Origin: Burkholderiales bacterium
GTDB lineage: Bacteria > Pseudomonadota > Gammaproteobacteria > Burkholderiales > Burkholderiaceae_C
Length of the DNA stretch: 64,000 nt
Direction of reading: 5' to 3'
NCBI GenBank assembly: GCA_003963115.1
Contig: RXJQ01000037.1
Location: 62,001-126,000 of the forward strand
The stretch's first letter is position 1. Each line of letters starts with the position of its first letter. Below the pieces are notes generated by a model, which worked only from the letters and a program-made list of their open reading frames with translations, was not told the DNA's origin and searched no databases. The translations under genes and the position numbers were made by a program. Positions 1 to 64,000 of the stretch are shown piece by piece.

Positions 1-480
1 ATAGAAGTGCTCCATCAGCCACTGGGCGCGGCCCTGAAACAGCGCTTGCACCTCGCTTCGGGTGGTGAGGAAATGCGCACTGCTGACCATGCTGCAGTGC
101 AAGCCCATGGCTTTGGCAGGCCCTTCACACCAGCGCTGCAGCTGCGCGTCCAGTCGCCATTCATCAGGCTCCTGGTAGGCGAAGGTGCTGGCGCCATAGT
201 GCCTGGCCAGCGCTTCCAGATTGGCGCAGAGGTCCTGGCGGTTGCTGGGTTCCCCGATCTTCACGTAGCGCACGCGGTGGCCGGCTTCCTTGAGCCGCTG
301 CGCGAAGGCCCGCATGGCCGCGAAGATGGCCAGGATCTTCTGCGCGTGATGCAGCACGTAGTCGGTCTCCTGCCGCATCTCCATCATGACGTAGACGATG
401 TCATCACGTCGCTCTGAAAACCAGCTGTGACCAGGGTTGAGCTGGTCACCCAGGATCAACCTGAGTTTGGTTTCGGCCAT
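1..480 (-). CDS. FeS-type (6-4) photolyase/cryptochrome, N-terminal part, cut by window edge
   Basis: The frame is open from an ATG at 480 to base 1, so the C-terminal FAD-binding part lies outside the window. The 160 visible residues begin MAETKLRLILGDQLNPGHSW, the characteristic opening of the DPRP family (PF04244; PhrB/FeS-BCP of Agrobacterium), followed by VYVMMEMRQETDYVLHHAQK and a Rossmann-like antenna domain. Characterised members repair (6-4) photoproducts or act as cryptochromes and carry FAD, a ribolumazine and a [4Fe-4S] cluster; the cluster cysteines cannot be checked here. It starts 9 bp after the stop of the photolyase at 490-2019, so the two are probably one transcript. Repair versus photoreceptor role cannot be decided from this fragment. 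Confidence 0.85.
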   Translation of the reverse strand, partial: MAETKLRLILGDQLNPGHSWFSERRDDIVYVMMEMRQETDYVLHHAQKILAIFAAMRAFAQRLKEAGHRVRYVKIGEPSNRQDLCANLEALARHYGASTFAYQEPDEWRLDAQLQRWCEGPAKAMGLHCSMVSSAHFLTTRSEVQALFQGRAQWLMEHFY

Positions 481-489
481 GCTCACGTT

Positions 490-2019
490 TCAAAAACCGA
501 GTGTGAGCTGATGGTCGGTCGCACCTGATCGAGGCTGAGGCATCGGGTCGCGTCGTCGCATGCGCGAGCCATGCTGGCGCACGATGCCGGCATTGGCGGC
601 ATGGACCTGGGGTTGCAGGCGCCGGTCATAGAAGCGGGTCTTGGCCAGACGGGTGGCGGTGGCCAGGTCCACGATCGGCAAGGGGATGTCCCGGCCGACA
701 CGCAGGCCGCAGCGGGCCTGTACCTGCGGCGGCATCAGCCAGGGCTCGAATAGCCAGGCGCTCGGCACGCGGCGCATCACCGGCAGCCACCGACGCACGA
801 AGTGGCCCTGAGGGTCGTGGTCCTGCGCCTGCTTGATGGGGTTGTAGATGCGCGTGGCATTGATGCCGGTCGTGCCCGATTGCATCTGCATCTGGCTCCA
901 GTGGATGCCAGGCTCGTAATCCAGGAACTGGCGGGCCAGCCATTCGCCCACCGGTCGCCAATGCAGCCACAAGGGGTAAGCGGCCACCGAGACCAGCATG
1001 GCCCGCATGCGGAAGTTCAGCCAGCCCGTGTCGCGCAGCATGGCCACGCAGGCGTCGACCAGGGGCCAGCCGGTTCGCCCTTCAACCAGGGCCTTGAAGT
1101 GGCTGTCTTGCCAGTCCGCCTCCCGCAGGCCGTCATAGCCGCGGTGCATGTTGAGCCATTCCAGTTCGGGTTCGCTCTCCAGCTTCTGGATGAAATGGCA
1201 GTGCCAGTACAGTCTGCTTTGAAAGGCTTGCAGGCCACGGTGCCTCGGGTCGTCTGGCGCCGTGCGCGCCATGCACAGGCGCGTGGCTTGCACCACCTCC
1301 CGCATGCTCAGGCAGCCCATCGCCAGATAGGGCGACAGGCGCGAGCAGGCCGAAGGCGCGCTCAATGGTGAGGAGATGCCGCCTCGGTAGCGCTCACAAC
1401 GTTCCGAGAGGAAGCTGTCCAGTGCAGTCAGGGCGCGTTGTCGGCCACCTCGCTGGCGATGGGGTGGGGCGTTATCGTCCAGGCCCAGTTCATGCGCGTG
1501 GGGCCACGCCGGGCTGTCCTGGCTCAAAGGCGCGCCTGCTGGGCAGTCGGGCATGGTATCCAGCGGCGCGGCCATGTGAGCCTCCCAGAGGCCTTGCCAG
1601 CGGTCGCGGTTCTTCAGGCCGCGTCGCACGCCGAACTGGGGATACTCATGAAAGGGCAGGCCTTTATCGCGGCACCACTGCCGCACGGCGAGGTCACGCC
1701 GGAAGGTGAAGGCGTTGCCGGTCTCCTCGTGAGCGTGAAGGGCCTGGAAAGGCAACTGGTCGTGCAAGGCTTCGAGCACCGAGGGCATGTCGCCGGTGAG
1801 CACCAACAGGCGCAGGCCCAGTCTGGCAAGGTCATGGTCGAGGCTGTGCAGGCATTCCTGCAGGAAGTCGTAGTGCTGGCGTGCCACATCGGGCTCGCGC
1901 CACAGCGCAGGCTCGATCACGTACAAACACACCACCGGGCCTCGCAGCAGGGCCTGCTGCAGTGGACGGTGGTCTGTCGCACGCAGGTCGCGTTTGAACC
2001 AGACGAGTTGCGCCTCCAT
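490..2019 (-). CDS. Cryptochrome/DNA photolyase family FAD-binding protein
   Basis: 509 residues. An N-terminal photolyase antenna domain (LVWFKRDLRATDHRPLQQAL, about 1-170) is followed by the C-terminal FAD-binding domain with GGISSPLSAPSACSRLSPYL, GRTGWPLVDACVAMLRDTGW and the segment INATRIYNPIKQAQDHDPQG near 390-410. The usual MHNRMRM motif of class I CPD photolyases is replaced by LNFRMRAM, so this is a divergent member and may be a cryptochrome. The length is normal for the family. It is the first gene of a two-gene run with the FeS-type photolyase; light-driven pyrimidine-dimer repair or blue-light sensing is inferred from family only. Confidence 0.85.
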   Translation of the reverse strand: MEAQLVWFKRDLRATDHRPLQQALLRGPVVCLYVIEPALWREPDVARQHYDFLQECLHSLDHDLARLGLRLLVLTGDMPSVLEALHDQLPFQALHAHEETGNAFTFRRDLAVRQWCRDKGLPFHEYPQFGVRRGLKNRDRWQGLWEAHMAAPLDTMPDCPAGAPLSQDSPAWPHAHELGLDDNAPPHRQRGGRQRALTALDSFLSERCERYRGGISSPLSAPSACSRLSPYLAMGCLSMREVVQATRLCMARTAPDDPRHRGLQAFQSRLYWHCHFIQKLESEPELEWLNMHRGYDGLREADWQDSHFKALVEGRTGWPLVDACVAMLRDTGWLNFRMRAMLVSVAAYPLWLHWRPVGEWLARQFLDYEPGIHWSQMQMQSGTTGINATRIYNPIKQAQDHDPQGHFVRRWLPVMRRVPSAWLFEPWLMPPQVQARCGLRVGRDIPLPIVDLATATRLAKTRFYDRRLQPQVHAANAGIVRQHGSRMRRRDPMPQPRSGATDHQLTLGF

Positions 2020-2116
2020 GCAGCAAGGTTAGTGGCGCGCCCTGGCTCGTGCTCGTCAAGCGGAGCCTGGATTCGGCGTCAAAGGCACTTCAACACGGCC
2101 GTGACGCCGTGTCTGC

Positions 2117-2878
2117 TCAAGGATTGAGTGCGGTTTGTTGTGCGCCGCTGTCATCCATGCGCTTCACGCGCTCGCTTTTGACCCAACCCACCGTCGTCAC
2201 ATGTGTGACCGGATGGGTGTAGCTCACCTTGGTCCAACCAGGTACCTGGGCCTGGATGATCACCTTGTCGCCGCCCACGATGTGCTTGCCCATGTAGCAG
2301 GCCAGATCAGGGGTGGTGTGCAGCAGGCTGCGGCCGGGCATGCTGACCACGCCTCGGCCCGATGGCTCGGTGCCGCCTGGCTTGGGTTCAGCCGCGTCAC
2401 CCGCGTCACAGTTGACCGTGGCTTTGGCCGGGGTGTGGGCGGCTTTGTTCACGATGCCAGCCGTGGGCGGGTGCGCGTCCATCTCCTTGAGCGCGGCGGC
2501 CATCATGGTGTCGGTGGACGGGCGGCCACAAGCCGTGTCGATGGAGTCGCTTTCGCCCATGACGACGCGCTTGGCACGCTCGACCTTCCACTGCGATCCT
2601 TGCTTGCGGAAGAACACCTGTTTCATCTGCAGCCTGCCGTTCTTGACGAGCAGGTCGCCATCGGCACCGCGCGCGACGGCGCACACCTCGGCTTGCGAGC
2701 CCTCCACCCAGGCACGACTCAGGCTCAGGCGCGAATCGGCGGGCAGGCCGGCGGCCTGCGTGTCGCGTGCCAGGGCGACGAGCGAGGTCCTGACCGGATC
2801 CTGGCCGTGGAGTTCACGGGCCAGGGCCGTGCCGATGCACAGCAGGCCGGCCATCAGGGGCATGAGCAGACGTGACAT
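2117..2878 (-). CDS. Exported hypothetical protein with C-terminal SH3-like domain
   Basis: 253 residues. A signal peptide (MSRLLMPLMAGLLCIGTALA, cleavage likely before RELHG) predicts the periplasm. Residues about 30-120 form an uncharacterised domain resembling small secreted cystatin/NTF2-like folds (FFRKQGSQWKVERAKRVVMG). Residues about 180-245 look like a bacterial SH3 domain (PGRSLLHTTPDLACYMGKHI, then GWTKVSYTHP and VGWVKSERVK). SH3b domains often bind peptidoglycan, but no enzymatic motif is visible. It is divergent from vgrG with about 300 bp between them; whether it belongs to the T6SS island is unclear. Confidence 0.7.
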   Translation of the reverse strand: MSRLLMPLMAGLLCIGTALARELHGQDPVRTSLVALARDTQAAGLPADSRLSLSRAWVEGSQAEVCAVARGADGDLLVKNGRLQMKQVFFRKQGSQWKVERAKRVVMGESDSIDTACGRPSTDTMMAAALKEMDAHPPTAGIVNKAAHTPAKATVNCDAGDAAEPKPGGTEPSGRGVVSMPGRSLLHTTPDLACYMGKHIVGGDKVIIQAQVPGWTKVSYTHPVTHVTTVGWVKSERVKRMDDSGAQQTALNP

Positions 2879-3179
2879 GGCTGTGAGGCGGCGCGCGTCG
2901 CGTCGCGGGCAGAGTTGGGGACGCTTCAGGGTAGTGCACCGTCTGCTTCGATGATGCGGACAGTTGAGGGGGCAAGGCCGCTCAGTTCACACGACCCCAG
3001 ACCGGGGCTGAAGGCGCGAGTGCTGAGTGAAAGGTCAAGCGCCCCCCTGTTGGGCACCTGGAGGTGGGAGCGACGCGGCGGGATAGCTCGCCTAAAATCC
3101 GGCCACCCCGAGCCAGTCCAGTTCGAAGTCTTAGCACTGGCCAGGGGGACCCCAAAAAATGTTCAGGTGAGTGATCGAC
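2879..3179. other. Divergent intergenic region between the SH3 gene and vgrG
   Basis: About 300 bp containing the upstream regions of two divergent genes. I see no convincing promoter pair or operator. A short GGGGGACCCC dyad followed by six A lies near 3152-3167, just upstream of the vgrG ribosome-binding region (AGGTGAG at about 3165). Confidence 0.4.
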
Positions 3180-6100
3180 ATGACTGTTTCTCTGCCCGGC
3201 GGCTTGCCGGGCTCGTCTCCCCATGGGCTCCAGGCCCTGGCTGGCCTCGGCACCGAGGGGCTCTTGCGCCTCAAGAGCGCCATCGCCATCGGCCAGCACA
3301 CGCGCCTCATCCAGATTGATACGCCCTTGCCCGATGGCGCGCTGGTGGTCGAGCGTTTCACGCTCGATGAGGCCATGCAGGCCGATGAGCCCTTGTGGGC
3401 CGAGCTCGACTGCCTGAGCACCAATGCGCACCTCGAACTCAAGGCGCTGATGGGCGCGCGGGTCACTTTGCACCTGAAGCTGGCTGATGGCACCTGGCGA
3501 TACTGGCATGGCCATGTCGTGCAGGCTTGGCAGTTGGGCAGCGATGGCGGGCTGGGCGTATATCGTCTGGTGGTGGCGGCTTTCACGCACTGGCTCAAGC
3601 ACAGGCGGGACGCGCGCATCTTCCAGGATGCAAGCAGTGCCGACATCATCGAAGAGGTGTTCTCGGCCTACCCCCAGGCCAGCTTCAGACTTGACTTGGC
3701 CGACCCGGGGCCCATCCATGAGATCACCACGCAGTTCCGGGAAACGGATTGGGCTTTCGCGACGAGGCTGATGGCCCGTGAAGGCTGGAGCTGGCGTGTC
3801 GACCATGACACCAAACAGCACACCCTGGTCGTCTTCGACCAGCAGGCCCAGCGCCGTGATCTTGGGCCGCTGCGCTTCGGTCGTGCGGACCTGCGTGCGG
3901 GCCCTGGAGATGGCTTGCAGCAGGCCATGGCCCAGGCCTTCGGGCTTGAGCAGGATGGGGCTCAAGACACGATCACCGCCTGGTCCGTGGGGCGACAGAT
4001 CGGCTCCAACATCGTGTCGCTGGGTGCCTGGGACGAACGCCAGCTCGTGGGCGTCAGTGGCCATGCCAGCGCAGACGCACCCAGCGCGGTGCCCGCCCTG
4101 GAACACTACCAGGGGCACGGCGTGCGCCGCTTTGCCGATGGCCGCGTGGGCACTGCTCAGCCTGCCAGCAGCAAGGTGGCCACCGACCGGGCCCAGGCCT
4201 TGCTGGATGCGCAAGAACTGAGGCAATACCTCGCGTCAGGCCAGAGTGCCGTGCGGGCGCTCAGCCCTGGCGACATCTTCCAGATCACCGAGCACAGTCT
4301 GTATGACCTGGGCGGCGACAACGGCTTCTGCGCACTGGGCATCACCCATGAAGCCGCCAACAACCTGGGGCACCAGGCCGCGCAGATCCTGCAACGCACA
4401 GACATTGAGCAGGGCAGCTATCGCAACCGTTTCCGTGCACTTCCGGCATCGGTGCGCATCGTGCCGATGCCCCCACAGCGGCCGACCGCGCCGGGACCGC
4501 AAACCGCCATCGTGGTGGCCGCCGAGAACGAGCCGCTGACGACCGACCGCGATGGTCGCATCCGCATCCAGTTTGGCTGGCAGCGTGGCGCGTCGCCGCT
4601 GCCTGGCGCGCTCCATGCGCCTCAGACACCCGGCGGTGCCAACACGGGCCACGCACCGGGTAACGTCCAAAGCGGCACTTGGGTGCGCGTGGCACAGGCC
4701 TCGGCCGGCGCCAACTGGGGCGCGGTCTTCACGCCCCGCACGGGCAGTGAAGTGCTCGTGGATTTCATCGACGGCGACATCGACCGGCCACTGGTCATCG
4801 GCCAGCTTCACAACGGCGTGCACGACTTGCCCTGGCCTGCTGGCGTTGACTCAGGCGCCAACCACCCAGGCACCCTCTCAGGCTGGCACCACCCAAGCCT
4901 GGCCGGACAGGGCGTCAACCAATGGCTGGTCGACGACAACCATGGCCAGTTGCGCATGCGCCTGCTGAACTACGGCGTGGACACCGGACACAGTGAACTG
5001 ACCTTGGGCCACATCATCCAGCAAAGCGCCCAGGGCGGTAGCGGCCATGCCCAGCGCGGCCAATGGCTGGGCGAAGGCTTCTATGGCTACACCGACGGCT
5101 GGGCGGTGGTCCGTGCAGGCGAGGGCCTGTTCCTGAGCACGACGGCGCGCAACGCACAGGGCGCCAGCGTCAACAGCACGCAGATGGATGCGCAGGAGGC
5201 AGTGGCCCAGCTCCACGCCGCGCGCCAGTTGGGACAGGCCTTGAGCCAAAGCGCCCGCCAGCAAGGCGCACAGGGCCTGTCCAGCCACGATGGCGAGCAG
5301 GCCATGCAGCAGCATGCCGATGCCATGGACCCGGCAGCCCAAGGCCGCTTTGAGGGCAGCGTCAACGGGCAGGTGGCCTTGAAGGCCGAGGGCCGCACCC
5401 TGACCGAGCCGGTTGAGCGCTTTGCCAAGCCACTGCTGCACCTTGACACACCGGCCAGCGCCATATGGGTAACGCCTTCGAGCATCAGCCTGTTCAGCGG
5501 CCAGGACACCAGCCTGAGCATGCAAGGCGACGCCCACCTCGCCAGCGCCCATACCTTGAGCAGCGTCAGTGGCCAGACCACGAGCCTGTACACCCATGCC
5601 GGCGGCATCAAGGCCATCACGGCCAACGCAGACCTCAGCTTGCGCGCGCACACCGATGCCTTGCAGATCTGGTCAGACAAGGACCTGACGGTGCAGAGCG
5701 TCGCAGGCGAAGTCCGCATTGAGGCCAGTGACAGCATCACGCTGACAGCGGGGCAAAGCCAGATCCTGATCAAGGGCGTGGACATCACGTTCACCTGCCC
5801 GGGGACGTTCACGGTCAAGGGGGCGAGTCATGCTTGGGGAGGGCCGGGGAGTGGCGGTACTCAGACTCTGGAGATGCCAGAAGGTCGGGCCCATCTTCCG
5901 GTTCAAGCGTCGTCGCTGATGGCCGTTGAGCCCGAGAAATACAGCCAACGCATTCTCGTTGTAGACCCCGTGTCTGGAGATCATCAATCAACCAAATATG
6001 CCTTGTTCAAGAATGCGAGCGTCTTGACGCGGGGGCGCACCGACGGCGGCGGGCTGTCTGATCGTCACGTAGCAGATCAATCAGCTGGCCTTGAGGTACT

Positions 6101-6212
6101 GGTTGGTGCAAGCGGTCCCTGGACGGTTGAATATCACGATGGCCTTGACCAACTGCCGCTGGCATACACCGACGAAGACTACCTGGCCATTCACGGAGGA
6201 AATGCGTCATGA
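3180..6212 (+). CDS. vgrG: Type VI secretion system spike protein VgrG with C-terminal extension
   Basis: 1010 residues from the ATG at 3180, chosen over the GTG at 3171 because AGGTGAG lies about 8 bp upstream. Domains in order: gp27-like (about 1-370, with RDARIFQDASSADIIEEVFS and TQFRETDWAFATRLMAREGW); gp5 OB-fold (about 430-540, with ENEPLTTDRDGRIRIQFGWQ, GTWVRVAQASAGANWGAVFT and PRTGSEVLVDFIDGDIDRPL); T6SS Vgr/DUF2345 beta-helix (about 570-890, ending SDSITLTAGQSQILIKGVDI). A further roughly 120-residue tail (about 890-1010) is not standard VgrG and is the likely effector-docking element. VgrG is pushed out by the T6SS sheath. No other T6SS structural gene is in the window, so this is an orphan vgrG. 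Its stop overlaps the next start (ATGA). Confidence 0.95.
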   Translation: MTVSLPGGLPGSSPHGLQALAGLGTEGLLRLKSAIAIGQHTRLIQIDTPLPDGALVVERFTLDEAMQADEPLWAELDCLSTNAHLELKALMGARVTLHLKLADGTWRYWHGHVVQAWQLGSDGGLGVYRLVVAAFTHWLKHRRDARIFQDASSADIIEEVFSAYPQASFRLDLADPGPIHEITTQFRETDWAFATRLMAREGWSWRVDHDTKQHTLVVFDQQAQRRDLGPLRFGRADLRAGPGDGLQQAMAQAFGLEQDGAQDTITAWSVGRQIGSNIVSLGAWDERQLVGVSGHASADAPSAVPALEHYQGHGVRRFADGRVGTAQPASSKVATDRAQALLDAQELRQYLASGQSAVRALSPGDIFQITEHSLYDLGGDNGFCALGITHEAANNLGHQAAQILQRTDIEQGSYRNRFRALPASVRIVPMPPQRPTAPGPQTAIVVAAENEPLTTDRDGRIRIQFGWQRGASPLPGALHAPQTPGGANTGHAPGNVQSGTWVRVAQASAGANWGAVFTPRTGSEVLVDFIDGDIDRPLVIGQLHNGVHDLPWPAGVDSGANHPGTLSGWHHPSLAGQGVNQWLVDDNHGQLRMRLLNYGVDTGHSELTLGHIIQQSAQGGSGHAQRGQWLGEGFYGYTDGWAVVRAGEGLFLSTTARNAQGASVNSTQMDAQEAVAQLHAARQLGQALSQSARQQGAQGLSSHDGEQAMQQHADAMDPAAQGRFEGSVNGQVALKAEGRTLTEPVERFAKPLLHLDTPASAIWVTPSSISLFSGQDTSLSMQGDAHLASAHTLSSVSGQTTSLYTHAGGIKAITANADLSLRAHTDALQIWSDKDLTVQSVAGEVRIEASDSITLTAGQSQILIKGVDITFTCPGTFTVKGASHAWGGPGSGGTQTLEMPEGRAHLPVQASSLMAVEPEKYSQRILVVDPVSGDHQSTKYALFKNASVLTRGRTDGGGLSDRHVADQSAGLEVLVGASGPWTVEYHDGLDQLPLAYTDEDYLAIHGGNAS

Positions 6213-7738
6213 CATCAGGCAACAGCGTTGAAGAGTCCACACGTCCAGACTACCTGTCTTTGGTTTTCAGGGATGGCCTTGATATGCCCATTGAAGGGTT
6301 GACGTTCATCGCCACTTTCCCTTCTGGCGAAATGTGTACGGCGGAGTCCAGCGCCAGCGGTGCCATTGCGCTGCCCATTCCATCAGCAGCCCGAGGCGAG
6401 GTCAACGTTGAAGTGCAGGATGAGGTCGGCGGCAAGCAGATGGTTTGCGCCATCGATCTCAATAGATGCGATGGCACGGTGATTGTGCGCAGCCCTAAGA
6501 CGAAGGCTAGGGTTTCGCTGCAACCGCATCAACAAGTCGTGCCACAGGCCAAACCGCAAGGAAAGACCAAACCGCGTCCGGTGGCCGCCACGACAGATAA
6601 AGCGCCTCCGTCGCAGTCCGCCACCCGCCCTGCAAAGTTGGACAGCCAGTCAAGCTGGTGGGACTCCAATGGCGCATGGGCCAAAGCCTGGGCTTGGATC
6701 ACGAGTGAACACCATTTTCTGGGTGAGGCGCATGCGACCAACCCGACGGGCCACGGGGCGAGAGTTGCCAAGGGCTTGAGCAGCGCCGGCCAGCCATTGG
6801 CAGCTGTACTGGGGCCTGAAGCACCCAACAAAGAGAACCTGCGACTGGGCAGAAACAACATTTACCGCGAGCCAATTTTGGAAGCCTCCAAACGCTTGGG
6901 TTTGATCCCCCAGGCGCTGTGCGCATTGATGGACTGTGAAGCTGGCAAGATCACTGAAAAGCTGCCGCAGTTGAATGCCGATGGCACGCCAGCCAAAGAC
7001 CGGAAGGGCCAGCCCATCCTGAAGCCCATCCGGGAGCGTTGGAACGCCAACGCCGGCAATGCGCAAAGCGGCGCAGCCGGGTTGACTCAGTTTTTGGCCA
7101 GTACCTGGCTCACGCATGTACTGATTCCTGGTTACTACATCCACGATAAGAGCGTGGCGAATGGTTGGGTCAAGCACATCGCGGATGCAAAGGGCAACAA
7201 GCGCTGGATGTTTATCTTGGCTGATGGGTCCGCCACTGTCACGCCTTACCGAAAGAGGGCCAGTGACGATAACGTCAAAAAATGCTTGGCCATGCGTATG
7301 GACCCTGCGTGGTCCATCAATGCCGCGGCAGACTACGGTAATGCCAATCTCAAAGTGCTTCTAAAGGCAGGGCTCAACCTTTCTGGGTTGAACGACATGG
7401 AGCGCGCAAAACTCATGTACCTGATGCACCATGAGGGAGAGGGGTGCGGCCCGTTGTTTATCAAGAACAAACTTCGCGATCGTACCGATGGCGTTGGTGG
7501 AATTGCGAGGTTGAAGCAGGTGTTTGCGATGCAGCTTGGGCCCAATGGGCATGCCGCCGCTGAGAGATTGATTGATCTTGCGGATGGTGATGTGGAAGCG
7601 GCATACCGCGAATGGCTGGCATCATTCATCGATTCAAGATTTAACCCAGACAATGTCCACAAATATTTTTTTTCACAACCAATCGGCGCAGACGCCTTAA
7701 CAGTATTGATGAAGAGAATAGGGGGAGAGGCGTTATGA
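6209..7738 (+). CDS. Probable T6SS effector with lysozyme/transglycosylase-like domain
   Basis: 509 residues, overlapping vgrG by 4 bp (ATGA), which indicates translational coupling. Residues about 10-100 form a beta-rich, carboxypeptidase-regulatory/transthyretin-like domain (GLDMPIEGLTFIATFPSGEM), probably the VgrG adaptor. A Pro/Gln/Lys linker follows (about 105-150). Residues about 215-500 resemble lysozyme-fold peptidoglycan hydrolases: ALMDCEAGKI, with Glu244 as the candidate catalytic acid, and SGAAGLTQFLASTWL, the Gly-rich GLTQF segment typical of transglycosylases. There is no signal peptide, as expected for T6SS delivery into a neighbour's periplasm. The following gene encodes an exported protein, consistent with immunity against a cell-wall enzyme. 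The exact cleavage chemistry is unknown. Confidence 0.75.
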   Translation: MTSGNSVEESTRPDYLSLVFRDGLDMPIEGLTFIATFPSGEMCTAESSASGAIALPIPSAARGEVNVEVQDEVGGKQMVCAIDLNRCDGTVIVRSPKTKARVSLQPHQQVVPQAKPQGKTKPRPVAATTDKAPPSQSATRPAKLDSQSSWWDSNGAWAKAWAWITSEHHFLGEAHATNPTGHGARVAKGLSSAGQPLAAVLGPEAPNKENLRLGRNNIYREPILEASKRLGLIPQALCALMDCEAGKITEKLPQLNADGTPAKDRKGQPILKPIRERWNANAGNAQSGAAGLTQFLASTWLTHVLIPGYYIHDKSVANGWVKHIADAKGNKRWMFILADGSATVTPYRKRASDDNVKKCLAMRMDPAWSINAAADYGNANLKVLLKAGLNLSGLNDMERAKLMYLMHHEGEGCGPLFIKNKLRDRTDGVGGIARLKQVFAMQLGPNGHAAAERLIDLADGDVEAAYREWLASFIDSRFNPDNVHKYFFSQPIGADALTVLMKRIGGEAL

Positions 7739-8301
7739 GTGCAGGCAAATCGATTGTGTTATCCGCCGTGTTGCTGAGTGCGTTTGCGCCTTGTTTGGGC
7801 GCAGATTGCGAGCCAAGTCGGCGCCCGACAAAAACGCCCCACGGTCCTATTGCGGAATACTATTGTGAGGCCTCGCCTCAATCCAAGCCTTCGCACTACG
7901 TAGCACTGGACGGCGTGAAAGTTCTGCAAGATAGCTTCTTGGCACGGGACGATGTCCACCCATCGCGGTCCATCTGGATTTTTACTGGTGGCGGCAGCAT
8001 TGAAACAGGCTGTGCGACGAGGCTTTACCTGCTTGACACGTCAATGGAGCCGGTCAAAGTCTTTGCCTTCGGCGTCAAAAAAGCCTGCAATGAATTTCAC
8101 TGGGCCTCATGGGGCGAGAAGCGCAGTGTGATCGCCCTCAAACACAACGTGAAATTTGTTTATGAGAACGGCAAGCTCACACCGCCAGCCAGTGGCGAGG
8201 GACTCTGGAAGGCCATCGAGCCGCCTCATGCAGGAACGGGACTGGCCAAAGAAGACGCCGTAGGGTTTGTCGAGGAGGTGCCTTTGCCTAAGGCTCGGTG
8301 A
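7735..8301 (+). CDS. Putative periplasmic immunity protein for the lysozyme-like effector
   Basis: 188 residues, start overlapping the effector stop by 4 bp with a GGGGGAGAGG ribosome-binding region. An N-terminal signal peptide (SIVLSAVLLSAFAPCLGA) predicts export, where the peptidoglycan hydrolase would act. No known domain was recognised. The core (DGVKVLQDSFLARDDV, SIWIFTGGG, RLYLLD, NEFHWASWGEKRSVIALK) is clearly paralogous to the protein at 8934-9512, which supports an immunity family. The 3' third of this gene is repeated at 9511-9640. The function is inferred from position and localisation, not from a known family. Confidence 0.65.
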   Translation: MSAGKSIVLSAVLLSAFAPCLGADCEPSRRPTKTPHGPIAEYYCEASPQSKPSHYVALDGVKVLQDSFLARDDVHPSRSIWIFTGGGSIETGCATRLYLLDTSMEPVKVFAFGVKKACNEFHWASWGEKRSVIALKHNVKFVYENGKLTPPASGEGLWKAIEPPHAGTGLAKEDAVGFVEEVPLPKAR

Positions 8302-8372
8302 GGTCGGCAAAGCCTTACACTCCCTGCGGCGTTGCCGCGGCCGTGCGCAAGGCTTTGTCTGTGTGCAATTGA
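8181..8372 (+). repeat. Direct repeat copy 1: immunity 3' end plus parC-leader-like sequence
   Basis: Aligns with 9511-9699. I count about 23 mismatches in the first 140 aligned bases, then a perfectly identical block of about 30 bp spanning the stop codon (8298-8327 versus 9628-9657), then weaker similarity. The copy starts inside the immunity gene and runs past its stop into sequence that in copy 2 forms the parC leader. Confidence 0.85.
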
Positions 8373-8375
8373 CTC

Positions 8376-8575
8376 GGTGGGTCGTGTGCGGTGGCAGGCG
8401 AAGGCCTGTTTATGAGCACAGCGGCGTGCAACGCACGGGACGCCGGAGTGAATGGCTCGCAGATGGATACATAGGAAGCTGTGGCCCAGCTCCACGCCGA
8501 GCGCCAGTTGGGCCAAAGCGCCCATCAGCAAGGCGTGCAAGGCCTGTTCAGTCACGATGCCGAGCGCAAAGCGAA
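8376..8575 (+). pseudogene. vgrG: vgrG remnant
   Basis: About 200 bp aligning with the intact vgrG at about 5103-5300. Encoded matches include GEGLF-ST--NA and AVAQLHA-RQLGQ, then SAHQQG-QGL-SHD. It is broken by an in-frame TAG (codon at about 8473, where the intact copy encodes Ala) and by a 12-base deletion, and has neither start nor C-terminus. Similarity stops near 8570. It is the ruin of another VgrG whose module was largely deleted, and it lies between the live immunity gene and the displaced paralogue. Confidence 0.85.
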
Positions 8576-8933
8576 TGAACCTGTGAAGGTGAAGTTGCTT
8601 CGCGCTTCACCCTTGAAGTGCCCTTGCGTTCGGCAGTTATTTGCCCCCTGGTATGTGGATGCCAACACAAAGAATGGCCAAGAACCAGTGCCAAACATGC
8701 AAACGCAAGCAATGAGACATTGCATGCACACCATTTGCGCGTGACGGTCTATGAGCCCCTGGCTGTGCCGAATAAGGCCTCGTTGTAGCTGTCTGCTCCC
8801 CGCATCGGTGCGTCTTCTCGCTGGCTTGTCACATGCGTTCTCTCGTGCAAGGATCGGGCTAGATCTCAGGTATTTCAACGGCCTGCTAATCCAATAAAAC
8901 CAAAACTTTTGTCTGATTTGCTGGTCGCGATAG
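8576..8933. other. Degenerate non-coding stretch between vgrG remnant and second immunity gene
   Basis: No intact gene. GC falls toward the 3' end (AT-rich at about 8880-8930). One frame reads HHLRVTVYEPLAVPNKASL followed by a stop at about 8785; it could be the tail of a lost effector, but I cannot support that with a homologue. The AT-rich end probably contains the promoter and weak ribosome-binding region of the gene starting at 8934. Confidence 0.4.
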
Positions 8934-9512
8934 GTGGGGAGAAAATTGAAATTGTTGCCTAAGTCATTCGCTTCGCTGTGCTTGATGGTTGCACTGGCAT
9001 ACGGTGCCAGTACGTGTGCTGCAGAGCAATGTGACGCTTCGAGGCCAAAGAAAACTGCATTTGGGGCACTTGTGCTTCAAAAATGCAGTGGTGACAGGAC
9101 GCATTTCGATGTCATTGTGGATGGCGTGCAGGTACTGACAGATGTTTTTTTGTCGCGTGAGGACTTTGATAAAACCAAAGGTGTCTGGATATATTCAAAC
9201 GGCGGAACGGCCCTTTATCTTGTTGACCTTAGTAAAAAGCCTGTCGTCGTGTGGCGGTTTGGTGTGAGGATGTCCACAAATGAGTTTGAGTTTGCCTCAT
9301 GGGGTAAAGATCGTGTTGTGATTGCGATAAAAAATAACACACGCTTTACCTATCAAGATGGCAAAATAAAGTTGCCCAATCAAGATTGGGTTGTTGAGCA
9401 TACATTGATCAATGCTGGGAATATGAGATTCAATAGTGATGGTTCAGTTTCACAGGGTGTTGTTGTCATGAAATTTATCCCCTTTGCAGAAGGCATCAGG
9501 ACATCTCAATAG
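8934..9512 (+). CDS. Orphan paralogue of the putative immunity protein
   Basis: 192 residues from a GTG at 8934; a TTG start further in is possible. A signal peptide (FASLCLMVALAYGASTCAA) predicts export. It is clearly homologous to the protein at 7735-8301: DGVQVLTDVFLSRED versus DGVKVLQDSFLARDD, GVWIYSNGG versus SIWIFTGGG, and NEFEFASWGKDRVVIAIK versus NEFHWASWGEKRSVIALK. The C-terminal 40 residues differ. Its codons are visibly AT-richer than every neighbour, suggesting separate acquisition. No effector is attached, so it is probably an orphan immunity gene retained after its toxin was lost. Confidence 0.65.
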   Translation: MGRKLKLLPKSFASLCLMVALAYGASTCAAEQCDASRPKKTAFGALVLQKCSGDRTHFDVIVDGVQVLTDVFLSREDFDKTKGVWIYSNGGTALYLVDLSKKPVVVWRFGVRMSTNEFEFASWGKDRVVIAIKNNTRFTYQDGKIKLPNQDWVVEHTLINAGNMRFNSDGSVSQGVVVMKFIPFAEGIRTSQ

Positions 9513-9699
9513 CGCCAACCAGTGGTGAGGGACTTTGGAAGGCGACTGAGCCGCCTCATGCGGGTACAGGCTTGGCCAAGGAGGACGCTGTGGCGTTTTT
9601 CGAAGAGGTACCATTGCCCAAGGCTCAGTGAGGTCGGCAAAGCCTTACACTCCCTGCGCGTTGCCGCGACCGTTGCGCGGCCCCTTGTCTGACGTGCCC
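9511..9699 (+). repeat. Direct repeat copy 2: orphan immunity 3' end running into the parC leader
   Basis: Right after the stop of the orphan immunity gene, the sequence can be read as the C-terminus of the first immunity protein ([17 protein letters not shown], then [11 protein letters not shown] and stop at 9631). It has no start and is not translated as part of any gene. It continues into the region immediately before parC. Partner copy: 8181-8372. Confidence 0.85.
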
Positions 9700-12024
9700 A
9701 TGTCCCAGCAAACGCTTGAATTTACCCAGCCGCCCTCTGACGGCGGCGACTCCCTGACCCTGGCCCATTACGCCGAGCGCGCCTACCTGGAATACGCCCT
9801 GAGCGTGGTCAAGGGCCGCGCCCTGCCGGATGTCTGCGATGGCCAGAAGCCCGTGCAGCGCCGCATCCTCTACGCCATGGACCGCATGGGCCTGAGTTTT
9901 TCGGGTGCCAGCGGGCCCAAGCCCGTGAAAAGTGCCCGCGTGGTGGGCGACGTGCTGGGCAAATACCACCCCCATGGTGACACAGCCGCCTACGACGCCA
10001 TGGTCCGCATGGCCCAGGATTTCGCGCTGCGTTATCCGCTGATTGATGGGCAGGGCAACTTCGGCTCGCGTGACGGTGACGGCGCAGCCGCCATGCGCTA
10101 CACGGAAGCCCGCCTGGCGCCGATCGCTCGCCTGCTGCTGGACGAAATCGACATGGGCACGGTCGATTTCAACCCCAACTACGACGGCACCGAAGAAGAG
10201 CCCAAGCAGCTGCCCGCGCGCCTGCCCTTTGTGCTGCTCAATGGCGCCAGTGGCATCGCCGTGGGCCTTGCCACCGAGATCCCCAGCCACAACCTGCGCG
10301 AGGTGGCCGCCGCCACGGTGGCGATGATCCGCAACGACAAGCTCTCGGACGACGAGCTGTTTGACCACCTGCAAGGGCCCGACTTCCCAGGTGGCGGCCA
10401 GATCATCTCCAGCACGCAGGACATCCAGGACGCCTACCGCACCGGCCGTGGCAGCCTGAAGGTGCGCGCCCGCTGGAAGATCGAAGACCTGGCGCGCGGC
10501 CAGTGGCAACTGGTGGTCACAGAGCTGCCGCCTGGCACCAGCGCGGCCAAGGTGCTCGAAGAAATCGAAGAGCTGACCAACCCCAAGGTCAAGACCGGCA
10601 AGAAGGCCCTGACAGCCGAGCAGACGCAGCTCAAGACCACGCTGCTGTCGGTGCTCGATACGGTGCGCGACGAGTCCAGCAAGGACGCCGCGGTGCGCAT
10701 CGTGTTTGAGCCCAAGACCCGCACGGTCGAGCAGCAAGAGCTCATCACCACCCTGCTGGCCCACACCAGTCTGGAGAGCTCGGCCTCGATCAACCTGACC
10801 ATGGTCGGGGCCGATGGCAGGCCCACGCAAAAGAGCCTGCGCCAGATCCTCACGGAGTGGATTGGCTTCCGGATGGAGACGGTCACGCGGCGCACGCAGT
10901 TCCGCCTGAACAAGGTGCTCGACCGCATCCACATCCTGGAGGGCCGCCAGCTCGTCCTGCTCAACATCGACGAGGTCATCCGCATCATCCGCAACAGCGA
11001 TGAGCCCAAGGCCGCGCTGATCGAGCGTTTCAAGCTCAGCGACCGGCAGGCCGAGGACATCCTCGAACTGCGCCTGCGCCAACTGGCCAAACTGGAGGCG
11101 ATCAAGATCGAGCAGGATCTGGCCGAGCTGCGCACCGAGCAGGCCAAGCTGGAAGACATCCTGGGCAGCCCCAGCTCGCTCAAGCGCACGGTGATCAAGG
11201 AGATCGAGCTTGATGCCAAGCAGTTTGGTGACGAGCGCCGCACCCTGATCCAGGCCGAGAAGCGCGCCGTGGCCGAGGTCAAGGTGATCGACGAGCCGGT
11301 GACGGTGGTGGTCAGCCTCAAGGGTTGGGTGCGTGCGCGTACCGGCCATGGGCACGACCCGGCCGGCTTTGCCTTCAAGGCGGGCGATGGCCTCTATGGC
11401 ACGTTCGAGTGCCGCACAGTCGACCCGATGATCGTGGTGGGCAGCAATGGGCGCGTCTACAGCGTGCCGGTGAGCAGCCTGCCTGGTGCGCGCGGCGATG
11501 GCTCGCCTATCACCACGATGATCGACCTGGAGTCGGGCACGCAGCCTGTGCACTACTTGGCTGGCAGTGTGGAGCAGACCATTTTGTTTGCCAACACCGG
11601 CGGTTTCGGCCTGATGGCCAAGCTGGGCGACCTGCTGACGCGCCAGAAGGGCGGCAAGAGCTTCCTGTCGCTGGACGAAGGCGACCATGTGTTGCCGCCG
11701 GTGCTGGTGCAGCCTGGCCACACGCAGGTGGCTTGCCTGGCGCAGGGTGGGCGCATGCTGGTGTTCGGCCTGGATGAACTCAAGCTGCAATCCAATGGTG
11801 GACGCGGCCTGACGCTGATGGAAGTCGATGCCAAGAAGGATCCGCTGATCTCGGTGGCCACGGTGCACGGTGGTGTCAAGGTGATCGGCTCGGGGCGTGG
11901 CGGCAAGGCCAAGGAAGAGGACGTGCGCAACTCGGCCTACCTCGCCCATGTGGGCAAGCGCGCCCGCAAGGGCAAGGCCGTGGACGCCTTCCAGAAGGTG
12001 CTGCGCGTGTTGCCGCTGGCGTGA
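9700..12024 (+). CDS. parC: DNA topoisomerase IV subunit A
   Basis: 774 residues from the ATG at 9700 ([20 protein letters not shown]). The frame is open further 5', but that part lies in the direct repeat and is not conserved coding. The breakage-reunion domain has the GyrA/ParC hallmarks [40 protein letters not shown] (Tyr in AAMRYTE is the DNA-linking residue) and [19 protein letters not shown] coiled coil lies near 440-500 and a short beta-pinwheel C-terminal domain follows. Topo IV decatenates sister chromosomes together with ParE, which is not in the window. The T6SS island abuts its 5' side. Confidence 0.97.
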
Positions 12025-12193
12025 TGCCTGGCTTGATGCCTGACGCTCAGGGCTGGCATGACGACAGGCTGACGAAAGCGGCCTGCCAGGTCATGCCACT
12101 TGTGCCGCATGCAAGCAGGAAAACGCGGGTCCGGCGAGGTGTGCTGCTTGGTTAGGCTTGTTGCTATCTGACCCCTGAACCTCTGGAGCTGAC

Positions 12194-13015
12194 ATGAGCA
12201 CGCTAGCCGGCAAGACCCTCTTCATCACCGGTGCCAGCCGCGGCATCGGCAAAGCCATCGCGCTGCGCGCCGCCAAGGATGGCGCCAACATAGTGGTGGC
12301 CGCCAAGACGGCCGAGCCGGACCCACGCCTGCCCGGCACCATCCACACGGCTGCCGCCGAGATCGAAGCCGCTGGCGGCAAGGCCTTGCCCCTGGTGCTC
12401 GATGTGCGCGATGAAAACCAGGTGCGAGAGGTCGTTGCCAAGGCGGCCTCGCATTTCGGTGGCATCGACATCCTGGTCAACAACGCCAGCGCCATCAACC
12501 TCACCAAGACAGCCGAGACACAGGCCAAGCGCTACGACCTGATGATGGACATCAATGTGCGCGGCACCTTCATGTGTTCACAGGCCTGCCTGCCGCATCT
12601 GGAGAGGGCGGCCAACCCGCACATCCTGGTGCTGTCGCCGCCTATCAACATGCAGGAGAAATGGTTCGAGTCGCACGCGGCCTACACCGTCTCCAAGTAC
12701 AGCATGAGCATGATGGCCTACGGCCTGGCCGCCGAGCTCAAGGCCAAGGGCGTGGCCGTCAACGCCTTGTGGCCACGCACGCTGATTTCCACCTCGGCCC
12801 TGAACGTGGCCGGCTCGCACCTGGGGACGCTGGGCCGCATGCCCGAGATCATGGCCGATGCGGCCTACTTGATCCTGACCAGGCCCAGCCGCGACAAGAC
12901 GGGTCAGTTCTTCGTGGATGAGCAGGTGCTGCGCGACGCCGGTGTCACCGACTTCGACCGCTATCTGACGACGCCAGGCTCGACGCCCATGCTCGATCTC
13001 TACATCGACGCCTGA
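12194..13015 (+). CDS. SDR-family oxidoreductase, HSDL2-like
   Basis: 273 residues, Rossmann-fold short-chain dehydrogenase. The cofactor motif TGASRGIGKAIALRAA is at 11-26, with LVLDVRDE and NNAS (about 96) following. The YxxxK pair (YTVSK) is at about 177-181, preceded by SPPINMQEKWF, which is typical of the hydroxysteroid dehydrogenase-like 2 group rather than classical FabG enzymes. Substrates for bacterial members are poorly known, probably acyl or steroid-like carbonyls. It is a single gene convergent with the kinase at 13037. Confidence 0.88.
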   Translation: MSTLAGKTLFITGASRGIGKAIALRAAKDGANIVVAAKTAEPDPRLPGTIHTAAAEIEAAGGKALPLVLDVRDENQVREVVAKAASHFGGIDILVNNASAINLTKTAETQAKRYDLMMDINVRGTFMCSQACLPHLERAANPHILVLSPPINMQEKWFESHAAYTVSKYSMSMMAYGLAAELKAKGVAVNALWPRTLISTSALNVAGSHLGTLGRMPEIMADAAYLILTRPSRDKTGQFFVDEQVLRDAGVTDFDRYLTTPGSTPMLDLYIDA

Positions 13016-13036
13016 TCGCGAAAAAGCCGAACCCGC

Positions 13037-14449
13037 TCAGACCCGCACGACCGTCACCGAGCACTCGGCTTCAGCCACCACCTGCGCGCTGACACTGCCC
13101 AGATAGCGGCGCAGCGCCGAGTTGCCGCGCGCACCCATCACGATGTGGTCCACCTGGTTCTTGGTGGCGAACTCCACGAGGGCATGGGCTGTATCGGGTG
13201 CCTCCAGCACATGGAAGGTCAGGCGGTGCTCATCGAGCTGCAACTGCTGTTGCAGCGGGCGCGCCCAATGCTTGATGGCGACCAGTTGCCGCACATGCAG
13301 GCTGTGGCCCTCGTCATCGGTGAGCTTGTCCATGCCCACCCGGTTGATCCTCATGATGCTCACGCAAGCCAGGCGCGCACCAGGCTCGATCTGCAGGATG
13401 CGGCGCACCGTGGCCAGCAGCTTTTGATCCAACTCGGGCGTGCTGGCCTTGGTCGCAATGGCCACCATGATGATGGGGCTGCGCGCCACGTGCTGCGTGG
13501 CATTGGCCTGGTTGTCGGGCTCGGCGCCAATGGCTTTAAACCAGCGCTTGAAGTGGCTCAATCCACCTCTCGGCGCGACGTGTTCTGCGCGCTTGGTCAG
13601 CGGGATCTGATCGGGGTGTTGCAGGTCCAGGGCCAGCTGCGCGCCGGTCTGGTAGCGCTTGGCCGGGTCCACCTCCAGGCAGCGCAGGATCACTTCCTGC
13701 ATCCAGGGCGGCAGGTCGGGCCGGTGCGCGCGCGGCGGGATCGGGTCGGTGTAGAGCCGCTTGCGCAGGCCCGAGACGCTGTTGGGGTTGCCGAAAGGGC
13801 GCTCGCCGGTGGCGAAGTGGTAGAGCATCACGCCCAGTGCGAACAGATCGCTGCGCGGGTCGTTGCGGATGAACTGCACTTGCTCGGGCGACATATAGGG
13901 GCCCGTGCCCATGGGCAATGAGAACTCCTCTTCCAACAGATCCGGCAACTGGGCATGGCGCGACAGGCCGAAGTCCACCAGCACGGCCTCGCCAGTGGGC
14001 CTGAACATGATGTTGCTGGGCTTGACGTCCAGGTGCACCAGGTGCTGCTTGTGGAGTTCGTGCAAGGCCTGGGCGACGCGCTGCCCGATGTCGGCCACGT
14101 CTTCAATGGGCAATGGTGCAAGATCGAGCCTGGGGCGCAAGGAATCGCCCCCGATGCGCTCCATCACGATGTAGGGCTGGCGAGTGAAGTCGCCCTTGGT
14201 CAGGAAGCGCGGCACATGCGGGCCCTGGAGCATGGGCATCACCATCTGCTCGACCTCGAAGCCGACGATGGTCGCTGGGTCTTCGCCGCCCTTGATACGC
14301 GGGATCTTCATGATCAAGGGCGATGCGCTCGCACCCTCAACCGGCTCGACATCCCACAGTGTGGCCATGCCGCCCTGGTGCAGCTTCTCCTTGAGCCTGA
14401 ACTGGTCGATCACATCGCCGGCTTGCAGCTTGCCTGGTGGTGTCATCAT
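13037..14449 (-). CDS. Ser/Thr protein kinase fused to a universal stress protein domain
   Basis: 470 residues, soluble. The Hanks-type kinase is at about 12-270: glycine loop LHQGGMATLW, lysine in LIMKIPRI, catalytic loop HLDVKPSN (His-Leu-Asp in place of HRD), VDFGLS, and MSPEQ as the activation-segment end. A linker (about 275-320) leads to a UspA domain (about 322-470, starting SPIIMVAIATKA and containing VMGARGNSALRRYLGSVSAQ, the ATP-binding G-x2-G-x9-G(S) pattern). The gene follows the metallophosphoesterase by 27 bp, so the two are likely one operon. Target proteins are unknown. Confidence 0.88.
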   Translation of the reverse strand: MMTPPGKLQAGDVIDQFRLKEKLHQGGMATLWDVEPVEGASASPLIMKIPRIKGGEDPATIVGFEVEQMVMPMLQGPHVPRFLTKGDFTRQPYIVMERIGGDSLRPRLDLAPLPIEDVADIGQRVAQALHELHKQHLVHLDVKPSNIMFRPTGEAVLVDFGLSRHAQLPDLLEEEFSLPMGTGPYMSPEQVQFIRNDPRSDLFALGVMLYHFATGERPFGNPNSVSGLRKRLYTDPIPPRAHRPDLPPWMQEVILRCLEVDPAKRYQTGAQLALDLQHPDQIPLTKRAEHVAPRGGLSHFKRWFKAIGAEPDNQANATQHVARSPIIMVAIATKASTPELDQKLLATVRRILQIEPGARLACVSIMRINRVGMDKLTDDEGHSLHVRQLVAIKHWARPLQQQLQLDEHRLTFHVLEAPDTAHALVEFATKNQVDHIVMGARGNSALRRYLGSVSAQVVAEAECSVTVVRV

Positions 14450-14476
14450 GGTCGGCCCTTTGCGGTTCCTGGCACG

Positions 14477-15220
14477 CTAACGCCCGTCGCGCAAGCGCTG
14501 CGCCAGGAAAAGCGGCAAGCCGGCGTCGATGATGCATTGGGCCGCGCGCTCATGGTCATAGGGCACGCGGTAGAAGGTCAGCTGCCGGCTGTCGGTGTCG
14601 AAGGTGAGGTAGCAGGCCGCGGGGTTGCCATCGCGAGGCTGGCCCACCGAGCCCGGAATGGCCAGCCAGCGGCGCATGGGCGACAGGATGATGGGCGTGC
14701 CGTCCACCGGCGAGAAGTCGCCCGACTTGCCCGTGCTGGAGAGGTGGTACAGGCAGGGCTGGTGCATGTGGCCGCAGAACACGAAGGGGTGCTGGCTGAC
14801 CTGCAGGCTGCGCACGGCCTCCATGCGGCCATCCAGATAGGCCCAGTGCGCCGGGTCATGCACATTGGCGTGCGCGAACTGGCAGTCGCCCCACTCGGCG
14901 GTCAAGGGCAGCGATTCGATGAAGGCGATGTGGGCGGCGCTGAGCTGCTGCCGCGTCCAGGCCAGCGACTCCTGCACATGGCCGCCGAGCTGATGCGCCT
15001 CTTCGTGGCGGATCGCATCATCGTGGTTGCCCTTGATGGCGATCGCGCCTTCCTGAACGCGCTGGTAGACGAAGTCCAGCACCCATACGGGGTCGGCGCC
15101 GTAATCGACATAGTCGCCCAGCAGCACCGTCCGCTCACAGCCTTGCTGGGTGGCGTGCTCCCACACGGCCTCGACGGCTTGGCGGTTGGCGTGAAGGTCA
15201 GAGAGGACGGCGACTTTCAT
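14477..15220 (-). CDS. Calcineurin-like metallophosphoesterase
   Basis: 247 residues from the ATG at 15220; upstream in-frame codons do not resemble the family. All dimetal motifs are present: SDLHANRQAV, GDYVDYG, GNHDD, HANVHD and GHMHQP. The fold matches the YfcE/ApaH-like group, including protein phosphatases and nucleotide phosphodiesterases. It lies directly upstream of a Ser/Thr kinase-UspA protein in the same direction, so it could dephosphorylate that kinase's substrates; this is inference from position. Confidence 0.85.
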   Translation of the reverse strand: MKVAVLSDLHANRQAVEAVWEHATQQGCERTVLLGDYVDYGADPVWVLDFVYQRVQEGAIAIKGNHDDAIRHEEAHQLGGHVQESLAWTRQQLSAAHIAFIESLPLTAEWGDCQFAHANVHDPAHWAYLDGRMEAVRSLQVSQHPFVFCGHMHQPCLYHLSSTGKSGDFSPVDGTPIILSPMRRWLAIPGSVGQPRDGNPAACYLTFDTDSRQLTFYRVPYDHERAAQCIIDAGLPLFLAQRLRDGR

Positions 15221-15242
15221 GAGGAGCGGGTTACGGCGACGC

Positions 15243-15259
15243 GCATGCAAGGTGCATGC
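15243..15259. promoter_or_regulatory. Perfect dyad upstream of the metallophosphoesterase
   Basis: GCATGCA-AGG-TGCATGC, a 7-bp perfect inverted repeat with a 3-bp spacer in the short gap between aer and the phosphoesterase, about 25 bp before the start codon. It could be an operator or an mRNA hairpin; the binding protein is unknown. Confidence 0.35.
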
Positions 15260-15298
15260 AGTGTAGGTCTGCCGCAACGCGCGCCTCAACCCGGGGTA

Positions 15299-16942
15299 TC
15301 AGGCGTTGTGCAATTTCATTTCTTTGCGCAAGGCCACGGCATCGGGTGCGTGCCGAGGGGCACCCGCTTCCAGCCTGAAGACCTGGACGGCGTCCGCCAC
15401 CGTCTTGGCGCGGCTGGCGACACTCAGTGACGCGGCGGCAATCTGCTCGACGGCAGCGGCGTTCTGCTGTGTGATGCCATCGAGCTGGCTGACCGCGGTG
15501 TTGATCTGCGAGATGCTGTCGAGCTGGTCTGCCGAGCCGTGGCTGAGCTGGTCCACCAGGCTGGTGACCTGCTCAACTGCCGCCAGTGCCTGCGCCATGG
15601 CCTGGGTGGCGGCGTTGGTGAGCGCGCTGCCAGCGCGGACCTTCTCGGACGAGTCCGTGATGAGCTGCTTGACCTCGCGGGCCGCTGTGCCCGTGCGTTG
15701 CGCCAGCGCACGCACCTCCGCGGCGACCACGGCGAACCCACGGCCTTGCTCACCCGCACGCGCGGCCTCCACGGCGGCATTGAGCGCCAGGATGTTGGTC
15801 TGGAACGCGATGCCGTCGATGACCTGGATGATGTCGGTGATGCGCTTGGAGGATTCCTCGATGGCCTGCATGGTCTGGGTCACGTCACCGACCACGGAGC
15901 TGCTGTGGTTGGTGACGTGCATGGTCTCGCTGGCCAGGCTGGCGGCTTCCTGTGCCGTGTTGGTGTTGCCTTTGACCACGCCGGTGATCGACTCCATGGA
16001 CGCAGCCGTCTGCTGCAGACTGCTGGCCTGTGTCTCCGTGCGTGTCGACAAGTCCTGGTTGCCTGCGGCGATCTCACGCGTGGCCAGCAGCATCGCGTCG
16101 ACCTCGTTTCGTGCATCCTTCACGATGGAGCGCAGGTTCACGTTGAGCTGGTTGAGGGCGCGTGTGAACTGCCCGATGAGGTCGCTGCGTTCGGATGACA
16201 AGGTCTGGGTCAGGTCACCTGCGGCCATGCGGTTGGCGTGGCTCATGAGCTGCTTGATCGGGCGAACGGTGAGCAGGTCGATGGCCAGCCCGGTCGCCGC
16301 CCACGACACTGCGGTGATGAGCAGCCAGGCAATCGGTGCGTTGAAGAAAGTACCAACAGGGGAATGACCACCCAGCAGCAGACCAGCGCCAAAGCCTGCC
16401 GATACCAGCAGCGCATTGAGCAAGGAGAGCCGGCCCGCGATGCCCAGCTGGAGCTTGCGACGCAACCGCTCGATCGGCGTGTCCTTGACGACCATGCCAC
16501 GCTGCAATCGATGCTTGATCCGACCTGAGGCCTGTTCCTCACGCATCACCCGGTAAAGCGCTTCAGCCTTGTCGATGGCCGCCCGATCGGCTTCGGTGCG
16601 CACGGACATGTAGCCCATGGGCTGATCGCCGTCCATCAGCGGTGTGACATTGGCCTGTACCCAATAGAAGGTGCCGTCCTTGCGTCGGTTCTTGACCAGA
16701 CCAGACCACGGGTAGCCCGCCTGGATGCTGTCCCACATGTCCCGGAAGGCTTCCTCGGGCATGTCGGGGTGGCGGATCATGTTGTGGGGCTGGCCCAGCA
16801 ACTCCTCTCTGTCATAGCCGCTGACCTGGATGAAGGCCGGGTTGCAGTAGGTGATGCGACCTTTGAGGTCGGTGGTGGAAACAAGGGTCTCCCCGTGAGG
16901 GAAAAGATACTCCCTTGCCAAGACAGGCAAATTGGTGCGCAT
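15299..16942 (-). CDS. aer: Aerotaxis receptor Aer (PAS-HAMP methyl-accepting protein)
   Basis: 547 residues from the ATG at 16942, which has an AAGGAGG ribosome-binding site 9 bp upstream. The N-terminal PAS domain (about 10-120) carries the Aer signature [20 protein letters not shown] and [20 protein letters not shown], which binds FAD in E. coli Aer. Two membrane segments lie at about 170-225, then a HAMP domain ([20 protein letters not shown]). The cytoplasmic signalling hairpin has the conserved tip [20 protein letters not shown]. There is no periplasmic sensor; it should report redox or oxygen to CheA/CheW. An FNR-type box lies upstream. Confidence 0.93.
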
Positions 16943-17244
16943 GGCAGATGTTCCTCCTTGAGAACGAAATGGGTGCCGAAACTTGACAGGTACCCCAAGC
17001 CGTCTCCTGTCCATGTCACCATTGGGCCTGACGGTGGCCCGACGTGCTCTATCCATCGGGTGCGGTGGGTGTGAACTTGACCTCGTATTGCGGGTCCATC
17101 AGGCCTGTTTCATGATCTAGATCAAATGCAGAAACACTGGGCGGGTACGCCTGGGAATTTGTCACATCATGTGGGTGCGCGACAGTTTGATAGGATGTGC
17201 ACTCCGGTCAGCCCGAAATGCAGGGCGCTCGTCCGACATACACC
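16943..17244. other. Divergent intergenic region aer / H-NS-like gene
   Basis: About 300 bp holding the control regions of both genes. The recognisable elements are the Aer ribosome-binding site (AAGGAGG at about 16952-16958) and a palindromic FNR/Anr-type box at 17112-17125. I see no other clear structure. Confidence 0.5.
17112..17125. promoter_or_regulatory. FNR/Anr-type binding site
   Basis: ATGAT-CTAG-ATCAA, nine of ten positions of the consensus TTGAT-N4-ATCAA. The inner TGATCTAGATCA is a perfect palindrome. It lies about 170 bp upstream of aer and 120 bp upstream of the H-NS-like gene. Oxygen control of an aerotaxis receptor is biologically sensible. Confidence 0.55.
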
Positions 17245-17523
17245 ATGAGAACTGCAGAACAAGAAGCCGTGCTGCGCTCGGTTCGCAAGCTCGTTGCCTT
17301 CTGGCAAATCACCGCTGATGAACTCTCCGGTATTCCCGAACCTGAAAAGGTGGTGGAAGTCGTGAAGCCGCCAGCAGCGATCAAATACCGGCATCCCAGA
17401 AGTGGCGAAACCTGGGATGGTGAAGGCTCACAGCCTGAATGGCTGCGTGAGGCGCTGACCAGGCAGGGCTACACCGTCGAGGAATTGCGCGCGACACTTG
17501 ACGAGGGCACGACGCAGGCCTGA
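17245..17523 (+). CDS. H-NS family nucleoid-associated protein
   Basis: 92 residues from the ATG at 17245; the frame is open to 17197 with possible starts at 17218 and a GTG at 17197, none with a good ribosome-binding site. The C-terminal domain KYRHPRSGETWDGEGSQPEW is the H-NS DNA-binding motif in its betaproteobacterial short form; the N-terminal part (EQEAVLRSVRKLVAFWQI) is the oligomerisation helix. Proteins of this type bind AT-rich or transferred DNA. Confidence 0.85.
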   Translation: MRTAEQEAVLRSVRKLVAFWQITADELSGIPEPEKVVEVVKPPAAIKYRHPRSGETWDGEGSQPEWLREALTRQGYTVEELRATLDEGTTQA

Positions 17524-17542
17524 GCCCCGCCTTTTGGATCAC

Positions 17543-19156
17543 TCAGGGCAGGTACTCGTAGACCAGGTACACATAGACGGGGGCGTCCGGAAAGGCAAAG
17601 CCTTCGCGTTTGACCAGCATCAGCCGGGGCTCAGCCGTTCGTCCATGGTGACTCAGCCAGTTGCCCACCTGCACGGCGCATGGTGTGCTCAGATAGGCTT
17701 GGCGCTCGCTCAGGCTGATCTGTTGCACCTCGGTCACATTGGCTGCCTGCCATCCGCCGCGACAGATCAACAAGCCGCCCTCGTGCTGCCAACCGGTATG
17801 CGGTGTGACCTGTGCCCGTGGGTCGTCTGGCGTACCGGGCATGGTGAACAGCTGGTGGTTGCCGTAAAACGCGAGGAAGCCGCTTTCAGACCATTGCCCG
17901 GCCACCCAGTGCAGTGGCACATCCGGATGTTGTTCTCGCCAAGATGACAAGATCACTTTGGCCGCTTCTTCCCTGGGGAGGAAGTAGCTGGGTGTCTGGG
18001 TGGCGACGTAGTGGTGTGCCAGCAAGGGGCCGGAGACAAGCAGGCCCATCAAAAGCCCGACATGGACGCGGCTGGCGCGGCGCGAGAAGCCTGTTGCATC
18101 AAGGGGTAACTGCACGGACAGGTTGCGCACCCACAGCAGCGGGTAGGCGTAGCCGATCGGGATGGCCCAGGGCAGCGACAGCTTCACAAAGCCCGTGATG
18201 CCAAAGACCAGGGTGATGAACCAGGGCATGAAGGCCAGCCAGAACAGCGTGTCGTTCCAGCCCCGGTGTTGCCAGCAAAGGAGCATGCGTCGCAACAAGC
18301 CTCGCTGCTGGAATGTGGCGGGGCTCAACAGCATGGCTGTTACCAGCCAGGCCAGCCCCCAGTAGATCAGTGGTGAGAGCGTGAAGTGCCACAACTCTTT
18401 CCAGGCCACATGGCCATCACCTTGCTCGCCCACATAAGCCACGGACGCCCATTGATGGCTCATCTGCCACTGCGCATGGGGAATCAGGCAGACCACGAAT
18501 GTCAGAAAGGCTACCCAGGGTGTGCGGCTGAGGTACCAACGCCGGCCTTCCGGCGTGAGCAGCGAGCTCAGGAACAAGCCCAGCAGCAGCACGCCTGTGT
18601 AGTACTTGCCCAGCATCGCCATGGCCGACACCGCGCCCAAGCCCACGGCCCACCACAGAGATGGCTTGCGCAGCACGTAGACCTGCGTCCACACCACGGC
18701 CACCCAGGGCCAGGCCGCCAGCAAGATGGTGTTGGCGTTGTACTTGGCCGAGAGCGTGCTTTCCGGCAAGCCGCACACGGTGATCACGAGAATGGGCCAC
18801 AGCCACCGACGCAGGCCATGCAACCTGGCTAATTCCAGAATGCCCAGCAGGCCTACCGCCACGACCACATAGGCCAGCAGCTTGTAGGCGCCCGTAGTGG
18901 TTGGCCACACCATGAACCAGAGGTGCGTGACCCAGTTCATGAGGGGCGGGTGCTTGTAGGTGCCCCAGGACCAGGTCTGCCCCCACACCCACGATTCGAG
19001 CATGTCGCCGTAGGGGTCGAGGTTCGCTTCGGCCAGCGTGCGCACGCCAGCCCACAGCAAGACCCAGGCGAGGATCCCCATGAGCAGCCGTGGAGAAAAG
19101 GGGAGGGGCGAATGAGCGCGCTCTTGTTGAGCGTCTTGCAGGCGCAGCGAAGTCAT
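17543..19156 (-). CDS. Membrane glycosyltransferase, GT39/ArnT-like
   Basis: 537 residues from an ATG at 19156; an upstream ATG at 19210 is equally open, but it begins 16 bp after the tRNA and neither start has a clear ribosome-binding site. Many transmembrane helices are visible (LLMGILAWVLLWAGVRTLAE, LLAYVVVAVGLLGILELARL, GVLLLGLFLSSLL and more). The first external loop, ANLDPYGDMLESWVWGQTWS followed by YKHPPL, matches the acidic catalytic loop of the PMT/ArnT superfamily. It probably moves a sugar from a polyprenyl-phosphate donor to lipid A, a protein or a glycan; the acceptor is unknown. Confidence 0.82.
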   Translation of the reverse strand: MTSLRLQDAQQERAHSPLPFSPRLLMGILAWVLLWAGVRTLAEANLDPYGDMLESWVWGQTWSWGTYKHPPLMNWVTHLWFMVWPTTTGAYKLLAYVVVAVGLLGILELARLHGLRRWLWPILVITVCGLPESTLSAKYNANTILLAAWPWVAVVWTQVYVLRKPSLWWAVGLGAVSAMAMLGKYYTGVLLLGLFLSSLLTPEGRRWYLSRTPWVAFLTFVVCLIPHAQWQMSHQWASVAYVGEQGDGHVAWKELWHFTLSPLIYWGLAWLVTAMLLSPATFQQRGLLRRMLLCWQHRGWNDTLFWLAFMPWFITLVFGITGFVKLSLPWAIPIGYAYPLLWVRNLSVQLPLDATGFSRRASRVHVGLLMGLLVSGPLLAHHYVATQTPSYFLPREEAAKVILSSWREQHPDVPLHWVAGQWSESGFLAFYGNHQLFTMPGTPDDPRAQVTPHTGWQHEGGLLICRGGWQAANVTEVQQISLSERQAYLSTPCAVQVGNWLSHHGRTAEPRLMLVKREGFAFPDAPVYVYLVYEYLP

Positions 19157-19225
19157 CGGGCCATTTTTGGACTCGAAGCTTTCTGACAGCTTTCGTGGCC
19201 TGGCGTGCATGACGGGTCGGTGCGC

Positions 19226-19300
19226 TGGTCCCCCCGACAGGAATCGAACCTGTATTTGCCGCTTAGGAGGCGGCCGTTCTATCCATTGAACTACGGGGAG
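19226..19300 (-). tRNA. tRNA-Arg (CCT)
   Basis: The minus strand folds as a 75-nt cloverleaf: acceptor CTCCCCG pairing with CGGGGGG, D arm GTTC...GAAC, anticodon stem GCCGC/GCGGC around the loop CTCCTAA (anticodon CCT), T arm ACAGG-TTCGATT-CCTGT, discriminator A and an encoded CCA. It reads arginine AGG codons. Confidence 0.95.
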
Positions 19301-19318
19301 TCAAGGATGAAGGCGGCA

Positions 19319-19975
19319 TTATGCCTTGAGCATGCCCTTGGTTTCGATGAAGCCGATCACCTGGTCCAGGCCGGACTGGGTCTTGAGATTGGTCATCACG
19401 AAGGGGCGCACTCCTTGTGAGGTCTGGCGCATGCGCTTGGTGTCGGACTCCATGATCTCCAGATTCGCACCGACGTAGGGCGCGAGGTCGGTCTTGTTGA
19501 TCACGAAGAGGTCGCTCTTGGTGATGCCGGGGCCGCCCTTGCGCGGGATCTTTTCGCCGGCTGCCACGTCGATCACGTAGATGGTGAGGTCGCTGAGTTC
19601 CGGGCTGAAGGTGGCCGCCAGGTTGTCGCCGCCCGACTCGATGAAGACGATGTCCGCATTGGGGAATTTGGACAGCATGCGGTCGACGGCTTCGAGGTTG
19701 ATGGAGGCGTCTTCGCGGATGGCGGTGTGCGGGCAGCCGCCAGTCTCCACGCCCATGATGCGCTCGGGGTCGAGCGCGCCGGCCACGGTCAGCAGGCGCT
19801 GGTCTTCCTTGGTGTAGATGTCGTTGGTGACGACGACGAGGTCATAGCTGTTGCGCATGGTCTTGCACAACATTTCAACCAGGGTCGTCTTGCCGGAGCC
19901 GACGGGGCCGCCCACGCCCACGCGCAGGGGCGGGAGCTTCTTGGTGCGGCCAGGGATGTTGTGCAGATTGCTCAT
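19319..19975 (-). CDS. ureG: Urease accessory GTPase UreG
   Basis: 218 residues. P-loop [11 protein letters not shown], the metal-relay motif [20 protein letters not shown] (Cys-Pro-His binds nickel between dimer subunits), [18 protein letters not shown] and the guanine-specificity motif NKTDLA. GTP hydrolysis drives nickel insertion into apo-urease with UreF and UreD. Last gene of the minus-strand operon; its start overlaps the ureF stop by 4 bp. Confidence 0.97.
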
Positions 19976-20739
19976 GATCGGAAAAGGCGTGAGTACTGGG
20001 TTTCGTGCTGGCTGCTGAGAATGGCCAGCATGGGTGTGAAGGCCTGGCGCTGCGTGTCGGGCAGCGTCATGGCGTGGTCGATGGCCGGTGGGATCTCGTT
20101 GATCAGGGCTTGGAGGATGCGCTGGCCGGCCGACTGGCCAAGCGGTACGGCCTTGATGGCGGCCTGCACCATGTTCTCGGCCCAGCCGAAGGCGAAGCTC
20201 AGCAGGGCCTCACGGAGGGTGTCCTCGCCACCGCCACGTGGATCTGGCAACGGCAGGCAGTGCGCCACGGCCAGGGCAAAGGCCACGGGCCAGGTTGGGG
20301 CGGGGCCCAGGGCCGCGCATTGCTGGAGCTGCTGCAAACGCGCTTCATCGCTGGACGAGGCGCTGCCACCTGGCTGATTGCGCAGCCATTCGACCAGCGA
20401 GCGGCCCATCTGTTCGGCTTGCAGCCGCAGCTCGCTGGTCTCGCGTGTCTGCACGACCCAGTCATTGAGCTCGGTCAGGCGTGCCAGGTCGCCACGTTGC
20501 CAGGCGGGCACGGCTCGCGCCACGACGGCCAGGTCGGCGCGGGCCAGGCTCAGGTGCAATTGGTCTTGCAGCCAGGCTGCTGCCTCTTGCTCTTTGCTGA
20601 TGCGGCCGGAATCCACGGCGGCTTCCAGGGCCTCGGAGTAGCTGAAGCCGCCCACGGGCAAGGCCGGAGAGGCCAGCCACATCAGCTGCAGGCGGGCGCT
20701 GGGGCTTAGTGGCGCTTGTCGGGGGGCAACACGGGGCAT
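19972..20739 (-). CDS. ureF: Urease accessory protein UreF
   Basis: 255 residues, all-helical UreF family: [20 protein letters not shown] near the N-terminus and [20 protein letters not shown] toward the C-terminus. UreF bridges UreD and UreG in the activation complex and acts as a fidelity checkpoint for nickel delivery. It lies 15 bp after the ureE stop and is coupled to ureG. The N-terminus ([18 protein letters not shown]) is unstructured. Confidence 0.96.
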
Positions 20740-20754
20740 CAGCGACGAGGCATT

Positions 20755-21360
20755 TCAGTGTTTGTGGCCGTGCCCATGGCCGTGATCATGATCGTGGTTG
20801 CAGCCTGGGCCATGCACGTGCGGTGTCGCGGCGGGCTTGATGGCGATGCCGATAGGCTTGCCGCGCGTGGCGGGTTCGGCATGGGCATGACCGTGGTCAT
20901 GGCCACCAGCAGCATAGGCACCGCCTTCCGGCTCGAAAGCAGCCTGTTCTTCCTTCACGGTCAGGTGCATGGCGCGCAGCATGTCGGCCAGCACATGGTC
21001 AGGTTCGATCTTGAGGTGGTCGGCTTGCAACTCGATCTGCACGTGGCGGTTGCCCAGGTGATAGGCCGCCCGCACCAGATCGAAAGCACTCCCATGTTCG
21101 GCGCAAGGTCTGACCACCAGCACGGGCTGCGGCGCAGCCTGCACGCGGATCATGGTGCCGTCTTCGGCAACCAGCACGTCGCCGCCGCGCACCACGGTGC
21201 CGCGCGGCAGGAAGACGCCCAGCGCACGCCCCGTGCTGTCGGTGGCATCAAAGCGGCTCTTCTGGCGCACATCCCAGCCCAGTTCGATGGTGGCGGCGCG
21301 CTTGAGCAGCACGGAGGCCAGGCCCTGGCCTTGGGGAAGGAGCTTGTTGACGGTCAGCAT
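20755..21360 (-). CDS. ureE: Urease nickel metallochaperone UreE
   Basis: 201 residues. The N-terminal peptide-binding domain (MLTVNKLLPQGQGLASVLLK) and central metal-binding domain (YHLGNRHVQIEL) are followed by a histidine-rich tail (PHVHGPGCNHDHDHGHGHGH) that would bind several nickel ions. It hands nickel to UreG. A segment of about 35 residues (PEGGAYAAGGHDHGHAHAEP) adds further histidines. Gap to ureC is 39 bp. Confidence 0.96.
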   Translation of the reverse strand: MLTVNKLLPQGQGLASVLLKRAATIELGWDVRQKSRFDATDSTGRALGVFLPRGTVVRGGDVLVAEDGTMIRVQAAPQPVLVVRPCAEHGSAFDLVRAAYHLGNRHVQIELQADHLKIEPDHVLADMLRAMHLTVKEEQAAFEPEGGAYAAGGHDHGHAHAEPATRGKPIGIAIKPAATPHVHGPGCNHDHDHGHGHGHKH

Positions 21361-21399
21361 GGGTGCGAGAGAAAAGCGAGTCGAAGCCGCCAGTGTCCG

Positions 21400-23127
<1,728 letters not shown>

Positions 23128-23158
23128 CTTGCTTGTCCTTCTTGGGATGGAGGGGGAC

Positions 23159-23464
23159 TCAGAGCTTGCCCTGGACCAGGCCTCTGAAGCCGTAGACCAC
23201 GCGGTCGCCCGCGTAGTCGACCAGCTCGACCGTGCGCTGCTGACCCGGCTCGAAGCGCACGGCCGTGCCTGATGCGATGTTCAGGCGCGTGCCTTTGGCA
23301 GCAGCGCGGTCGAAGCGCAAGGCGCCGTTGGTCTCGGCGAAGTGGTAGTGCGAGCCGACCTGGATGGGTCGGTCGCCGGCGTTCTCCACCACGAGGGTGA
23401 GGGTGCGGCGGCCTGGGTTGAGCGCGAGGTCCGGGCCGTCAGTGAGGAGTTCGCCTGGGATCAT
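23159..23464 (-). CDS. ureB: Urease subunit beta
   Basis: 101 residues, begins [20 protein letters not shown] and contains the signature [40 protein letters not shown]. It is a separate polypeptide, as in most bacteria, forming the (ABC)3 trimer with UreA and UreC. Confidence 0.97.
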
Positions 23465-23528
23465 GGCGTGGTCCTTTGGAATTAGATGAAAGACTTGAAC
23501 GAAGTCTTGGTTGAATCGCTGGTGGCGG

Positions 23529-24185
23529 TCAGAGCGCGGCGGCCACGGCAGGCGTGAGCAGACCCAGGCCCATCAGCGCAACGCCTGCACCAGCCAGGCG
23601 GGAAGCCCAACGGCGTGCGCCATGGCCTTGATCGCGCAAGGCCAGTCCGACACCCATGCCCAAGCCGTGCAGCACGGCGGTGCTGGCCACCATGCCGGTG
23701 AGCGCTGCCATCGCCTGACCACCCAGTTCCGTGCCGTGGGCCAGGCCATGGCACAAGGCGAACGCCGCGACCAGGGCTGCGCCCATGCCTGTGCTCAAAC
23801 GCAGGCGCGTGGCGACCAGCAGGCCCATCACCAGCAGCGAGGCGGCGATCATCGGCTCGACGCCGGGCAGGCGCAGGCCGGCCAATGCCAGCAAGGCACC
23901 GAGCAGCAAGGTGACGGCAAAAGCGGCCGGGGCGGTTAACAAGGAACGCATGCTCTGGCCCGGCTTGCTCAACACGCTCCACGCGCCCACGCTGACCATG
24001 GCGGCCAGGTGATCCAAGCCGGTGAGCGGGTGTAAGGCCCCGGAAGCCAGGCTTTGCAGGGCGTTGCCATCGTGCATGTGCGGGGCGCCATCTGTGCCGA
24101 TGTGCGCCATGGCCAGCGGTGCCGCCACCGAAGCGGCAAGCCCGGCGATGGCCATGATGGTGCGGCGAGTCTGGAGGTTTTGCAT
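23529..24185 (-). CDS. hupE: HupE/UreJ-type nickel permease
   Basis: 218 residues. After a signal-like first helix comes the metal-binding motif [16 protein letters not shown], then about six transmembrane helices ([37 protein letters not shown]) with [15 protein letters not shown] in the middle. HupE/UreJ proteins import nickel for hydrogenase or urease. Its insertion between ureA and ureB is a known arrangement in betaproteobacteria. Confidence 0.9.
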
Positions 24186-24232
24186 GGTCTTGGTTCCAGT
24201 CTGGTGAAGATGTCAGAGGGAGGATGACGAGG

Positions 24233-24250
24233 TGGTGCTTATTTGCACCA
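24233..24250. promoter_or_regulatory. Inverted repeat between ureA and hupE
   Basis: TGGTGC-TTATTT-GCACCA, a perfect 6-bp dyad with an AT-rich spacer, 48 bp upstream of the hupE start. It could be an operator or an intra-operon hairpin. It resembles inverted NtrC half-sites but in the wrong orientation for the usual TGCACC-N5-GGTGCA pattern, so I assign no regulator. Confidence 0.35.
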
Positions 24251-24291
24251 ATATTGGGCCAATCAAGCCTTCGTCTGAAAACATAGATCGT

Positions 24292-24594
24292 TCATGCAAT
24301 GGGTTGGTGCACTGTCACCAACTTGGTGCCATCCGGGAAAGTGGCCTCGACCTGGATGTCGGGAATCATCTCTGGCACGCCCTCCATGACCTGATCGCGC
24401 ACGAGCACGGTCTTGCCCTCGCTCATCAGCGCAGCCACGCTCTTGCCGTCACGCGCCCCTTCCATGATGAAGGCCGTGATCAGGGCGACGGCCTCCGGGT
24501 AGTTCAATTTGAGTCCGCGCGCCAGGCGGCGTTCGGCCAGCAAGGCGGCGGTGAAAATCAGCAGCTTGTCTTTTTCGCGAGGGGTGAGTTCCAT
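24292..24594 (-). CDS. ureA: Urease subunit gamma
   Basis: 100 residues, the standard UreA length, from the ATG at 24594 ([20 protein letters not shown]); the open frame extends upstream but without UreA-like sequence. Contains [20 protein letters not shown] and [18 protein letters not shown]. First gene of the urease operon. The usual upstream neighbour ureD is replaced by the divergent permease-kinase gene, 70 bp away. Confidence 0.97.
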
Positions 24595-24622
24595 CGTGTG
24601 TCTCGTTGTGCGCAGCGGGCTT

Positions 24623-24638
24623 CGGCATCGAAATTGCG
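24623..24638 (+). promoter_or_regulatory. Possible sigma-54 promoter for the permease-kinase gene
   Basis: CGGCAT-CGAAA-TTGCG: the invariant GG and GC are separated by 10 bp, and eight of eleven consensus positions of TGGCAC-N5-TTGCW match. Transcription would start near 24649, 16 bp before the ATG. It sits in the 70-bp gap between ureA and the kinase. Confidence 0.45.
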
Positions 24639-24664
24639 GTACCCGGTAGGGACGAATCCACACT

Positions 24665-27600
24665 ATGCAAGACCCAGACCAAAACCGTCCAGAGGTGATC
24701 ACCTCATCGGCGCACCGCGATGGCGAACCCGCAGGGGAAGCCCTGCAGCGGGTGGTCAAGGTGCGTCGTGACTACAACAGTTGGGTCGGGTCCGAAACCC
24801 TGGAGGACTACGCCCTGCGCTTCACGCCGCGGTCGGCCCGGCGCTGGAGCGACTGGCGCGTGGCCAACACGGCCTTTGGCGCGGCAGCCTTCCTGGTGCT
24901 CGAAGCCGTCGGCGCGACACTGCTGGTGGAGCATGGTTTCATCAACGCCTTCTGGGCCATCCTGGCCACGGGGCTGATCATCCTGCTGGCGGGCTGGCCG
25001 ATCAGCGTGTATGCGGCTCGCCATGGCCTGGACATGGACCTGCTGACACGCGGTGCGGGCTTTGGTTACATCGGCTCGACCATCACTTCATTGATCTACG
25101 CCTCCTTCACTTTCGTGTTCTTCGCGCTGGAGGCGGCGGTGATGGCCTATGCGCTGGAGCTGGCCTTTGATATACCGCCGGCCTGGGGCTATTTGGTGTG
25201 CGCGCTGGTGGTGGTGCCGCTGGTCACGCACGGGGTCACCATCATCAGCCGATTGCAACTGATCACCCAGCCGCTGTGGCTGCTGATGCTGGTGCTGCCG
25301 TTTGTCTATGTGTTCAAGGAGCACCCGCACATCCTGCGCGACTTGATGACCTATCCGGGAGATGGGCAGGATCGGGCTGGGTTCGATCTGCTGTCCTTTG
25401 GCTCGGCCATGACGGTGGGCATCGCGCTGATCACGCAGATGGGTGAGCAGGCCGACTACCTGCGCTTCATGCCCGAGCCCAGGCCAGGGCACAAGGCGCG
25501 CTGGCTGGCTGCCGTGTTCGTGGGTGGACCGGGCTGGGTGATCCCGGGGGTGCTCAAGATGCTGGGCGGTGCCCTGCTGGCTTACCTGGCCATCAGCTTT
25601 TCGGTGCCGGTCGATCGGGCCCTGGACCCGAACCAGATGTACCTCGTGGCCTGGGAAAAGATCTTTCCCCGCCAGTCCTGGGCGATCGCGGCGGTGGCCT
25701 TGTTCGTGGTGGTGTCGCAGCTCAAGATCAATGTGACCAATGCCTATGCGGGTTCGCTGGCCTGGTCGAATTTCTTTGCGCGCGTCACGCACAGCCACCC
25801 GGGGCGTGTGGTCTGGGTGGCCTTCAATGCGGTGATCGCGCTGTTGCTGATGGAGCTGAATCTCTTTCAGGCCCTGGGCAAGGTACTGGGGCTATATTCC
25901 AACATCGCCATTGCCTGGATCATGGCGGTGGTGGCCGACCTGGTCGTCAACAAGCCCATGGGGTGGTCGCCCAAGGGCATCGAATTCAAGCGGGCTTACC
26001 TGTATGACGTGAACCCGGTGGGCGTGGGTGCGATGGGGCTGGCCTCGCTGGTGTCGGTGATGGCCTATGTAGGCTGGCTGGGCGAGCTTGCGCAAGCCTT
26101 CTCGGCGGTGATCGCCATGGTGGTGGCTTTCGTGACCTCGCCCTTGATTGCCTGGGCCACCAAGGGCCGCTACTACCTGGCACGCCAGCCTTTGACGCAG
26201 ACCCACGTGGGCCGACCACCCTTCGTGCACGAGCCGCCGCCTGAAGGCGAGGGCGTGCCCTTGAGCAAGGTCATTCGCCTGCGTGCGCTGCATCGCTGCA
26301 CGGTGTGCGAGCGTGAATACGAGGCTGATGACGTCGCCCATTGCCCGGCCTACCAGGGCTTCATCTGCTCGCTGTGCTGCTCGCTGGACGCACGCTGTCA
26401 GGACCTGTGCAAACCTCAGGCGCGCTGGGCCGAACAGTGGCGTGGGCTGGGGCGCAGGCTCATGCCCGAATTTGTCTGGCGGCGCATGGACACCGAGCTG
26501 GGGCAGTTCCTGCTGGTCATGTTCGTGCTGGCGCCTTTGCTGGCCGGCATCTTTGGGCTGGTCTACCAACAGCAGCTGCGTGACCTGGACATCCTGGATC
26601 TCACCTCGACCGGGGCGGCTGCAGACATGCTTCGTGCCGCCTTTGTCAAGGTTTTCACCGCCTTGCTGCTGGTCGTGGGCGTGGTGGCCTGGTGGGTGGT
26701 GCTCACGCACAAGAGCCGCCAGGTGGCGCAGGAGGAATCCAACCGCCAGACCCATCTGCTGGTGCGCGAAATCGAGTCGCACCGCATCACCGATGAAAAG
26801 CTCCAGCAGGCCAAGCAGACGGCCGAACACGCCAACCAGGCCAAGAGCCGCTACATCACCACGGTGAGCCACGAACTGCGCACGCCGCTCAACGGCATCC
26901 TGGGCTATGCCCAATTGCTGGATGAAGACCAGCAGTTGCCCGAGCACGTCAAGCATGCGGTGGGGGTGATCAAGCGCGGGGGCGATCATTTGCTCTCGCT
27001 GATCGAAGGCACGCTGGACATTGCCCGCATCGAAAGCGGCAAGCTGACGCTGGATGTGAAGCCGGTGCGGCTGGGTGAGTTGCTCCAGCAGATCACCGGC
27101 CTGATCGAGCACGAGGCGTGCGCCAAGCACCTGCGCTTCGAGGCCGACATCGACACGGCCTTGCCCGAGGCTGTGCGGGTGGACGAGCGCCGCCTGCGTC
27201 AGATCCTCATCAATGTGCTGGGCAATGCGGTGAAGTTCACCAGCTCAGGGCAGGTGACGCTCAAGGTGCGCTATGCCCGTGAGATTGCCCAGATCGAGAT
27301 CGCCGACACGGGGCCCGGCATTGCCAAGGAGGAGCTGGACAAGGTGTTCGAGCCTTTCGCGCGTGGCTCGTCGGCCGCAGGCAATTCGGCCAGTGGCACC
27401 GGCCTGGGCCTGACCATCAGCAAGATGCTGACCGACTTGATGGGCGGCGAGATGAGCGTGCAAAGCCATCTGGGCCTGGGCACCACCTTCCGCATTCGCC
27501 TGTTCCTGCCGCAGGTGCGCATGGCCGAGGCGATGCGCACGGTGCCGCGTGGCCAGCGCACGGGCTACGTGGGCGAGCGCCGCCGCATCTGGGTGGTGGA

Positions 27601-28237
27601 CAACGAGGAGGCCGATCGGGGGCTGCTGGTACGCGTCCTCGAACCGCTTGGCTTTGAAGTGACGTCGCTGGCCTCCGGCGTGGAGTGCGTGGCGCTGCTG
27701 CGCAACTGCCCAATGCCACAGATGCCCCATGCCTTGTTCATGGACCTGGCCATGCCGGGGCTGGATGGCTGGGCCACGCTGCGGGCGATCCGGGAGGGGG
27801 CGCTCAGTGATGCACCCGCGGCCATCGTGTCGGCCAATGCCTTTGACAAGGCCTTGGACAACGACGTGGGCATCACGGCTGATGATTTCATCGTCAAGCC
27901 CGTGCGCGTGCCAGAGCTGCTGGACTGGCTGGGCCACCGCTTGAATCTGGCCTGGATCGAGGTGGAGCGCGCGCCTTTGCCTGTTTCAGTCTTGGTGCAC
28001 GATGCGCCTGAGTCAAATCAGGCCTTGCCGTCTCTCAACGCCTTGCGCAGCCTGGAAGACCAGATCCACGCAGGCTATATGCGGGGCGTGCACAAGGCCC
28101 TGGACCAGATTGCGTCGGCCGAGCCCCATTGCGATGCCTTCGTGCAGCGCCTGCGGGCCATGGCCAAGCAGTTCCAGCTCGATGCAATGGCGTCCCTGCT
28201 GAAGGAATCGCTGTCGCAGGCACAATCGCGTGTCTGA
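24665..28237 (+). CDS. NCS1 permease - cysteine cluster - hybrid histidine kinase fusion
   Basis: 1190 residues. About 40-515 is a complete 12-helix NCS1 (purine/cytosine/hydantoin permease) domain: [60 protein letters not shown]. Residues 545-582 hold eight cysteines (CTVC, C, CSLCC, C, C), a probable zinc or Fe-S module. Two further helices at about 622-645 and 660-685 lead to HisKA (phosphoacceptor His736 in [12 protein letters not shown]) and HATPase ([30 protein letters not shown]). A receiver follows (about 975-1085, Asp1027 in [12 protein letters not shown]), then a short tail. It is a transporter used as a sensor, divergent from urease and followed by a response regulator 23 bp downstream. 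The ligand is unknown; urea, allantoin-like compounds or a nucleobase are candidates. Confidence 0.9.
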
Positions 28238-28260
28238 AACCTTGCCTTTCCCAGCCCATC

Positions 28261-29220
28261 ATGTTCGAGAGACTCGACCGCAGCCGTACCGACGTCGTGC
28301 TCATCGTTGACGATGTGCCGGACAACCTCTCCCTGCTGCACGACGCACTCGACGAAGAGGGCTACACCGTGCTGGTGGCCACGCATGGCGAGGCCGCGCT
28401 GCAGCGCGCCAGCCAGGCGGTGCCCGACATCATCTTGCTGGATGCCATCATGCCGGGCATCGATGGCTTCGAGGTGGCACGGCGCCTGAAGGCTCAGCCT
28501 GAAACCAGCCACATCCCCATCATCTTCATGACGGGCTTGAGCGAGACCGAGCACGTGGTGGCCGCATTCGAAGCGGGCAGCGTGGACTACGTGGTCAAGC
28601 CCATCCGGCCACGCGAGGTGATGGCACGCATCGCCGCCCACATGCAGAGCGCCCGCCAGGCCCGACAGGCGCGCAATGCGCTGGATGCCTTCGGTCATGC
28701 CTCGCTGACCGTGCGTGTGAGCGATGGCCGCGTGCTGTGGCAGACCCCGCTGGCGCGCAAGCTGCTGCAGGACTATTTCGACACACCCGAATCTGTGGCG
28801 CCGCTGGAGATGGCGGCCTGGCTCCAGCAGGCGGCACCGCGCCTGGCGCAAGACATCGCTCAGGGCACGGCACCGGTGAGCGCGCCCGTATGGGCCGTCA
28901 ACCAGGCAGGCCGGCGCCTGAGCTTCACGCTGCACCAACCCACGGGCGAAGACGAATGGCTGCTGGTGATGCAGGAAACGTCTGACCAGGCCGCGATGGA
29001 CGCGCTGAGCCAGGAGTTCAAGCTCACGGCGCGCGAAGGCGAGGTGCTCTACTGGGTGGTCAAGGGCAAGACCAACCGTGACATTGGCGACATCCTGGGC
29101 AACAGCCCCGCCACGGTCAAGAAGCAGCTGGAGCACATCTTTGCCAAAATGGGTGTTGAAACCCGCACCGCTGCGGCCGGCCTGGCCATGAGCCGGGTGG
29201 CGCAACTCAAAGCCCGCTGA
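28261..29220 (+). CDS. Response regulator, REC plus LuxR-type HTH
   Basis: 319 residues from the ATG at 28261; the upstream open frame overlaps the kinase and is not family-like. Receiver at about 10-130 (VLIVDDVPDNLSLLHDALDE, phosphorylated Asp in ILLDAIMPGIDGF, Lys in YVVKPIRP). A middle region of about 110 residues looks like a degenerate PAS domain. The C-terminal LuxR/GerE HTH (about 253-310) reads KLTAREGEVLYWVVKGKTNR then LGNSPATVKKQLEHIFAKMG. Partner of the upstream hybrid kinase by position. Targets are unknown; the adjacent urease operon is the first to test. Confidence 0.9.
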   Translation: MFERLDRSRTDVVLIVDDVPDNLSLLHDALDEEGYTVLVATHGEAALQRASQAVPDIILLDAIMPGIDGFEVARRLKAQPETSHIPIIFMTGLSETEHVVAAFEAGSVDYVVKPIRPREVMARIAAHMQSARQARQARNALDAFGHASLTVRVSDGRVLWQTPLARKLLQDYFDTPESVAPLEMAAWLQQAAPRLAQDIAQGTAPVSAPVWAVNQAGRRLSFTLHQPTGEDEWLLVMQETSDQAAMDALSQEFKLTAREGEVLYWVVKGKTNRDIGDILGNSPATVKKQLEHIFAKMGVETRTAAAGLAMSRVAQLKAR

Positions 29221-29225
29221 ACAAC

Positions 29226-29945
29226 ATGTCTGCTCCTCAACTGTCCATTGCCATCCCCGCCCACAACGAAGAACGCTTCATCGGCCGATGCATCGAGAGC
29301 GTGTGGTCGTCGGCCAAGGCCCACGGCATCGAAGTCGAGGTGGTGGTGGCGCTCAACCGCTGCACGGACCGCACGCGGGCCATCGCCGAATCACTGGGCG
29401 CGCGCTGCGTGGTGGAAGACAGCAAGTGCATCGCGGCCGTGCGCAACGCCGCCGTGCGCGGGACACGCGCGAACGCCGTGGTCACCATCGATGCCGACAG
29501 CTGGATGCAGCCTCACACCGTTGCCAAGGTGATGGCCAAGGTGCACGACCCGCGGTTCATCGGCGGTGGTGCGGCCATGTGGCCCGAGCGCTGGTCGCTG
29601 GGCATCTTCATCACGGGCCTGCTCGTGGCCCGCCGTATCGCGGGCAAGGGCATATCCGGCGGCATGTTCTGGTTTTTGCGAGAGCATTTCGAGGCCGTCA
29701 ATGGCTTCGACGAGAGCCTGATCAGCGTTGAAGACCTGGACTTCGCCTTGCGCCTCAAAGCCCATGGCGAGACCAAAGGGCAGCGCTTTGGCACGGTCTG
29801 GCGCGGCGGCATCATCACCTCGTGCCGCAAGTTCGATACCTTCGGCGACTGGTACCTGGTCAAGAATCCCGATCTGGTCGACCGCATCTTCCAGGGCCGA
29901 GATCGCGCGGCGGCCGACCACTTCTACTACGACGTCGACCGCTGA
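29226..29945 (+). CDS. Glycosyltransferase family 2
   Basis: 239 residues, GT-A fold: IPAHNEERFIGRCIESVWSS at the N-terminus, VTIDADSWMQP (Asp-x-Asp metal/nucleotide-sugar motif) near 90, and FWFLREHFEAVNGFDESLIS with acceptor-side VEDLDFALRLKAHG. No transmembrane helix is obvious. It lies 5 bp after the response regulator and is therefore probably co-transcribed with it. Acceptor unknown. Confidence 0.85.
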   Translation: MSAPQLSIAIPAHNEERFIGRCIESVWSSAKAHGIEVEVVVALNRCTDRTRAIAESLGARCVVEDSKCIAAVRNAAVRGTRANAVVTIDADSWMQPHTVAKVMAKVHDPRFIGGGAAMWPERWSLGIFITGLLVARRIAGKGISGGMFWFLREHFEAVNGFDESLISVEDLDFALRLKAHGETKGQRFGTVWRGGIITSCRKFDTFGDWYLVKNPDLVDRIFQGRDRAAADHFYYDVDR

Positions 29946-29958
29946 GCGCGCCGCTCAG
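29942..29958. terminator. Shared dyad between convergent genes
   Basis: CTGAGCG-CGC-CGCTCAG, a perfect 7-bp stem with a 3-base loop. Each arm contains one stop codon (TGA of the glycosyltransferase at 29943, TGA of the Nudix gene on the other strand at 29957). No T-tract follows, so a termination role is only plausible. Confidence 0.35.
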
Positions 29959-30476
29959 GACAGCTTGGGCAGGTCCATCGCCTGGGGTGCATGGCCTTGT
30001 CTGATCAGCCAGTCGCGCAAGGCCAGGCCCGTGCTGGAAGGCCAGTAACGGGCCTTGGCGGGCTCGATGCGCTTGTAGTCCACGAGCTCTTCGTTCAACA
30101 CGATCTCGCCTTCGGCAGGCACGTGGTAGGCGATGATGATCTGGTTGTGGCGCGCAAAGGCGTAGTGGCCGATGAAGTTCACGCCCACGGCCTTCAAGCC
30201 CAGCTCCTCCTGGACTTCTCGGGCCACGGCTTCCTCAGGGCTGGGGTCGGTCTTTTCCAGAAAGCCGGTGATCAGCGCATAGAAGGGCATGGGCCAGGCC
30301 CGGTTGCGTGCCAGGATGATGTGGCCCTCGTGCTCCACAACAGCGGCCACCACGGGTGTCGGGTTGTCCCAATGTACGTAGCCGCAGGCCGTATCGGGGC
30401 AGGCTTGACGGGTGACGCCGTCTTCCTCGCGGGCTTGCAAGGGTTGGGCACATTGTGGGCAGAACTTGAAGCTCAT
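29955..30476 (-). CDS. Nudix hydrolase with zinc ribbon
   Basis: 173 residues. An N-terminal zinc ribbon (FCPQCAQPLQ, then CPDTACGYVHWDNPTP) is followed by a complete Nudix box GFLEKTDPSPEEAVAREVQEE plus LG (G-x5-E-x7-REVQEELG). The arrangement resembles NudC-like NADH pyrophosphatases but is shorter (NudC is about 260 residues), so the substrate is uncertain. Single gene. Confidence 0.88.
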   Translation of the reverse strand: MSFKFCPQCAQPLQAREEDGVTRQACPDTACGYVHWDNPTPVVAAVVEHEGHIILARNRAWPMPFYALITGFLEKTDPSPEEAVAREVQEELGLKAVGVNFIGHYAFARHNQIIIAYHVPAEGEIVLNEELVDYKRIEPAKARYWPSSTGLALRDWLIRQGHAPQAMDLPKLS

Positions 30477-30645
30477 GGGTGTTGCTCTCTGACTGTTTTG
30501 CCTGGAGGGCCTCGGCAGGCTGGGGTGTCAGCTTAACCGACTTGAACCCAGCAATTCGCTCAGGCAAGGCGAGGGCGCTGGGCGCACAAGTCATGTCGCT
30601 CATACGATGTGAGCAGCCCTATGTACAACCACCACTTGAGCTGCC

Positions 30646-31095
30646 ATGCAGACCGATGCCTTGCTGGCCCACCACCGGGTCATCCTTTGTCATTACGACA
30701 GCTACAGCACCGCGCTGGTGTTCGCACGCTGGCCTGACAAAAGCCTGCTGTGGCCAGGGCCACTCCCCGAAGGGGCCGTGCCGGCCGAGTTGACGCCAGT
30801 GCAGGAGGGCGAGGCCGTGCGCCAGGCCGCGATAGCCGCATTGGCATTGAACGGCGACGACGTGGTGCTGATGCCTGAATTCGATGAGTGCTTCAAGGTG
30901 GGTGATGCCGCCCTGCGCGTGCACCTGCTTCGCTTCACAAGCTTTGAGGCACCGGGGAGCGTCATCGAGCCGGCCGGCGGGGTGTTCCTGCCCTTGTCCG
31001 GCTTGCGCGGCAGTGCGCCGTTGGAACTGGGGCTGCTGCGCGAGGTGTTCAACCTGATGGTGGGGGGCACAGGGCGCCAAAGGAGCACGGCATGA
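30646..31095 (+). CDS. Hypothetical protein, 149 residues
   Basis: No family recognised. The sequence is compact and soluble, with WPDKSLLWPGPLPEGAVPAE near the N-terminus and a C-terminal part (VHLLRFTSFEAPGSVIEPAG, LPLSGLRGSAPLELGLLREV) vaguely reminiscent of the last strands and helix of a Nudix fold, but there is no Nudix box. It lies between two minus-strand genes. Codon use matches its neighbours, so it is probably real. Confidence 0.6.
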   Translation: MQTDALLAHHRVILCHYDSYSTALVFARWPDKSLLWPGPLPEGAVPAELTPVQEGEAVRQAAIAALALNGDDVVLMPEFDECFKVGDAALRVHLLRFTSFEAPGSVIEPAGGVFLPLSGLRGSAPLELGLLREVFNLMVGGTGRQRSTA

Positions 31096-31112
31096 TGGCC
31101 TCGAATTGAGGT

Positions 31113-31892
31113 TCATTGAGCAGGGTTTGATGGCACCAACCTGACCGCCTTCACCAAGGCGCGCTGGAAGCGGCTCGAACTCACGGCCAGCGTGGCCTGG
31201 TGAACCGGAGCGAGTGCTGACCAGCGGGCCTCGAAGTTGGCCAGACCCTGCGCCAGACCAAGCCCCGATCCGGCCAACGCAATCTCGTTGCCCCCTTCGT
31301 CGGATTCCACCGCGATCACTTGGCCGCCAAAGGCCTTGCCCAGGCGGCGCATGACCTCGCGGGTCTGTTCGGTGTCGGCCTGCACATTGGCCACGAGCCA
31401 GCCCTCAGGCGCCAGGGCGGCGCGGCAATGCTGGTAGAAGCTGCGGGCGCACAGGGCCTCAGGCAGGCCCTGGCCAGTGAAGCCATCTACCAAGATCACA
31501 TCATAGGGATGGGGCGGCTGGCGCACGAAGCGGGCGCCATCGGCACAGACCACGCGCAGGCGTTCGCTGTCGGGCGGGATGTGGAAGTCCTGGCGCATGT
31601 CGATCACGGCCTGGTTGATCTCGACCGCCGTGAGCTGGGTTTCGGGCAGGTGCTGGTGCAGGTACTTGAGCATGGAGCCGCCGCCCAAACCGATCATCAA
31701 CACATGACGCGGTGCCGGGTTGAACAGCAGGAAGCCCATCATGGCGCGGGTGTAGTCGAGCACCAGTTCGTGGGGCGCGTCCAGGCGCATGCAGCTTTGA
31801 ATCAGCGAGGACTCAAAACTCAGCGAAATGGTCTGGCTGTTGGTGTGCAGGCGTGGCTGCTCAGGCAGCTCATGGGGTGTTTTCTGGCTCAC
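31113..31892 (-). CDS. Spermidine synthase-like methyltransferase-fold protein
   Basis: 259 residues. The SAM-dependent fold of the spermidine synthase group is visible: VLMIGLGGGSMLKYLHQHLP (motif I), LTAVEINQAVIDMRQDFHIP, VVCADGARFV and YDVILVDGFTGQGLPEALC. True spermidine synthases have the gatekeeper YHE and DGxxQ motifs; the first is absent here, so it may act on another substrate or be a general methyltransferase. Divergent from the FadR-type regulator. Confidence 0.8.
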   Translation of the reverse strand: MSQKTPHELPEQPRLHTNSQTISLSFESSLIQSCMRLDAPHELVLDYTRAMMGFLLFNPAPRHVLMIGLGGGSMLKYLHQHLPETQLTAVEINQAVIDMRQDFHIPPDSERLRVVCADGARFVRQPPHPYDVILVDGFTGQGLPEALCARSFYQHCRAALAPEGWLVANVQADTEQTREVMRRLGKAFGGQVIAVESDEGGNEIALAGSGLGLAQGLANFEARWSALAPVHQATLAVSSSRFQRALVKAVRLVPSNPAQ

Positions 31893-31936
31893 GATGCCCT
31901 CGAGTGTAGGTGAGGTGCGGGTTAGCCCTTTGTAAC

Positions 31937-31957
31937 CTTATCAACTGGTATGATAAG
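31937..31957. promoter_or_regulatory. Putative operator of the FadR-type regulator
   Basis: CTTATCA-ACTGGTA-TGATAAG, a perfect 7-bp inverted repeat with a 7-bp spacer, ending 8 bp before the regulator's start codon. It includes AACTGGT, a half-site typical of FadR-subfamily operators. Autoregulation is the simplest reading. Confidence 0.6.
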
Positions 31958-31965
31958 TTTGCGTC

Positions 31966-32712
31966 ATGGACAAATTGCTGGAACCGATCCTCCGTCAACC
32001 CTTGTCTGACGCACTGTATGTGCAGCTCAAGGGCAAGATCATCGATGGCGAGCTCAAGCCGGGCGAGCGCCTGCCGTCCGAGCGTGTGCTCAGCGAGGAG
32101 TCCGGCGTCAACCGTGGGGCCGTGCGGGAAGCCGTCAAGCGCTTGCAGCAAGCGGGCTTGGTCGCGGTCAAGCAGGGCGGCAAGCACGAGGTGCTGGACT
32201 ACCGCGAGCAAGGCAGCCTGGAGTTGCTGCCCAGCCTGCTGATCAACAGCAAGGGCCAGGTGGACCCGAAGGTGGTGCGCAGCGTGATGGGTATGCGCTC
32301 GGCACTGGCACCCGAGATCGCGGCCGAGGCGGCCCGTTTGGGCGGCGCCGAGCTGGCCAGCAAGCTGGAGCCGGTGCTGGCCGTGATGGAGAGCAGCCTG
32401 CACGATCTGCCTGCACTGCAAGTCGGCGCAATGCACTTCTGGCAGATGCTGGCCGCCGCCAGCGACAACATCGCCTACCAACTGGCCTTCAACACCATGC
32501 GTCGGAGCTATCACAAGGCCTGGGAGCAGATGACCTATGTGATGGCGCGCGAGTTCCAGGACATCGTCAACCTCCGAGCCATTCTGGTCGCGGTGCGGCA
32601 ATCGGACGCCGATGCCGCGCGCGCGGCCGCCCGTGCCCACGTGGACCTGGGCAGGCAAGCGCTGGACGCCGTATTTGCAGCAGCCCGATCTCACAACATA
32701 TCTGAATCTTAG
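31966..32712 (+). CDS. FadR/GntR-family transcriptional regulator
   Basis: 248 residues. Winged HTH at about 10-80 (LSDALYVQLKGKIIDGELKP, LPSERVLSEESGVNRGAVRE, AVKRLQQAGLVAVKQGG) and an all-helical FCD-like ligand domain at about 100-235. It precedes a membrane hydroxylase by 11 bp in the same direction, so a lipid-like ligand is plausible. A perfect operator dyad lies just upstream. Confidence 0.88.
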   Translation: MDKLLEPILRQPLSDALYVQLKGKIIDGELKPGERLPSERVLSEESGVNRGAVREAVKRLQQAGLVAVKQGGKHEVLDYREQGSLELLPSLLINSKGQVDPKVVRSVMGMRSALAPEIAAEAARLGGAELASKLEPVLAVMESSLHDLPALQVGAMHFWQMLAAASDNIAYQLAFNTMRRSYHKAWEQMTYVMAREFQDIVNLRAILVAVRQSDADAARAAARAHVDLGRQALDAVFAAARSHNISES

Positions 32713-32723
32713 GGAGCGCCTCC

Positions 32724-33440
32724 ATGTCCGCACTTCGCGTCACCGACACGGTCATGCCCACGGCTGAAGACACCGTGAACCGCAACCCCATGAGGCCACC
32801 GGCCGATTCACCTCGCACTGCAGCCGAGGCGTTCAAGGTGTTCTGTGCACACCCTAGTCCGCTGATCCTGCTGGGTGTGCTGGCGGGCTTGGGGGCATTG
32901 CGCTGGCAGGGGGGCGCTTGGAGCTGGCGTGACCTGGCGATCGCGCTGGGCGTGTGGGCGCTCTTTCCGGTCAACGAATGGCTGATCCACGTGTTCATGC
33001 TGCACTACAAGCCGCGCAAGGTGCTGGGTTTCACGGTGGATTTCTACCTGCCCAAGACGCACCGGCGCCACCATGCCGACCCCTGGAACCTGACCTGGGT
33101 GTTCGTGCCGCGCCATGTGCACTTCCTGGTTCTGGTGTCTCTGGCGGTGGTCTACGGTGTCGCGCCGTCCTGGCGCAATGAGCTGTTGACCTTCAGCCTG
33201 ATCTACCTGCTGCTGGGCCTGCACTACGAGTGGGTGCACTACCTGACTCACATCAGTTGGTGTCCGCCGCTGAAGTACTACGAGCGCCGCGTGCTGGAGC
33301 ACCGCTGGCACCACTTCCGTAACGAAAACTACTGGTGGGGGGTGTCCATGGGCCTGGGTGACCGCCTGTTCGGCACGGCGCCTGAAGCCAAGGACACAGC
33401 CAGATCGGGCACCAACAGGGATCTTGGGTTGAGGCGCTGA
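32724..33440 (+). CDS. Sterol desaturase / fatty acid hydroxylase superfamily protein
   Basis: 238 residues with three to four membrane helices and the histidine clusters of the di-iron family: NEWLIHVFMLH, HRRHHADP, HYEWVHYLTH and HRWHHFRNE. These enzymes hydroxylate or desaturate lipid tails at the cytoplasmic membrane. Probably transcribed with, and controlled by, the FadR-type regulator upstream. Substrate unknown. Confidence 0.85.
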   Translation: MSALRVTDTVMPTAEDTVNRNPMRPPADSPRTAAEAFKVFCAHPSPLILLGVLAGLGALRWQGGAWSWRDLAIALGVWALFPVNEWLIHVFMLHYKPRKVLGFTVDFYLPKTHRRHHADPWNLTWVFVPRHVHFLVLVSLAVVYGVAPSWRNELLTFSLIYLLLGLHYEWVHYLTHISWCPPLKYYERRVLEHRWHHFRNENYWWGVSMGLGDRLFGTAPEAKDTARSGTNRDLGLRR

Positions 33441-33474
33441 CGAACTGCCGCACGCGGCCTTCGTCCCTCACCTG

Positions 33475-33503
33475 TACGCCACACGATACGCCATGTGGCG
33501 TAT
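33475..33503. promoter_or_regulatory. Cluster of TACGCCA half-sites upstream of urtA
   Basis: TACGCCA occurs at 33475-33481 and 33487-33493, and its complement TGGCGTA at 33496-33502. The second and third copies form ATACGCCA-TG-TGGCGTAT, an 8-bp perfect dyad; the first and third form TACGCCACA...TGTGGCGTA, a 9-bp dyad. Two overlapping inverted repeats with a shared arm suggest a dimer or tetramer binding site controlling urtABCDE. Confidence 0.55.
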
Positions 33504-33522
33504 TTCGCTCTGCAAGCCCCCT

Positions 33523-33538
33523 GGGCACACTGAACGCA
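33523..33538 (+). promoter_or_regulatory. Possible sigma-54 promoter of urtABCDE
   Basis: GGGCAC-ACTGA-ACGCA: GG and GC are 10 bp apart and eight of eleven positions match TGGCAC-N5-TTGCA. Transcription would start near 33550, leaving an 85-nt leader. Nitrogen control of urt genes is established in other bacteria; here it rests on a partial match only. Confidence 0.35.
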
Positions 33539-33634
33539 TCGGATCTGAAAACGGCCTCCAAAGCCGCCCCAAGAGCCGTGACAAGCAAAGAGTCAAGCGT
33601 TCACAAACCCACCGCTTCAAAGGAGCGAATCCAC

Positions 33635-34912
33635 ATGAGCATTTCCCGTCGCAGCGCCGTCCAATCGTTGACTGCCGTCGCCCTGGGCGTCGCCGGTCTG
33701 GCTTTCAGCACCATGGCGCAAGCCGCCGACACCATCAAAGTGGGCGTGCTGCACTCGCTGTCGGGCACCATGGCCATCTCAGAGACCGTGTTGAAGGACA
33801 CCGTCTTGATGACCATCGACGAGATCAACGCCAAGGGCGGCCTGCTGGGCAAGAAGCTGGAGCCCGTGGTGGTCGACCCCGCATCCAACTGGCCTCTGTT
33901 TGCAGAAAAGGCCAAGCAACTGCTGACCCAGGACAAAGTGGCCGTCGTGTTCGGTTGCTGGACCTCGGTGTCGCGCAAGTCTGTGCTCCCCGTCTTCAAG
34001 GAAAACAACGGCTTGCTGTTCTACCCCGTGCAGTACGAAGGTGAAGAACTCGAGAAGAACGTGTTCTACACCGGTGCCGCACCCAACCAGCAGGCCATTC
34101 CCGCCGTGGAATACCTGATGAGCAAGGACGGCGGTTCGGCCAAGCGCTTCGTGCTGCTGGGCACAGACTATGTGTACCCGCGCACGACCAACAAGATCCT
34201 GCGCGCCTTCCTGAAGTCCAAGGGTGTGAAGGAAGAGGACATCATGGAGGAGTACACCCCCTTCGGTCACTCCGACTACCAGACCATCATCGCCAAGATC
34301 AAGAAGTTCGCTTCTGAAGGCAAGAAGACGGCCGTGGTCTCCACCATCAACGGCGACTCCAACGTGCCTTTCTACAAGGAACTCGGCAACCAAGGCCTGA
34401 AGGCCAAGGACGTGCCCGTGGTGGCCTTCTCGGTGGGTGAAGAAGAGCTGCGCGGCGTGGACACCAAGCCTCTGGTCGGCCACCTGGCCGCCTGGAACTA
34501 CTTCATGTCCGTCAAGAACCCGACCAACGACGAGTTCATCAAGAAGTGGTCGGCCTATGCCAAGGCCCACAACATCGCCGGTCACAAGGACAAGCCTCTG
34601 ACCAATGACCCGATGGAAGCCACCTACATCGGCATCAACATGTGGGCCCAGGCCGTCAAGAAGGCCGGTTCGACGGATACCGACAAGGTGATCGCGGCCA
34701 TGGGTGGTCAGACCTTCAAGGCCCCTGGTGGCTTCATGTCCACGATGGACGAGAAAAACCACCACCTGCACAAGCCCGTGTTCATCGGCGAAGTCAAGGC
34801 CGATGGCCAGTTCAAGGTGGTGTGGAAGACCCCTGGCCCGGTCAAGGCCCAGCCATGGAGCCCCTATATCGAGGGCAACGACAAGAAGAAGGACGAGCCT
34901 GACACCAAGTGA
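33635..34912 (+). CDS. urtA: Urea ABC transporter, substrate-binding protein UrtA
   Basis: 425 residues from the ATG at 33635, with AAAGGAG about 8 bp upstream. Signal peptide (RRSAVQSLTAVALGVAGLAF, then MAQAADTIKVGVLHSLSGTM). Type I periplasmic-binding fold of the urea/amide branch with YEGEELEKNVFYTGAAPNQQ and TYIGINMWAQAVKKAGSTDT. Captures urea in the periplasm for UrtBCDE. Separated from urtB by a strong terminator, which should give excess binding protein. Confidence 0.96.
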   Translation: MSISRRSAVQSLTAVALGVAGLAFSTMAQAADTIKVGVLHSLSGTMAISETVLKDTVLMTIDEINAKGGLLGKKLEPVVVDPASNWPLFAEKAKQLLTQDKVAVVFGCWTSVSRKSVLPVFKENNGLLFYPVQYEGEELEKNVFYTGAAPNQQAIPAVEYLMSKDGGSAKRFVLLGTDYVYPRTTNKILRAFLKSKGVKEEDIMEEYTPFGHSDYQTIIAKIKKFASEGKKTAVVSTINGDSNVPFYKELGNQGLKAKDVPVVAFSVGEEELRGVDTKPLVGHLAAWNYFMSVKNPTNDEFIKKWSAYAKAHNIAGHKDKPLTNDPMEATYIGINMWAQAVKKAGSTDTDKVIAAMGGQTFKAPGGFMSTMDEKNHHLHKPVFIGEVKADGQFKVVWKTPGPVKAQPWSPYIEGNDKKKDEPDTK

Positions 34913-34992
34913 TCAGTTGAACCAGCGAGTGCCCGTCCTCGCAGCCTGCCTGCCGGTAGGCCTGACGGGGTGAACCATGAAGCAGAGCGGTT

Positions 34993-35028
34993 CGCCCCGT
35001 TGGGGTCACCAACGGGGCGCTTTTTTTT
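34993..35028 (+). terminator. Rho-independent terminator between urtA and urtB
   Basis: A perfect 11-bp stem (CGCCCCGTTGG / CCAACGGGGCG) with a 5-base loop (GGTCA), one C, then eight T. It lies 80 bp after urtA and 22 bp before the urtB start, so it should stop most transcripts after urtA while read-through feeds the downstream genes. Confidence 0.92.
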
Positions 35029-35050
35029 CTGCGCATTGCCGAAACAGGAC

Positions 35051-36658
35051 ATGTCTGTGAGCACACATCTGAGGCGGGCCTTGAAGGCCACCTTGCTGAC
35101 ACTGGGGCTGAGCTTTGCGCTGGGTGCGCATCAGGCCCACGCGCTGACGGCCGAGGAGGCCTACTCGATTTCCGCAGGCGACAACGACGCCCGCATTGCG
35201 GCCTTGCAGAAGCTGGTAGCCAAGGGCGATCCGGCTTTGCCGGCGTTTCTGGAAGCGCTGGCAGGCGATACCGTGAAGGTGGCGGGCAACAAGGCCTACA
35301 TCGTCAATGGCGATGAAGTGAAGGACGCTGTGACCGGCGAGCCGGCCAAGCTGCCCGATGACGCCGAAGACGTCGTCAACAACAACCGCATGAGCAGTGA
35401 GATCGACGCGGCCTTGGCGGCAGGCAAGCTGGCCTCCAAGGATGTGGCGGAGCGGGCAGAGGCCGTGGATGCGCTGTCCAAGGCAGCCGATGAGTCCAAG
35501 CTGGGTGTGATCGACAAAGCGCTGGCCAACGAGACCGATCCCAAACTCAAGGCGCAGCTCAAGACCGTGCGTGCCAAGGCCATGCTGATGGCCCAAGCGC
35601 CTGCCACGCGTATCGAGGCCGCGCAATCACTGGGCAGCGATGCCAGCCCTGAAGCGCGGGCACTCCTGATGGAGCGCATGGCCGACAGTGCCGAAACCGA
35701 CGCCGCCGTGAAGGGGGCGCTGCAAGCCGCGCTCGACAAGGTCAACCGCAAGCTGGCCTGGGGCGAGTACGCCGGTGTGCTGTTCACGGGGGTGAGCCTG
35801 GGCTCGATCCTGCTGTTGGCGGCCCTGGGGCTGGCCATCACCTATGGTCTGATGGGCGTGATCAACATGGCCCATGGCGAGCTGATGATGATCGGCGCCT
35901 ATGCCACGTATGTGGTCCAGAACGTCTTCCGCAACCATTTCCCGGGGGCGTTCGACTGGTACATCGTGCCTGCGGTGCCCGCTTCCTTCCTGGCTGCGGC
36001 ACTGGTGGGTGCCGTACTGGAGCGGGGCGTGTTCCGCTTCCTCTATGGCCGACCGCTCGAAACACTGCTGGCCTCCTGGGGCGTGAGCCTGATGCTGATG
36101 CAGGGCGTGCGCAGCCTGTTCGGTGCGCAGAACGTGCAGGTGGAGAACCCTTCGTGGATGTCCGGTGGCTTCGATGTACTCACCAACCTGACCTTGCCCT
36201 ACAACCGCCTGGTCATCATCGCGTTTGCCGCCTTGGTGCTGCTGGGCATGACCCTGCTGATCGCCAAGACCCGCATGGGCCTGTTCGTGCGCAGCGTTAC
36301 CCAGAACCGCCCGATGGCGTCATGCATGGGCGTCAACACGGCGCGGGTCGACACCATGGCTTTCTCGCTGGGTGCAGGCATTGCCGGCCTGGCGGGCTGC
36401 GCGCTTTCGCAGATCGGCAATGTGGGGCCTGACCTTGGCCAGAGCTACATCGTCGACTCCTTCATGGTCGTGGTGCTGGGTGGAGTCGGGCAGATCGCCG
36501 GCACCGTCTATGCCGCATTGGGCCTGGGCTTGATCAACAAATTCCTCGAAGGATGGGCGGGCGCCGTGCTGGCCAAGATCATGGTGCTGGTCATCGTGGT
36601 CATCTTCATCCAGAAGCGTCCGCAAGGCCTGTTCGCCATGAAGGGCCGAGAGGTTTGA
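35051..36658 (+). CDS. urtB: Urea ABC transporter permease UrtB
   Basis: 535 residues from the ATG at 35051 with ACAGGAC upstream. Signal peptide, then the roughly 230-residue N-terminal extracytoplasmic helical region typical of UrtB (AEEAYSISAGDNDARIAALQ), then a LivH-type permease (about 240-535; GLAITYGLMGVINMAHGELM, GLFVRSVTQNRPMASCMGVN, VVVLGGVGQIAGTVYAALGL). Confidence 0.95.
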   Translation: MSVSTHLRRALKATLLTLGLSFALGAHQAHALTAEEAYSISAGDNDARIAALQKLVAKGDPALPAFLEALAGDTVKVAGNKAYIVNGDEVKDAVTGEPAKLPDDAEDVVNNNRMSSEIDAALAAGKLASKDVAERAEAVDALSKAADESKLGVIDKALANETDPKLKAQLKTVRAKAMLMAQAPATRIEAAQSLGSDASPEARALLMERMADSAETDAAVKGALQAALDKVNRKLAWGEYAGVLFTGVSLGSILLLAALGLAITYGLMGVINMAHGELMMIGAYATYVVQNVFRNHFPGAFDWYIVPAVPASFLAAALVGAVLERGVFRFLYGRPLETLLASWGVSLMLMQGVRSLFGAQNVQVENPSWMSGGFDVLTNLTLPYNRLVIIAFAALVLLGMTLLIAKTRMGLFVRSVTQNRPMASCMGVNTARVDTMAFSLGAGIAGLAGCALSQIGNVGPDLGQSYIVDSFMVVVLGGVGQIAGTVYAALGLGLINKFLEGWAGAVLAKIMVLVIVVIFIQKRPQGLFAMKGREV

Positions 36659-36659
36659 C

Positions 36660-36735
36660 CCACCCCCTACACGCTTCGCGTGCCCCCTCGAGGGGGCGCA
36701 GCCGACGGCCCGGCAGAGCCGGATCCGTGGCTGCC
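36660..36735. repeat. REP-like palindromic intergenic element between urtB and urtC
   Basis: Three hairpins in tandem: CACGC-TTC-GCGTG (36670-36682), the 16-bp perfect palindrome GCCCCCTCGAGGGGGC (36682-36697), and CCGGC-AGA-GCCGG (36710-36722). The sequence resembles dispersed intergenic repeats common in Comamonadaceae. It interrupts the urt operon and could modulate mRNA stability between urtB and urtC. Only one copy is in the window. Confidence 0.65.
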
Positions 36736-36785
36736 GCAGGGTTGTGGTCTGTGCTCTGCTTGGATTGCTTGCTATTGCTGAAGTG

Positions 36786-37937
36786 ATGAACACCATGACG
36801 ATAAGTTCTGTTCTCAACATGCCGCCGACGCCGGCATTGACCGTGCCACGCAGTGCGCTGGGCTCCAAAGGGTGGACAGCCGTGGCTGCCGCCGTGGTCG
36901 CGGTGCTCGTGTTGGCGCCCGTGCTGAACCTGCTGGTCTCGCCGGACTCGGCGTTTCACCTGTCCGACTACGCCCTGGCCCTGATCGGCAAGATCATGTG
37001 CTATGCCATCTGTGCGCTGGCCATGGACTTGATCTGGGGCTACACCGGCATCCTGTCGCTGGGCCATGGCCTGTTCTTCGCGCTGGGTGGCTACGCCATG
37101 GGCATGTACCTGATGCGCCAGATCGGCCGTGACGGCAGCTACCACAGCGATCTGCCCGACTTCATGGTCTTCCTGGACTGGAAGCAGGTGCCCTGGCACT
37201 GGATGTGGAGCGAGTCCTTCATCGGCCAGGCCATCCTGGTGGTGCTGGTGCCGGGGCTGCTGGCTTTCGTGTTCGGCTTCTTCGCCTTCCGCTCACGCAT
37301 CAAGGGCGTGTACTTCTCCATCATCACCCAGGCCATGACCTTCGCGGCCATGCTGCTGTTCTTCCGCAATGAAACGGGCTTCGGCGGCAACAACGGCTTC
37401 ACGGACTTCAAGCGCATCATGGGCATTCCCATTGCGCAGCCGTCCACCCGCATGGTGCTGTTCGTGCTCACGGGTCTCACCCTCATTGGCTTTTACCTGA
37501 TGGCCCGCTGGTTGGTGAACACCAAGTTCGGCCGCGTGCTGCAGGCCATCCGCGATGCCGAGAGCCGCGTCATGTTCTGCGGCTACAACCCGCTGGCTTA
37601 CAAGCTGGCCATCTGGACGCTGTCGGCCGTGATGTGCGGCATTGCCGGTGCGCTGTATGTGCCGCAGGTGGGCATCATCAACCCCAGCGAGATGTCGCCG
37701 GCCTCGGGCATCGAGATCGCGATCTGGGCGGCCGTGGGTGGCCGTGCCACGCTGATCGGCCCGATCATCGGTGCCTTCTTCGTCAATGGCGCCAAGAGCT
37801 GGTTCACGGTGGCCTTCCCCGAGTTCTGGCTGTACTTCCTGGGGGCACTGTTCATCCTGGTGACCCTGTTCCTGCCTGATGGCATCGTCGGCGGCGTCAA
37901 GAAGCTGCTCAACAAGAACGCCGAGGTGAAAGCATGA
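36786..37937 (+). CDS. urtC: Urea ABC transporter permease UrtC
   Basis: 383 residues from the ATG at 36786 (MNTMTISSVLNMPP); a second ATG is 9 bp on. LivM-type permease with about ten helices: CALAMDLIWGYTGILSLGHG, FGFFAFRSRIKGVYFSIITQ, FGRVLQAIRDAESRVMFCGY, AIWAAVGGRATLIGPIIGAF. Pairs with UrtB. Its stop overlaps urtD by 4 bp. Confidence 0.95.
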   Translation: MNTMTISSVLNMPPTPALTVPRSALGSKGWTAVAAAVVAVLVLAPVLNLLVSPDSAFHLSDYALALIGKIMCYAICALAMDLIWGYTGILSLGHGLFFALGGYAMGMYLMRQIGRDGSYHSDLPDFMVFLDWKQVPWHWMWSESFIGQAILVVLVPGLLAFVFGFFAFRSRIKGVYFSIITQAMTFAAMLLFFRNETGFGGNNGFTDFKRIMGIPIAQPSTRMVLFVLTGLTLIGFYLMARWLVNTKFGRVLQAIRDAESRVMFCGYNPLAYKLAIWTLSAVMCGIAGALYVPQVGIINPSEMSPASGIEIAIWAAVGGRATLIGPIIGAFFVNGAKSWFTVAFPEFWLYFLGALFILVTLFLPDGIVGGVKKLLNKNAEVKA

Positions 37938-38827
37938 CACCTGAACTGTTGGAGGCCGGCGCCGAAGCGCTGCACAAGCATCAGCACCCCAACAACGCCG
38001 GCGAGTCGGGCGGGCGTGCGGCCTCTTATGGCCGGGTGGTCGAGCCCGACCAGCTGGATGTGACGCACGGCTCGATCCTCTACCTCGACGACATCTCCGT
38101 GAGCTTCGATGGCTTCAAGGCACTCAACAAGCTGTGCCTGAACATCGCCGTGGGTGAGATGCGCTGCATCATCGGCCCCAACGGTGCGGGCAAAACCACG
38201 ATGATGGACGTGATCACGGGCAAGACCAGGCCCGATGCGGGCACGGCCTATTTCGGCTCCACCATCGACCTGCTGGCCCGACGCGAAAACGAGATCGCCC
38301 AGATCGGCATTGGGCGCAAGTTCCAAAAGCCCACGGTGTTCGAGCAGCTCAGCGTATTCGAGAACCTGGAGCTGGCCCTCAAGGCAGACCGCCGTGCGCG
38401 GGCCTCGGTGTTCTTCCGCCTCAAGAGCGAACAGCTCGATCGCATTGGCGAGATGCTCAAGCTCATCCACTTGAAGGATCAGGCACAGCGGACGGCAGGC
38501 TTGCTGTCGCACGGCCAAAAGCAATGGCTGGAGATCGGCATGCTGCTGATGCAAGACCCCAAGCTGCTCCTGCTCGACGAGCCCGTGGCCGGCATGACCG
38601 ATGAAGAAACCGAGCGCACGGCTGAGCTCTTTCTCTCGCTGGAAGGCGCGCACTCGCTGGTGGTGGTCGAGCACGACATGAAGTTCATCAACGAGCTGAC
38701 CACGCGCGGGGCCAATGCCGATCGCAAGCGTGTGACCGTGCTGCACGAAGGCTCAGTGCTGGCCGAAGGCAAGCTGGCCGATGTGCAGTCGAACGAGAAG
38801 GTGGTCGAGGTTTACTTAGGCCGTTGA
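37934..38827 (+). CDS. urtD: Urea ABC transporter ATPase UrtD
   Basis: 297 residues. Walker A IIGPNGAGKTTMMDVITG, signature LLSHGQKQWLEIGMLLMQDP (LSHGQ, the UrtD/LivG variant) and Walker B LLLLDEPVAGMTDEETE. A leader of about 45 residues precedes the ATPase core. Coupled to urtC by ATGA. Confidence 0.95.
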   Translation: MTPELLEAGAEALHKHQHPNNAGESGGRAASYGRVVEPDQLDVTHGSILYLDDISVSFDGFKALNKLCLNIAVGEMRCIIGPNGAGKTTMMDVITGKTRPDAGTAYFGSTIDLLARRENEIAQIGIGRKFQKPTVFEQLSVFENLELALKADRRARASVFFRLKSEQLDRIGEMLKLIHLKDQAQRTAGLLSHGQKQWLEIGMLLMQDPKLLLLDEPVAGMTDEETERTAELFLSLEGAHSLVVVEHDMKFINELTTRGANADRKRVTVLHEGSVLAEGKLADVQSNEKVVEVYLGR

Positions 38828-38839
38828 GGGATAAGACAG

Positions 38840-39544
38840 ATGTTGAATGTAGAAGCCGTCAACCAGTACTACGGAGGCTCGCACATCCTGCGTGGCCTGG
38901 ACTTTGAAGCCAAGGTCGGTGAGGTCACCGTGATCCTGGGGCGCAATGGCGTGGGCAAGACCACGCTGCTCAAGAGCCTGATGGGTCTGGTGCCGATCAA
39001 GTCCGGGGCGATCAAGCTGGGCGGCCAGGTGATCGACAAGTTCAAGCCCTACGAGCGCGTGCGCATGGGGCTGGGCTATGTACCCCAGGGCCGCGAAATC
39101 TTCGGGCGCCTGACCGTGGCCGAGAACCTGCAGATGGGCCTGGCCAGCAAGCCGGGCAGCACACCCGTGCCCGAGCAGTTGTTCGAGCTCTTCCCCGTGC
39201 TCAAGCAGATGCTGCAACGCCGTGGCGGCGACCTCTCAGGTGGCCAGCAACAGCAACTGGCCATTGCCCGCGCGCTGGCTGCTGGGCCCAAGCTCCTGAT
39301 CCTGGACGAGCCCACTGAAGGTATCCAGCCCAGCATCATCAAGGACATCGGCCGCGCCATCCGCAAGCTGGCCGACGAAGGGCTCAATGGCCAGAAGATG
39401 GCCGTGGTGCTGGTCGAGCAGTTCTACGACTTCGCTGCCGAGCTGGCCGACCAGTACCTGGTGATGGAGCGTGGCGAGATCATCCAGCGGGGCAGGGGTG
39501 TCAGCATGGAAGCCGATGGGGTTCGGCAGTTGATGTCGATCTGA
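38840..39544 (+). CDS. urtE: Urea ABC transporter ATPase UrtE
   Basis: 234 residues, LivF type: Walker A LGRNGVGKTTLLKSLMGL, GYVPQGREIFGRLTVAENLQ, signature LSGGQQQQLAIARAL, Walker B LILDEPTEGIQPSIIKDIGR. Last gene of the urt operon; its last 44 bp overlap the 3' end of the convergent MFS gene. Confidence 0.95.
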   Translation: MLNVEAVNQYYGGSHILRGLDFEAKVGEVTVILGRNGVGKTTLLKSLMGLVPIKSGAIKLGGQVIDKFKPYERVRMGLGYVPQGREIFGRLTVAENLQMGLASKPGSTPVPEQLFELFPVLKQMLQRRGGDLSGGQQQQLAIARALAAGPKLLILDEPTEGIQPSIIKDIGRAIRKLADEGLNGQKMAVVLVEQFYDFAAELADQYLVMERGEIIQRGRGVSMEADGVRQLMSI

Positions 39545-40748
39545 CCGGGCCAGAGGGCCACAGCCGCACGAGCAGGGCGGCCAGGCCCATGGCGGTGGCC
39601 AGCAGGGTCACCGCGGTCCATCCCCAAGCGGCCAGCAGCAGGCTGCCCGAGACGGCGCCTGCGGCCATGCCCACGAACATGCCGACGAAGAGCACGGCAT
39701 TGAGGCGGCTGCGTGCGGCGGGGTCGATGCCATACACGATGGTCTGGTGGGCGATCAAGGTGGCTTGCACGCCCAGATCGAAGCCGATGGCGCAGGCCAC
39801 AAGCAAGCACAACTGGGCGGTCGGGCTCACCAGCGGGGCGAGTGACATGGCCGCAAAGGACAGCATGACCAGGCCCGAGCCCAGGCGGGTGACCAACTCT
39901 GGCCCACGGCGATCAGCCAGTCGCCCGGCCATCGGAGCGGCCAGCGCGCCTGCTGCGCCGGCCAGCCCGAACATGCCCGCCGCCGCGCTGCCCATATGGA
40001 AGGGCTCACCATGCAGCATCACGGCCAAGGTCGACCAGAAGGCGCTGAAGCCGACTGACAGCAGGCCTTGCGCCAGCGCGGCGCGCCGGAGCGCACTGTG
40101 ACGTCGCAGCAGGTCGAGCAATGAGCCCAGCAAGGCGCCGTATGCCAGTTGCGTCGTGGCTGGAAAACGCGGCAGCCCACGCCAAGCCGCCACACCAATG
40201 GCGGCGATGCTGATGGCGGCGATCACGAACATGGTCCGCCAGCCAAAGGCTTCGGCGACCAGCCCGCTCACCACACGTGACAACAAGATGCCCAGCAGCA
40301 AGCCCGTCATCACGGTGCCGACCACCTTGCCTCGGTGGGCCTCCGGTGCCATCGTGGCGGCGGCCGGCACGATATCCTGGGCCATGGTCGCTGTGATGCC
40401 AATGGCCAGGCTGGCGATCAGCAAGACGTGGATGGACGGTGAAGCCGCGGCCAGCAGCAGGGCTGCGGTCAAGGCGGCGGCTTTCAGCAGGATGATGAGG
40501 CGGCGGTCCAGCCTGTCGCCCAGTGGCGCCAGAAACAGGATGCCCAGCGCGTAGCCCAGTTGAGTCAGCGTGGGCATCAGGCCGACCTCCCGTGCGGACG
40601 CACCGATGTCTGCGCCCAACACGCCCAGCATGGGCTGGCTGTAGTAGAGCGAGGCCACGGCGAGACCTGCGCCGCTGGCCAGCAGCAGGACCAGTTGCAG
40701 GCGCAGGCCCGTGTGGCTGGTGTTATCCGGTTGGTGTATGTTGCTCAT
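39501..40748 (-). CDS. MFS transporter, drug/proton antiporter-like
   Basis: 415 residues from the ATG at 40748; sequence upstream in frame is not membrane-like. Twelve predicted helices. The motif LGYALGILFLAPLGDRLDRR is the MFS loop 2-3 signature, repeated weakly as GALAAPMAGRLADRRGPELV in the second half. Begins LVLLLASGAGLAVASLYYSQ, typical of the YnfM/AraJ-like efflux group. Divergent from a LysR regulator with a palindromic site between, suggesting regulator-controlled efflux. The substrate cannot be predicted. Its 3' end overlaps urtE by 44 bp. Confidence 0.88.
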   Translation of the reverse strand: MSNIHQPDNTSHTGLRLQLVLLLASGAGLAVASLYYSQPMLGVLGADIGASAREVGLMPTLTQLGYALGILFLAPLGDRLDRRLIILLKAAALTAALLLAAASPSIHVLLIASLAIGITATMAQDIVPAAATMAPEAHRGKVVGTVMTGLLLGILLSRVVSGLVAEAFGWRTMFVIAAISIAAIGVAAWRGLPRFPATTQLAYGALLGSLLDLLRRHSALRRAALAQGLLSVGFSAFWSTLAVMLHGEPFHMGSAAAGMFGLAGAAGALAAPMAGRLADRRGPELVTRLGSGLVMLSFAAMSLAPLVSPTAQLCLLVACAIGFDLGVQATLIAHQTIVYGIDPAARSRLNAVLFVGMFVGMAAGAVSGSLLLAAWGWTAVTLLATAMGLAALLVRLWPSGPVRSTSTAEPHRLPC

Positions 40749-40832
40749 GGTTGAAATCCGGGTTGAATGGCTTGAAACCGATTGTCCAGAAGGAGGCGGG
40801 GCCGGGGTAGTGGCCGCGCCTGCACATTTGAT

Positions 40833-40847
40833 ATACGCTTTGCGTAT
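40833..40847. promoter_or_regulatory. LysR-type operator overlapping the regulator's start codon
   Basis: ATACGC-TTT-GCGTAT, a perfect 6-bp dyad containing a T-N11-A core (T at 40834, A at 40846). The A of the regulator's ATG is inside the right arm. Suits autorepression and control of the divergent MFS gene 85 bp away. Confidence 0.6.
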
Positions 40848-41814
40848 GAGCAAGCCGCATATTGATCCTGTCACTGGCCCCGTCATGGGTCTCAATGGCT
40901 CCGGCGACCGGCTGCAACTGCTGGAAACCTTCGTGCGCATCGTCGAGGCCGGCAGCCTGTCCGCAGCCGCGGCGCAGATGCATGCCACCCAGCCCACCAT
41001 CAGCCGGCGTCTTCAGGCCTTGGAGCGCGCCTTGGGCGTGCGCCTGTTGCAGCGCACCACCCACGTGATGCGCCTGACCACCGATGGCGAGCGCTGCTTT
41101 GAGCGTGCAAAGGACTTGCTGGCCAATTGGGCCTCGTTCGAAGCGGATGCCAAGGGCGCCCAGGAGGAGCCCCAAGGCATGTTGCGCGTGGTGGTGCCGC
41201 ATGCCTTCGGGCAGGAAAAGTTCGTCAAGCCGCTGGCGGCCTTCATGCACGAGCACGCCGGCATCCGGGTCGAATGGCTGCTGCGCGACGATGTCAGGGA
41301 CTTCATCGCGGCAGGCATCGACTGCGGCCTGGTGGTGGGTGAACCGACCGATCCTGCCGTGGTCGCCATCAAGCTGTCGGAAGTGCCACGCATCGTGGTG
41401 GCCGCGCCAGAAGTGGCGGCCTTGGTGTCCTCGTCGGACGAGGTCGAGGCTTTGGCCTCTTTGCCCTGGCTGGCGCTGCAGACCTACTACCGCAACGAGC
41501 TTGTGCTCACGCACACGCAAACGGGAGAGCGCCACACCATCGCGATCCAGCCGCGCTTTGCCACCGACAGCCTCTATGCCATGCGCAGCGCGGCCCTGGC
41601 CGGGCTCGGCGTGTGCGTCGCCTCGTCCTGGCTCCTGTCCGAAGACCTGGCTCAGGGGCGCTTGGTGCACCTGGCGCCTTCGTGGCGGGCGGCACCGCTG
41701 CCGGTCTACATCGCTTATCCCTACGCACGCTTTTATCCCTCGCGCCTGAAGCGCTTTGTCGAGACCATGCGGCAAGCCATGCCTACCGTGATCGACGGAC
41801 TCGTCAGCAGTTAG
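40846..41814 (+). CDS. LysR-family transcriptional regulator
   Basis: 322 residues from the ATG at 40846. The HTH (about 22-80) reads LETFVRIVEAGSLSAAAAQM, HATQPTISRRLQALERALGV, LLQRTTHVMRLTTDGER; the LysR substrate domain follows (about 105-310), of the CrgA/DmlR-like type. Divergent from the MFS transporter, which it presumably regulates. Confidence 0.92.
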   Translation: MSKPHIDPVTGPVMGLNGSGDRLQLLETFVRIVEAGSLSAAAAQMHATQPTISRRLQALERALGVRLLQRTTHVMRLTTDGERCFERAKDLLANWASFEADAKGAQEEPQGMLRVVVPHAFGQEKFVKPLAAFMHEHAGIRVEWLLRDDVRDFIAAGIDCGLVVGEPTDPAVVAIKLSEVPRIVVAAPEVAALVSSSDEVEALASLPWLALQTYYRNELVLTHTQTGERHTIAIQPRFATDSLYAMRSAALAGLGVCVASSWLLSEDLAQGRLVHLAPSWRAAPLPVYIAYPYARFYPSRLKRFVETMRQAMPTVIDGLVSS

Positions 41815-41866
41815 ACTCTGGCCTCCCCATTCCCTTGACCTCATTTCCCCGCTGAAAGGACTCGCC

Positions 41867-42220
41867 ATGCCCGTCATCACCACCGCCTCCGGCCTGCAAT
41901 ACGAAGACACCGTCGAAGGCGCCGGCGACGTTGCCAAGGCTGGTGCCTACGTGACCGTGCACTACACCGGCTGGCTGTACGAAGGCGGCGTCAAGGGTGC
42001 CAAGTTCGATTCCAGCAAGGACCGCAACGACCCCTTCGAATTCCCGCTGGGTGCTGGCCATGTGATCCGCGGCTGGGACGAAGGCGTGCAAGGCATGAAG
42101 GTGGGCGGCTCGCGCACCCTGGTGATCCCGCCCCAGTTGGGCTACGGCGCCCGTGGTGCCGGCGGCGTGATCCCGCCCAATGCCACGCTGATGTTCGATG
42201 TCGAACTGCTGGGCGTCTGA
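41867..42220 (+). CDS. FKBP-type peptidyl-prolyl isomerase
   Basis: 117 residues, single FKBP domain without signal peptide, so cytoplasmic. Active-site pattern VHYTGWLYEGG, KFDSSKDRNDPFEFPLGAGH, VIRGWDEGVQGMKVGGSRTL, YGARGAGGVIPPNATL matches FKBP12-like enzymes. The insertion GGVKGAKFDSS is the usual betaproteobacterial form. Followed 17 bp later by the DUF1841 gene. Confidence 0.95.
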   Translation: MPVITTASGLQYEDTVEGAGDVAKAGAYVTVHYTGWLYEGGVKGAKFDSSKDRNDPFEFPLGAGHVIRGWDEGVQGMKVGGSRTLVIPPQLGYGARGAGGVIPPNATLMFDVELLGV

Positions 42221-42237
42221 CCAAGGGCTGATCCACC

Positions 42238-42669
42238 ATGTTCGCACCCAGCCAGGAGCAAGTTCGCCGCTTCTTTTGCGAAGCCTGGGCCAAGAGCCTG
42301 GCTGGTCAGCCCTTGACGCCGCTGGAGGCGCAGGCCTGCGACTGGATCACCCAGCATTCCGAGTACCACGACGACCTGGCCGATGTCGATGCGGCCATCG
42401 TGCGTCAGTACACCGTGGAGGAGGGGCGCACCAACCCCTTCTTGCACCTGTCCATGCACCTGTCGATCACCGAGCAGGTCAGCATCGACCAGCCCCGTGG
42501 CGTCAAGCAGGCGGTGGCCTTGCTGGCACGCCGCCTGAACTCGCTGCACGAGGCGCACCACGTCGCCATGGAGGCCCTGGGCGAGATGGTGTGGGATGCC
42601 CAGCGTTCGGGCAAGCCCTTTGACGGCGAGGCCTACATCGACCGGTTGCAGATGCGGGCAACCCGCTGA
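42238..42669 (+). CDS. DUF1841 family protein
   Basis: 143 residues. Matches the DUF1841 family of beta- and gammaproteobacteria: QEQVRRFFCEAWAKSLAGQP, NPFLHLSMHLSITEQVSIDQ, HHVAMEALGEMVWDAQRSGK. Helical and soluble; function unknown. The conserved His-rich FLHLSMH stretch is the only motif of note. Probably co-transcribed with the FKBP gene. Confidence 0.88.
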   Translation: MFAPSQEQVRRFFCEAWAKSLAGQPLTPLEAQACDWITQHSEYHDDLADVDAAIVRQYTVEEGRTNPFLHLSMHLSITEQVSIDQPRGVKQAVALLARRLNSLHEAHHVAMEALGEMVWDAQRSGKPFDGEAYIDRLQMRATR

Positions 42670-42683
42670 GGCCGTCCGCGAGG

Positions 42684-42699
42684 TGTGAAATCCGTCACG
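42684..42699. promoter_or_regulatory. CRP-family-like site upstream of the RTX adhesin
   Basis: TGTGA-AATCCG-TCACG matches nine of ten positions of TGTGA-N6-TCACA. It lies about 115 bp before the adhesin start and just after the DUF1841 stop. A Vfr/Clp-type regulator would be the reader. Confidence 0.45.
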
Positions 42700-42814
42700 A
42701 ACTGTGTGGTCGATGTGTGACGTTTGCCATCCACACAGGGGGGCAATGCCCGGTTAAGCGCAGCCTGGTTGGCCCTAGACTCCAGGTGTTGTAATCCGCC
42801 ATCTCGGGTGCCTC

Positions 42815-45800
42815 ATGCCTATCCTCGCCATGTCCGCCGGGACAGTCACCTCCGTCTGGGGCAGTGCCTTCATCCGTCTGCCCAATGGTTCGCTCAAGCC
42901 GGTTCAGGTGGGCGACAAGGTCAGGGGCGGCGAACACATCATCACGGACGACGACGGCATCGTCGAAATCTCGCCCGCCAAGGGCCATCCTGCGGTGTTG
43001 CTCAAGGCCGAAGCGGCGCCCGAATCGGTGAACAAGGCGATTGCCGGCATCGAAGGCCAGAACCCCGAGGACGTGCCTGCAGCAGGTATCACAGGTGGTG
43101 CGGACGGGGGGCTTCAGCCTGGTCTGCGCGTGGACCGGATCGCCGAGGCCGTGGGGCCTCAGTCTTTTGTGTTCTCGACGGCGCAGGCCACGCCAAGCAT
43201 TCCTGTCAATCAGGCGGTGGATCCTCGCCAATTGGCCACGACCTCATCGACGACCACAGCGGAACCCTTGGCCAAGGCCAGCATCGGCAGCGATGTGATC
43301 GTCACGAACGAAGGGGCGGGCTCGGCCACCTTCACGGTCACGCTGGACAAGGCTTCAACCCAAGCTGTGACCGTCTCGTACGCGACGCAGCCCGGCACGG
43401 CTGTAGCAGGAGCTGACTTCGTGGCCAAGTCCGGCACCGTGACTTTTCAACCCGGCGAAACGAGCAAGACCATCTCGGTCGACATCGTCAATGACGACCG
43501 CTATGAGGGAGCCGAGACCTTCACCGTGAGACTGTCGGCCCCAGTCAATGCGAGCCTGGGCACAGACGTGGGCACGGCCGTCATCCGTGACGATGGCAAA
43601 GGCAGCGTACCTGCGGGCGTGACGCCCGATGACGACCGGCCGCATGCCATCGCCACAACGGGCCAGACGCAGACAGCCGAAGGCGGATCGCTGGATTTTC
43701 ACTTCAAGCTCAGCCACGACAGCACGACCGATACGCCCTTGACGATCAAGCTCACCGGCTCTGGCGACCATCCTGCCGTCATCGGCACCGATACCGGAGC
43801 TATCACGATTTCGCTCGGCGATGGTCCGGCCTTGCCCGCGACGGCCGATGCCAACGGCAACATCAGCTTCACGGTGCCTGCTTTCACACCACCGGGCACC
43901 GACATCGTCGTGCACATCGCGACCACGGCCGATGAAATCTACCAGGGCCCACGCGATCTCCAACTGAGCGTGGCGACGCCGTATGACGATGTACATACGA
44001 CCGCGACAATGACCGGCACCATCACTGATGACGCCAGCAAGCCCTATATGCTGGTGCTCAACGGTGAACCTGCCGTCGAAGGTGACCCGGTTGGCTTCAA
44101 TGTGGTGCTGACGCATCCTTCGGCCATGCCGGTAACGGTGAAGCTGGCTCTGGCGGACGGCGTAGATGACCCGAATACGCCTGAGAACGAAAGCGCAACG
44201 GTCGGTGTGGATACCTCGACCCAGCTGGAGTACCAGCTTGCCGATGGTTCGTGGGCGCCGCTGCCCGCGACGGGCGAGCTGACCTTCGCCGCCGGCCAGA
44301 CGCAGTTGCATGTTCGCGTCGCGACCATCGACGATACCCAACCAGAAAGCACCGAATACATCAAGCTGCAGGCGACCGTGGTCAGTGGCGATACGGTCAA
44401 CCTGACCCATGCCAACCAGACGGCCATCATCGACAACGATCTCCCGCCTGTCGACGCGGTGCACGCTTCGGTCTCCGCCACGGACACCAACCTGATGATC
44501 GTGCTGGACACCTCTGGCAGCATGAACGCCGACAGCGGCATCAATGGCCTGACCCGTCTGCAAGCGGCAGTGCAGTCCATCGAGAACTTGCTCGACCGCT
44601 ATGACCAGATCGGCGATGTGGCTGTGCGTCTGGTCACCTTCTCCACGCAGGCTGGCACGCTGGGCGACACCTGGTTGAGTGTGAAGGATGCCAAAGCCCT
44701 GCTGGCGGCCATGGACCAGACCGGCGATGGCGGCACGTTCTACAACCGCGCCCTGGCGGCCCTTGAGTCGGCTTACGACACCACCGATGGCCGGCTGGAC
44801 AACGCCCAGAACGTGGCTTACTTCCTGTCGGATGGCGTGCCAACGGTCCCCATTGAGGGTCAGACGGTTCCCCGCGAGGGACGCCTGAGCGATGCCCAGC
44901 TCGAACAGTGGCTGCATTTCGTGGACGACCACGCCATCAAGAGCTATGCCATCGGCATGGGTGGCGATGTATCCAAGACTTACCTGGATGGCATCGCGTA
45001 TGACGGGCAGGCGGGCGCCGACACCGATGGCGTGGTGGTGTCCGACTTCAACCAGCTCAATGGCGTGCTCAGCGGCACGACCAATGATTTCGTGCAAGGT
45101 AACCTCTCTGCGGGCGGCGCACTGGGGCAGGCCGGCAGCGCCTACGACCACGTGGCCAGCATCACGGTGGACGGCGTGACCCATGCCTACGATGCCGCTC
45201 ATCCCTTGCTCACCTTGCACACCAACCTGGGTGGTCAGTTCACCCTGGACATGAGCACGGGTGAGTACAGCTATGCCGCACCAGCTCAACTGCCAGATGG
45301 CGCGGCCACTGAAACCATCACCTTCAGTCTGATCAACGCCGATCTGCAAACCTCGACTTCGACGGTTGACATCAGCATCGACCATGCCCATGTGATCGTG
45401 GGAACGCCTGCGGGAGAAACGCTGACTGGCACCACGACTTCAGACCTGCTGATGGGCCGCGCTGGTGACGACGTCATCCACGGCGGCGAGGGCAACGATC
45501 AGGTCTTTGGCAACGCGGGTAACGATGAGCTGCATGGCGATGCAGGCGACGATCTGATCGTGGGCGGGCAGGGCAACGATGTGCTCTATGGTGGTTCAGG
45601 CTCTGACGTCTTTGCCTGGCACTTCAGCGACAGGGGCAGCTCGGGCGCGCCAGCGGACCGTGCCGTCGACACGGTCAAGGACTTCGATGCGCATGCGCCT
45701 TCGGCCGGAGGCGATGTGCTAGACCTGCGAGACCTGCTGCAAGGCGAGAACACCGTCGGTGGCACCGGCAACCTGGATCACTTCCTGCATTTCGACACGT

Positions 45801-46000
45801 CGGGCGGGAACACGGTCATCCAGATCGCGCCGACCGGTGACATGGACCCTACCGTGGCGGGCTCCGGGACTCAGTCTCAGCTCATCGTGCTGGAGTCGGT
45901 CAACTTGCGCCTGGATCTGGGCTTGAGCTCTGTGGCCACCGATCAGCAGATCATCGCCAAGCTCCTGCAGCAGGGCAATCTGCTGGTGGACCACGCCTGA
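42815..46000 (+). CDS. RTX adhesin with retention module, Calx-beta and VWA domains
   Basis: 1061 residues, no Sec signal. Residues 1-60 resemble the N-terminal retention module of LapA-type adhesins (AGTVTSVWGSAFIRLPNGSL, VGDKVRGGEHIITDDDGIVE). A dialanine PAAG at 88-91 matches the LapG protease site. Calx-beta-like repeats follow (about 150-540; TVSYATQPGTAVAGADFVAK). A VWA domain lies at about 555-745 with an intact MIDAS start DTSGS (Asp565). Near 880-925 are five RTX nonapeptides (GGEGNDQVFGNAGNDELHGD) that bind calcium. The end carries a type I secretion C-terminal signal. The protein should be exported by a type I system and held on the surface. No LapBCE, LapD or LapG gene is in the window. 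Smaller than classic LapA (several thousand residues). Confidence 0.88.
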   Translation: MPILAMSAGTVTSVWGSAFIRLPNGSLKPVQVGDKVRGGEHIITDDDGIVEISPAKGHPAVLLKAEAAPESVNKAIAGIEGQNPEDVPAAGITGGADGGLQPGLRVDRIAEAVGPQSFVFSTAQATPSIPVNQAVDPRQLATTSSTTTAEPLAKASIGSDVIVTNEGAGSATFTVTLDKASTQAVTVSYATQPGTAVAGADFVAKSGTVTFQPGETSKTISVDIVNDDRYEGAETFTVRLSAPVNASLGTDVGTAVIRDDGKGSVPAGVTPDDDRPHAIATTGQTQTAEGGSLDFHFKLSHDSTTDTPLTIKLTGSGDHPAVIGTDTGAITISLGDGPALPATADANGNISFTVPAFTPPGTDIVVHIATTADEIYQGPRDLQLSVATPYDDVHTTATMTGTITDDASKPYMLVLNGEPAVEGDPVGFNVVLTHPSAMPVTVKLALADGVDDPNTPENESATVGVDTSTQLEYQLADGSWAPLPATGELTFAAGQTQLHVRVATIDDTQPESTEYIKLQATVVSGDTVNLTHANQTAIIDNDLPPVDAVHASVSATDTNLMIVLDTSGSMNADSGINGLTRLQAAVQSIENLLDRYDQIGDVAVRLVTFSTQAGTLGDTWLSVKDAKALLAAMDQTGDGGTFYNRALAALESAYDTTDGRLDNAQNVAYFLSDGVPTVPIEGQTVPREGRLSDAQLEQWLHFVDDHAIKSYAIGMGGDVSKTYLDGIAYDGQAGADTDGVVVSDFNQLNGVLSGTTNDFVQGNLSAGGALGQAGSAYDHVASITVDGVTHAYDAAHPLLTLHTNLGGQFTLDMSTGEYSYAAPAQLPDGAATETITFSLINADLQTSTSTVDISIDHAHVIVGTPAGETLTGTTTSDLLMGRAGDDVIHGGEGNDQVFGNAGNDELHGDAGDDLIVGGQGNDVLYGGSGSDVFAWHFSDRGSSGAPADRAVDTVKDFDAHAPSAGGDVLDLRDLLQGENTVGGTGNLDHFLHFDTSGGNTVIQIAPTGDMDPTVAGSGTQSQLIVLESVNLRLDLGLSSVATDQQIIAKLLQQGNLLVDHA

Positions 46001-46009
46001 ATGAACAAA

Positions 46010-46038
46010 CCCGCTGAACCTGGTCAGGTTTCAGCGGG
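46010..46038. terminator. Hairpin after the RTX adhesin gene
   Basis: A 12-bp stem with one bulge (CCCGCTGAACCT / AGGTTTCAGCGGG) and a GGTC loop, 10 bp after the adhesin stop. No T-tract follows on either strand. It may act as a transcript 3'-end stabiliser or a bidirectional terminator with the convergent cytochrome gene. Confidence 0.45.
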
Positions 46039-46083
46039 CGGTCGACGGTGTGGGGTGACGCGGTTTGGGGCCGCGTGAGGCGC

Positions 46084-46761
46084 TCACTTCTTGAACTTGG
46101 GCTGAGGGACCGTCTTCAAGTCAGATGGCAGGCCGCCAATAAAGTTGGCCAGCAACTTCAGCTCGGTCAAGGTGAACAGCTTGGCCTGTGCACCCATGAT
46201 GGGGTTGCTGCGGCCGATGTTCGGGTTGCCCGTGGTCTGATACGCCTTCAGTGCCACATACAGATAGTCCGAATGTTGACCAGCCAGCTTGGGATAGGAC
46301 GGGTCGATCGGCTTGTTGAGGCCTTCCCCGTGGCAGGCCGCGCAATTGCCCTTGGTCAGCAGGGCCTGCACCTCGGGGCTGGGCGCGCCGCCCTTGCCTG
46401 GGCGCTGCGGCAGATCCTTGCCGTTGGCTTCGTAGAAGGCGGCGATGTCGGCGATGTCCTGGTCGCTCAGCGGCGCGGCAATGCCCTTCATGGTGGGATG
46501 CTTGCGCTCGCCCTTGCGGTAGGCCGTCAACGCCGAGGCGATGTACTTGGCGTTCTGGCCTGAGATCATCGGCACCTTGTGGATCTCGGGGAAGCTGGCC
46601 TGGTAGCCGATGATGCCGTGGCAGCCGATGCACATGGCGATCTTGGACTTGGCGGCAGCCGGATCACCGGGCTTGCTGTCCTGTGCCAGGGCGCTTGACG
46701 CGATGAGGCCTGCAAAAGCCAGGAGGCCCAACTGTTGGAACATGCGAGTCTGTGTTTTCAT
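46084..46761 (-). CDS. Diheme cytochrome c4-like protein
   Basis: 225 residues from the ATG at 46761. Signal peptide (MFQQLGLLAFAGLIASSALA) exports it to the periplasm. Two c-type heme sites, CIGCH (near 54) and CAACH (near 152), each in its own cytochrome c domain with distal methionines likely in SGQNA...MKGIAAPLS and in the SNPIMGAQAK segment. Matches cytochrome c4, an electron donor to terminal oxidases. Single gene, convergent with the adhesin. Confidence 0.9.
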   Translation of the reverse strand: MKTQTRMFQQLGLLAFAGLIASSALAQDSKPGDPAAAKSKIAMCIGCHGIIGYQASFPEIHKVPMISGQNAKYIASALTAYRKGERKHPTMKGIAAPLSDQDIADIAAFYEANGKDLPQRPGKGGAPSPEVQALLTKGNCAACHGEGLNKPIDPSYPKLAGQHSDYLYVALKAYQTTGNPNIGRSNPIMGAQAKLFTLTELKLLANFIGGLPSDLKTVPQPKFKK

Positions 46762-46868
46762 GTTTCTGGCAGGGGAAAATAACCGGCAGGTGAAAAAACA
46801 CGAGCGTGCGCCCATTATTAAAGCGCAGCCTATACTGGAACACAGGAACAACCCGCCTGAGTTATCGC

Positions 46869-47711
46869 ATGAAATTCCAAGGTACTGATCAATATGTCGC
46901 CACAGACGACCTGAAACTGGCCGTGAATGCGGCTTTGAAGCTACAGCGCCCCTTGCTTGTGAAGGGCGAACCGGGTACAGGCAAGACGATGCTGGCCGAA
47001 CAGGTGTCCGAGGCGCTGGGCATGCCGCTGCTGCAATGGCACATCAAGTCCACCACCAAGGCGCAACAAGGTCTCTACGAATACGACGCAGTCAGCCGCC
47101 TGCGTGACAGCCAATTGGGCGAAGAAAAGGTCAAGGACATCCACAACTACATCGTCAAGGGTGTGCTGTGGCAGGCTTTCGAGGCAGACCAGCCCGTGGC
47201 CCTTTTGATCGACGAAATCGACAAGGCCGACATCGAGTTTCCCAACGACCTGCTGCGCGAACTCGATCGCATGGAGTTCTACGTCTACGAGACGCGCCAG
47301 CTGATCAAGGCCAGGCACCGCCCGATGGTGATCATCACCTCGAACAACGAGAAGGATCTGCCCGACGCCTTTCTGCGCCGCTGCTTCTTCCACTACATCC
47401 GCTTCCCGGATGCAACGGTGATGAAGCAGATCGTGGACGTGCACTTCCCGCACATCAAGCAGGATCTGCTGGCCGCCGCCATGCGCCACTTCTACGAGGT
47501 GCGCAACCTGCCCGGCCTGAAGAAGAAGCCCAGCACCTCCGAGCTGATCGACTGGCTCAAGCTGCTGGTGGCTGAAGACATCCCCGTCGAGGCGCTGCAG
47601 AGCAAGGACGAGAAGGTCAGCGTGCCGCCGCTGGTGGGAGCGCTGCTCAAGAACGAACAGGATCTCAGCCTGTTCGAGAAGCTGGTCTACATGGCTCGCC
47701 ACAACCGCTAA
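46869..47711 (+). CDS. MoxR-type AAA ATPase
   Basis: 280 residues from the ATG at 46869. Walker A KGEPGTGKTMLAEQVSEALG, Walker B VALLIDEIDKADIEFPNDLL, sensor I VIITSNNEKDLPDAFLRRCF. MoxR ATPases act with VWA proteins to insert metals or remodel complexes. The VWA partner is at 49042, on the same strand but beyond an inverted diguanylate cyclase gene. Confidence 0.92.
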   Translation: MKFQGTDQYVATDDLKLAVNAALKLQRPLLVKGEPGTGKTMLAEQVSEALGMPLLQWHIKSTTKAQQGLYEYDAVSRLRDSQLGEEKVKDIHNYIVKGVLWQAFEADQPVALLIDEIDKADIEFPNDLLRELDRMEFYVYETRQLIKARHRPMVIITSNNEKDLPDAFLRRCFFHYIRFPDATVMKQIVDVHFPHIKQDLLAAAMRHFYEVRNLPGLKKKPSTSELIDWLKLLVAEDIPVEALQSKDEKVSVPPLVGALLKNEQDLSLFEKLVYMARHNR

Positions 47712-47732
47712 AACGTGGCCGCGCGGTCAGAT

Positions 47733-48923
47733 TCAGGCCTGCATGCTGTGCTTGGACCGGTCGGCGGCGAGCACGACGCGGTTGCGACCCTCGGCCTTGG
47801 CCTGGTAGAGCGCCTCATCGGCGCGCTTGAGCAGCGACTGCAGTGACTCGCCAGGCGTGCCCGCACAGGCCAGGCCCGTGCTGATGCTCACCGAGATGTG
47901 CTCGTCACCCCAGGGGATGTTGATCAGGTTGATGGCCTCGCGCAGGCGTTCGGCAGCCTGGATGGCACCATCGTGGAGCGTGTGCGGCAGCAGGATGCAG
48001 AATTCCTCGCCACCGTAGCGCGCCACGCGGTCTACCTCACGGGCCTTGGCTTGCAGGGTGCGTGACACGGCGCACAGCACGGCGTCGCCGGCGGCATGGC
48101 CCAGGCGGTCGTTGATGCGCTTGAAGTGGTCGATGTCCACCAGCAGCACGGTGTAGGGGTCGCCGAAGCGTTGCAGGCGCTGGTCTTCGCGGTCCAGCAG
48201 GTACTCGATGGCGCGGCGGTTGAGCAGGCCCGTGAGCGCATCATGGTGCGAGAGGTGCTCCAGCCGGCGCACCAGGCGCATCACCACGATGTAGCCGAGC
48301 ACGAAGCTCGCCAGGATGGACATCGCCACGCTGGAGAACACCAGGGCGAACTGCGAGACGTCTTGCGACCAGCTCGCCCAGGGCCAATGCAACTGCGGAG
48401 TAAGGCAGGTCATGGCGGCCACACCAAACACCAGCACCCCCAAGGTCAACATGGTCGAGTGCATCCAGGCCGTGACCGGGTTGAACTCGGTGCGCAAGGG
48501 CGTGAAGGTTTCGCGTGCCGTGCGGCCCAGTACCCAGCACATGCCCAGGCAGCTTGCTCCCAGGCTGGCCTCGTACCATCCGCCTCGCAGATAGACCGTG
48601 ATCTGGAACAGGGCCATGCCCATGACCATGATGGTGTGGGCGACATCGGTCAGGCGGATCTTCAGGAAGAACTGCAGGCCACGGCGCAGGGACACGGCCC
48701 CCAGCACCACCAAGGTGCCCGAGAGAGCGGCCCGTTGGATCGGGGTGCCGAATTCCGGCAGGACGGGCAGGGCCAGGGCCAGGCCGTTGGCCAGGCTGGC
48801 CATCATCCAGTGGCGTGCTGCCTTGCGTGAAAGCCCCAACCACGAGCCCGCCACCCACCACATCACCGTGGTCAGGCAATGGGTCAGGAGGACGAAGGCC
48901 AACAGGGAATGGCGGGGTTCCAT
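47733..48923 (-). CDS. Membrane-bound diguanylate cyclase (GGDEF)
   Basis: 396 residues. About six N-terminal transmembrane helices (1-215; LLAFVLLTHCLTTVMWWVAG, HTIMVMGMALFQITVYL) and a GGDEF domain (about 225-385) with LSHHDALTGLLNRRAIEYLL, the active GGEEF loop in VARYGGEEFCILLP, and the product-inhibition site RxxD (REVD) five residues before it. Should make c-di-GMP from GTP with feedback inhibition. Inserted between the MoxR and VWA genes on the other strand. No PAS or HAMP linker is evident. Confidence 0.93.
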   Translation of the reverse strand: MEPRHSLLAFVLLTHCLTTVMWWVAGSWLGLSRKAARHWMMASLANGLALALPVLPEFGTPIQRAALSGTLVVLGAVSLRRGLQFFLKIRLTDVAHTIMVMGMALFQITVYLRGGWYEASLGASCLGMCWVLGRTARETFTPLRTEFNPVTAWMHSTMLTLGVLVFGVAAMTCLTPQLHWPWASWSQDVSQFALVFSSVAMSILASFVLGYIVVMRLVRRLEHLSHHDALTGLLNRRAIEYLLDREDQRLQRFGDPYTVLLVDIDHFKRINDRLGHAAGDAVLCAVSRTLQAKAREVDRVARYGGEEFCILLPHTLHDGAIQAAERLREAINLINIPWGDEHISVSISTGLACAGTPGESLQSLLKRADEALYQAKAEGRNRVVLAADRSKHSMQA

Positions 48924-49041
48924 CTCTACTGCAACGTGATAAACCGGTTACAACCTCAAAGATCGGCACGAAAACGGCAAGGGACAAGACGTTTTCGGCA
49001 GTCCCGAGCCAAAATACAGTTTGATTCGCAGGACGGTTTCT

Positions 49042-50214
49042 ATGCTCATCGACTTTTTCTTCGCTTTGCGCTCAGCCCGGTTGCCGGTCACCATTCCTGA
49101 GTACCTCAATTTGCTGGATGCCATCAAGAATGACGTGATCGGACCGTCGGTGGATGAGTTCTATCACCTAGCCAAGATGACGTTGGTGAAGAATGAAGCG
49201 CATTTCGATAAATTTGACCGGGCGTTTTCCGCCTATTTCAGGGGGGTGGACGGGGGCATCGATCTGACCCGTGACATACCTCTCGAATGGCTGCGCAAGC
49301 ATTTCGAGCGCGAGCTCAGTCCCGAGGAGCGGGCCAAGATCGAGGCCATGGGCTGGGACAAGCTCATGGACCGGCTCAAGGAACTGCTGCAAGAGCAGAA
49401 GGAGCGCCACGAAGGCGGCAACAAGTGGATCGGCACGGGCGGCACCTCGCCTTTCGGCGCGCATGGCTACAACCCCGAAGGCATCCGCATTGGGCAGGAC
49501 CGTTCTCGCAACCGCAGTGCCGTGAAGGTGTGGGACAAGCGCGAGTTCAAAGACTACGACGATACGGTGGAGTTGGGAACCCGAAATATCAAGGTAGCCC
49601 TGCGGCGACTACGGAAATTTGCGCGACAAGGTGCCGCCGAAGAGCTGGATCTGGACAACACCATCCATGCGACGGCGGCCAACGCGGGCATGCTGGACAT
49701 CAAGATGGTGCCCGAGCGCCACAACACGGTGAAAGTGCTGCTGCTCATGGACGTGGGCGGCACCATGGACGACCATGTGCACCGTGTCGAGGAGATGTTC
49801 TCGGCGGCCAAGTCCGAGTTCAAGCACCTGGAGTTCTACTACTTCCACAACTGTGTCTACGACTACATGTGGCGCAACAACCATCGCCGTTACACGGAGA
49901 AGATCCCCACCTGGGACATCATCCGCAAGTACAACAAGGACTACAAGCTGATCTTCGTGGGCGATGCCACCATGAGCCCCTATGAGATCCTGCAGCCCGG
50001 TGGCAGCGTCGAGTACAACAACGAGGAGCCGGGTGCCGAGTGGGTCGGCCGCCTGACCCATGCCTTCCCCAATTTCGTGTGGATCAACCCCGAGCCGCAA
50101 GGCGTGTGGAACTATCGCCAGAGCGTGTCGATCATGCAGCAGTTGATGGGCGGGCGCATGTTCCCCATGACCCTGCAAGGCCTGGAAGGGGCCATGCGGC
50201 TGCTCAGCAAGTAA
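49042..50214 (+). CDS. CoxE-like VWA domain protein
   Basis: 390 residues from the ATG at 49042 with AGGACGG upstream. The N-terminal half contains FFFALRSARLPVTIPEYLNL and FDKFDRAFSAYFRGVDGGID, typical of the YehP/CoxE group. The VWA domain (about 230-385) has VKVLLLMDVGGTMDDHVHRV; the metal-binding DxSxS is altered to DVGGT, which is usual for this subfamily. Predicted partner of the MoxR ATPase at 46869. The substrate complex is unknown. Confidence 0.87.
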   Translation: MLIDFFFALRSARLPVTIPEYLNLLDAIKNDVIGPSVDEFYHLAKMTLVKNEAHFDKFDRAFSAYFRGVDGGIDLTRDIPLEWLRKHFERELSPEERAKIEAMGWDKLMDRLKELLQEQKERHEGGNKWIGTGGTSPFGAHGYNPEGIRIGQDRSRNRSAVKVWDKREFKDYDDTVELGTRNIKVALRRLRKFARQGAAEELDLDNTIHATAANAGMLDIKMVPERHNTVKVLLLMDVGGTMDDHVHRVEEMFSAAKSEFKHLEFYYFHNCVYDYMWRNNHRRYTEKIPTWDIIRKYNKDYKLIFVGDATMSPYEILQPGGSVEYNNEEPGAEWVGRLTHAFPNFVWINPEPQGVWNYRQSVSIMQQLMGGRMFPMTLQGLEGAMRLLSK

Positions 50215-50217
50215 TCA

Positions 50218-52179
50218 ATGACGGTACGAGTGCTCAAGGGCATCGCAGGGGGGGTCGGGAAGAGGCTGGCGCTCTTGCTGGGCGTGCTCGTCTGCTATCT
50301 GATGATGGAGGCGACTTGGGCTCAGGCCGTGCCTGCGTCACCGGCGTCACAGGCTGAAGCGGCTCCCGAACCGGCTGACACCGAGTCTGCTGCCACAGCA
50401 GAACCCGATAAGCCAGGTGGCAATGCGGTGGACCGCAGCAAGCCGGTGGCCTGGCAGTTGAACATCGAGGCGCCCAGTCCGCTGGACAAGCTGCTGCACA
50501 CCTACCTGGATCTGGCGCGTTTTCAGGAGGAGTCCAGCAAGGACCAGAGCCTGGGCATCCGTCGCAGCGAGTTGCGGCGTCTGGTCATCTCTGCGCCGGA
50601 GCAGGCACGTGCGCTGCTGGAGGCCCAGGGCTACTTCAACGCCAACATCGTCACCAGCGTCAGCGACGAAGTGGCCAACCGGCCTGTGGTGGTGCGCATC
50701 CAGGTCGACCCAGGTCCGCAAACGGTGATCAGCAAGGTCCAGTTCGTCTTCGAAGGCGAGTTCGACACGCGCTTGTCCAATGCCGATCCTTTGGCGCAGG
50801 CTCTGCTGGACAAGCTGGAGAGCGGCTGGGGCTTGCCCGAAGGCCAGGTGTTCAGGCAGGCCGATTGGTCGTCGGCCAAGAGCGCGGCGCTGGCACGGAT
50901 GCGTGCCGATGGCTACCCCACCGCGACCTGGAGTGGCACCTCGGTGACGGTGGACGCCGAGAAGCACACGGCCAAGCTCTTTCTGGTGGCGGACTCTGGG
51001 CCGGGCTTCATTTTCGGCGACATCCGCGTGGAGGGGCTCAACCGCCAGCCGGCATCGGCCATCGTGAACGTGGCGCCTTTCCACAAGGGCGAGCCCTACA
51101 GCGAGAAGCGCCTGCTGGACTGGCAGGAGCGCATCCAGAAGCTCAATATGTTCGATTCGGTGTTCGTCAACACTGATCTGGACCCGACCCAGGCCGGTGC
51201 GGCACCTGTGCTGGTGCAGGTGCATGAGCTGCAGATGCAGACGGCCACCACAGGCGTGGGCATCAGCAGCAACACCGGGCCGCGCGTGTTTGGCGAGCAT
51301 TTGCACCGCAACATCTTCGGCCTGGACTGGCAGAGCAAGACCAAGTTGCAACTGGGCCGACTGGAGTCCAGCGGGCAACTGGACCTGACCTCGCACCCCT
51401 GGCCTGGCAACCGCCGGGGCCTGATCTCGATGCAGGCTTCTTATCTGGTCGACAGCGACAACGCCGTGACCACCAGCCAGTACCTGCGCGTTGGTCAGCT
51501 GCGCGAAGGCGAGCGGCTGGAGCGGACCGATTACCTGGAGTTCCAGCGCGCCGAGGTGCGATCGTCTTCGGGCAATGTGGTGTCCAACGCCTCGGCGGCC
51601 AGCGGCACGGCGCAGTGGATCTTCCGCGATGTGGACAGCCAGGTGCTGCCCACCAAGGGCTCCACGAGCATGCTGCAGCTCACGGGTGGGCGCACCTACT
51701 CGGCCTCCGAAGACCCGGGCTATTTCAGCAGGGGCTATGCCCGTCTGACCTGGTATCAGCCCTTGTGGATGCACTGGTACGCCACGGCGCGGGGCGAGGT
51801 GGGGCAGGTGTTCGCGCGCGATCAGGTCAGCGTGCCCGATACGCTCTTGTTCCGTGCCGGCGGCGATGACTCCGTGCGCGGCTATGCCTACCGTTCATTG
51901 GGCATCGACAAGGATGGGGTGACGGTGGGCGGACGGGCCATGTCCACGGGCAGCATCGAATTGGCGCATCCCCTGTCCAGCAAACTGCCCGGTCTGTGGG
52001 GCGCCGTGTTCGTGGATGCGGGCGATGCGGCCGACCGCTTTGGCGACCTGCAACCGAAGGTTGGCTACGGCTTTGGTGTGCGCTGGCGCAGTCCTGTCGG
52101 GCCTTTGCGGCTGGACATCGCCTATGGCAACGAGGTGCAGCGCTGGCGCATGCACTTCAGCGTGGGGATCAGCCTGTGA
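50218..52179 (+). CDS. tamA: Translocation and assembly module TamA
   Basis: 653 residues. Signal sequence within the first 36 residues, a Pro/Ala-rich linker, three POTRA domains (about 80-340; GYFNANIVTSVSDEVANRPV, IFGDIRVEGLNRQPASAIVN), then a BamA-type barrel (about 350-653) with the conserved LFRAGGDDSVRGYAYRSLG and ending MHFSVGISL. With TamB it supports outer-membrane protein and lipid transport. 4-bp overlap with tamB. Confidence 0.93.
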   Translation: MTVRVLKGIAGGVGKRLALLLGVLVCYLMMEATWAQAVPASPASQAEAAPEPADTESAATAEPDKPGGNAVDRSKPVAWQLNIEAPSPLDKLLHTYLDLARFQEESSKDQSLGIRRSELRRLVISAPEQARALLEAQGYFNANIVTSVSDEVANRPVVVRIQVDPGPQTVISKVQFVFEGEFDTRLSNADPLAQALLDKLESGWGLPEGQVFRQADWSSAKSAALARMRADGYPTATWSGTSVTVDAEKHTAKLFLVADSGPGFIFGDIRVEGLNRQPASAIVNVAPFHKGEPYSEKRLLDWQERIQKLNMFDSVFVNTDLDPTQAGAAPVLVQVHELQMQTATTGVGISSNTGPRVFGEHLHRNIFGLDWQSKTKLQLGRLESSGQLDLTSHPWPGNRRGLISMQASYLVDSDNAVTTSQYLRVGQLREGERLERTDYLEFQRAEVRSSSGNVVSNASAASGTAQWIFRDVDSQVLPTKGSTSMLQLTGGRTYSASEDPGYFSRGYARLTWYQPLWMHWYATARGEVGQVFARDQVSVPDTLLFRAGGDDSVRGYAYRSLGIDKDGVTVGGRAMSTGSIELAHPLSSKLPGLWGAVFVDAGDAADRFGDLQPKVGYGFGVRWRSPVGPLRLDIAYGNEVQRWRMHFSVGISL

Positions 52180-55100
52180 CGCAGCGGGGCACGCTCCTGG
52201 GTAAGCTCATGGGTCGGCTGACACGCATGTTGGCGGCCTTGCTGGCCCTGGCCTTGCTGGCGGTGGGCGCGGTATGGGCGCTGTTGCACAACGAGGCCTT
52301 CACCGAGCATGCCTTGCCCTTGTTGCCGGGCGTGACCGTGGTGTCGCCGCAAGGAGCCTTGCTGGGAGATTTCCGGGCGGCGCGCGTGGATGTGGGCTTG
52401 CCCAGAGGTGGGCGGCTCACCTTGGTCGAGCCGGCGTGGCAAGGAGCACGGCTAACTTTGGCGCCAACCGCAGCCTGGCACATCGGGCTGGAGATGGCCT
52501 TGCTGAAGGCGCGCAAGCTGGAACTGGTGTGGGTGGGCAATCCGGTGAGCACGCCCTCCACGGCACCACCTGATTTGAACTTGCCACTGGCTGTTCGTGT
52601 GCAGCGGGTGCAAGTGGCTGAGGCCGACAGCAGCTTGTGGGGTGCGCCATTTCAGGCGATGGACGCGGCGGTGTCCTTGCAGCAGCCGGACGCCAAAGGG
52701 CAGGGTCAGCATCGTCTGCTGCTCAAGAGCCTGACCTGGCAGGGCTGGTCGGCGCAAGGCGAAGGGCAGTTGGGCTTGGGGCGTGGGCTGCCACTTGCCT
52801 TGAATCTGCAAGCCGCGCAGGTGTTGTCCTCAGCTGTGTCGTCTGCATCTGATCAGCAGCCGGGCGGGCGCGTGGCTTTGCATGCGCAAGGGCCCTTGTC
52901 TCAATTGAAGGTGCAGGCACAGCTGAGTTGGCAGCAGGCGCCACGGGCGGCGCAAAGCCTGGCGCTGGATGCCGAGGTGGCGCCCTTTGCCGCGTGGCCG
53001 CTGCCACGGCTTCAGGCCAGCGCGCAGGCTTTGAACCTGAACGAGATCCTGGCCGACTTGCCGCAAACGCGTCTGCAAGGTCGGCTTGAGCTGCTGCCTG
53101 CTGCCAAGCAGGACATGCGCTTGCGGGTGGACCTGCGCAATGAGCTGGCCGGTGCCTGGGACGAGCAGCGCCTGCCTGTTCGGCAGGTGCGTGGCCACGT
53201 GGTGCTGCCGGCCGCACGTGCCGCTGGCCAGTTGGCCCAGATCGGTCGCCAGGGGGAGCTGGATGTCTCGTTGCTGTTGCCGTCAACGGGGCGCCATGAC
53301 GACGGCCAGCTCGCCGTGCAAGGTGGCTGGGGTGGCCAGCGCGTCTTGAAGGCCAACTGGACCGGGCTGGAGCCGCAGAGCCTGCATCACCTGGCGCCGC
53401 CTTTGCAATTGCAGGGAAGCCTGCTGCTCAAACCGGATTGGGCCAGCGAGGACAAAGGGCGGGCTTCGGCCTGGGCCAATCTGCGCTCGCTGGTGCAGGC
53501 GGATGTCAAAGGCTGGTATGGGCGCAGCTACCTGGCGGTGCCTGTGGCGGCGGGCTCGTCCATGGTCAAGTTGATGAACAAGCCCGATGTGCCCGTGTCC
53601 TTGACGCTGAATGGCCGCTATGCCCCAGGGCAGTTCGATGTGGCTGCCTTGGGTCTCAAGGCCGAGAGCGCCCAGGCTGATCTGAGCAATGCGGCACTGC
53701 GTTGGGGGTCAGCGGCGGAGCCTGTGGCATGGCGTGTGAGCGGTCGCCTGAAGGTCAATGCGTTTGATCCGCAGGTGTGGCTGCCCTGGCCCACGGGTGT
53801 GAACGGCCGCAACCTGTTGACCGGGCAGGTGGACGTGGCGCTGGACGCCAACTGGCGTGGGCAAGCCGCGCTGGATCTGGCGCCAAGCTGGCTGGCCGGC
53901 GTGCCCTTGTCGGGCCAGGCGCAGTGGCTGTCACCGAACAACCGCGCGGTCATGTCGCTGAAGCTGGACATGCACGCAGGCGGCAACACCGTGCAGGCCA
54001 CGGCCGATCTGCCTTGGCATCCGGGGCCGCAGGGGCAGCCCAAGTGGGGCCAGGACGCCCATTGGCAGGGGGCCGTGCATGCCCCTGCGTTGGCGGATCT
54101 TCAGCCCATGGCCCCCTTGCTGGGTGTGCGGCAGGTGTCGGGCGTCATCGAGGCCTCGTTCAAGGGGCGGGGAGTGTGGCCGGCCTTGAGCACGGACGGC
54201 CAGGTGTCGGTCAGCAAGCTGCAATGGGTGAGCTCAGGGGGCATGACCACGGGCTTGGCCGCGGCGCAGGCGAGCTGGGCGGTGGAGGGCTTGTCCGTCA
54301 ACGCGCCGCTGAAGGTGCAGGTGGATGTCAGCCAGTGGCAAATGGCCCACGTGATGCTTGACAAGGCCCGGTGGCAGGTCACAGGCAGCCTGGGGCAGCA
54401 CCAGTCGCGCCTTTCGGCGGACGTGACGCACGAGGGCAGTGGTGGCAAGGTGTCGGCCTTCCATGTGGGAGCGGCCTTGCAGGGCGGCTGGCAGGCGCAG
54501 GCCTCGACCTGGCAAGGGCAGGTGAGTGAACTGCTGATCGCCATGGGCGGCGCGAGCCCGCGTCAACTGCTGCAAGCACAGCCCTTTGGCATCAGCTGGC
54601 ATGAAGGGGCCGACGCACGCGCCGTGCAGCTTGAAGGCGCCGCCGCCTTGAACGTGATGGGGGCCGGGCTGCATCTGCGCCGCCTGAGCTGGCGAACGCT
54701 GGCCGGCCAGGCTGACGCGATGGGCGAGGTGGACATCGCCCTGGAGCTGGACCCCTTGAACCTGCCGGCCCTGATGACCTCGTGGCAACCGCAGGCAGGT
54801 TGGGGTGGCGACCTCATGGTCACGGGCGGCGTGCAGTTGAAGCACAGCCTGCGCCAGCCCTGGGTGGTGGACGCTTTCGTGGCCCGGCAGTCTGGCGACA
54901 TCACCTTGAGCGAGCCGACGATCCAGGGCAACAGCGAGCAAAGACTGGGCATCCGCGAGGCACGTGTGGCCCTGCAGGCGCGAGACGGCGTCTGGTCCTT
55001 GAGCGAGCAGTTCGAGGGGCGGGTGCTGGGCGTGCTCAAGGGCCGGCAAGTGGTGCATGCGGCGTCGGCCGGCCAGTTGCCTGCGCCGGCTGATCCCTTG

Positions 55101-56411
55101 TCGGGTGAGCTGGACTTGCAGATCGCCAACCTGCGCCCCTGGGGGACGTGGGTGCCGGCGGGTTGGCGCCTCACGGGGCAGTTGCAGGCCAAGGCCGAGG
55201 TGGGCGGCACGTTGGGTGCGCCACAGTATCGCGGCATGGTCAGAGGCCAGAACCTGGGGTTGGGGCAGGCGCTGATGGGTGTCAACCTGACCGATGGGCG
55301 CCTGCAGCTGGACCTGGAGGGCGAGCACATCAAGCTCACCGAGTTGGTGGCCCAAGGTGGCGCTCAAGGCGGGCGAATCAGTGCGAAAGGGCAGGCCACA
55401 CTGGGTGCGTCGCCGCAGGCGCAGCTCACGGTCAAGGCCGAGCGCTTTGCCTTGTTGCAGCGGGTCGACCGGCGCGCGGTCATCAGCGGCGATGCACAGG
55501 CCCGCTTCGATCAGGAGGGCATCGACGTCACGGGCCAGGTCCAGGTCGATGAAGGCCTGATCGACATCACACGTTCCGACGCCCCGACGGTGGGCGATGA
55601 CGTCAACGTGATCAACCGCCCAGGACAAGACGCCGAGGAGCAGGCGGATGCCGGTAGTGGCAGCGCGGGACCCAAGCGAAAGCTCAACGCCAACCTGAGC
55701 CTGGACCTGGGGCACAGGCTCAAGCTGCGAGGCAAGGGGCTGGACGCCTTCCTGGCGGGCAAGTTGAAGGTGACAAACCCATCGAACCGGCCTGCTGTCA
55801 ACGGCACCGTGCATGTCGAGAACGGCACCTTCGCGGCCTATGGGCAAAAGCTCGTGATCGAGCGGGGCGACGTGGCCTTCACAGGCCCGGTCGAGAACCC
55901 GCGCCTGGACATCCTGGCCATGCGGCCTCAATCACCCTCGGCCGCCGACAGCGATGTGAAAGTGGGCGTCAACATCACCGGCACCGCGCAAGACCCACGC
56001 ATCCGGCTGTATTCTGACCCGGCCTTGTCCGAGACGGAAAAGCTCTCCTGGCTGGTGCTGGGCCGTGCGCCGACCGGCTTGGGCGGTGCGGACATTGGCC
56101 TGTTGCAAAGCGCGGCGGTGGCGCTGCTGTCAGGTGAGAACAGCTCGCCTTCAGACAACCTGGTGACCATGCTGGGCCTGGACGAGCTGTCTGTGCGGCA
56201 GTCTGAAAACGCCACGACCACGGCCCGCGATACCGTGGTGAACCTGGGCAAGCAGGTGTCCAAATACTGGTACGTGGGCTATGAGCGCAACCTCAATGCC
56301 ACGAGCGGCAACTGGCAGCTCATCTACAAGCTGGCCAAGCGCTTCACGGTGCGGGCTCAGGCTGGTGATGACAATGCCGTGGACTTCATCTGGTCCTGGC
56401 GCTGGGACTGA
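52176..56411 (+). CDS. tamB: Translocation and assembly module TamB
   Basis: 1411 residues from a GTG at 52176 that overlaps the tamA stop (GTGA); an ATG at 52209 is an alternative. One N-terminal transmembrane anchor (MLAALLALALLAVGAVWALL), then a very long beta-rich periplasmic span predicted as a hydrophobic groove, and the C-terminal TamB domain (about 1060-1411) with GTVHVENGTFAAYGQKLVIE, RGDVAFTGPVENPRLDILAM and ending DFIWSWRWD. Works with TamA across the periplasm. Length is typical (E. coli TamB about 1260). Confidence 0.94.
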   Translation: MTQRGTLLGKLMGRLTRMLAALLALALLAVGAVWALLHNEAFTEHALPLLPGVTVVSPQGALLGDFRAARVDVGLPRGGRLTLVEPAWQGARLTLAPTAAWHIGLEMALLKARKLELVWVGNPVSTPSTAPPDLNLPLAVRVQRVQVAEADSSLWGAPFQAMDAAVSLQQPDAKGQGQHRLLLKSLTWQGWSAQGEGQLGLGRGLPLALNLQAAQVLSSAVSSASDQQPGGRVALHAQGPLSQLKVQAQLSWQQAPRAAQSLALDAEVAPFAAWPLPRLQASAQALNLNEILADLPQTRLQGRLELLPAAKQDMRLRVDLRNELAGAWDEQRLPVRQVRGHVVLPAARAAGQLAQIGRQGELDVSLLLPSTGRHDDGQLAVQGGWGGQRVLKANWTGLEPQSLHHLAPPLQLQGSLLLKPDWASEDKGRASAWANLRSLVQADVKGWYGRSYLAVPVAAGSSMVKLMNKPDVPVSLTLNGRYAPGQFDVAALGLKAESAQADLSNAALRWGSAAEPVAWRVSGRLKVNAFDPQVWLPWPTGVNGRNLLTGQVDVALDANWRGQAALDLAPSWLAGVPLSGQAQWLSPNNRAVMSLKLDMHAGGNTVQATADLPWHPGPQGQPKWGQDAHWQGAVHAPALADLQPMAPLLGVRQVSGVIEASFKGRGVWPALSTDGQVSVSKLQWVSSGGMTTGLAAAQASWAVEGLSVNAPLKVQVDVSQWQMAHVMLDKARWQVTGSLGQHQSRLSADVTHEGSGGKVSAFHVGAALQGGWQAQASTWQGQVSELLIAMGGASPRQLLQAQPFGISWHEGADARAVQLEGAAALNVMGAGLHLRRLSWRTLAGQADAMGEVDIALELDPLNLPALMTSWQPQAGWGGDLMVTGGVQLKHSLRQPWVVDAFVARQSGDITLSEPTIQGNSEQRLGIREARVALQARDGVWSLSEQFEGRVLGVLKGRQVVHAASAGQLPAPADPLSGELDLQIANLRPWGTWVPAGWRLTGQLQAKAEVGGTLGAPQYRGMVRGQNLGLGQALMGVNLTDGRLQLDLEGEHIKLTELVAQGGAQGGRISAKGQATLGASPQAQLTVKAERFALLQRVDRRAVISGDAQARFDQEGIDVTGQVQVDEGLIDITRSDAPTVGDDVNVINRPGQDAEEQADAGSGSAGPKRKLNANLSLDLGHRLKLRGKGLDAFLAGKLKVTNPSNRPAVNGTVHVENGTFAAYGQKLVIERGDVAFTGPVENPRLDILAMRPQSPSAADSDVKVGVNITGTAQDPRIRLYSDPALSETEKLSWLVLGRAPTGLGGADIGLLQSAAVALLSGENSSPSDNLVTMLGLDELSVRQSENATTTARDTVVNLGKQVSKYWYVGYERNLNATSGNWQLIYKLAKRFTVRAQAGDDNAVDFIWSWRWD

Positions 56412-56421
56412 CCAAACTGGT

Positions 56422-57738
56422 TCAGCTTGCGTATATCTTCTTGTGGATCTGGCGCGTGCCCCACCAGATCAGGGCCAGCACCAGCGGGATGAGGGCGCCG
56501 GCCAGCATCTCGGGGTTGATGGGGGCACCGGCAGCTTTGGCCGCCTTGCCGCCATAAAGGATCAGGCTGATCACGTAATACGAGATCGCGGCAATCGACA
56601 GTCCTTCCACCGTGCTTTGCAGCCTGAGTTGCAGCTCCTGGCCACGGGTGAGCTTTTCAAGCAGTTGCTGGTTCTGGGCTTCGGTGGCAATGTCCACGCG
56701 GGTGCGCAGCAAGGCGCTGGCCCGCTCGATGCGCTGCGACAGCGACCCCAGGCGCTGCGCGGTGGCCTGTACCGTGGCCATGGCCGGTGACAGGCGCTTG
56801 AGCAGGAATTCGCCGACCATCTGTGTGCCCGGGATGGCGACCTCGCGCAACTGTTCGATGCGCTGTGTGACCAGGCTGTCGTAGGCGCGCGTGGCCGAGA
56901 AGCGGTACATGTGCTTGGCCGTGGCCCGCTCGACCCGTGCCGCCAGGCCGATGAGCTGGGTCAGCAAGTCCTGGTCGGACACCTCCTTGCTTTCCATCAG
57001 GGCCGTGATGGCGGCCAGTTGCTCTTCGCATGCGGTGAGCGTGGGGCCGAGTTCCTTGGCGATGGGCAGGCCGCGCAAGGCCATGAGCCGGTAGGTTTCG
57101 AGTTCCAGCAGGCGCTGTGAAAGCCGCCCAGCTCGCAGCTCGGAGGTATTGGCAGGCGAGATCACCAGCAGGCGCTCGAAGCCGCTGTCGCGCAGGTGGA
57201 AGTCGGTGATGGCGCAGGAGCGGCGTATGCCCATGAGCGAGGCGACGGTCTCGCGGCCATCGAACCAGGGCTCGGCCTGGGCGCGCATGGCGGCCGGGTC
57301 ATCCACATCGCCATGAACCATGGCCATGGTGATGGCCGCCACCGTGCGACCGGGGATGCGCGACAACCAGGCCGGGTCCACCACGAAGGCGCGCATCAGC
57401 TCGGCCTCGTCGCCGGTTTCAAGCGCGTGCTCGGGCAAGGCCTGCACGATGGAGTAACGCGTGAACTCGGTGTGGCGTTCCCACTTGAGCGTGTGATTGG
57501 CAAAGCGCAGCCGCACAAAATTGGCCTGGAGCTGCTCCAGCTGCAGATCTTGCTGATCGGGCAACTGGCGCAGGTGCTGCCACTCCTGCTCGCGGCTGAC
57601 GCCCTCGTTGAGCACGGCCACATACACCACGAGTGCCGGCAGGCGGATGCGGGCCGGTGGGCGCGCGTGTACCTCGTTGTGCAGGACCGCGCGTTGCGGG
57701 TCGTCCTGGGGCAGGGCGGTAGGCAAGTCTCGCTGCAT
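56422..57738 (-). CDS. DUF3422 family membrane protein
   Basis: 438 residues. N-terminal LHNEVHARPPARIRLPALVV and WERHTEFTRYSIVQ are the DUF3422 hallmarks; a coiled-coil middle (about 210-370) is followed by two C-terminal helices (LSIAAISYYVISLILYGGKA, MLAGALIPLVLALIWWGT). Topology is N-in with a C-terminal membrane anchor. Function is unknown. The OsmC gene ends 12 bp upstream in the same direction. Confidence 0.88.
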   Translation of the reverse strand: MQRDLPTALPQDDPQRAVLHNEVHARPPARIRLPALVVYVAVLNEGVSREQEWQHLRQLPDQQDLQLEQLQANFVRLRFANHTLKWERHTEFTRYSIVQALPEHALETGDEAELMRAFVVDPAWLSRIPGRTVAAITMAMVHGDVDDPAAMRAQAEPWFDGRETVASLMGIRRSCAITDFHLRDSGFERLLVISPANTSELRAGRLSQRLLELETYRLMALRGLPIAKELGPTLTACEEQLAAITALMESKEVSDQDLLTQLIGLAARVERATAKHMYRFSATRAYDSLVTQRIEQLREVAIPGTQMVGEFLLKRLSPAMATVQATAQRLGSLSQRIERASALLRTRVDIATEAQNQQLLEKLTRGQELQLRLQSTVEGLSIAAISYYVISLILYGGKAAKAAGAPINPEMLAGALIPLVLALIWWGTRQIHKKIYAS

Positions 57739-57750
57739 GGCCTGCCTTGC

Positions 57751-58197
57751 TTATTTCAGGACGACGCCATCCGCATCACGCACATGCACGGTGACAGGAA
57801 TACCCCTGCCCACACTCTGCGTGACCGTGCAATAGGACTCGAAGGTTTCCAGGACCCGGTCCAGGTGCTCCAGCTTGGCCGCCGGCACGCCCAGTTGCAG
57901 CCTGGCCTCGATGGCCTGAACCCGAAAGCGCCCCTCCTCATTGCGCCCCACCGTGGCGCTGACCTCGGTGCGCAGCGGTTCCGGTGTCTGCTTGAACTTG
58001 CGCAGCGCGAACAACAGCGAGTCTGACAGGCAGTTGCCCACGGCGGCCGCCAGCAGTTGCACCGGGGAGGGGCCTTGACTTTGGCCCAGCGGGGGCGGCT
58101 CGTCGGCGAGCAGGGGCGGCATGGGGTCGCCGAAGCTGACGCGGAATTGGTAGTCCTGCTGCTGGTCCAGGCTCACGGTGACGATCTGATCTGACAT
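57751..58197 (-). CDS. OsmC-family protein
   Basis: 148 residues from the ATG at 58197. The two redox cysteines of the OsmC/Ohr fold are present: VGNCLSDSLLFALRK and ESYCTVTQSVGRGI. OsmC-type proteins reduce organic hydroperoxides; this member is shorter and lacks Ohr-specific sequence, so the peroxide range is unclear. Confidence 0.88.
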   Translation of the reverse strand: MSDQIVTVSLDQQQDYQFRVSFGDPMPPLLADEPPPLGQSQGPSPVQLLAAAVGNCLSDSLLFALRKFKQTPEPLRTEVSATVGRNEEGRFRVQAIEARLQLGVPAAKLEHLDRVLETFESYCTVTQSVGRGIPVTVHVRDADGVVLK

Positions 58198-58392
58198 GAA
58201 GGCGTCCTTAACTTCTGGCGGTATCGCTGCATTGATTCTGCCGGATCTGGCGGGTGGGCTTGGCCACGCAACTGCACCTTGGGGCAACACGACCGGGCAG
58301 GGCTGCGCACTGGTTTAGCGCACCAGCGCGCGCAGGTGCTGTCAGCCTGATCATGAAATGCACCCAAACCGTACCTGCACCCGGATTTCGCC

Positions 58393-58408
58393 TGGCACAC
58401 AAGCTGCT
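58393..58408 (+). promoter_or_regulatory. Sigma-54 promoter of the ABC/creatininase/glnT operon
   Basis: TGGCAC-ACAAG-CTGCT: the -24 element is a perfect match and the -12 element differs by one base from TTGCW, with GG and GC exactly 10 bp apart. Transcription would start near 58420, about 35 bp before the first ATG. TGCACC repeats at 58369-58384 upstream may be parts of NtrC-like sites, but I cannot identify a full palindrome. Confidence 0.75.
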
Positions 58409-58453
58409 TAAACCCTGTCGGTATTACTGTTTGTTCAACCCGTAATAACGTGA

Positions 58454-59470
58454 ATGGGCGCCATGATGATCTCTAAGTCAGCAGCAAAGCGTTTGATCGG
58501 CGGTTTCCAGGCCCTGGCCTTGACCGCCACCTTGGTGGGCACGCAGGCGGGATGGTCCGCCGAGCCTCTGAAAATCGGCTACAGCGACTGGCCGGGCTGG
58601 GTGGCTTGGCAGGTGGCCATCGACAAGGGCTGGTTCAAGCAGGCCGGTGTGGACGTGAAGTTCGAGTGGTTCGACTACTCCGCTTCGATGGACGCCTTCT
58701 CTGCGGGCAAGATCGATGCCGTGACCATGACCAACGGCGACACCCTGGTGACCGGGGCGGCCGGTGGCAAGGGCGTGATGATCATGCTGACCGACTACTC
58801 CAACGGCAACGACATGATCATCGGCAAGCCCGGCATCAAGTCGCTCAAGGACCTCAAGGGCAAGAAGGTGGCTGTGGAGGTTGGCCTGGTCGAGCACCTT
58901 CTGCTGCTCAATGGTTTGAAGAAGGCCGGCATCAAGGAGACCGATGTCACCCTGGTCAACGCCAAGACCAACGAGATGCCTCAGGTGCTGGCCTCAGGTG
59001 ACGTCGCAGCCGTGGGGGCCTGGCAACCGATCGCCGGCCAGGCCATCAAGGGCGCGCCTGGCGCCAAGCCGCTGGTCACGTCTGCCGATGAGCCCGGCCT
59101 GATCTACGACGTGCTGGCTGTGAGCCCCGCGAGCCTGGCCGCCCACAAGGCCGAATGGCAGAAGGTGGTGCTGGTCTGGGACAAGGTCGTGAGCTATATC
59201 CAGGATCCCAAGACCCAGCCCGATGCCGTGAAGATCATGTCAGCCCGCGTGGGGGTGCCGGCCGACGCCTATCTGCACTTCCTCAAGGGGACCAAGCTGC
59301 TGTCCCTGAGCGAGGGCAAGAAGGTGCTGGTCAAGGCCGATGGCTTCAAGTCGCTCTACGGCTCGTCGAAGATCGCCGATGACTTCAACGTCAAGAACGC
59401 GGTCTACAAAGAGCCGCAGAAGATCGACGCCTACATCGATCCCAGCCTGACCAACGCAGCCGTCAAGTAA
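58454..59470 (+). CDS. NitT/TauT-type ABC substrate-binding protein
   Basis: 338 residues; a second possible ATG lies 9 bp on. Signal peptide (FQALALTATLVGTQAGWSAE). SsuA/ThiY-like fold: LKIGYSDWPGWVAWQVAIDK, KFEWFDYSASMDAFSAGKID, NDMIIGKPGIKSLKDLKGKK. The ligand is unknown; sulfonate, nitrile, thiamine-precursor and amine binders all share the fold. First gene of a nitrogen-themed operon behind a sigma-54 promoter. Confidence 0.9.
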   Translation: MGAMMISKSAAKRLIGGFQALALTATLVGTQAGWSAEPLKIGYSDWPGWVAWQVAIDKGWFKQAGVDVKFEWFDYSASMDAFSAGKIDAVTMTNGDTLVTGAAGGKGVMIMLTDYSNGNDMIIGKPGIKSLKDLKGKKVAVEVGLVEHLLLLNGLKKAGIKETDVTLVNAKTNEMPQVLASGDVAAVGAWQPIAGQAIKGAPGAKPLVTSADEPGLIYDVLAVSPASLAAHKAEWQKVVLVWDKVVSYIQDPKTQPDAVKIMSARVGVPADAYLHFLKGTKLLSLSEGKKVLVKADGFKSLYGSSKIADDFNVKNAVYKEPQKIDAYIDPSLTNAAVK

Positions 59471-59472
59471 TC

Positions 59473-60438
59473 ATGGGTCAGACCGGTTGGTTTGCCGTGC
59501 GCGCGGCCTTGACGCCCCAGCGCCGGCTGATGCTGGGCATCGGGTCCTTCGTGCTGCCGCTGATGCTGTGGTGCGCGGTGAGTTACCTGCCCTTCGTGTG
59601 GCATCCGCAGGTGCTCATCACGCAGCCTGGCGATGTCGACTACTTCCAGGTCGGCATGCGTGTGGACAAGGACGTGTTCCGCGACGAGTCGCAAGCCATG
59701 AAGGAGGCGGGTAAAGCCTTGCCCATGGGCGAGCCGGCCAACCCGGTCTACCTGCCCGCACCGCATGAGGTGCTCAAGGCTTTCTACACAGCCTTCACCA
59801 CGCCGCCCGAGCAGAAGGACGCACCGTGGCTGCACGAGAGCCTTTGGCAAAGCATGCAGGTGATCTTCTGGGGCTTTGTGCTGTCGTCGCTGATCGGGGT
59901 GCCATTGGGCATCGTGTGCGGCACCTACAGCGCCATCGCGCGCCTGAACGAGCCCTTCATCGAGTTCTTCCGCTATCTGCCTGCACCAGCATTTGGTGCA
60001 CTGGCGGTGGCCATCCTGGGTATCCACGATGGACCCAAGATCGCCATCATCGTGATCGGTACCTTCTTCCAGCAGGTGCTGGTGATCTCCAACACCACTC
60101 GCAAGTTGGACTTCGCCTTGCTCGAAGCGGCGATGACGCTGGGCACCAAGCGCTGGCGCCTGATCTCTCGCGTGGTGGTGCCGGGTATCCTGCCGGACCT
60201 TTATCGAGATCAGCGCGTGCTGCTGGGCTGGGCCTGGACCTACCTGATCGTGGCCGAATTGATCGGCACGAGTTCCGGCATCACCTTCTTCATCACGCAG
60301 CAGGCACGCTACCAGCACTTCGAGAATGTGTACGCCGCGATCGCCATGATCGGGATCATCGGCCTGGGCATCGACCTGACCCTGGCCTGGCTGGGCAGAC
60401 GCCTCTTCCCATGGGACCGATCTGCGGGCAAGCAGTGA
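59473..60438 (+). CDS. ABC transporter permease (NitT/TauT type)
   Basis: 321 residues, SsuC-like: [60 protein letters not shown] (EAA loop), [20 protein letters not shown]. Longer than typical SsuC (about 260) because of an inserted hydrophilic segment of about 75 residues between the first two helices (about 45-115). Start is 2 bp after the binding-protein stop. Confidence 0.9.
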
Positions 60439-60460
60439 GCATCGACTGGAGCTTGTGGAC

Positions 60461-61375
60461 ATGAACATGACGACCACCGTTTCCTATCTGGACCAGTCCG
60501 ACTCCGTGCGCGAGCGTTTCGATCGGCTCAAGCAGCGCGAGGTCGTGCTGGAGGTCAAAGGCCTGGGCAAGACCTATGAGTCGCACCAGGGGCCGGTCAC
60601 CGCGCTGGAGGACATCAACTTCAAGACGCACCGCCGTGAGTTCGTGTGCGTGATCGGGCCATCGGGCTGCGGCAAGTCCACCTTGATCCGCATCCTGGCT
60701 GGGCTGGAGTCCTACTCATCTGGGCAGGTGCTGCTGGATGGCGAGCCCGTTCAAGGGCCTTGCCGTGACCGGGGCATGGTCTTCCAGGGCTACACCTTGT
60801 TCCCCTGGCTGACCGTCAAGAAGAACGTGATGTTCGGGCTGGAGGTCAACGACACCGGCCGCACCGAGGCCGAGGCCCAGGCACGTCAATGGCTGGAACT
60901 GGTGGGCTTGAGCAAGTTCGCCGATCACTATCCGCACCAGCTCTCGGGGGGCATGAAGCAACGCGTGGCCATTGCGCGCGCGCTGGCCAACCAGCCGCGC
61001 ATCCTTTTGATGGACGAACCCTTCGGAGCCCTGGATGCCCAGACCCGTGCCAAGATGCAGAACCACTTGCTGGAGATCTGGAAGAACATCGATATCACCA
61101 TCCTGTTCATCACCCACGATCTGGATGAGGCCATCTTCCTGGCCGACCGCATTCTGGTGCTGAAGGCGCATCCGGGCTCGGTGCAGGAACTCATCGAGGT
61201 GCCGGTGCCGCGTCCACGTTCTGCCATGCATCTCACCAGCCCCGAATTCCAGGCGACCAAGGCCCGGCTCGAGGCCTTGATCCATCCGCCGCAGGCTGAG
61301 TCCGCGCACAGCGAGGACGACGACGTCATGCCCCAGGTCATCCGCATGACCGATGTGAGCGACAACGTGGAGTGA
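60461..61375 (+). CDS. ABC transporter ATPase (NitT/TauT type)
   Basis: 304 residues from the ATG at 60461, preceded by TGGAGC; a GTG 6 bp earlier is less likely. Walker [19 protein letters not shown], signature [17 protein letters not shown], Walker [18 protein letters not shown], switch His in [10 protein letters not shown]. The C-terminal 40 residues are acidic ([10 protein letters not shown]). 8 bp before the creatininase gene. Confidence 0.93.
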
Positions 61376-61383
61376 GGTGCGCC

Positions 61384-62145
61384 ATGCAATGGTCTGACAT
61401 CACCTGGTGCGAGTTGCCCGACAAGCTGGCCGCCGTGGCGCATGCGGCCATCCTGCCCGTTGGAGCGACCGAGCAGCATGGCCCGCACATGGGCTGTGGC
61501 ATGGACACCGAGATCGCCGACAAGCTGTGCAAGGCCGTGGCTGAGCGAACCGGTGTGCCCATGCTGCCCGCGCTGCCTTATGGCTGCTCATTGGGGCACA
61601 GTCGGCGCTGGCCGGGCACGATCCCCGTTCAGCCCATCACCCTGATCGAGCTGGTCAAGCAGATCGGCGATGGGGCCTATCACAGCGGCGTGAAGCGCCT
61701 GTTCATCGTCAACACGCATGTGACCAACGCAGCCCCCTTGCGCTGTGCATTGGAGATGCTGCGCGCCGAGCACGATGACCTCATGGTGGCCGTGATCAAC
61801 TCGCCGCAGATCAGCGAGCGCGTGAGGCAATTTCATTTTGCGGACGCCGATGACTGGCACGCCAACGATGCCGAGACCGCCTTGATGCTGGCCCTGTCGC
61901 CGCACATGGTCCGCATGGAAAAGCTGCATGAGGCCGATGATCCTGATCGCACCGAAGGCCAGGTCTTCGCGCACCCGGTCAACCGCACCAGCCTCAATGG
62001 GGTGACGGGCTTCCCGAGCAGGGCCACGGTTGCCAAGGGCCAGCAGGGCTTTGACTGGATGGTGGAAGACCTCAGCGCCCTGATCCAAAGGGGCTTGAGG
62101 CAGCAGCCACCGCTGGCGCATTCGTATTTCGACCGCGTGGGCTGA
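61384..62145 (+). CDS. Creatininase-family amidohydrolase
   Basis: 253 residues from the ATG at 61384, with GTGAGGTG upstream. Creatininase fold with metal motif ILPVGATEQHGPHMGCGMDT, then NTHVTNAAPLRCALEML and DADDWHANDAETALMLALSP (ligand-bearing His/Glu). Members hydrolyse cyclic or linear amides (creatinine, formamidopyrimidines, others). The true substrate is probably that of the co-encoded ABC transporter. Confidence 0.87.
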   Translation: MQWSDITWCELPDKLAAVAHAAILPVGATEQHGPHMGCGMDTEIADKLCKAVAERTGVPMLPALPYGCSLGHSRRWPGTIPVQPITLIELVKQIGDGAYHSGVKRLFIVNTHVTNAAPLRCALEMLRAEHDDLMVAVINSPQISERVRQFHFADADDWHANDAETALMLALSPHMVRMEKLHEADDPDRTEGQVFAHPVNRTSLNGVTGFPSRATVAKGQQGFDWMVEDLSALIQRGLRQQPPLAHSYFDRVG

Positions 62146-62184
62146 TGACACCAGCGGTTCTTTTTTGTCAATGGAGTTTTCGGT

Positions 62185-63549
62185 ATGCATTCCTCGAAGC
62201 AAGAAGTCCTGGACATCCAGCAGTCGCTCAAGGCCAAAGGCGTGAAGTACTGCATCGGCGCCTATGTCGATATCCACGGGGTTCAGAAGGCCAAGGTCGT
62301 GCCCATCGACCACCTGCCGCAGATGGCGGCGGGCTCGGAGCGCTACACCGGCTACGCACTCGATGGCCTGGGCCAGGCGCCAAATGAAGACGAGTTGACC
62401 TCGGTGCCCGATATGCGCCACATCGTTCAACTGCCCTGGGAACCTAAGATCGCCTGGATGCCGGCAGACAACCACTTCAAGGGCGAGCCCTATCCCTTGA
62501 GCACCCGCGTGGCCCTGCAGAACGTGATGGCCGAGGCCGCGAAGATGGGCTTTGGCATGAACCTGGGCATCGAGTGCGAGATCTTCCTGCTCAAGAAGGA
62601 AGCCGACGGCACGCTGGCTGTGCCTCATGCCGATGACAAGCTGGTCAAGCCCTGCTACGACGTCAAGGGCTTCATCGACAACTTCAGCTGGCTGGACAAG
62701 GTCGCCACCTGCATCAACGAGCTGGGCTGGGATCTCTACTCCTTCGACCACGAGGACGCCAACGGCCAGTTCGAGTTCGACTTCAACTATGCCGATGCGC
62801 TCACCACCTGCGACCGCCTGACCTTCTTTCGCATGATGGCCAAGCACTACGCCGAAGAAGAGGGCTTGTTGGCCACCATGATGCCCAAGCCCTTTGCCAA
62901 CAAGACGGGCAATGGGGCGCACTTCAATATGTCGCTCTATGACCTCAAGACCGGCAAGAACCTGTTTGCCTGCGACCCCAAGGAAGACCCGCGCGGCATT
63001 GGCCTCACGCCACTGGGCTATCAGTTCGTGGCCGGTATCCTCAAGCACGGCCGTGCCTTGTGCGCGGTGTTTGCGCCCACTGTCAACAGCTACAAGCGAC
63101 TGGTACGGCGTGGGGCCATGAGCTATTTCTCGTGGGCCCCGGTGTTCAACTCCTATGGCTCGAACAACCGGACCAACTCGGTGCGCATCCCGGCCGGTGG
63201 CGGGCGCTGCGAGTCACGCAATGCCGATGGTGCGGTCAACCCTTATCTGGCGGCGGCGCTGGCGCTCGCTGCGGGCCTGGAAGGTATCCGTGAAGGCCTG
63301 AACCCGGGTGAGCCCAACGAGGACAATCTCTACGAGTTGACCGACGCACAGCGCAAGGCGCGTGGCATCGAGTTCCTGCCGCAGACCCTGCAGGAGGCCG
63401 TCCAGGCTTTTGCCGCCGACCCGCTGGTGGAGCGCACACTGGGCAAAGCGCTGCGCGATGAATTCATCACCTACAAGACCCAGGAGTGGGAGGCGTACCA
63501 CCTGTCCATCAGCCAGTGGGAAACCGAACGCTACAGCCACATGTTCTAA
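62185..63549 (+). CDS. glnT: Type III glutamine synthetase-family protein (GlnT/GmaS-like)
   Basis: 454 residues; ATGGAG ribosome-binding region upstream. GlnT-type ligase: [100 protein letters not shown] (ATP and glutamate-site residues). This subfamily includes glutamate-ammonia ligases and gamma-glutamylmethylamide synthetase of the N-methylglutamate pathway; sequence alone does not separate them. In this operon it would capture ammonia or an amine released by the amidohydrolase. 9 bp before the NikR-like gene. Confidence 0.88.
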
Positions 63550-63557
63550 GAAAAGCC

Positions 63558-64000
63558 ATGGACGACGCACTCTTGAACCCCGGGGAGGGGCGCCCATGCA
63601 GCCCGGTGACCCGCATCAGCATCTCGATGCCGGAAGACCTCTTGCAGGAGCTGGACGTGATGGTGGCGCGACGTGGCTTTGAAAGCCGCTCGCAAGCCAT
63701 CAGCGCCATGATCAACGACCAGTTGCTGGAGCACAAGCGCCAGTTGGGCGAGCAGGTCATGATGGGCACGATCACGCTGTTGTATGACCGCTCGGTGCGG
63801 GGCCTGCAAAAGCAGCTCTCCGACCTGCAATGCAACCACATCGACGAGGTCATCAGCTCGCTGCATGTGCACCTCATGGACAAGCAGATGCTGGAGGTGG
63901 TGCTGGTCCAGGGGCCGGCCACCAAGCTGCAGGCCATCGCGGATGCCATGAGCACGCTGCGGGGCGTCATCACCGGCCGATTGCAACTGATGGCCGCCAC
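63558..64000 (+). CDS. NikR-like ribbon-helix-helix regulator, cut at the window end
   Basis: About 147 codons visible from the ATG at 63558; a GTG near 63607 would trim 16 residues. RHH DNA-binding domain (VTRISISMPEDLLQELDVMV, RRGFESRSQAISAMINDQLL) then an ACT-like domain with LHVHLMDKQMLEVVLVQGPA. The His-Val-His pair of NikR is kept, but E. coli His76 aligns with Cys (LQCNHIDEV) and Cys95 with Met (KQMLE). The nickel square-plane would therefore be altered, and a different metal or no metal is likely. Only the last residues are off the window. Confidence 0.85.
   Translation, partial: MDDALLNPGEGRPCSPVTRISISMPEDLLQELDVMVARRGFESRSQAISAMINDQLLEHKRQLGEQVMMGTITLLYDRSVRGLQKQLSDLQCNHIDEVISSLHVHLMDKQMLEVVLVQGPATKLQAIADAMSTLRGVITGRLQLMAA

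Follow-up and report, generated by a model that had tools for sequence, protein, structure and literature searches.

An NCS1-type permease domain fused to a hybrid histidine kinase: a candidate sensor of urea and short-chain amides

What does a histidine kinase sense when a permease forms its N-terminal half and its gene lies between urease and urea uptake genes? The question is raised by a locus in a 64,000-nucleotide stretch of a Burkholderiales contig, here called the window (Table 1). As originally predicted, one protein combines a permease, eight cysteines, two further helices and HisKA, HATPase and receiver domains; the open reading frame, Pfam matches and an AlphaFold2 model all bear this out. 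The predicted LuxR-type regulator was likewise found 23 bp downstream, with Response_reg and GerE matches. The order from ureA to the kinase is identical in an annotated Mitsuaria plasmid (L170). Beyond the regulator, about 4.4 kb away, starts a gene that we take to be urtA from family knowledge, and those after it are presumably urtB to urtE, given family knowledge and gene order. We consider it probable that the locus encodes a sensor kinase that derives from a transporter and works with its own regulator, controlling urea uptake here and short-chain amide uptake in sister clades.

Table 1. Features of the fusion locus (positions in the window)
Feature	Position	Strand	Basis and remarks
hupE/ureJ-ureB-ureC-ureE-ureF-ureG	19319..24185	-	ORFs, neighbourhood comparison, Mitsuaria plasmid annotation
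ureA	24292..24594	-	divergent from kinase, 70 bp apart
NCS1-permease/eight-cysteine/HisKA-HATPase-receiver hybrid kinase	24665..28237	+	1190 aa; ORF, Pfam kinase domains, fold match to Mhp1/CodB
NCS1-like 12-helix domain	24800..26209	+	about residues 46-515; AlphaFold2 model, Foldseek
Eight-cysteine module, predicted cytoplasmic from putative topology	26297..26410	+	residues 545-582; invariance in alignments
Two further helices (TM13-14 and signalling helix)	26495..26797	+	model helices 611-643 and 649-711; AlphaFold2 model
HisKA with His736 (26870-26872)	26840..27040	+	residues 726-792; Pfam E 6.2e-18
HATPase_c	27182..27508	+	residues 840-948; Pfam E 1.7e-27
Receiver domain with Asp1027	27587..27925	+	residues 975-1087; Pfam Response_reg E 1.7e-13
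Response regulator, receiver (Asp61) and GerE/LuxR-type HTH	28261..29220	+	319 aa, ATG 28261; Pfam
Predicted operator ATACGCC-N4-GGCGTAT	33486..33503	.	conserved upstream of urtA; sole exact TACGYCN4GRCGTA in own genome
urtA, urea-type ABC solute-binding protein, predicted target	33635..34912	+	ORF, homologues
urtB (approximate start), urtC, urtD, urtE	35042..39544	+	ORFs; ends 36658, 37937, 38827, 39544

The permease domain was assigned from its modelled structure (AlphaFold2, mean pLDDT 71). Foldseek ranks 1-5 were all Mhp1 and CodB (E 4.8e-9 to 4e-7), headed by Mhp1 4d1a (E 4.8e-9) and CodB 7qoa (E 1.7e-7). SLC5/SSS structures ranked below both, in line with the predicted distinction from the SLC5/STAC kinases. 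By sequence, the 12-helix part had no Pfam match; PF02133 (Transp_cyt_pur) missed the fusion protein and matched nothing across its whole genome. No solved chain was matched by residues 1-612 (up to E 10) or by profile A3 (up to E 1), and NCBIfam gave one weak cytosine-permease (codB) match (E 7.5e-6, residues 47-272). The assignment thus rests on the fold and the weak codB match, because PF02133 and PDB sequence searches found nothing. Judged by the model, the domain is an NCS1 domain of a divergent branch, since its fold matches Mhp1 and CodB ahead of all other entries. The predicted NCS1 identity therefore stands with that qualification, below the level of Pfam NCS1 detection.

The features of a hybrid two-component kinase were all present, namely the HisKA histidine, the HATPase domain, the receiver aspartate and a linked regulator. 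The phosphorylation-type residues lie within SHELRTP (His736), DLAMPG (Asp1027) and, in the regulator, DAIMPG (Asp61). Numbered from the second codon (add one for the full protein), the regulator matched Response_reg at 12-123 and GerE at 254-307. A homologue of it was present at 75 of the 80 closest loci. Two relatives were shorter (885 and 894 aa).

We found family matches in 53 of 398 sampled Pseudomonadota genomes (about 13%, or roughly one in eight). At the 57 fusion loci fetched from whole genomes, 38 lay beside formamidase, 17 beside urease and/or urtA and two at contig ends. The formamidase-linked loci mostly carried an FmdDEF-type ABC transporter and often an aliphatic amidase. The urea setting of the original prediction thus holds for 17/57 loci, but the family is not confined to urea. 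Of the 39 genomes carrying this formamidase, 38 also had the fusion, against 53/398 overall. At least four switches between urea and amide operons were seen within the family in a quick tree. The best 80 loci from genome contigs included 72 that were urea- or amide-linked (69 by urease, two by urtA only and one by amiE) and eight without a urea or amide gene in view. Among these eight, one lay on a 4.7-kb contig, three were cut short on one side and four, with both 10-kb flanks visible, were real exceptions. A widespread fusion with unrelated neighbours had been named as a finding against the prediction; the family search showed the fusion to be widespread and its neighbours to be related.

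Plasmid records also matched (544, including a few stand-alone permeases and a few chromosome-sized records). The match spanned 80% or more of the query in 506, and 342 of them were from Klebsiella. Among the matches listed, 'ATP-binding protein', 'response regulator' and 'ArcB' were the usual annotations. In the one annotated Klebsiella fusion examined, kinase and regulator were divergent from a urtABCDE-formamidase cluster. As a separate observation, this cluster resembles in gene content a proposed urinary-fitness cluster, as far as that is described in the accessible text of a 2026 preprint (PMC13060141); the words 'histidine kinase' and 'two-component' are absent from that text. Six of the nine closest stand-alone permeases examined adjoined urease, formamidase or amidase genes, a seventh was divergent from a fused kinase itself and two had no urea or amide neighbours.

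The uptake promoters shared a palindrome. In the window its 16-base core, TACG-N8-CGTA (33487-33502), ends 133 bp before the urtA ATG. The site was found in 42/45 urtA promoters (shuffle mean 0.24) and 29/36 fmdD promoters (shuffle mean 0.18) at fusion loci, and was missing from the other three and seven, respectively. When the 600 bp preceding urtA were scanned, the site turned up in 14/17 genomes that have the urea-linked fusion, in one of 26 having only an amide-linked fusion and in none of 67 lacking the fusion altogether. Six of the 17 had no urtA promoter in the motif-discovery set and all six had the site; in four of these, kinase and urtA are 40-245 kb apart. In the window's own genome the exact pattern TACGYCN4GRCGTA was not enriched (one site against four in a backward-read control), whilst a looser pattern gave four sites against one. 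These lay at urtA, fmdD, an unlinked amiE (aliphatic amidase) and one unexplained position. The same genome holds a paralogous system with the same kind of site ahead of an FmdDEF-type amide transporter. From these comparisons, TACG-N8-CGTA is likely the operator of the fusion-linked regulator. The kinase upstream regions of urea-linked loci contained the relaxed site in 1/87 and the strict site in 0/87, which gives no support for direct action on urease from the gap between kinase and ureA. A different dyad, GCGCTGA-TCAGCGC, was seen upstream of the kinase at 21/83 urease-linked loci and was absent from the top dyads in the other two sets.

The predicted targets are nitrogen-scavenging genes, as expected if the system responded to a shortage of nitrogen or to a product (ammonium, glutamine) instead of urea or an amide, with the permease part serving only as a membrane anchor. 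We consider this unlikely. The permease is conserved like the kinase (median identity to 77 relatives 0.75 for residues 46-520 and 0.78 for the kinase part) and its pocket residues are invariant. Moreover, it is specifically urea or amide operons that accompany the fusion, and the site ahead of urtA tracks its urea-linked form. The originally proposed nitrogen-source sensor derived from a transporter is well backed by neighbourhoods, co-occurrence and the shared operator; its binding of a ligand is putative.

Pocket residues were compared by sequence alignment with stand-alone kin (MAFFT L-INS-i). At the TM6 position where CodB has its nucleobase-stacking aromatic, 135/135 fusion sequences have leucine (Leu255), and the TM3 Trp position of NCS1 proteins is Phe152 in 129/135. 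By alignment, the substrate-stacking aromatic pair of NCS1 (TM3 Trp, TM6 Phe/Trp) is therefore absent. Thr149, Gln258, Lys354 and Asn356 were invariant in all 135; Lys354 aligns with the Na2 threonine or up to three residues away from it, the TM8 alignment being ambiguous by three residues. Together with Leu255, the four invariant residues fit a small non-aromatic ligand. A larger ureide or nucleobase that yields urea on breakdown (allantoin, hydantoin, cytosine) seems highly improbable as ligand, given the leucine in place of the nucleobase-sandwiching aromatic. Such a ligand would suit the NCS1 fold, some stand-alone kin are annotated as allantoin or cytosine permeases, and one fusion stretch (L175) has xanthine-dehydrogenase-family genes at its edge, on the far side of its formamidase genes. 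However, the annotated kin stretches examined contained formamidase, amidase and urease, and no annotated allantoinase, uricase or cytosine deaminase. A residue-by-residue search for differences between urea and amide clades gave only five separating positions, the clearest being 321, which is Asp throughout the four urea clades and Glu in 32/36 amide rows. The pocket leaves the difference in ligand unexplained, because its residues hardly differ between the clades.

The cysteines (545, 548, 560, 568, 571, 572, 578 and 582) were invariant in 78/78 and 135/135 aligned sequences, whilst for the linker preceding them the median identity to the window protein was 5%. The larger alignment leaves out L126, L132, and L039 (too short), which also have the pattern. 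Such invariance would suit a module that is itself the sensor, of redox or of a metal such as nickel, with the permease merely tuning it. Urease needs nickel. We think this improbable, as formamidase-linked members, whose fetched stretches contain no urease, show the same invariance in the module. In six of the nine stand-alone permeases, which have no kinase, the module also occurs, with four to eight cysteines, pointing to a structural role. Several same-branch stand-alone permeases carry a four- or five-cysteine version at the C-terminus, and one the eight-cysteine form. For this reason the alignments indicate that the module did not originate with the sensor.

Most likely, judging from these comparisons, the ligand detected by the permease domain would be urea, with short-chain amides taking its place in sister clades, and the regulator would switch on the matching uptake operon. 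Urea from the periplasm would enter the NCS1-type pocket, and the alternating-access movement of the permease would pass through the cysteine module, probably a zinc-held cytoplasmic linker, to the TM13-14 hairpin and the kinase helix. His736 would autophosphorylate and the phosphoryl group would reach the LuxR-type regulator, via or tuned by the receiver. Bound to the site some 130 bp ahead of urtA, the regulator would then activate urtABCDE. A more far-reaching version is possible, and we hold it tentatively. Here the fusion would be an independent further origin of transporter-kinases, in which the cysteine C-terminus of a urea/amide permease was extended by a kinase. The permease would still cycle, a proton-type lysine would replace sodium, the flux or occupancy of the imported nutrient would be read, and switches between urea and amides would occur under one operator code. 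If so, the cell would gauge the very nutrient that it then imports.

The fusion is a candidate dedicated urea/amide sensor, complete with genes, predicted operator and predicted targets, through which bacterial detection of external urea or formamide becomes directly testable. It also offers another fold for asking how transport movement drives a kinase. Within the search wording used, the open-licence literature yielded no description of an NCS1-kinase fusion, and we rate it as a new family among known transporter-kinase 'transceptors' such as CbrA.

Among known systems, CodB and Mhp1 share the fold and the position of the site's TM1 Gly and TM1 Phe. They lack the attached kinase and differ in the pocket, where TM6 Phe/Trp, TM3 Gln105 and TM3 Trp108 correspond to Leu, Thr149 and Phe152 of the fusion. 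The Amt/Rh family, to which a Kuenenia sensor belongs, is unrelated to NCS1. That Amt-linked ammonium sensor kinase is, as far as its partial description goes, alike in joining a nitrogen-compound transporter domain to a kinase (PMC5764959). The kinds of transporter and formamidase genes at the amide-linked loci are those of the Methylophilus fmdCABDEF cluster for amide/urea uptake, which is induced by formamide and urea; the accessible text says that it encodes a putative positive regulator and mentions no transporter-kinase (PMC10781810). The SLC5/STAC kinases CbrA, CrbS and RpuS likewise join a LeuT-fold transporter domain to a histidine kinase, and coupling of substrate recognition to phosphorylation has been proposed for them in the text available (PMC13022988, PMC9100948, PMC5715377). 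CrbS, from its partial description, is also a hybrid kinase, and the Na2 site of CbrA contains a lysine, at or close to where Lys354 aligns. Neither Pfam nor NCBIfam, in which the presence of a STAC model is unconfirmed, gave a STAC match in the fusion. Unlike CbrA, CrbS and RpuS, the fusion has an NCS1-type rather than an SLC5 domain, a cysteine module and two helices in place of STAC, a LuxR-type partner, and a urea/amide context rather than one of histidine, acetate or pyruvate.

The fusion of an NCS1 permease with a hybrid kinase held up on closer analysis as one open reading frame of 1190 aa with Pfam matches to every kinase domain, and the LuxR-type regulator placed just behind it in the original prediction was found with both its domains. 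Phosphorylation residues are in place in kinase (catalytic His736), receiver (Asp1027) and regulator (Asp61), and phosphotransfer is presumed to run through them. The C-terminal tail (residues 1095-1190) is weakly conserved (0.31), lacks an invariant histidine and gave no HPt match in Pfam. Residues 1-520 had no match in Pfam, residues 47-272 matched an NCBIfam cytosine permease weakly (E 7.5e-6), and PDB sequence searches with residues 1-612 or profile A3 returned nothing. In Foldseek, an AlphaFold2 model of residues 25-712 (built from 55 sequences, mean pLDDT 71) matched Mhp1 (E 4.8e-9) and CodB (E 1.7e-7) best. Because these outranked the sialic acid symporter, SGLT, Nramp, LeuT and others sharing the wider fold, the N-terminal domain is, on this model, a divergent NCS1 permease.

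Features of the window (G000:C32:62001-126000) and source genome (single coordinates, window; G000, source genome; C, contig)
Feature	Position	Basis or remark
Urease genes other than ureD	19319-24594	present
Permease-kinase fusion, 1190 aa	24665-28237	ORF
HisKA	fusion residues 726-792	Pfam
HATPase_c	fusion residues 840-948	Pfam
Receiver	fusion residues 975-1087	Pfam
Response regulator, 319 aa	starts 23 bp downstream of fusion gene	receiver and GerE helix-turn-helix (Pfam)
Looser-pattern site 1	window, upstream of urtA
Looser-pattern site 2, CTACGTTAATTGACGTAT	contig C95, upstream of fmdD	second fusion copy (L111)
L111 locus	G000:C95:76914-78365	FmdDEF-type transporter and formamidase alongside; regulator shorter, 223 aa
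Looser-pattern site 3 (L300)	G000:C84:107280	63 bp before start of unlinked aliphatic amidase gene
Looser-pattern site 4 (L299)	G000:C67:85156	between pirin-like and chloride-channel-like genes (named by sequence reading)

We aligned the window fusion with 77 of 80 relatives (n = 78; L039, L051 and L071, cut at contig ends, were excluded). Median identity to the window falls from HisKA (0.78), the cysteine module (0.76) and the permease (0.75) through HATPase (0.67), the receiver (0.63) and the two extra helices of the predicted membrane topology (0.50) to only 0.05 in the linker preceding the cysteines. The sensor domain is as conserved as the kinase, which argues that the permease pocket is in use. 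The originally described cluster of eight cysteines, a putative metal site, was invariant in 78/78 fusions and in 135/135 once whole-genome sequences joined (the window together with 134 loci out of 138, leaving out L126, L132, the stand-alone L167 and L039, which was too short). Checked separately, L039, L126 and L132 also show the pattern.

Pocket residues were mapped by MAFFT from CodB, using site residues in the available text of PMC9379551. Gly29 and Phe33 are kept (Gly72, Phe76) whereas Gln105, Trp108 and Phe204 become Thr149, Phe152 and Leu255. Across the 135 sequences, Thr149, Leu255, Gln258, Lys354 and Asn356 are conserved in all, Glu156 in 134 and Phe152 in 129. Glu156 occupies position 112, which we take to be Mhp1 Gln121, counting from Mhp1 Trp117. 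Loss of the TM6 aromatic whilst polar residues are kept fits a small, flat, non-aromatic compound as the presumed ligand. Lys354 aligns at, or within 3 residues of, sodium-site Thr278, and a lysine occupies the sodium site of CbrA (available text of PMC13022988). By this analogy, coupling to protons instead of sodium is a lead, not a result.

At least 584 relatives of the window fusion were found in genome_contigs. The 80 loci studied are the best-scoring of these and hence the window's closest kin; the best named relatives among the matches listed are from Aquabacterium. A permease-part profile matched 53 of 398 sampled Pseudomonadota genomes, nearly always in open frames of ~890-1365 aa, which are fusions. 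Exceptions were G236, which counts among the 53 and has a 94-aa fragment, and G193:C40, with a distant permease of 552 aa. Plasmid matches comprised 544 records (506 covering at least 80% of the query), including 342 from Klebsiella and 78 from Sinorhizobium. One contig titled Akkermansia muciniphila (L057) holds a typical urease-fusion locus, 48-85% identical to the window genes, and looks like a binning error.

The setting beside urease and urea uptake genes noted for the window extended to the family and widened to amides. We scored 58 whole-genome stretches with probes from the window, L111 and two further loci (L114, L150); omitting L167, a distant stand-alone permease, left 57 fusion loci, and 55 of these adjoin urea or amide genes. 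Urease genes were seen at 13 and urtA only at 4, fmdD with fmdA at 36 (amiE too in 20) and fmdA only at 2. The other two (L144, L168) lie at contig ends, and the L144 genome has formamidase on a different contig. Genome G360, urease-linked, also has formamidase ~12 kb from the fusion, beyond the fetched stretch. Among the best 80 of the at least 584 genome_contigs loci, 69 had urease, 2 urtA only, 1 amiE and 8 none. Of these eight, one is a 4.7-kb contig (L049) and three are shortened on one side (L027, L028, L037); L022, L047, L075 and L076, with both 10-kb flanks visible, are real exceptions. Three Zoogloea loci (L037, L047, L075) carry a ~480-aa ORF upstream of the fusion with a receiver-like motif at its start (DVLIVDDEDD in L037), and urea or amide genes were not seen in their visible stretches. 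In the window, an Acinetobacter UreD probe found no ureD (best E 5.6).

The second fusion of the source genome, L111, is 53% identical over its first 712 residues and neighbours Peripla_BP_5, two BPD_transp_2, two ABC ATPases, FmdA_AmdA (E 8.6e-182) and an FmdB-like zinc-ribbon protein; L114 additionally has an AmiE-type carbon-nitrogen hydrolase. Annotated examples agree: Mitsuaria (urease), S. meliloti pSymB (urt), Klebsiella (urt and formamidase beside the fusion), and likewise Paracoccus, B. vietnamiensis and Methylobacterium. The 398-genome sample had 39 genomes with this formamidase (E ≤1e-150), and 38 of them also carried a fusion (Fisher p ~1e-39, relatedness ignored). Two early-branching, shorter fusions (L142, 885 aa; L150, 894 aa), probably without a receiver, adjoin formamidase genes, and no FmdD-type transporter gene was seen in either locus.

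On a quick tree of 84 rows, urea and amide labels changed at least 4 times with unlabelled rows uncounted, and the urea group needs 7 changes when these are their own state; the exact number is soft because several long branches were flagged. Amide-linked rows are interleaved, and the betaproteobacterial urease clade that contains the window fusion (35 rows, of which 27 urea and 8 unlabelled; SH-aLRT 99) branches among amide-linked relatives. One architecture was thus apparently reused more than once, for urea and for amides.

The closest kinase-less permease found (Acinetobacter, 535 aa; 40% identity, covering 78% of a query of 688 aa) is encoded immediately upstream of ureEFGJDABC. Among nine stand-alone permeases, two have urease genes, three formamidase genes and one aliphatic amidase genes adjacent or less than 1 kb away, six in all. 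The Methylovirgula permease, of the formamidase group, also has a fusion and an aliphatic amidase near, the A. baumannii one adjoins a fusion only, and those of Streptomyces and Arthrobacter NicSoilB11 had no urease, formamidase, amidase or fusion neighbour. A C-terminal CxxC...CxxC occurs in 5/9 (two Acinetobacter, Klebsiella, Moraxella, Streptomyces), all eight cysteines in Methylovirgula, and only one or two in Tsukamurella and the two Arthrobacter. Since stand-alone permeases carry it, the cysteine module is, judged from these sequences, a property of the permease branch, behind which a kinase would have been added to make the sensor. The adjacent stand-alone and fused permeases of Methylovirgula (L185) and A. 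baumannii (L174) are likely a transporter paired with its sensor counterpart.

When exact inverted repeats were listed without bias, with three single-base shuffles per set as control, TACGCC-N4-GGCGTA appeared upstream of urtA at 35/45 loci (any one dyad in shuffles, at most 3) and ATACG-N8-CGTAT upstream of fmdD at 15/36 (at most 2). Relaxed to TACG-N8-CGTA, the predicted operator was present in 42/45 urtA promoters (shuffle mean 0.24) and 29/36 fmdD promoters (0.18), counts that are not independent because the loci are related. The window site (33487-33502) is the sole exact TACGYCN4GRCGTA match in the 5.38-Mb source genome, whilst the backward-read pattern gives 4, so the exact pattern is rare there, not enriched. 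A looser pattern gave four sites against 1 in the backward control. The amidase behind the third is 82% identical to that of L114 and is a predicted unlinked regulon member; the fourth is perhaps chance.

As a control, 110 of the 130 genomes with urtA (E ≤1e-100; 398 sampled) were examined over 600 bp upstream of the match. The site was present in 14/17 genomes with a urea-linked fusion compared with 0/67 without any fusion (Fisher p ~2e-13, relatedness ignored), and in 1/26 with an amide-linked fusion only, as a poor palindrome. Eleven of the 17 promoters belonged to the discovery set; all six outside it carry the site (G019, G389, G225, G379, G142, G158). In the first four of these genomes, 40-245 kb separate urtA from the kinase gene, thus physical linkage does not account for the site. 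The A. baumannii locus has a single site in 19 kb, located between the gene of the stand-alone permease and the divergently oriented kinase gene, and Methylovirgula has one upstream of fmdA and another upstream of an amidase gene; seven stand-alone permease loci without a kinase had none. Upstream of the kinase at 87 urea-linked loci, the strict site was absent and the relaxed site occurred once, thus urease is not a predicted direct target.

The likeliest overall reading is a signalling chain from pocket to uptake operon. Ligand in the NCS1-type pocket would move the permease, and this movement would pass through the cysteine module and TM13-14 to the kinase. The kinase would then signal to the LuxR-type regulator, which would bind TACG-N8-CGTA and, we infer, activate the uptake operon.

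In the available text of PMC3098086, a Bradyrhizobium urt-like transporter near formamidase and amidase genes is argued to carry an amide, not urea, and the term 'histidine kinase' is absent from that text. Amidase and urea clusters are described in PMC13209695 and PMC13060141, whose available text lacks the terms 'histidine kinase' and 'two-component'. No description of an NCS1-kinase fusion was found in the open-licence literature searched. Transporter-kinase fusions as a kind are already known from CbrA and its kin and from the anammox Amt kinase; because these precede it, we call the NCS1-type permease-kinase a new family within a known kind.
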